NCBI RefSeq assembly: GCF_026151205.1
Contig: NC_087077.1
Coordinates: 4,590,001 to 4,650,000 of the forward strand
Length of the DNA stretch: 60,000 nucleotides
Reading direction: 5' to 3'
From: Bolinopsis microptera
Lineage: Eukaryota; Ctenophora; Tentaculata; Lobata; Bolinopsidae
The first letter of the stretch is position 1, and each line of letters opens with the position of its first letter. The notes below the pieces were generated by a model that was given only the letters and a program-made list of their open reading frames with translations, was not told the origin of the DNA and made no database searches. Shown here piece after piece: positions 1 through 60,000 of this stretch. The translations under genes and the position numbers were made by a program.

Positions 1-14
1 AATTTCTTGTTTCA

Positions 15-2504
15 TTGAATTTCTTGTTTCATTCTTGCTCTTCAAATCTTGAGAGTGCTAACAACTTTGCACAGTTCTTTAAATCAAAGGTCGACAACAT
101 ATACAACAACATTTATTTAGAACAACAATCCCAAGATTCTCCTAACTCAGATGAATTTGTTCCTCTTTCTAATAGCCCAAAGATAGTACAATTCCGTCAT
201 GTGTCTGATGAAGAACTAGTAAGCATCATAAAGAATATGTCTAACAAATTCTGTGATCTTGACCCCATACCTACAAAGATTCTCATCAAGTGTCTCCCAG
301 AACTCCTTCCTCTGATCTCATTTATAGTCAATGAATCATTAGTTAAAGGTGAGTTTCCTATAAAACTTAAGGAGGCTCTCATTCGTCCAAGTTTGAAGAA
401 ACGTGGCCTTGACGGTGAATCTCTATCTAACTATAGGCCTATTAGCAATCTCTCATTCTTGTCAAAATTCATTGAGAAGTGTGTATCTATACAGCTCACC
501 AGTTATCTTGAGGATAACAACTTGCTTTCTAAAGTTCAGTCCGGCTATAGGAAGTTTCATAGCTGTGAAACTGCAACAACCAGAATCCATAACGACATCT
601 TGATAACTATTGACAAGAAAACTAAAGTTGTTCTTTTACTTCTAGATTTGAGTGCTGCCTTTGATACTGTCAATCACCCAAGATTAATCAAGAAGCTAAG
701 ATCTGCTTATGGCATTACAGGCATTGCTCTTACATGGATCAGGTCTTACTTGGCTAACCGTTCATTTTGTGTCAAAGTCAAGGATTCGTCTTCCTCAGCA
801 ACTGTTCTTGAGATAGGTGTGCCACAAGGTTCAATCCTTGGCCCCCTGCTATTCATATTGTACACCAAAGATCTTGAGAACATTGCAAGTATGCATGGGT
901 GCTGTATTCATTTGTATGCTGATGACACCCAGCTGTATTTCACTCTTGATTCTGATGACCCATCAAAGCTAGAGCACAATATGGAACACTGTATGTCTGA
1001 TATCAAGAAATGGATGACAAACAATTTCCTTCAACTGAATTCTTCTAAGACTGAAGTCATCGTTATATCCTCTAAATTTGACTCAACAAATATTCCAGCC
1101 TCTCTACAGATTGTTAAGGATCAAGAGCCACATGTTGTTAGTGGAACTGTGAAGAGTCTTGGGCTGTATTTGGACAGTTATCTTTCAATGAGTGATCAGA
1201 TTACGTCAGTGGTTCAAGCATGTAATATTCAGATCAGAAATTTGTGGTTTATAGCATCAAAACTGTCTTTTAACCTTAAGATTCAGCTTGTTCATGCTCT
1301 AGTACTCTCTAGAATTGATTATTGCAATAGCGTATATTTTGGACTGAGCTCTTATGATTTAAGTCGTTTACAGAAGGTGCAAAATTCTGCTGTAAGATTT
1401 ATTTTCGGGAGAGGAAGAAAGGCACACACTACTCCACTTCTTAAGAAAGCTCATTTTCTACCAGTTAGATTTAGAATAGATTTTAAGATTGCCCTACTTG
1501 CCTACAAGTGTTTAAGGGGGCCGGGGGGGTCTTCATCAAAATTCTCTCGAAATCGAGTTTACAGTTGTTTCTGATAGAGGGGAGTGATATCTATCAGCTG
1601 CTTTTAGTCCCATGGAAAAATATTGTTCCTAGCCGAAATTATCGCCGGTCAAAGGTCAGCGCTTATGTGTAATTGTATTGCGCAAGCAATTTTCAATCGC
1701 GCGCTCTGAAAATCGAGTCTAAAAATCTATCTTCTCCTACATTTTTTGAGCAATCACCCTCAAACTTTCAGGATATGTTTTTAGGATCAGTTAGAAGAGA
1801 TCTCTAGAGCCAGAATTTGGAGATAGGCCTTTAAAGATTTTTAATTCGATTTTGAAAATCTTGGACCTCTAAAAATCAAGGTCCAAGATTTTCAAAATCG
1901 AATTAAAAATCTTTAAAGGCCTATCTCAAAATTCTGGCTCTAGAGTTCTCTTCTAACTGATCCTAAGAACATATCCTGAAAGTTTGAGGGTGATTGCTCA
2001 AAAAATGTAGGAGAAGATAGATTTTTAGACTCGATTTTCAGAACGCGCGATTGAAAATTGCTCGCGCAATACAATTACTCATAAGCGCTGACCTTTGACC
2101 GGCGATAATTTCGGCTAGGAACACTATTTTTCCATGGGACTAAAAGCATCTGATAGATATCACTCCCCTCTATCAGAAACAAATATAAACTCGATTTCGA
2201 GAGAATTTTGATGAAGACCCCCCCCCCCCCCCCCCCCCCGGCCCCCTTAAATAATATAGCTCCTCCTTACTTAAAAGAGTTGATATCTCCTAGGCAGCAA
2301 AGTTTTAAAAATGTACGTCTTGATAATGATTATTTTTACCTTAGTTTTCCGCCCTCTCCTAACTATGTAAACACAGAGAAAGCTTTTAGTCACTGTGCAG
2401 TTAAAGTATTTAATTCCTTGCCATACGACATAAGATCAGCTGAGTCAGTTACATCTTTCAAGACCAAACTTAAAACATACTTCTTTTCTCTAGCATTTGA
2501 TTGA
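15..2504 (+). pseudogene. LINE reverse transcriptase, split by an insertion
   Basis: The protein has the standard RT blocks: NYRPISNLSFLSKFIEK (about residues 140-156), the block A motif LLLLDLSAAFDTVNHPRL with a catalytic Asp, the VPQGSILGPLLFILY block, and the YADDTQLYF active site. The C-terminal LINE domain begins as AYKCL at 1498-1513 and is cut there. It continues as NNIAPPYLKELISPR after 2250 and ends at 2504. The frame would be uninterrupted without the insert, so the copy was probably intact in this part when it was hit. The first ATG shown is simply the first one in the window, because the frame enters from upstream. No endonuclease domain is visible. Confidence 0.9.
1516..2246. mobile_element. 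TTAA-flanked palindromic MITE, copy 1 (piggyBac-type target)
   Basis: A 731-bp near-perfect inverted repeat centred near 1880. TTAA lies immediately outside each end, at 1512-1515 and 2247-2250. The termini are GGGGGCCGGGGGG and its complement; the right end carries a run of 22 C (2218-2239). No coding capacity. TTAA duplication is the hallmark of piggyBac-superfamily transposition, so this is probably a non-autonomous piggyBac-like element or a foldback using the same transposase. Confidence 0.85.
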
Positions 2505-3249
2505 TTTTGCATTTACATAGGTAAAATGAACTTGTCATGTCTAATTTTCAATTAAACTAAGCTCAGTTAATGTAAGAGCCGCTTTAGAAAGCACTGGAGT
2601 TTATCTCCAGGATTAAATTATATCGAGTTATATAATTTAGCTATAAGGCGGTTTATAAATGTTGTATTTATTATTATTAATATTATGTATTTGTTAACTT
2701 TTCAAAACAACATATTTTATGGCTATGATTGGCAGAAGAACTATCAAATAATGAGTTGAAAGGGTTTTGAGGACACCTCACAGTAGAAAAAAGGTCTCGT
2801 ATTCTGAGTGTGACAAAGTTTACGAAATGTTGCCTTTAAGCCGTTCGATCACTGCCCTTTAGGCATACATTGTATCATAATTGTTAGATTGACCTAATCT
2901 ACTATATTTTAGACAAAAAAATGCTAATTGGGCAGCTATGGTAAACAATGTCACAAAAATGGGACATTCTTTACATAATAGTGCCTAAAAGCAATACATT
3001 TTATTTTTGAGCAGTGCATATGGGAGTATGGGTCACGTGGCTAATGTTCAGAACTTATGAACACGCTAGATTAATATATGTTAAAATTAAACCACTATCG
3101 TCAAAAGCGCTGTTTTAGAAATTTACCAATTTCCTCAAACTTCAATGAACGTGTCCATATACTAATCTCAAGAAAACAACAATTTTCAAGAAAACAATCT
3201 CTATTCGGTTGTATGTTTATGAACATGTTTGATGTTGTCATACGTTGTA

Positions 3250-4622
3250 TGACCCGCCGCGCACGAGTGCGCGGCTCCCCCTGTATCATAGAAACTCTAC
3301 CATAGTGAAACTACCGTGGGGGTTACGACGTAATACAATTCAATGAACATGATAGCCTGAGGTCCCCACTCCCCAGGTAAGCCAGCACTAACCAGCGCTA
3401 GCTGTCGATTAAAATCACAAATATTTTGTATTTGATTTTGATTTATCATTTATTGCGCTGGCCAGCGCTGGCTGACGAGTTATATTGCAACTTTAACATA
3501 TAAGTATATAATTTTGTTGTAGCGCGATGCACTACTGGGTCGCGCGCGCATCCAATAATGCTTCCCGCAATAACCACAGATCGGCGAGATGCGAAGGATT
3601 GACATCGTGAATCAAATAGTTTTGATATATTGCACTGGCCAGCGCTGGCTGACGAGTTATATCGCAAACATTTTGCACTGGCCATCGATTTCACCTAACC
3701 ATGTGCTATCGCGCCACTTCGGGCGCGCTTGTTTCACAAGGCGCGCGCGCGCTACTGCAAGCGCAAGGGCTCTGGATAGAGCAATCCATCGATGGCCAGC
3801 ACTGGCTAGCGACAATTAGCGCTGGATGGCGATAACTAGCGCTGGATTGCGCTAGTTATACATTATCGAAAATTTATATTTTGCGCTGGATAGCGTTAAT
3901 TAGCGCTGGATTGACCATTGTTAATGGTTTGGCCCGGCGCGCGCTACTTCGTAGCACTTGCAATCGGGCCATAACATATCGAGAAGAAATCGGCGCGCGC
4001 TACTTCGAAGAAATTTAGACGAGTAACATCCATCAAGCGCTGGATAGCGACAACTAGCGCTGGATGTCGACAACTAGCGCTATCCAGCGCTAGTTGTCGC
4101 CATCCAGCGCTAGTTGTCGCCATCTTAACGGGTGATACTCGTAAAATATTTGTTCCATTTACTGGGCCGCGCTCAGCCTGTCATTCCGCCAAATCTTTAT
4201 TCAGTAGTATGTTAATGAACATAATAGCCTGGGGTCCTCAGGTAACTGTTCCATATATTCATATTGGACCGTCGACGAGTCCAACTCGAAGCACGTCCTT
4301 GGTATGTTGTAAACCTACAAAATCAAATGGGTTTTCGTGCATGAAATAGTCCATGCTTAAAGCATCAGTGATTTATAGCTTTATGGAATCCTTTTTTATC
4401 AAACTACCCCGGTCTTGCATTTCAGTGTTAACCTTTAGTTTTACAAGCCATTCGGCGTGAATTGGTTTTATATTAGCAATTAGACATCTTTAGGTTAACC
4501 TTAACATTACGTGGAGCTTTCTTGTATCACGTCGTGACCCCCATTGTCGTTTCACTATATAACTCTACCCCTGTAGAGTTTCTACGATACAGGGGGAGCC
4601 GCGCACTCGTTCGCGGCGGGTC
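3250..4622. repeat. Inverted arms (about 95 bp) flanking a satellite-bearing block
   Basis: The segment at about 3250-3345, starting GACCCGCCGCGCACGAGTGC, recurs in inverse orientation at about 4524-4622 with some divergence. The arms enclose about 1.2 kb that includes the 20-bp-period satellite. They may be the ends of one non-autonomous element, or two separate insertions of one repeat. No target duplication could be defined. Confidence 0.6.
3386..4135. repeat. Satellite with about 20-bp period (GCGCTAGTTGTCGC / CCAGCGC units)
   Basis: Degenerate tandem and inverted copies of GCGCTGGATAGCGACAACTA and of the palindrome GCGCTGGCCAGCGC. Blocks occur on both strands, separated by G+C-rich spacers containing CGCGCG. 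The same unit, and the same flanking segments, appear at 23804-24740, so the satellite travels as part of a dispersed element. Confidence 0.8.
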
Positions 4623-4895
4623 AATGGTCATCCAACAAGAGCTTTCCAAGCACTGTTTCATTACTTCCCCTGAGTAATATGAACTATAACAACGTCGGAC
4701 AATGTCCTTGGCAACAAGATTTACCGTAATATCTAGAGGCTGGAACAAGCTTGTCATGTTGGCGGGGACTAGCTCATAAACTATGTTGTTGAGTGCCACA
4801 ATTTCGTCGACTTTTTCCGCCAAGTGACCCTTGAAAACGTCATATACTAGTAGAGTTTTCTGTGCCTCTGGCACTGGCAGACCAAAGAGAACCTT
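4618..4895 (-). pseudogene. DDE_1 (pogo/Tigger-like) transposase C-terminal fragment
   Basis: Translation on the minus strand gives a stretch typical of the DDE_1 superfamily catalytic core: LLVYDVFKGHLAEKV, then about 35 residues to FQPLDITVN. These contain the second and third catalytic acidic residues. Upstream and downstream parts of the transposase are missing. The frame runs out into the inverted arm at 4524-4622, where the remaining residues look like chance coding. It is a relic that cannot encode an active enzyme. Confidence 0.8.
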
Positions 4896-5504
4896 TCCGT
4901 CGTTAACTTACGGCACAATAAAGTTCTCATAGTTGTTATATTCTGGACAAAAAGTTCGAATTTTTGAAAAAAAGTTCGAATTTTTGAAAGACATTTAACG
5001 GACTTTAACTCGGACGGACCTTAAATGAACGGACTTTATTTGAGCGGACATTAAAATGAACTTTAGGGCCTCCAGCGTTTAATTAATGTCCGTCCAAATA
5101 AGGTCCGATAAGGTACATGTTTATGGACGTTTTTTGTTGATTAAAATAAATGTATGATTATTTGGTAGTTCGAGGTCATGATATCTTTTTTCGGATATCA
5201 CATCCTCAGTATTATGATATGACCGCGGATAATATTATATGTATAATACTGGAACGATTCCGACCGGCACGGGATCCACCCGAACTACCGAATATTTGTA
5301 CTCAAAAATATCGTTTGTTTAAACCTTTTTAGAGTTAGACTGATCCCGTTTTTATCTAACTTTAATCATTTCCACTGCTATAGCAAAGTATAATGACAGG
5401 ATAAGACTAAGAGCACCAGGAGTCATCAAAGGTATAATCACTAAAAACAGCTGTGCCTCCAGACAATTAACTTTCCGTGGGTGGTAACGGAGAGGAACTG
5501 AGAT

Positions 5505-6220
5505 TGCTAATTTCTTGAGATGATCATTTATATCAATCAAATTACTGCAAAATAGTCTCAAACTCATCCTCTTAGACAAAAATGCTGTCTTACTGTGCGG
5601 TGCTCAGCCTGTCACGAACATTGCATGAAGCATGTGATCTGCAAGTAAAGATGAACTGTGGTTAAGTTTGCTAATTTCTTAAATGATCATTTATTTTAAT
5701 CAAATTACTGCAAAATGGTCTAAAACTCATCCTTTTAGACAACGATTTCGTCATGTAACTGAGTACCTTATTTGAATGGACACAATGTTGAACTTACTGA
5801 GTAATACGCTTTCAATTTCGTTGGAATATACACCTACAACTATAAGTAGAACAACTATTTACCTAAGGACCTTCTCTGTTCATAAACCGATTGAAAATGC
5901 ACCGAAATGACAGGCTGAGCGCCGCCCAGTAAAACAACTATATTTACCAGGGTATTTTGTCAATATGATTACTGCAACTAATCATGTTTTATTGACAGCT
6001 GTATTTGCTGGAAACAAAAAGGGGAACGGAAAACGCTTTCAATTTCGTTAAAATATACTGTCATACATGACAACAAATCAACGACATTTTGTCGTCATGA
6101 TTGCTGCAATTAATCATGTTTTATTGACATGTGTATTTGTCGTAACCAAACGTTGAAACAGGAAAGTTGGTTCTGACAAATATAGCTGTCAATAAAGCAT
6201 GATTTATAATTGTGAATGTG
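5505..6220. repeat. Local diverged direct and inverted duplications
   Basis: A segment of about 85 bp starting GCTAATTTCTTGAGATGATC at 5505 recurs at about 5669. A second unit containing AATCATGTTTTATTGACA occurs at about 5982 and 6114, and in inverse orientation near 6190. These look like remnants of a decayed repeat. No coding sequence was seen in 5130-7149; short frames there resemble no protein I know. Confidence 0.55.
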
Positions 6221-7149
6221 ATCATGTCGATTGTCGAACCCCAATATTTGTCAAAAATTTGTCAACATTTAGGAGTATGTCGCTATAATTCCCAAGATTT
6301 AATTTTAAACGATAAAAGTTATATGCCAAAGTGACTTCCTCCGTCAATTAAAATTTAAAAGCCTTTAAACGCTTCCAGCTGAGCCTGTCATGGACATTGG
6401 ACAAGCTGCATGGACTGCACCAGGTATCACCAGAGGCCAAAATATTTAGCCGGCAGCAAATTTTACAAATGATCATAATAGAAATTTCAAGACAAATTTA
6501 ATTCTTCACGGGCTCCAAAACTGACTTTATAAGCTTTTTATTTCGAAAAAAGTGGCCCTCTTTTTGCTTTAAAGCTATATTCAGTTTTGACCATCTCATG
6601 GCTCCAATTCTCAATTTTGGCGAGACTCAGTTCTGTCGGAAGAGATTTGTTGAAAAAAATGTAAATTGGATGATCAACAAAATGATAACAAACTTGTAAC
6701 AAATGTACCTCAGACATCTCTTTCTTGTCTTTGAGGCAAACAGTAAAATAAATTACATACATTTTTGTACATTAGAAGTTCCAGGATTAAATGTACACAG
6801 TGATTTCATCTTGAGCACCATTTACAATATTCACAATCGGACAACTGCGGATTTAGTTCCGAAAGACTTTCCCCATTATTGTAAACTCAAATTCCAGCAA
6901 AAGAGGGATGCTTTAAAAATGTAATAAGCCGCATCGAAAAGAATATACACCTCAGGTTTCTGAATTTGGTTTGAACCGAGATTGTTCGAAAAAAAAACAA
7001 CCACATACTTCATCATCTGACTTTACACTTTCAAAATATTCCAGCGATTCTTTTGCCAGTCCTGCAGTTATTAAACTTATAGTGAGTCACCAAACTAAGT
7101 AAAAACTCCGCACAGACAGGGCGGATAAAAACGATTTCAACTAAGTCCT

Positions 7150-46695
<39,546 letters not shown>

Positions 46696-47116
46696 TTTAC
46701 TATAATATGCTATTTTGTGTGGACACGCGTTATATTTTGGTTTTTTAAGTAGCATTTTCTGATTGAAATTGAATGTGGAAGCAAGGAAACGAGTTTTGGA
46801 CGAAAACATAAAATAGTACGAATCGTCTCATATAATTATAATCGGGATGCACTACATGCTACTTCAATAATAATTTAATGCTAGATACAGAAAATTATTG
46901 AATTAGATACGGCCTCTGATTTTATATCGGAAAATGTAAAACAATCTGAAAAGTCTAAAATTCCGTTTTCGCTGCCTATTTCAGCAATACAAATTTTCTG
47001 ACGACTTTTCACAAATAGGACATCATAATAATCTTTCATCTCATTCAATCAGTGAATTTCAACTCGATAATTTTAATTGAACAGTGCCTCAACATAAAAG
47101 CAGTTCATCGATCTGA

Positions 47117-49286
47117 TCATTCGCTCTTTGCATTGGACGAATTATTTTCGTACAATCTATTGATCTTATTGTCATTTCTATTAAGTGACCAGGTGCCCCT
47201 ATTCTCGTACTGCTTGGTAAAGGCACCCACAATGATGGTCAGGGGCAGAGCTAGGAATACCATGCCGATGTAGAAGAATACGGTGGAGAAGGCTTTACCA
47301 ATGAAGGTGACAGGAACTATGTCGCCATACCCGACTGTGCTCATGGTAACTACAGCCCACCACATCGCATCAACTCCTGAGAGAAAGGGGTTTTGTGTGG
47401 CATTGTTGGTTTATTAATTTATTGTTTCTTTATAAGTGTAATAATAGATAAAAACATACCGCAAAAAATATATTCAAAAAATATTATGTCACGCTAGAAT
47501 GGCTTGAATATATTTTGTGCGGTATGTTTTTAGTGCCGACGCGTGTTATAGATGAATTTATTTATATTTACTTTTTTATTTATTCATTATAAAAAATATA
47601 TTGGTAAATTATGCAGCTGCAAGCACTCTTTGATTAGATTACAACTAATAAAGTGATACCAACTTGTTACAACATCAAAACAGATCATATACTGATATAG
47701 TAAAATAAATCCAATTGTAGAATGTAGTTCAAATAGAATATCTTACCGCTCGTAATCTTATCGTTAGCCTCATTCTCGCAGTAGTAAAACACAGACCCTG
47801 CCACTGTGATACACATGGCCCACACTATTATCAACAAAGAGAGCTCCCCTAGCGAGTGTGACATCACGTACGCAATCAGCAACAACCTCTTATTCTTCTT
47901 GATCAACTTTAAAACACGTACCACCCTCGCCATCCTCAGCACTTTCAGTCCTTTGAACCTCGACGCATCAACAAACAGCTCAAAGTAGTATGGTGCTACT
48001 GTTACGATATCCAGCCAAGTAGCGGGACTCCGAGCAAAGACCCACCTCTCGTCAGATACTGTGAACCTTATCAGCACATCAAAACTAAAGAAGAAGACAG
48101 TCACAGTCTCCACAGCAAAAGCGATGTTATACTCGAGAGACCATTTCACGGATACCTTCCTCTTTACTTCAGGGTTAGTCTCCGTTACCATGGCTACCAC
48201 AGACAGGGCTATAAAGAAGATATCCAGCCAGCCCCAGATCTTGCCAGGTATAGAGCTACTTGGGTCTTGCAGTGCTTTGTTCACAGCTCTAACAGCACGG
48301 CTGAATTTGTTTATATTAGGAATTACAGTAATTTATGAATTGCGGAAGGCCGAACGTGGGTTTTTGATATTGTAGTGTTTATAGGGAGCATCACGGCTCC
48401 CGACAATTTAATTTTACAGTCAGGAAAAGTTTACAGTCTGGAAAACTGGCAAACATCATTTAGACGCCGCGCTCTTATACAACTGCATACCTGAACTTAG
48501 AACCAGTTCTTTTTGGCTTTATAATGAAATCACTATCACTATCATTATCATCTGGGTGCTGAAAGACGCTCATCATCCTATAGAAGTTCACCTCTTCAAG
48601 ATACATATCTTCTGGAACCCCCTGGGGAGGGTACAGTTTCCCGAACAGATAGAAGTCGAATATTGACTCAAACGTGTCTCGGTTTCGGTCGAAGAAGTAT
48701 TCTTTGTGGACGGGGTCGTAAAACTTCTTTATATCAGCCGAACCTAAAAGTTAATATTTTGCTTAATAAAGTTATTGAATATTACTGGATATTTTCTGAT
48801 GACAGTTGGTACTATCTTTCTGTCACAGTGTTGAAGGTTTTTACTTTTGTATCAAGTCTCCAGTACGTAGTACGTAATAATATGTTTGCCAAGTTTGATA
48901 ATGAATGCTCAAAAATGTAGAAGGTGATAGATTCCATACTAAGTATCCTAAATATGCATTCAAGCGTCCATTCGAATCAAAGGAATTAATTGCGGTGACT
49001 CTGTAATTAAAGACCACTTTTATATACGATTATTAAAAGTACAAAATACCTAGTAGAGTCGTCGGATATTTCTTCAACTTCTTAGAATCTATTAGGAACT
49101 TTCTGCCCGACACATTTATAGTTATCAAGACTGGAGCAGGTTTGGGAGCAGGTAAAACTTGACCTTTGGTAGCCAGTTCGTTGGAGGATGAGCGAGCTAC
49201 CAGCTCACTTTTTTCGCTGGAGCTAGGCAGGGACAGGGCCCGGAGCGGAGCAGTCAGAACTCTCGACTTTTTGGATGAAAAAAAAT
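47117..49286 (-). CDS. Voltage-gated potassium channel (Kv), divergent, 4 exons seen
   Basis: Exons 49050-49286, 48491-48743, 47747-48300 and 47117-47376 join in phase. The T1 tetramerisation domain spans the first two (VLITINVSGRKFLIDSKKL, YPTTLLG, YFFDRNRDTFESIFDFYL). S1-S5 are in the third exon; S4 reads GLKVLRMARVVRVLKLIKKN with basic residues every third position. The last exon has the pore TMSTVGYGDIVP and S6. S6 carries ALPLTIIVGAF where Kv channels usually have a PVP-type bend. The C-terminus is short (about 25 residues after S6). The start is uncertain: the first exon has an acceptor-like AG at 49287, but its frame also extends without a stop to an ATG at 49368. It lies upstream of DNAI2 in the same orientation, with about 420 bp between. 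Confidence 0.93.
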
Positions 49287-49998
49287 CTGAAAATTTAACA
49301 CAAACATTAGAATTTTTCTGAGAAATGAGAATTACACTAGTCGACAATTTCTTGTTTTCGTCGAACAATTATTTTTGCTGCCTTTTGTGGATTTGGGATT
49401 ACCAGGCTAGTTTCAAACGCAGAGTTCAGGTAAAGTTCACAAAGTTAGAGCTCACTACCTCGCAGTTGACGTTTTGGAATATTATAAAACATGCTGGCGC
49501 CAAAGATGTAAAAGTTAGCAATTTTAGATAATAACGTCGGAGATGGAATTTTAGAACCCCAGTGTAGACTGTCTAGAGATAAACGACAACTAGGCCGATT
49601 AAAAGATAATTTTATACAGCTACGGCCCTTCATAATTATGATTATGTGCAATTTGCTGAATATTATTATTATATACATATTACATAATATATCATTATCA
49701 TCATAATTATCATCATAATATATAATATCATTCCACAGATTCCACAGAACTTGGCAATCCCGTGCCCTACCTATATCGACATACAATGTTTTACATCGAC
49801 ACCTCTATTATATTAATTCGACTTATATCGAGTACGATTCGACATAAGTTGAGAGTAGCACACTGAGTAATTCGACAAACTATTATCAATCTGAGCAAGT
49901 ACCACGTGAGTACTTAATACTTATCGTGGATTATGTAGCACACCTTAAGCTTGATAAGACTCTATTACCTGATCTCATGATCTGAGCTGAAGAGGACC

Positions 49999-50108
49999 TG
50001 ATCAGTGACCAGTGACCAGTGACCAGTGACCAGTGACCAGTGACCAGTGACCAGTGACCAGTGACCAGTGACCAGTGACCAGTGACCAGTGACCAGTGAC
50101 CAGTGACC
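49999..50108. repeat. Heptamer minisatellite (CAGTGAC)n, about 15 copies
   Basis: Perfect tandem array from 50003 to 50108. It is open in several minus-strand frames only because the 7-mer lacks stops in frame. No evidence of coding. Confidence 0.95.
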
Positions 50109-50748
50109 ACCCGACCTCCACCCACGTGATTTCAAGACTAAAAATAAGACCAGGTTGAAATAAACAATTACAAGTATAAGAGAGGGTTGAGCCACTGAGC
50201 TGATACCGACTAACCTGTTAGTCGAGTAAGATTATAGGTGAAATCAGCGCTTAAAAATCGGAACTTTGTAGTTTGCATTGTGAATGCAACGTTGTGATTC
50301 TTTGTCTAAATCAAGGGAGCTATTCGAAGGAAAGATACGTTTAACATATTTTATGAAAATAAGGAACTTTTAACCGTGCTCACATTACTGAAATACCCAT
50401 AATATTATCTTTTAAGGTTTAACATGAATAATACATAACACGGTCCGTATGCTTATCACCGACCTCTAAGTTCAACAATAAAGCTTATCTTAACTGAAGT
50501 ACTGGCCGATATATTTTACGGTGAAAATTTGTATGGGCTATATAAATATGGTGATAAGGAGTACATAAGAAGTACGTGTCGAGATAAAGTGCACATGCAA
50601 GTCGAATTACTGCATTGGAATCCAGAACTTTAATAGCTGGCTTTAAACAGCTCTGGATATTTAGATATTCAAATAGATCTGGATAATGGATATTAGTGCA
50701 CCAGTATCCAGATCCATATCATTTCAAATATGCATATTATATATATGC

Positions 50749-50896
50749 ATAGATTTTAGTATAGTGTAAATTTGAAACAAATTAACATACAAGGGCAAAT
50801 TAGTATGTGAAATTAGTATATATATATACTAATTTCACATACTAATTTGCCCTTGTATGTTAATTTGTTTCAAATTTACACTATACTAAAATCTAT
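50749..50896. repeat. Perfect 74-bp-arm palindrome
   Basis: Arms 50749-50822 and 50823-50896 are exact complements with no spacer, centred on a TATATATA core. Immediately to the right is CCACAGATTCCACAGAACTT, which also occurs at about 49736. Confidence 0.95.
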
Positions 50897-53825
50897 CCAC
50901 AGATTCCACAGAACTTGGTAATCATTGAAGTCATGTTATGAAAATTAAAGCCCTGTTATAATTTATAAGTAAATACTTAAATCATAATCATGCATATGAT
51001 AGAAATCGTCTTCTGAATTGATTTAAATGAATTCAATAATGATCATGAAGAACAAAAAAAATAATATTAAAAAAATAATACTGACTTGATAAATTATCGG
51101 AGAAAACTTTAGTTGTAGACATTTTTCTATAGGGCATTCTTCCTCAGGAACTGGAGCGAGAAGTGTTCTTGTTTTTCGCCAATTTTGAACTGCTGGATAC
51201 GCACAAAATTTCAAAATTCTATAGTACAAATCACTTTAAAAACGTTTCGCAGCGAGCTCTAGAATCGTCCTTGAACATTCTATTGATAATAAACGAGGAT
51301 GCCACCCTAATAATTGAACGACCTTAAAAATCTCGTTCTATAATGAGATGACATGATGACAAAATATAGCATTGGTATCAAGCAAAAAGCGCTGATTGCT
51401 TAGTGCACTTTACGAAGCATGCTGTGAACATGTAAGTCTGTCAGTGGGAAAGAAGATTGCATATGATGTACATTGTACAATGTACATTTTGAACACCTTA
51501 TCTTAAAATCACACCTTGTCATATCCAACTGTTTTTTTTTCTTTGTAAAAAAGTCAGTTTAACTACTTGTAACAAATTAGAACTCAACAAAAACTGGTAT
51601 TCAAAGTTGAAATAAAAATGAAGCTACTGTGAGTGGCGGTGTCTAGCCAAAAATAGGTACTAGCCAACACTTTATCAACACTTTATATCAGTTAAAAAGT
51701 ATTATTACCATCATTATTCACATGAGAAAGTGAGCAATTAGTACATGTTTTACTTTTTACTTTTTTACAGAAATAGAAACCAGCCAACACTTTACATCAG
51801 TTAACTACTATTATCAACATCATTATCCACACGATAAAGTGAGCAATTACACGTTTAAATACCTAAATTAGATGCCAATTATCCTAACTTACAACACGGA
51901 AGCGGATAACATGTATTACAGAAACATACAACAACTTTATGAGAGAAAAGAAACAAGTTATTGGAGAAAAGAAAGGAAGATGGAGACTTGACAGAAGGGT
52001 AACAGAAGGGTAACTAAGCACAGTATTACAAGTATTCTACCTACCCACCATTCTGCCTCTAATCCTTGTTCAGCGTTACAATCATTACATCAGTTATGAA
52101 TTAAACAGATTTACCTTGCTTTTACAAAGTCAAATTATAAGCCGTTTAATTTTATCAATCTGTAATACAGAGAGGGAGGGTAAAATAACAAAATAATACT
52201 AAGGTATCATTGAATTATAGAGAATTAAAATGTTTACCGTTACTTGGCGATCAGTCAATAAACAATTTAACACCTGATTTTCTGGGAAATAACTTGACCG
52301 AACCAAAGCAGAGGTCAGAATTATGAGGGCAAGATTCAAATCAATTAGATATTTTCAAAGTTTTCCGGGCCTGAACGACATGGAACGAAAGTGATTTAGA
52401 CAACAGCTAGCAGTGCGTGTAGTGCAGGGGAAGAGCCTATTTTACTGTAACTACTGGTGAACAAGTCTTTCAACTCATTGTTTTGGCCTGGCAGATAATT
52501 GCTGTCAAAGTCTACAGTGGTATTTCTAGACTGCAAAGTTCTTAGCTACCGGTTACCGGTATAAGCGGGGTAGGTTAATTATGCTCATCTGCGCCCTGCA
52601 CAGTGCACATCAGTTCAAAAAAAATTTAAAAAATACATCAGTTCCAATTAGTCTTTGTAGCAAGGTCCATCTTTTCACAGCAACTTCAACGCTCACCTTC
52701 AACTACCAACTACTAAGATAAGGACAACTTAAAATAAGCCTTCAAGTTTAAGAAGTACTAAACCAAAAAGTCAGGTTTTTGGCATATAATGCCTTTTAAA
52801 ACTTAGTAATATGTGGCAAAAGCATATAATAAGTTCCGTTCAAGCATTAGTTTAAAACTGATTTTTTTCACCTTTTCCTTTGCGGCATAACATTATATCA
52901 CTTATTTCTAGTTTACCGGAGCCATGTAGCTGCTATGCAAATTTAACATTAAACACAGGTTTGAGCCCACAGACTAAGCCTTATCGTTGATATCAGGATC
53001 AATTAGGTAACGATATTCTTTCAGACTTCAGGTCATCCTTATTTTATTGATCTTCTATGAAGTTGGAAATTGGTAGTTGAACACAGAACTTGTCATTGTC
53101 CTATAATATCCTCCTGGCTCCTGTTTATCTGAGTTAAATACCCTGTCCAGTGGACACAGAACAATTAGTTATCGAACGACTGATTATGGAACGATTAATT
53201 ATGGAAATGACCATCACCAGTGCAGGGAGGGGTTCAGCTTCATAGTTCTGATCCGTTACCGGAGATATGATTCTGATTAGTTACCGGAACATTCACCAAA
53301 ACATCAGAACAAGCGTGCTGTACAGCGTATACTTCATCAAAACACACCTACTTTATCAAAACAAGCGTGCTTCATCAAATACCCATATATGGTATCTGAT
53401 GGTTTTCATGTAACAGTCAAGAAGTTAAGACTTGAATCACACCAAATGGTCACATGGAGATTATCACTCCCTACCATTCAAGACTCGTAATAAAGTTTAA
53501 TGTGGATACTAAGTAAACCGTTAATAAAACAAGTAATAAGAAACAAATCACTCAGTACAGCACTAGTACAAATCACTGTGATTAAATCAAGTAATTATTA
53601 CGTCAGAGGAACACTACGCAAAACATTCGGACCAGAAAATGTAAATATCGAAATATTTCAGACTATGATATTGATGATAAAAGTATGTTTGACACTTAAG
53701 TAATCTCAGTGAAGTTATTCCAGCGATAATCTATCATGAAACCCCGACTTAGGACATAGCTCACTGCTTATATTATATTATGCGATTTTTATATCTGGCC
53801 TTCTGAGTAATAACAATATCCTATA

Positions 53826-53970
53826 TGGGGGGGGGGGGGGGGGGAGGGGGGGCCGGGGGCTGCAGCTGACCATATTAAAGTATATTAAAATGTAGGTTTT
53901 TTCCCGATTTAGGGCCGGGGATATATTTTAATATACTGTAATATAGTCAGCCCCCCCCCCCCCCCCTCCC
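53826..53970. repeat. Foldback with G-run and C-run arms
   Basis: An 18-base G run (53827-53844) followed by GCTGACCATATTAAAGTATA pairs with TAATATACTGTAATATAGTC followed by a 16-base C run (53951-53966). The loop contains CCCGATTTAGGGCCGGGG. Likely a short MITE. Confidence 0.8.
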
Positions 53971-54989
53971 AATATTATATTGATACTCTGGCTTGTTAGC
54001 TTATTGAACTTATTGAATTATTGGAGTCTATCCTAGTGACAGGATGTGATAATACATACCACAACATGACATATTTAGTCTCCCGTTAAGCTTGTAAGGG
54101 GAACTAAAAATTGGGAAATCTTAATTTGGATTAATTCGTCTAATTTTGTGTAGTGATTTTTAAGAAATGTCAGATTTTAAGTTGTGTTGCATTCATCTTT
54201 AATAATTACCATGATTATCATAGATGCAATAGATTAGAATTACAGGGAGTCCTTTCAGACTTAATATCTGTTTGCAGTTCCTAAGTATGTCTCTAGAGAT
54301 TAGCCTAATCCGGAAATATTGCGAGGAATAAAACAAGTTTTAAAAAGGAATAAAATGACGCGCTGGTTCTAGTTAAAGTAACTAATTCACGAATTATTGG
54401 TTGGAAACGACCTTTCTGGGTTTTAAACTTATTCTGAAGAAATAGCTTGAGTTTAGATTTAGGAATCTAAAAAGAACGTGAATCAAAATCATCACTATAA
54501 AGTTACGTGAACTGTTAAAATCAAAGATAAATAACCTTTTTGTCGGACTATAATATAGTCAGTATTTTATAACATTATGGCCCCATTAGAACATATAATA
54601 GTCACAATTTTATCACAATGTTGTCATAATGTAGTCACATGTGTCGTCACATGAAGCAGAGACAGGTTCATCTTGTGTTTGTAGTCAGAGAGTCCCTTAT
54701 CACTTGCTATCTAACACTGTCTGTCGTGTTTAACAGTACCTACTTGTAATTTGATAGACTATAATCGACTCAGGATAAGGATTTCCAGTAAGCTACTGGA
54801 GAGTGGAGATAATCATATTTATTTTAATTTGCTGTCGGTCGCCTAACTTCAACGTCTTGAGCCTCCTGAAAAATACGGAGATTAAAGAAGATCTCGGACT
54901 CTGGTTTCAAAGCTGATATTGATAATGCTGAAAAACTATTCAAGATATTATAGGTATCTTTTGTTCAAGTTGAAGTAAGAGGGTATATC

Positions 54990-57900
54990 TTAATAAGTGT
55001 ACAGGATTGAAACAATCTCAGAACACCATACCGCATAAGTAGGTTCCGCAGGTTCTACTGGTCCGACACTTTTCCTCCTCTCTGACGGATACCCTAGAGT
55101 CCTCCTCTTTTCCTCCTTCTCTTCCTTCACTTTTCTGTAATGGTCCTGGTCCAACTCAGCGTAGGCTGGCTCTTCATCTTCCTGGTAAAATCAATCGTAT
55201 AATAATTATAATGTACGTTTTATCTTCAGAATAAGATTAAGTCATGGTCGGAAAAATCTTCAAATGGTTCAACTTGGAATGAATCCTGACAAAATCTCAA
55301 GAGCAGAAGAGCAGTAATCAGGATGCTGGTCGGTTCATAAAGAGATACGTATCCCCCTCGAACTCACAATAGCGGAGGGGTTTGAAAAGATCATTATTCC
55401 TCCTCCGTTGTTACTCACAATTTGTATATCCGCCAGTGTCTTGATGTCGCTGTCTATATTGTCCAGGTGTTGGTCGATGGTAGAATTCTTTTGTTTAGAT
55501 TTTTGTGTGCGCTTCCTGAAGCTTTGTAGGTTCCTATTGTCGTAGAGATTCTGAGGAAATTTATAGCATGTTTTCAAGACTTATATAATGTGTACAAGGC
55601 CGTTTAAATTGATCGTCAACTTCTATTCTAAATTCCTCATATTATATGAACTATCGTTATCTGTAGCAACTGATTACACGAAAGTCTGGAAAAATGGCGA
55701 TAAACCGTTCAACCACATACCACTCTCTTTATCTGGTTGTTTAGGCGCAAGTCAAGCAGTCTGCCATTATATTATGAGCTCAAATGGGTTATTATTTAAT
55801 AGGATTATAAGAGTCGCGACAAACATATTCAGACTAGACATGTAGGTTTGTTGTACCAACTAACGATCGTACTCGATGAATAAAAGATATAGCGATTTTG
55901 TATAAATTGTATCACGATTGTACTTGATGAACTATTTGAAAAATTCAAATCGAGGTATTTTTCAGTCATACTTTTAAATTGTATTGTCATGTGGAATGCT
56001 CACACACGCCAGTCATTGTAAAATTTCCCTAAACCTTGAGATTGCTATTTTAACGAAGGAGCAGATAACTCAATAAAGATTCACTTACATTTTCCTCTTC
56101 AGTCCCAGAATCCTCGTCAATCTTTTTAGAGGTTTCTAAATCCAGATCGTCTGCACTTTTATTGACAGTAACAGTACCTCGACGCTCCAAACCTCTTGGC
56201 TCAACATGACGAGATTCTACACTAACAGCTTTCTTGGCAGCACCCTTCATACAGACACAGTAATAGAGTACAGCTAGTAGAATCAGTAATAGTAATACTC
56301 CTCCTATTACACCCCCCACTATTGCACCTGTATTGGAACCACTTTTGTCGTCACCTGAATTAATGGTTAATTTAAAATTATATTTAAGATGTCTTCTAAT
56401 TTGTTTGCTACCTCAATTTTATTGATTAGAAGCAATGAGAAGGCTGGATGCTTAAAAATAATTACAGCTGTAGTTTTCCATTAAATTCACATTATTGTGA
56501 TGAAAACACATCTAGAAAGTTCGTTACCGGTGTTTTCCTGATAATTAGGATCATCTATACAGCTGCTGAGACTCAGTGTCTTATCACTGCTCGTTTCTCC
56601 TTCAGGACATTTTGTACAGTCATCATTAACTCCGTAGTAACCAGCTTTACAGTTACTGGTAGCTGAGAATTTTAGATTGCGTCAAGTCATCCATCTTAAA
56701 GTTAAAGTTAAAGTTAACTCTAAAGTTTACATCTTAGTTAATACGATTTCCAAGGATAAATTGTCTGTGGGTCCATATTAATTATTATTATTAAGTAAAT
56801 GTTGATACCGTGCTAGATGTTTATGTCGTGCCGTAAGTTATCGAAAAAACATGTTCCAAGTATACAATTATTGTTCACAAACCTTTGACACAATCAGATA
56901 TGTCATTTGATTTAGGAGGTGATGTCTCATCTACTCCGCAAGCTTTACACTGCGTTCCTACACCATACTCTCCTTCCTTACAAGCCACTCCCACTGAAAC
57001 ACAAGAAAACGTTTTAAGATTCGCTAGAAATGGAGAAACAAATTTTACAAATCATTTTCGGACGAGTTTGTGCAGGATTTCTTCCTAGAATAATATATTA
57101 AAAGGTACTAAGATTTTACGTTTAAGACGATTACATACCTTTGTAAACGTTGTAAGTTCTGACAGTCTTGTTGAACCCGCCGGTGTTATCAATGAAATAG
57201 AATGCAAACTGGTCCCCAGGAATCTGCTTATTAAACTGAACCTTGAACGTTACTCTAGGAGGTACCTAGGATTATAGCACATCTGTTAGGATTTATAAGA
57301 TAAAAAGTTGAGGTGATTTTATAGTAGAGATAAGCATAACTCAGTTCCATGAGATGATAATGATTCCCGGTGTAGGTGTGGTATCATGCTATGATAAATT
57401 TAATGATATGTGACATTCTTAGAATCAAAGGTTTGAAACCTTATACCTTATACAGGGATTCCTTCGGGAGCATGTAAGATTATATCCAAAGTTTGTTCGC
57501 CAATGGGGTGTGTCTGGGTGTCAAAGATCTTCAAGGTGGGTGCTACTTGTGATGAACTCTAGAAGGATGGGGTGGTAATACTCGGTCTGGCCGTCTGGAA
57601 GCCCATAGAATTCCAGTTCAGAAACCGAGTAAGGAGGTGCGGCTACTGATGAGAAGCCTCCTTAAAGTTTATTTGGGTTAGAAACGACATCTGGGTCCCT
57701 ACCCTCGCACAAGATTATTCTCAATTTTCTTGTTGTGTTCCACAACTACACTTGAGTCCCAGGCTAGCATAGAAGGTGAGATTAACGGTGCACAACTGAA
57801 AGTCCCAGTTGTGCGCTATTAATCCCACCTGCTGTTCTACAATAATTATTTTTATCGTCTTGTAGCAATAAACTTATGACTTTATGCAATATAGCTGTAG

Positions 57901-59999
57901 GTCACGAAAGCACCGCGCCGGTGGCTGAAAGTGAGAAATCTTGGAATGAGGTTCTAAAAATAGCCTCTGAAACTCTGGATCGAACTAATTATTGCTTAGG
58001 CACGAATCCCATCGGCCCGGCGAAATTGGTTTACTGTTTTGGCGATTATGAATAACTTTGTTTAACGCAGTAATGAGTGCAGATCTGCAGTTTTAGCTCC
58101 TTGAATAACATAGTGTTATGAAAAGCAAAAATCACGTGACGTTAATATATCTCGTGACCATAGCAGCTGCGCTCTAGCGTTGGATCTCTAATTTTACCAC
58201 TCTTTCATTCTTAACTCGTCTTTATCCTAACACTTAGCCTCAATTATATATAATATAAATTATAAGGGCACGTGCAAGGCCAAGGAGTATATTTATTTTG
58301 GTCGATACTCGTTATAGCTATGCAGCATCAACTCTCAGACTCTCAGACTCGTGCGCAAATTTTTAATTAGTCACTCAGAAATCATCTCCCGATGCGATTA
58401 ATATTAAATCTACCTTCTTTGATAAAATTCTAACTACCTGTAGGTAAAATAGTATATCATGACAGTGTACTCGGATACGGCTGATACTGTGTATGGATCA
58501 GTTTGTGCTTGTGGAGTAATCCTGTCCCTTTTTCTCAACCCCTTGTTATTAATACAACATCTAAAGAAGAAACGAAGTTTTATCAACACACTTTTTATCC
58601 ACCTCTGTTTTGCTGATTTTGCTACAGGTTTAGCAGGTTAGTAGTTGCTCAACAAATTTTCCTTCGCCAACTAATAACAATCGTTAGACTTCACCAATCA
58701 CCATCTGCACACAAACATCAAAACATTTTAATTCCCCGCAGGAATCGTACCCAGCTACAACTTCCTTCTTGACCAATACGACCACAAACTTTACCCAGCC
58801 ACACCATGGACGAAAACAACTTCAATATTCAACACCATCTTCATCTTGGACTCAATGATCGTAACTACACTGCTAGCTGTTACTAGGTACATTAGTATCA
58901 TGAGTCCTTTCTACACGGTTAGACAGATTTACGTTTTTCTGTACCATGTCCTAGAAATCTCATGGATCTTTGCAGCATGCCTTTACGAAAACAGACCCAA
59001 GGTAAGAATTCTGAATATGTTCATATTGTATGAAATTGAAATAGCAGATTATAATCATGATTTCATGGACTGAATTTCTGGTTTATCATATCTTCACAGT
59101 TCACACATTATGATAATATAATACATAATTACAATATCCAGCAGGAAAATCTGTACTGGATGCCTGTACCTCAAGGAACCTCAATCATTAATTCCCAAGT
59201 CAACTCTTCGACCTATAGCTACAACCCTTCAGAACTGTACAAGGGATTCAACATGAAATGGACATACTTTATCATTCCCATGATACTTCACTGCATCGTG
59301 GTGATCACAGTTTCCACACTGACGATCATTGCTCTGGTGAAGAGCAGCATGGCTGAGGTCAGCTCGCAGTCAGCGCAGCGGTGCATCAAGAGTAGTAAGA
59401 AGATTCTCCTTCTGAATCTTGGAGTTATCATACAGGCCCTTTCTTATCTAAGTGGTGTTCTCACTACCTTCGCTGGTGATTTTCATGAGTATCACGTGAC
59501 TGTCAATGCTGTAGTTCTGCCTATTTGGCTTTCTTGCTACAATCCTATTGTCCTTCTTGTGGGTGAAAACAAGGACATGATTCTACAAAGAATTCGGCCG
59601 ATCTTTTTTAACAGTAATTAACTCTTTGCTCTCGGATCTAGGTTAATGTTATTTAAGTTATACTGATAAAAAAAAGAAATTTACACCACACACTGCACAT
59701 TTAAAGGCATCATAATTATTTATTTACAATAATTTATATCGACTTACAGCAGTGTATTCCTCAGATCTGGTTAGGGTGAACAACTCATCTCCTTCATCAA
59801 TATTGTTGTTGTTGTCATCCACATCATTATTTGTATCGCCATCTTTCTCGGTGTCATTATCGTTTTCATCATCTGTACCCTGGTCCTCCTTCTTGTCGTA
59901 GTGTGTAATGATTGTGACGTCAGCTAAGGGCCAGCCGGTTACTTGAAAAGAGAAGCTGGCATCTTGAGTGTCGGAGAGATAGTAGTTTTGCTCTTCCAC
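54990..59999 (-). CDS. Membrane receptor: cysteine-free Ig-like domain, ephrin-receptor-like modules, TM, Tyr tail (5' partial)
   Basis: Exons 59748-59999 (frame runs out of the window), 57139-57265, 56883-56993, 56528-56662, 56089-56354, 55419-55550 and 54990-55181 join in phase. The Ig-like fold reads FSFQVTGWPLADVTI (B-C strands; Phe and Ile sit where Cys and Trp belong), then an Asp/Asn-rich insert, then GDQFAFYFIDNTGGFNKTV (F-G strands, again no Cys). An intron splits the domain. Two Cys modules follow: CKEGEYGVGTQCKAC, and CKAGYYGVNDDCTKC. The TM segment is AIVGGVIGGVLLLLILLAVL. The cytoplasmic part holds SKKIDEDSG, NLYDN, PAYAELDQDHYRKV and EPTYAVW. The 3' end is uncertain: the frame stops at 54990, but GTATGG at 55031 could be a donor. 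The layout resembles cnidarian allorecognition-type receptors, but the assignment is inference. Confidence 0.82.
57454..57645 (-). pseudogene. Possible decayed Ig-type exon inside the receptor gene
   Basis: Between an AG at 57646 and a GT at 57453, the minus strand reads APPYSVSELEFYGLPDGQTE in one frame. In the next frame it reads APTLKIFDTQTHPIGEQTL. The second part loosely resembles the neighbouring exon PPRVTFKVQFNKQIPGDQF. A one-base shift separates the parts. It may be a dead duplicate exon; similarity was judged by eye only. Confidence 0.35.
58459..59621 (+). CDS. Class A-like seven-transmembrane receptor, 3 exons
   Basis: Exons 58459-58636, 58742-59001 and 59145-59621 join in phase to 304 aa. 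TM1 (VCACGVILSLFLNPLLLI) and TM2 (FINTLFIHLCFADFATGL) are in exon 1. TM3 ends LLAVTRYISIMSPF, with TRY for DRY. TM5-TM7 are in exon 3 (TYFIIPMILHCIVVITVSTL, then KKILLLNLGVIIQALSYL). TM7 reads VVLPIWLSCYNPIVLLV, keeping an NP pair but not the full NPxxY. The extracellular loop before TM5 has glycosylation-type NSS. The tail is short. The gene sits antisense within the 2.5-kb intron of the Ig-like receptor gene. Ligand unknown. The acceptor of exon 3 could be three bases earlier (CAGCAG). Confidence 0.85.
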
Positions 60000-60000
60000 A

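Follow-up and report, generated by a model that had tools for sequence, protein, structure and literature searches.

A probable ctenophore lectin–Ig receptor family with immune-type features and its divergent, intron-bearing member in Bolinopsis microptera

Introduction

The window analysed here, a stretch of 60,000 nucleotides from the ctenophore Bolinopsis microptera, contains part of a gene whose product looks like an immune-type recognition receptor. Its sequence places the gene, which is divergent and contains introns, in a comb-jelly receptor family that has seemingly not been described so far. We interpret this family, with moderate confidence, as a ctenophore lectin–Ig group of immune-type receptors that is parallel to the Alr proteins of Hydractinia and the FcoR proteins of Botryllus and a member of neither. 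Little is known of ctenophore immune receptors: our literature search found no work joining ctenophores with ITIM, and the sole match for ctenophore, galectin and immune receptor concerned sponges, by its title. A galectin-like head, two Ig domains, a phosphotyrosine-type tail and an SHP-like partner in one animal would allow the age of tyrosine-motif recognition, perhaps as old as animals, to be tested.

Gene model

The gene lies on the minus strand and was modelled with 13 exons encoding 724 amino acids, from position 54990 to about 62035, past the end of the window (4644990-4652035 of contig C6). All 12 introns follow the GT-AG rule and the frame is open throughout, with no stop. The exon joins are predictions: borders were chosen by eye, and what backs exons 9 to 13 is the arrangement of cysteines, the TM helix and the tail motifs, with exon 12 tentative. 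The Ig-like strands, Asp/Asn-rich insert, Cys modules, TM helix and tail tyrosines reported in an earlier note on this DNA were all recovered, every one on the minus strand. That note had missed the 5' part of the gene beyond the window, which encodes a canonical Ig domain (Ig1) and an N-terminal domain of predicted galectin-like fold; the Ig domain it described is the second of two (Ig2). The features are as follows.

54990..55181, minus strand: exon 13, end of the tail with EDEEPAYAEL, DHYRKV, PTYAV and the stop
55419..55550, minus strand: exon 12 (predicted), cytoplasmic tail, phase 0 on both sides
56089..56354, minus strand: exon 11, stalk, TM helix and juxtamembrane tail
56266..56328, minus strand: TM helix GAIVGGVIGGVLLLLILLAVL, at the hydropathy maximum
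56528..56662, minus strand: exon 10, second 4-Cys module, phase 1-1
56883..56993, minus strand: exon 9, first ephrin-receptor-like 4-Cys module, phase 1-1
57139..57265, minus strand: exon 8, second half of Ig2, encoding GDQFAFYFIDN, with F strand AFYF (Phe for Cys)
58459..59621, plus strand: nested gene of three exons (58459-58636, 58742-59001, 59100-59621), inside intron 7 (57266-59747) on the opposite strand
59748..60000 in the window, to 60019 in the genome, minus strand: exon 7, first half of Ig2 with the B and C strands, Phe/Ile at the Cys/Trp positions, splice donor gtaagtcg, encoding FSFQVTGWPLADVTII
59784..59897, minus strand: Asp/Asn-rich insert of 38 residues between the C strand and the remainder of Ig2, placed by alignment with paralogues

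Predicted exon 12 could be skipped in frame, because both of its ends are in phase 0.

A second Ig domain with a rearranged core

Ig1 matches Pfam I-set above the cut-off of 23.7 (26.4 bits for the domain alone, 24.2 for the whole protein) and retains its Cys-Trp-Cys pattern in the HMM alignment. Ig2 carries Phe at the place of the B-strand Cys, Ile at that of the core Trp and Phe at that of the F-strand Cys, just as had been claimed from the letters alone, and the Ile follows the B-strand Phe by 12 residues, the spacing of B-Cys to Trp in Ig1. Within its 133 residues there is no Cys and a single Trp, and the canonical B–F disulfide and core Trp are both absent. The long Asp/Asn-rich insert is real too, and most of its residues align with nothing in 16 paralogues.

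Aligned with the Ig2 profile of those paralogues, the window Ig2 gave an hhalign E of 3.4e-8 and an HMM value of 2.2e-6, a sequence resemblance to the family domain that exceeds chance; the HMM profiles were built from 16 of the rows later scored with them, and two rows, L051_9288 and L052_488, are one gene. The HMM set a Glu and a Gln of the window insert in C-strand columns, MAFFT and hhalign placed them otherwise, and in no alignment did a Cys stand there. The window Ig2 had no Pfam Ig match, and neither Ig2 exon, as a single query of the genome, returned a paralogue below E 0.1; the receptor family came to light with the whole protein as query. Against the PDB, the Ig2 profile found no chain below E 0.21, nearly all those listed being Ig chains by title. 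A duplication linking Ig1 and Ig2 was considered and dropped, the profile-against-profile comparison being not significant (E 0.24).

The other members show that this domain is not simply a degenerate canonical Ig, because in 25 of 27 rows of their Ig2 a Trp already occupies the site of the B-strand Cys (the other two do not align at that site), and all 27 have a C-strand Cys. The F-strand Cys is present in 25 of 27, the remaining two being cut. The absence of the usual cysteines and tryptophan therefore stands, but its reading as simple loss from a canonical Ig is ruled out by the Trp of the relatives. The alignment columns lead us to infer a C–F pairing of cysteines in the family Ig2. In CD4 domain 2 the disulfide joins strands C and F within a single sheet, not B to F, and the family cysteines match these sites, whereas the window Ig2 has neither. 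On this alignment, the window gene has lost the family's alternative C-strand/F-strand arrangement as well. Its Ig2 probably remains a beta-sandwich that is held together by hydrophobic core packing rather than by a disulfide.

Loss of both Ig2 cysteines and the low-complexity insert could also mean that the gene is decaying toward a pseudogene. Residues kept by other rows are indeed lost from its Ig2, and it has the longest end branch in a tree of 21 rows (2.27; no starred set contains this long branch). We consider decay very improbable, given 13 exons in open frame with GT-AG introns and no stop, the Cys-Trp-Cys of Ig1, and the Cys modules and YxxΦ tail still present.

A predicted galectin-like head

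AlphaFold2 models were obtained for two single-exon paralogues, one as an ectodomain and the other as the N-domain by itself. The ectodomain model, in which Ig2 was folded together with its neighbours, reached a pLDDT of 78.5; over residues 191-385, 17 of 20 blocks scored 84-94 and the other three 77, 73 and 68. It shows confident beta strands, with tandem-Ig matches over residues 190-383, and the best structure match of its Ig1 is IL-18R beta (Z 13.1, 99 residues). Since the structure matches listed for this model were taken up by its Ig domains, the N-domain was predicted and searched separately. Alone, the N-domain of the other paralogue had a pLDDT of 87.2, and its best match was galectin-8 (Z 13.8, rmsd 2.6, 139 residues); all of the best 50 matches listed per search were galectin-type by title, counting galectin-10 Charcot-Leyden names, and in one search those 50 had Z of 12.2-13.8. 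The N-domain of the window gene aligns with the profile of the paralogue N-domains at an hhalign E of 3.2e-10, and because it belongs to the domain family of the modelled paralogue, a galectin fold is predicted for it.

The likeness to galectins (PF00337) thus lies in the predicted fold. Gal-bind_lectin had no match at E up to 1 in the proteins scanned, none of its 51 genome matches at E up to 10 fell on family loci, and the 4 PDB rows that the N-domain profile retrieved with the same E limit included no galectin. Homology to galectins by sequence was rejected as not significant, the comparison with the genome's own galectins giving E 0.047. In that weak profile alignment, the His/Arg and Trp/Glu signature by which galectins bind carbohydrate is mostly absent.

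Such a combination would also suit receptors for cell adhesion or tissue patterning, in which the galectin-like and Ig domains would make cell–cell or cell–matrix contact and the YxxΦ motifs would serve AP2 endocytosis or Src-type adhesion signalling, with no immune task. The tandem-Ig structure matches, which include Dscam, contactin, sidekick and KIT, favour this adhesion reading, which we hold to be possible at a rather low probability.

Stalk modules and tyrosine tail

Two C-x2-G-x-Y-G...C-x2-C modules follow Ig2, then the TM helix and the tyrosines of YAEL, YRKV and TYAV. The modules had been called ephrin-receptor-like; two 4-Cys modules are present, but as a strict Pfam match the label is ruled out by scores under the cut-off. 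With E values up to 1 admitted, Ephrin_rec_like (PF07699) matched 8 of the 15 units examined in the family, the best at 0.0022, under the Pfam cut-off, and had no match in the two module exons of the window scanned as frames.

All three tail tyrosines announced earlier are in place, but only YAEL and YRKV are YxxΦ motifs, because Trp follows TYAV. They lie 4 residues apart, under the 6-12 of ITAM spacing, and the ITIM-like pattern [ILVST]xYxx[ILV] has no match in the window gene. Across the family, tails are enriched in YxxΦ and ITIM-like motifs, a likeness on paper to ITIM/ITAM-type receptors; the window gene has neither an ITIM-like pattern nor a canonical ITAM. In the tails of 15 members, YxxΦ occurs 32 times against 12.0 after shuffling, YAxΦ 18 times against 0.7 and the ITIM-like pattern 9 times against 3.4 (p 0.0065), these being non-independent events, as related copies share motifs. 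The count omits 6 of the first 20 loci (L022, L023, L025, L029, L032, L035) and the loci found later, and the tail of L019 is cut at the locus end (1476 residues read of an open frame of 1690). Five of the 15 (L021, L026, L030, L036, L037) have a short tail with no YxxΦ. In the 10 tails that hold the motif, acidic residues preceding 30 YxxΦ number 2.37 against 1.26, a value reached by 0 of 5000 samples.

YxxΦ is also the endocytic motif recognised by AP2, in keeping with an adhesion role. AP2 recognition, however, does not need acidic residues before the motif, and their enrichment is hemITAM-like. The genome also encodes a candidate partner for an immune-type receptor: on contig C8 an SH2 domain adjoins PTP exons, forming an SHP-like phosphatase gene, and one more SH2 was found by eye.

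Proposed mechanism

What was observed is the order of the domains, that head and Ig domains belong to the family, the family-wide motif enrichment and the SHP-like gene; the folds are predicted and an immune role is inferred. The product would be a type I surface receptor that begins with a signal peptide and a galectin-fold head, continues with the canonical Ig1, the atypical Ig2 and a stalk of two 4-Cys modules, and ends in a TM helix and a tail with two YxxΦ motifs preceded by acidic residues. Mechanistically, the galectin-like/Ig head would bind a ligand, either glycan or protein, carried by cells or microbes. Receptor clustering would then let a Src/Syk-type kinase phosphorylate YAEL and YRKV, and SH2 proteins such as the SHP-like phosphatase would be recruited, setting a threshold for the effector response.

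Family distribution and evolution

The genome searched comprises 264.65 Mb, in 13 contigs of 15.2-26.2 Mb and C14 of 0.2 Mb. By our own count, partial loci included, it holds 31 related loci, 19 of which have head, Ig1 and Ig2 in one open frame. They are spread over 9 chromosomes (10 with L038) and do not form one complex. L038 has TSP1 repeats, a case of domain shuffling.

Silent divergence is unequal between domains in 7 of 9 close pairs (p under 0.01), a number that drops to 5 once the 27 tests are corrected for; the pairs overlap (L020/L021/L023; L051a/b/c) and so are not independent. Close paralogues are domain-wise mosaics, which suggests gene conversion. Overall omega is 0.25-0.55 in all nine pairs. 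For Ig1 alone, omega of 1.2-1.7 in 3 of 9 pairs was not significant as a sign of diversifying selection (p 0.38-0.52).

An overall omega below 1 and the shuffled TSP1 repeats of L038 would also suit adhesion receptors, but the 31 loci with broken copies, domain-wise mosaics and variable tails are more like recognition repertoires. The same data bear on whether these are true allorecognition receptors, functionally equal to Hydractinia Alr, polymorphic and with a homophilic or allotypic ligand. An unusual Ig domain, a tyrosine tail and a multigene family with signs of conversion would be in line with such a role. We nevertheless find it unlikely, as the loci are dispersed with no single complex, diversifying selection is not significant and ctenophore individuals have been reported to fuse readily.

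For the immune-type family that we prefer, we tentatively propose that retroposition of an ancestor with introns, similar to the window gene, spread the repertoire, and that gene conversion domain by domain diversifies it. Read jointly, these two processes would imply that tyrosine-motif innate recognition with expanded receptor families either predates the split of the living animal phyla or arose in parallel in each.

Comparison with known receptor systems

Alr proteins are single-pass receptors whose Ig domains depart from the canonical Cys/Trp pattern, both points of likeness to the ctenophore family. We know of no Alr protein that carries a canonical Ig1 and a galectin-like head. The earlier note had left open a relative of Alr or a parallel invention; the latter fits better, because of the canonical Ig1, the galectin-like head and the ctenophore host. 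The 4-Cys modules, the dispersed genes and the many loci in which one frame spans head and Ig domains are further differences. Likeness extends to ITIM/ITAM-like tails (PMC12065747) and to a multigene family, which in Alr has 41 members (PMC11999971).

Botryllus FcoR are described as type I proteins with a V-type Ig, sushi and two C2-type Ig domains and with tails bearing ITIM, hemITAM or a core Y-x-x-I/L/V, encoded at 53 loci in the fuhc locus (PMC12065747). The type I layout with Ig domains and a tyrosine-motif tail is shared, and the ctenophore family differs in its galectin-like domain, two Ig domains, 4-Cys modules and dispersed loci. The snail GREPs (galectin-related proteins of the VIgL group) join signal peptide, Ig and galectin; they are secreted by definition, were found by InterPro, carry the galectin domain towards the gene's 3' end, and have one entry in B. 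glabrata (PMC10875847). Ig and lectin combined behind a signal peptide are common to both, whereas the ctenophore galectin fold stands at the N-terminus, is recognised from structure alone and belongs to a transmembrane receptor that has a tyrosine tail.

Nested gene and base composition

The plus-strand gene inside intron 7 encodes a 7TM-like protein of 319 residues, which had no Pfam match at E up to 1 and has relatives in the same genome. GC content across the window ranges from 0.335 to 0.421 in 3-kb blocks.

Gene structure

The minus-strand gene at the end of the window is best read as encoding a putative recognition receptor of immune type that would signal through a phosphotyrosine switch. 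Its 13 exons, with borders chosen by eye, join into a single 724-amino-acid frame across 12 introns, all of them GT-AG; the interval singled out in the earlier note covers part of exon 7 through exon 13. Paralogue homology supports exons 1–8; for exons 9–13 the support comes from the motifs, the TM helix and the arrangement of Cys residues, and for exon 12 solely from its open frame. Phase-1 introns flank exons 5 and 6 (Ig1), exons 7 and 8 (Ig2), and exons 9 and 10 (one Cys module each), and units bounded in this way are the usual sign of exon-shuffled modules.

~62035 window-equivalent (C6:4652035) to stop at 54990, minus strand: receptor gene, 13-exon model
58459–59621, plus strand: nested 7TM-like gene of three exons (319 aa), within intron 7 (57266–59747), opposite in strand to the receptor

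The nested 7TM-like protein had no match in a Pfam scan at E up to 1; a genome search outside its own locus gave 22 partial matches (E up to 0.001). Nested intronic genes are frequent in ctenophores, with 2357 in Hormiphora, according to an excerpt of PMC8527503.

Ectodomain and predicted folds

Ig1 (aa 211–313) is canonical and exceeds the Pfam I-set cut-off. Pfam scans gave no Ig match for Ig2 (aa 314–446) and no match for the N-domain (aa 36–210); both belong to profiles built from the paralogues (E 3.4e-8 and 3.2e-10, respectively). The residue pattern behind the proposal of an Ig domain deprived of its cysteines and tryptophan is seen in Ig2, which contains no Cys, has Phe at both disulfide positions and Ile at the Trp position, and carries the reported Asp/Asn-rich insert, 38 aa long. 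Two modules, described as ephrin-receptor-like, are indeed present as two copies of C-x2-G-x-Y-G-x4-C-x2-C-(x)n-C, but fall short of the Pfam Ephrin_rec_like cut-off; across the family, 8 of 15 Cys units match at E up to 1, the best (0.0022) still under cut-off.

The family Ig2 profile, itself built from 16 of the genes that it matches, finds 28 rows, 27 of them other than the window gene; one gene is represented by two rows. A Cys lies two residues past the usual Trp position in all 27, the F-strand Cys is present in 25 (the remaining two end before it), and the B-strand Cys place is occupied by Trp in 25, with a gap in the other two. From these columns we infer that the family Ig2 uses two Cys, in adjacent strands C and F, as its probable pair. 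No other row of the 28 shares with the window gene the loss of both.

The Ig fold was examined on a paralogue, L028. The AF2 model of its ectodomain, predicted with 16 family rows as input (pLDDT 78.5, pTM 0.73), matches the third domains of IL-1R/IL-18R at residues 190–291 (best Z 13.1, rmsd 1.9, 99 aa) and tandem Ig pairs at residues 190–383 (Z 11.3–12.4, ~156–190 aligned), with rmsd of 7–18 because two domains were superposed as one. The family Ig1 and Ig2 profiles do not match significantly (E 0.24), and the Ig2 profile retrieved nothing under E 0.21 from PDB chains; of those at or beyond this value, almost every one is titled as CD4 or an antibody light chain.

The N-domain of the paralogue L020, modelled alone (pLDDT 87.2), matches galectin-8 with Z 13.8 (rmsd 2.6, 139 aa); all of the best 50 rows bear galectin titles, and Foldseek places galectin-9 first (E 1.5e-5). 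PF00337 gave no match in the family proteins scanned, the N-domain profile returned four PDB rows and no galectin, and its alignment to galectins of the same genome is co-linear but non-significant (E 0.047). The N-domain is galectin-like by predicted fold, and by sequence not a galectin.

Tails and a candidate signalling partner

Among the tail tyrosines listed in the earlier note, YAEL (EDEEPAYAEL) and YRKV (DHYRKV) are YxxΦ motifs, whereas TYAV is followed by W and is not. These are the two YxxΦ of the window gene besides a juxtamembrane YYCV; neither an ITIM-like pattern nor an ITAM was found in its tail. In 15 family tails, YxxΦ occurs 32 times (counting the window gene's YYCV beside the membrane) against 12.0 (sd 3.1) after shuffling, YAxΦ 18 times against 0.7 (sd 0.8), and the ITIM-like [ILVST]xYxx[ILV] 9 times against 3.4 (sd 1.8; p 0.0065), counts which are not independent events since related copies have motifs in common. 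Five of the 15 tails have no YxxΦ. The seven residues preceding the Tyr include 2.37 acidic ones, compared with 1.26 at all positions (30 motifs, 10 tails), a likeness to hemITAMs, where acidic residues also stand ahead of the Tyr.

A candidate partner is found on contig C8, where HMM searches detected one SH2 and adjoining same-strand tyrosine-phosphatase exons, and where another SH2 upstream and PTP motifs were read by eye, an SH2-SH2-PTP arrangement, the layout of SHP-1/SHP-2.

C8:5779300–5784300, minus strand: SHP-like multi-exon gene (L065); SH2 by HMM, second SH2 by eye, tyrosine phosphatase domain

Two closely adjacent SH2 domains also lie on each of two small contigs, with near-equal scores (C102:25555–26089 and C107:10984–11517), and may represent either two haplotypes of one locus or DNA of foreign origin. 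Separately, a family copy at L025:1295–3007 (C10:16.184 Mb) has a tail with 35 TYINMN units, a YxxM/YxN type motif, PI3K/Grb2-like; this copy may be broken, as its head frame is without Ig1 and is separated from the tail by an in-frame TGA.

Family members and their possible origin

Paralogues were searched in 264.65 Mb of genome (232 contigs; C1–C13 of 15.2–26.2 Mb, C14 of 0.2 Mb), in which the window occupies C6:4590001–4650000. The window Ig2 exons as separate queries gave no paralogue under E 0.1, a query with the complete protein yielded 87 at the same limit (of which 13 belong to the window gene), and three paralogue ectodomains as queries added further loci. By our own count the family has 31 loci, partial, broken and distant ones included: the window gene, L019–L038, a broken fragment in L029, L050, four in L051/L052, and L053–L056. 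N-domain, Ig1 and Ig2 stand within a single open frame in 19 of them. In the family tree, none of the 21 rows has a longer branch than the window gene, which is left unplaced. One copy, L053 (C6:4735823–4736413), lies ~85 kb from the window gene on the same chromosome, where two overlapping frames encode its head and Ig parts.

What the distant member L038 has in common with the family is limited to its tail, TM and Cys module; it has TSP1 repeats in place of the head and appears to be a head swap between families. Three such repeats replace the galectin-like/Ig head at L038:334–1797 (C4:7.245 Mb), and the remainder resembles that of L020 by eye.

By eye, thirteen loci are complete without introns, beginning with a signal-peptide-like stretch, including a TM helix and ending in a stop. 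These copies may have arisen by retroposition, their source being an ancestor that carried introns, as the window gene does; intron gain is a possible alternative. Intronless copies are not peculiar to this family, since 22 of 29 ionotropic glutamate receptor matches (PF10613) in this genome also lie in open frames of 431–989 aa.

Divergence between close paralogues

Silent divergence differs between domains in 7 of 9 close pairs at p < 0.01, and in 5 after correction for 27 tests, the pairs being partly non-independent. In L031/L032 the galectin-like domain has 39/120 against 4/68 for Ig1 (p 1.1e-5), and in L051b/L051c it differs from Ig2 (p 1.2e-5); L020/L021 and L036/L037 present no domain-wise difference. 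This unevenness suggests conversion or recombination between family copies. Overall omega across the pairs is 0.25–0.55, and values above 1 for Ig1 in three pairs are not significant.

Comparison with known receptors

The receptor would act in the manner of the Hydractinia Alr proteins and the Botryllus fester co-receptors (FcoR). Of the two suggestions made earlier, a relative of Alr or a parallel invention, the second fits better, and we file the gene as a member of neither group. An excerpt of PMC12065747 describes ITIM and ITAM-type motifs in candidate Alr genes and FcoRs, and convergence on such motifs by unrelated receptors of these systems. The closest Ig-lectin combination found, the snail GREP, differs in being secreted with a C-terminal galectin domain, as an extract of PMC10875847 has it. 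Among the listed titles and abstract openings of open-licence ctenophore papers on ITIM, galectin, immunoglobulin, allorecognition and fusion, none describes the family; the detailed analysis in the M. leidyi immune-repertoire paper, in the part consulted, concerns other domains.

Other features

The following were identified by eye, in the window unless stated:

3–1571, plus strand: reverse-transcriptase-like open frame, LINE-type
22702–23538, minus strand: reverse-transcriptase-like open frame, LINE-type
L005 7177–9998, minus strand: reverse-transcriptase-like open frame, LINE-type
40115–44087, plus strand: large gene combining LDL-receptor-A-like Cys repeats with a 7TM end
47688–49368, minus strand: voltage-gated potassium channel gene

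At 53826–53970, a long G-run and a C-run surround an inverted AT-rich repeat, by eye resembling a small mobile element.
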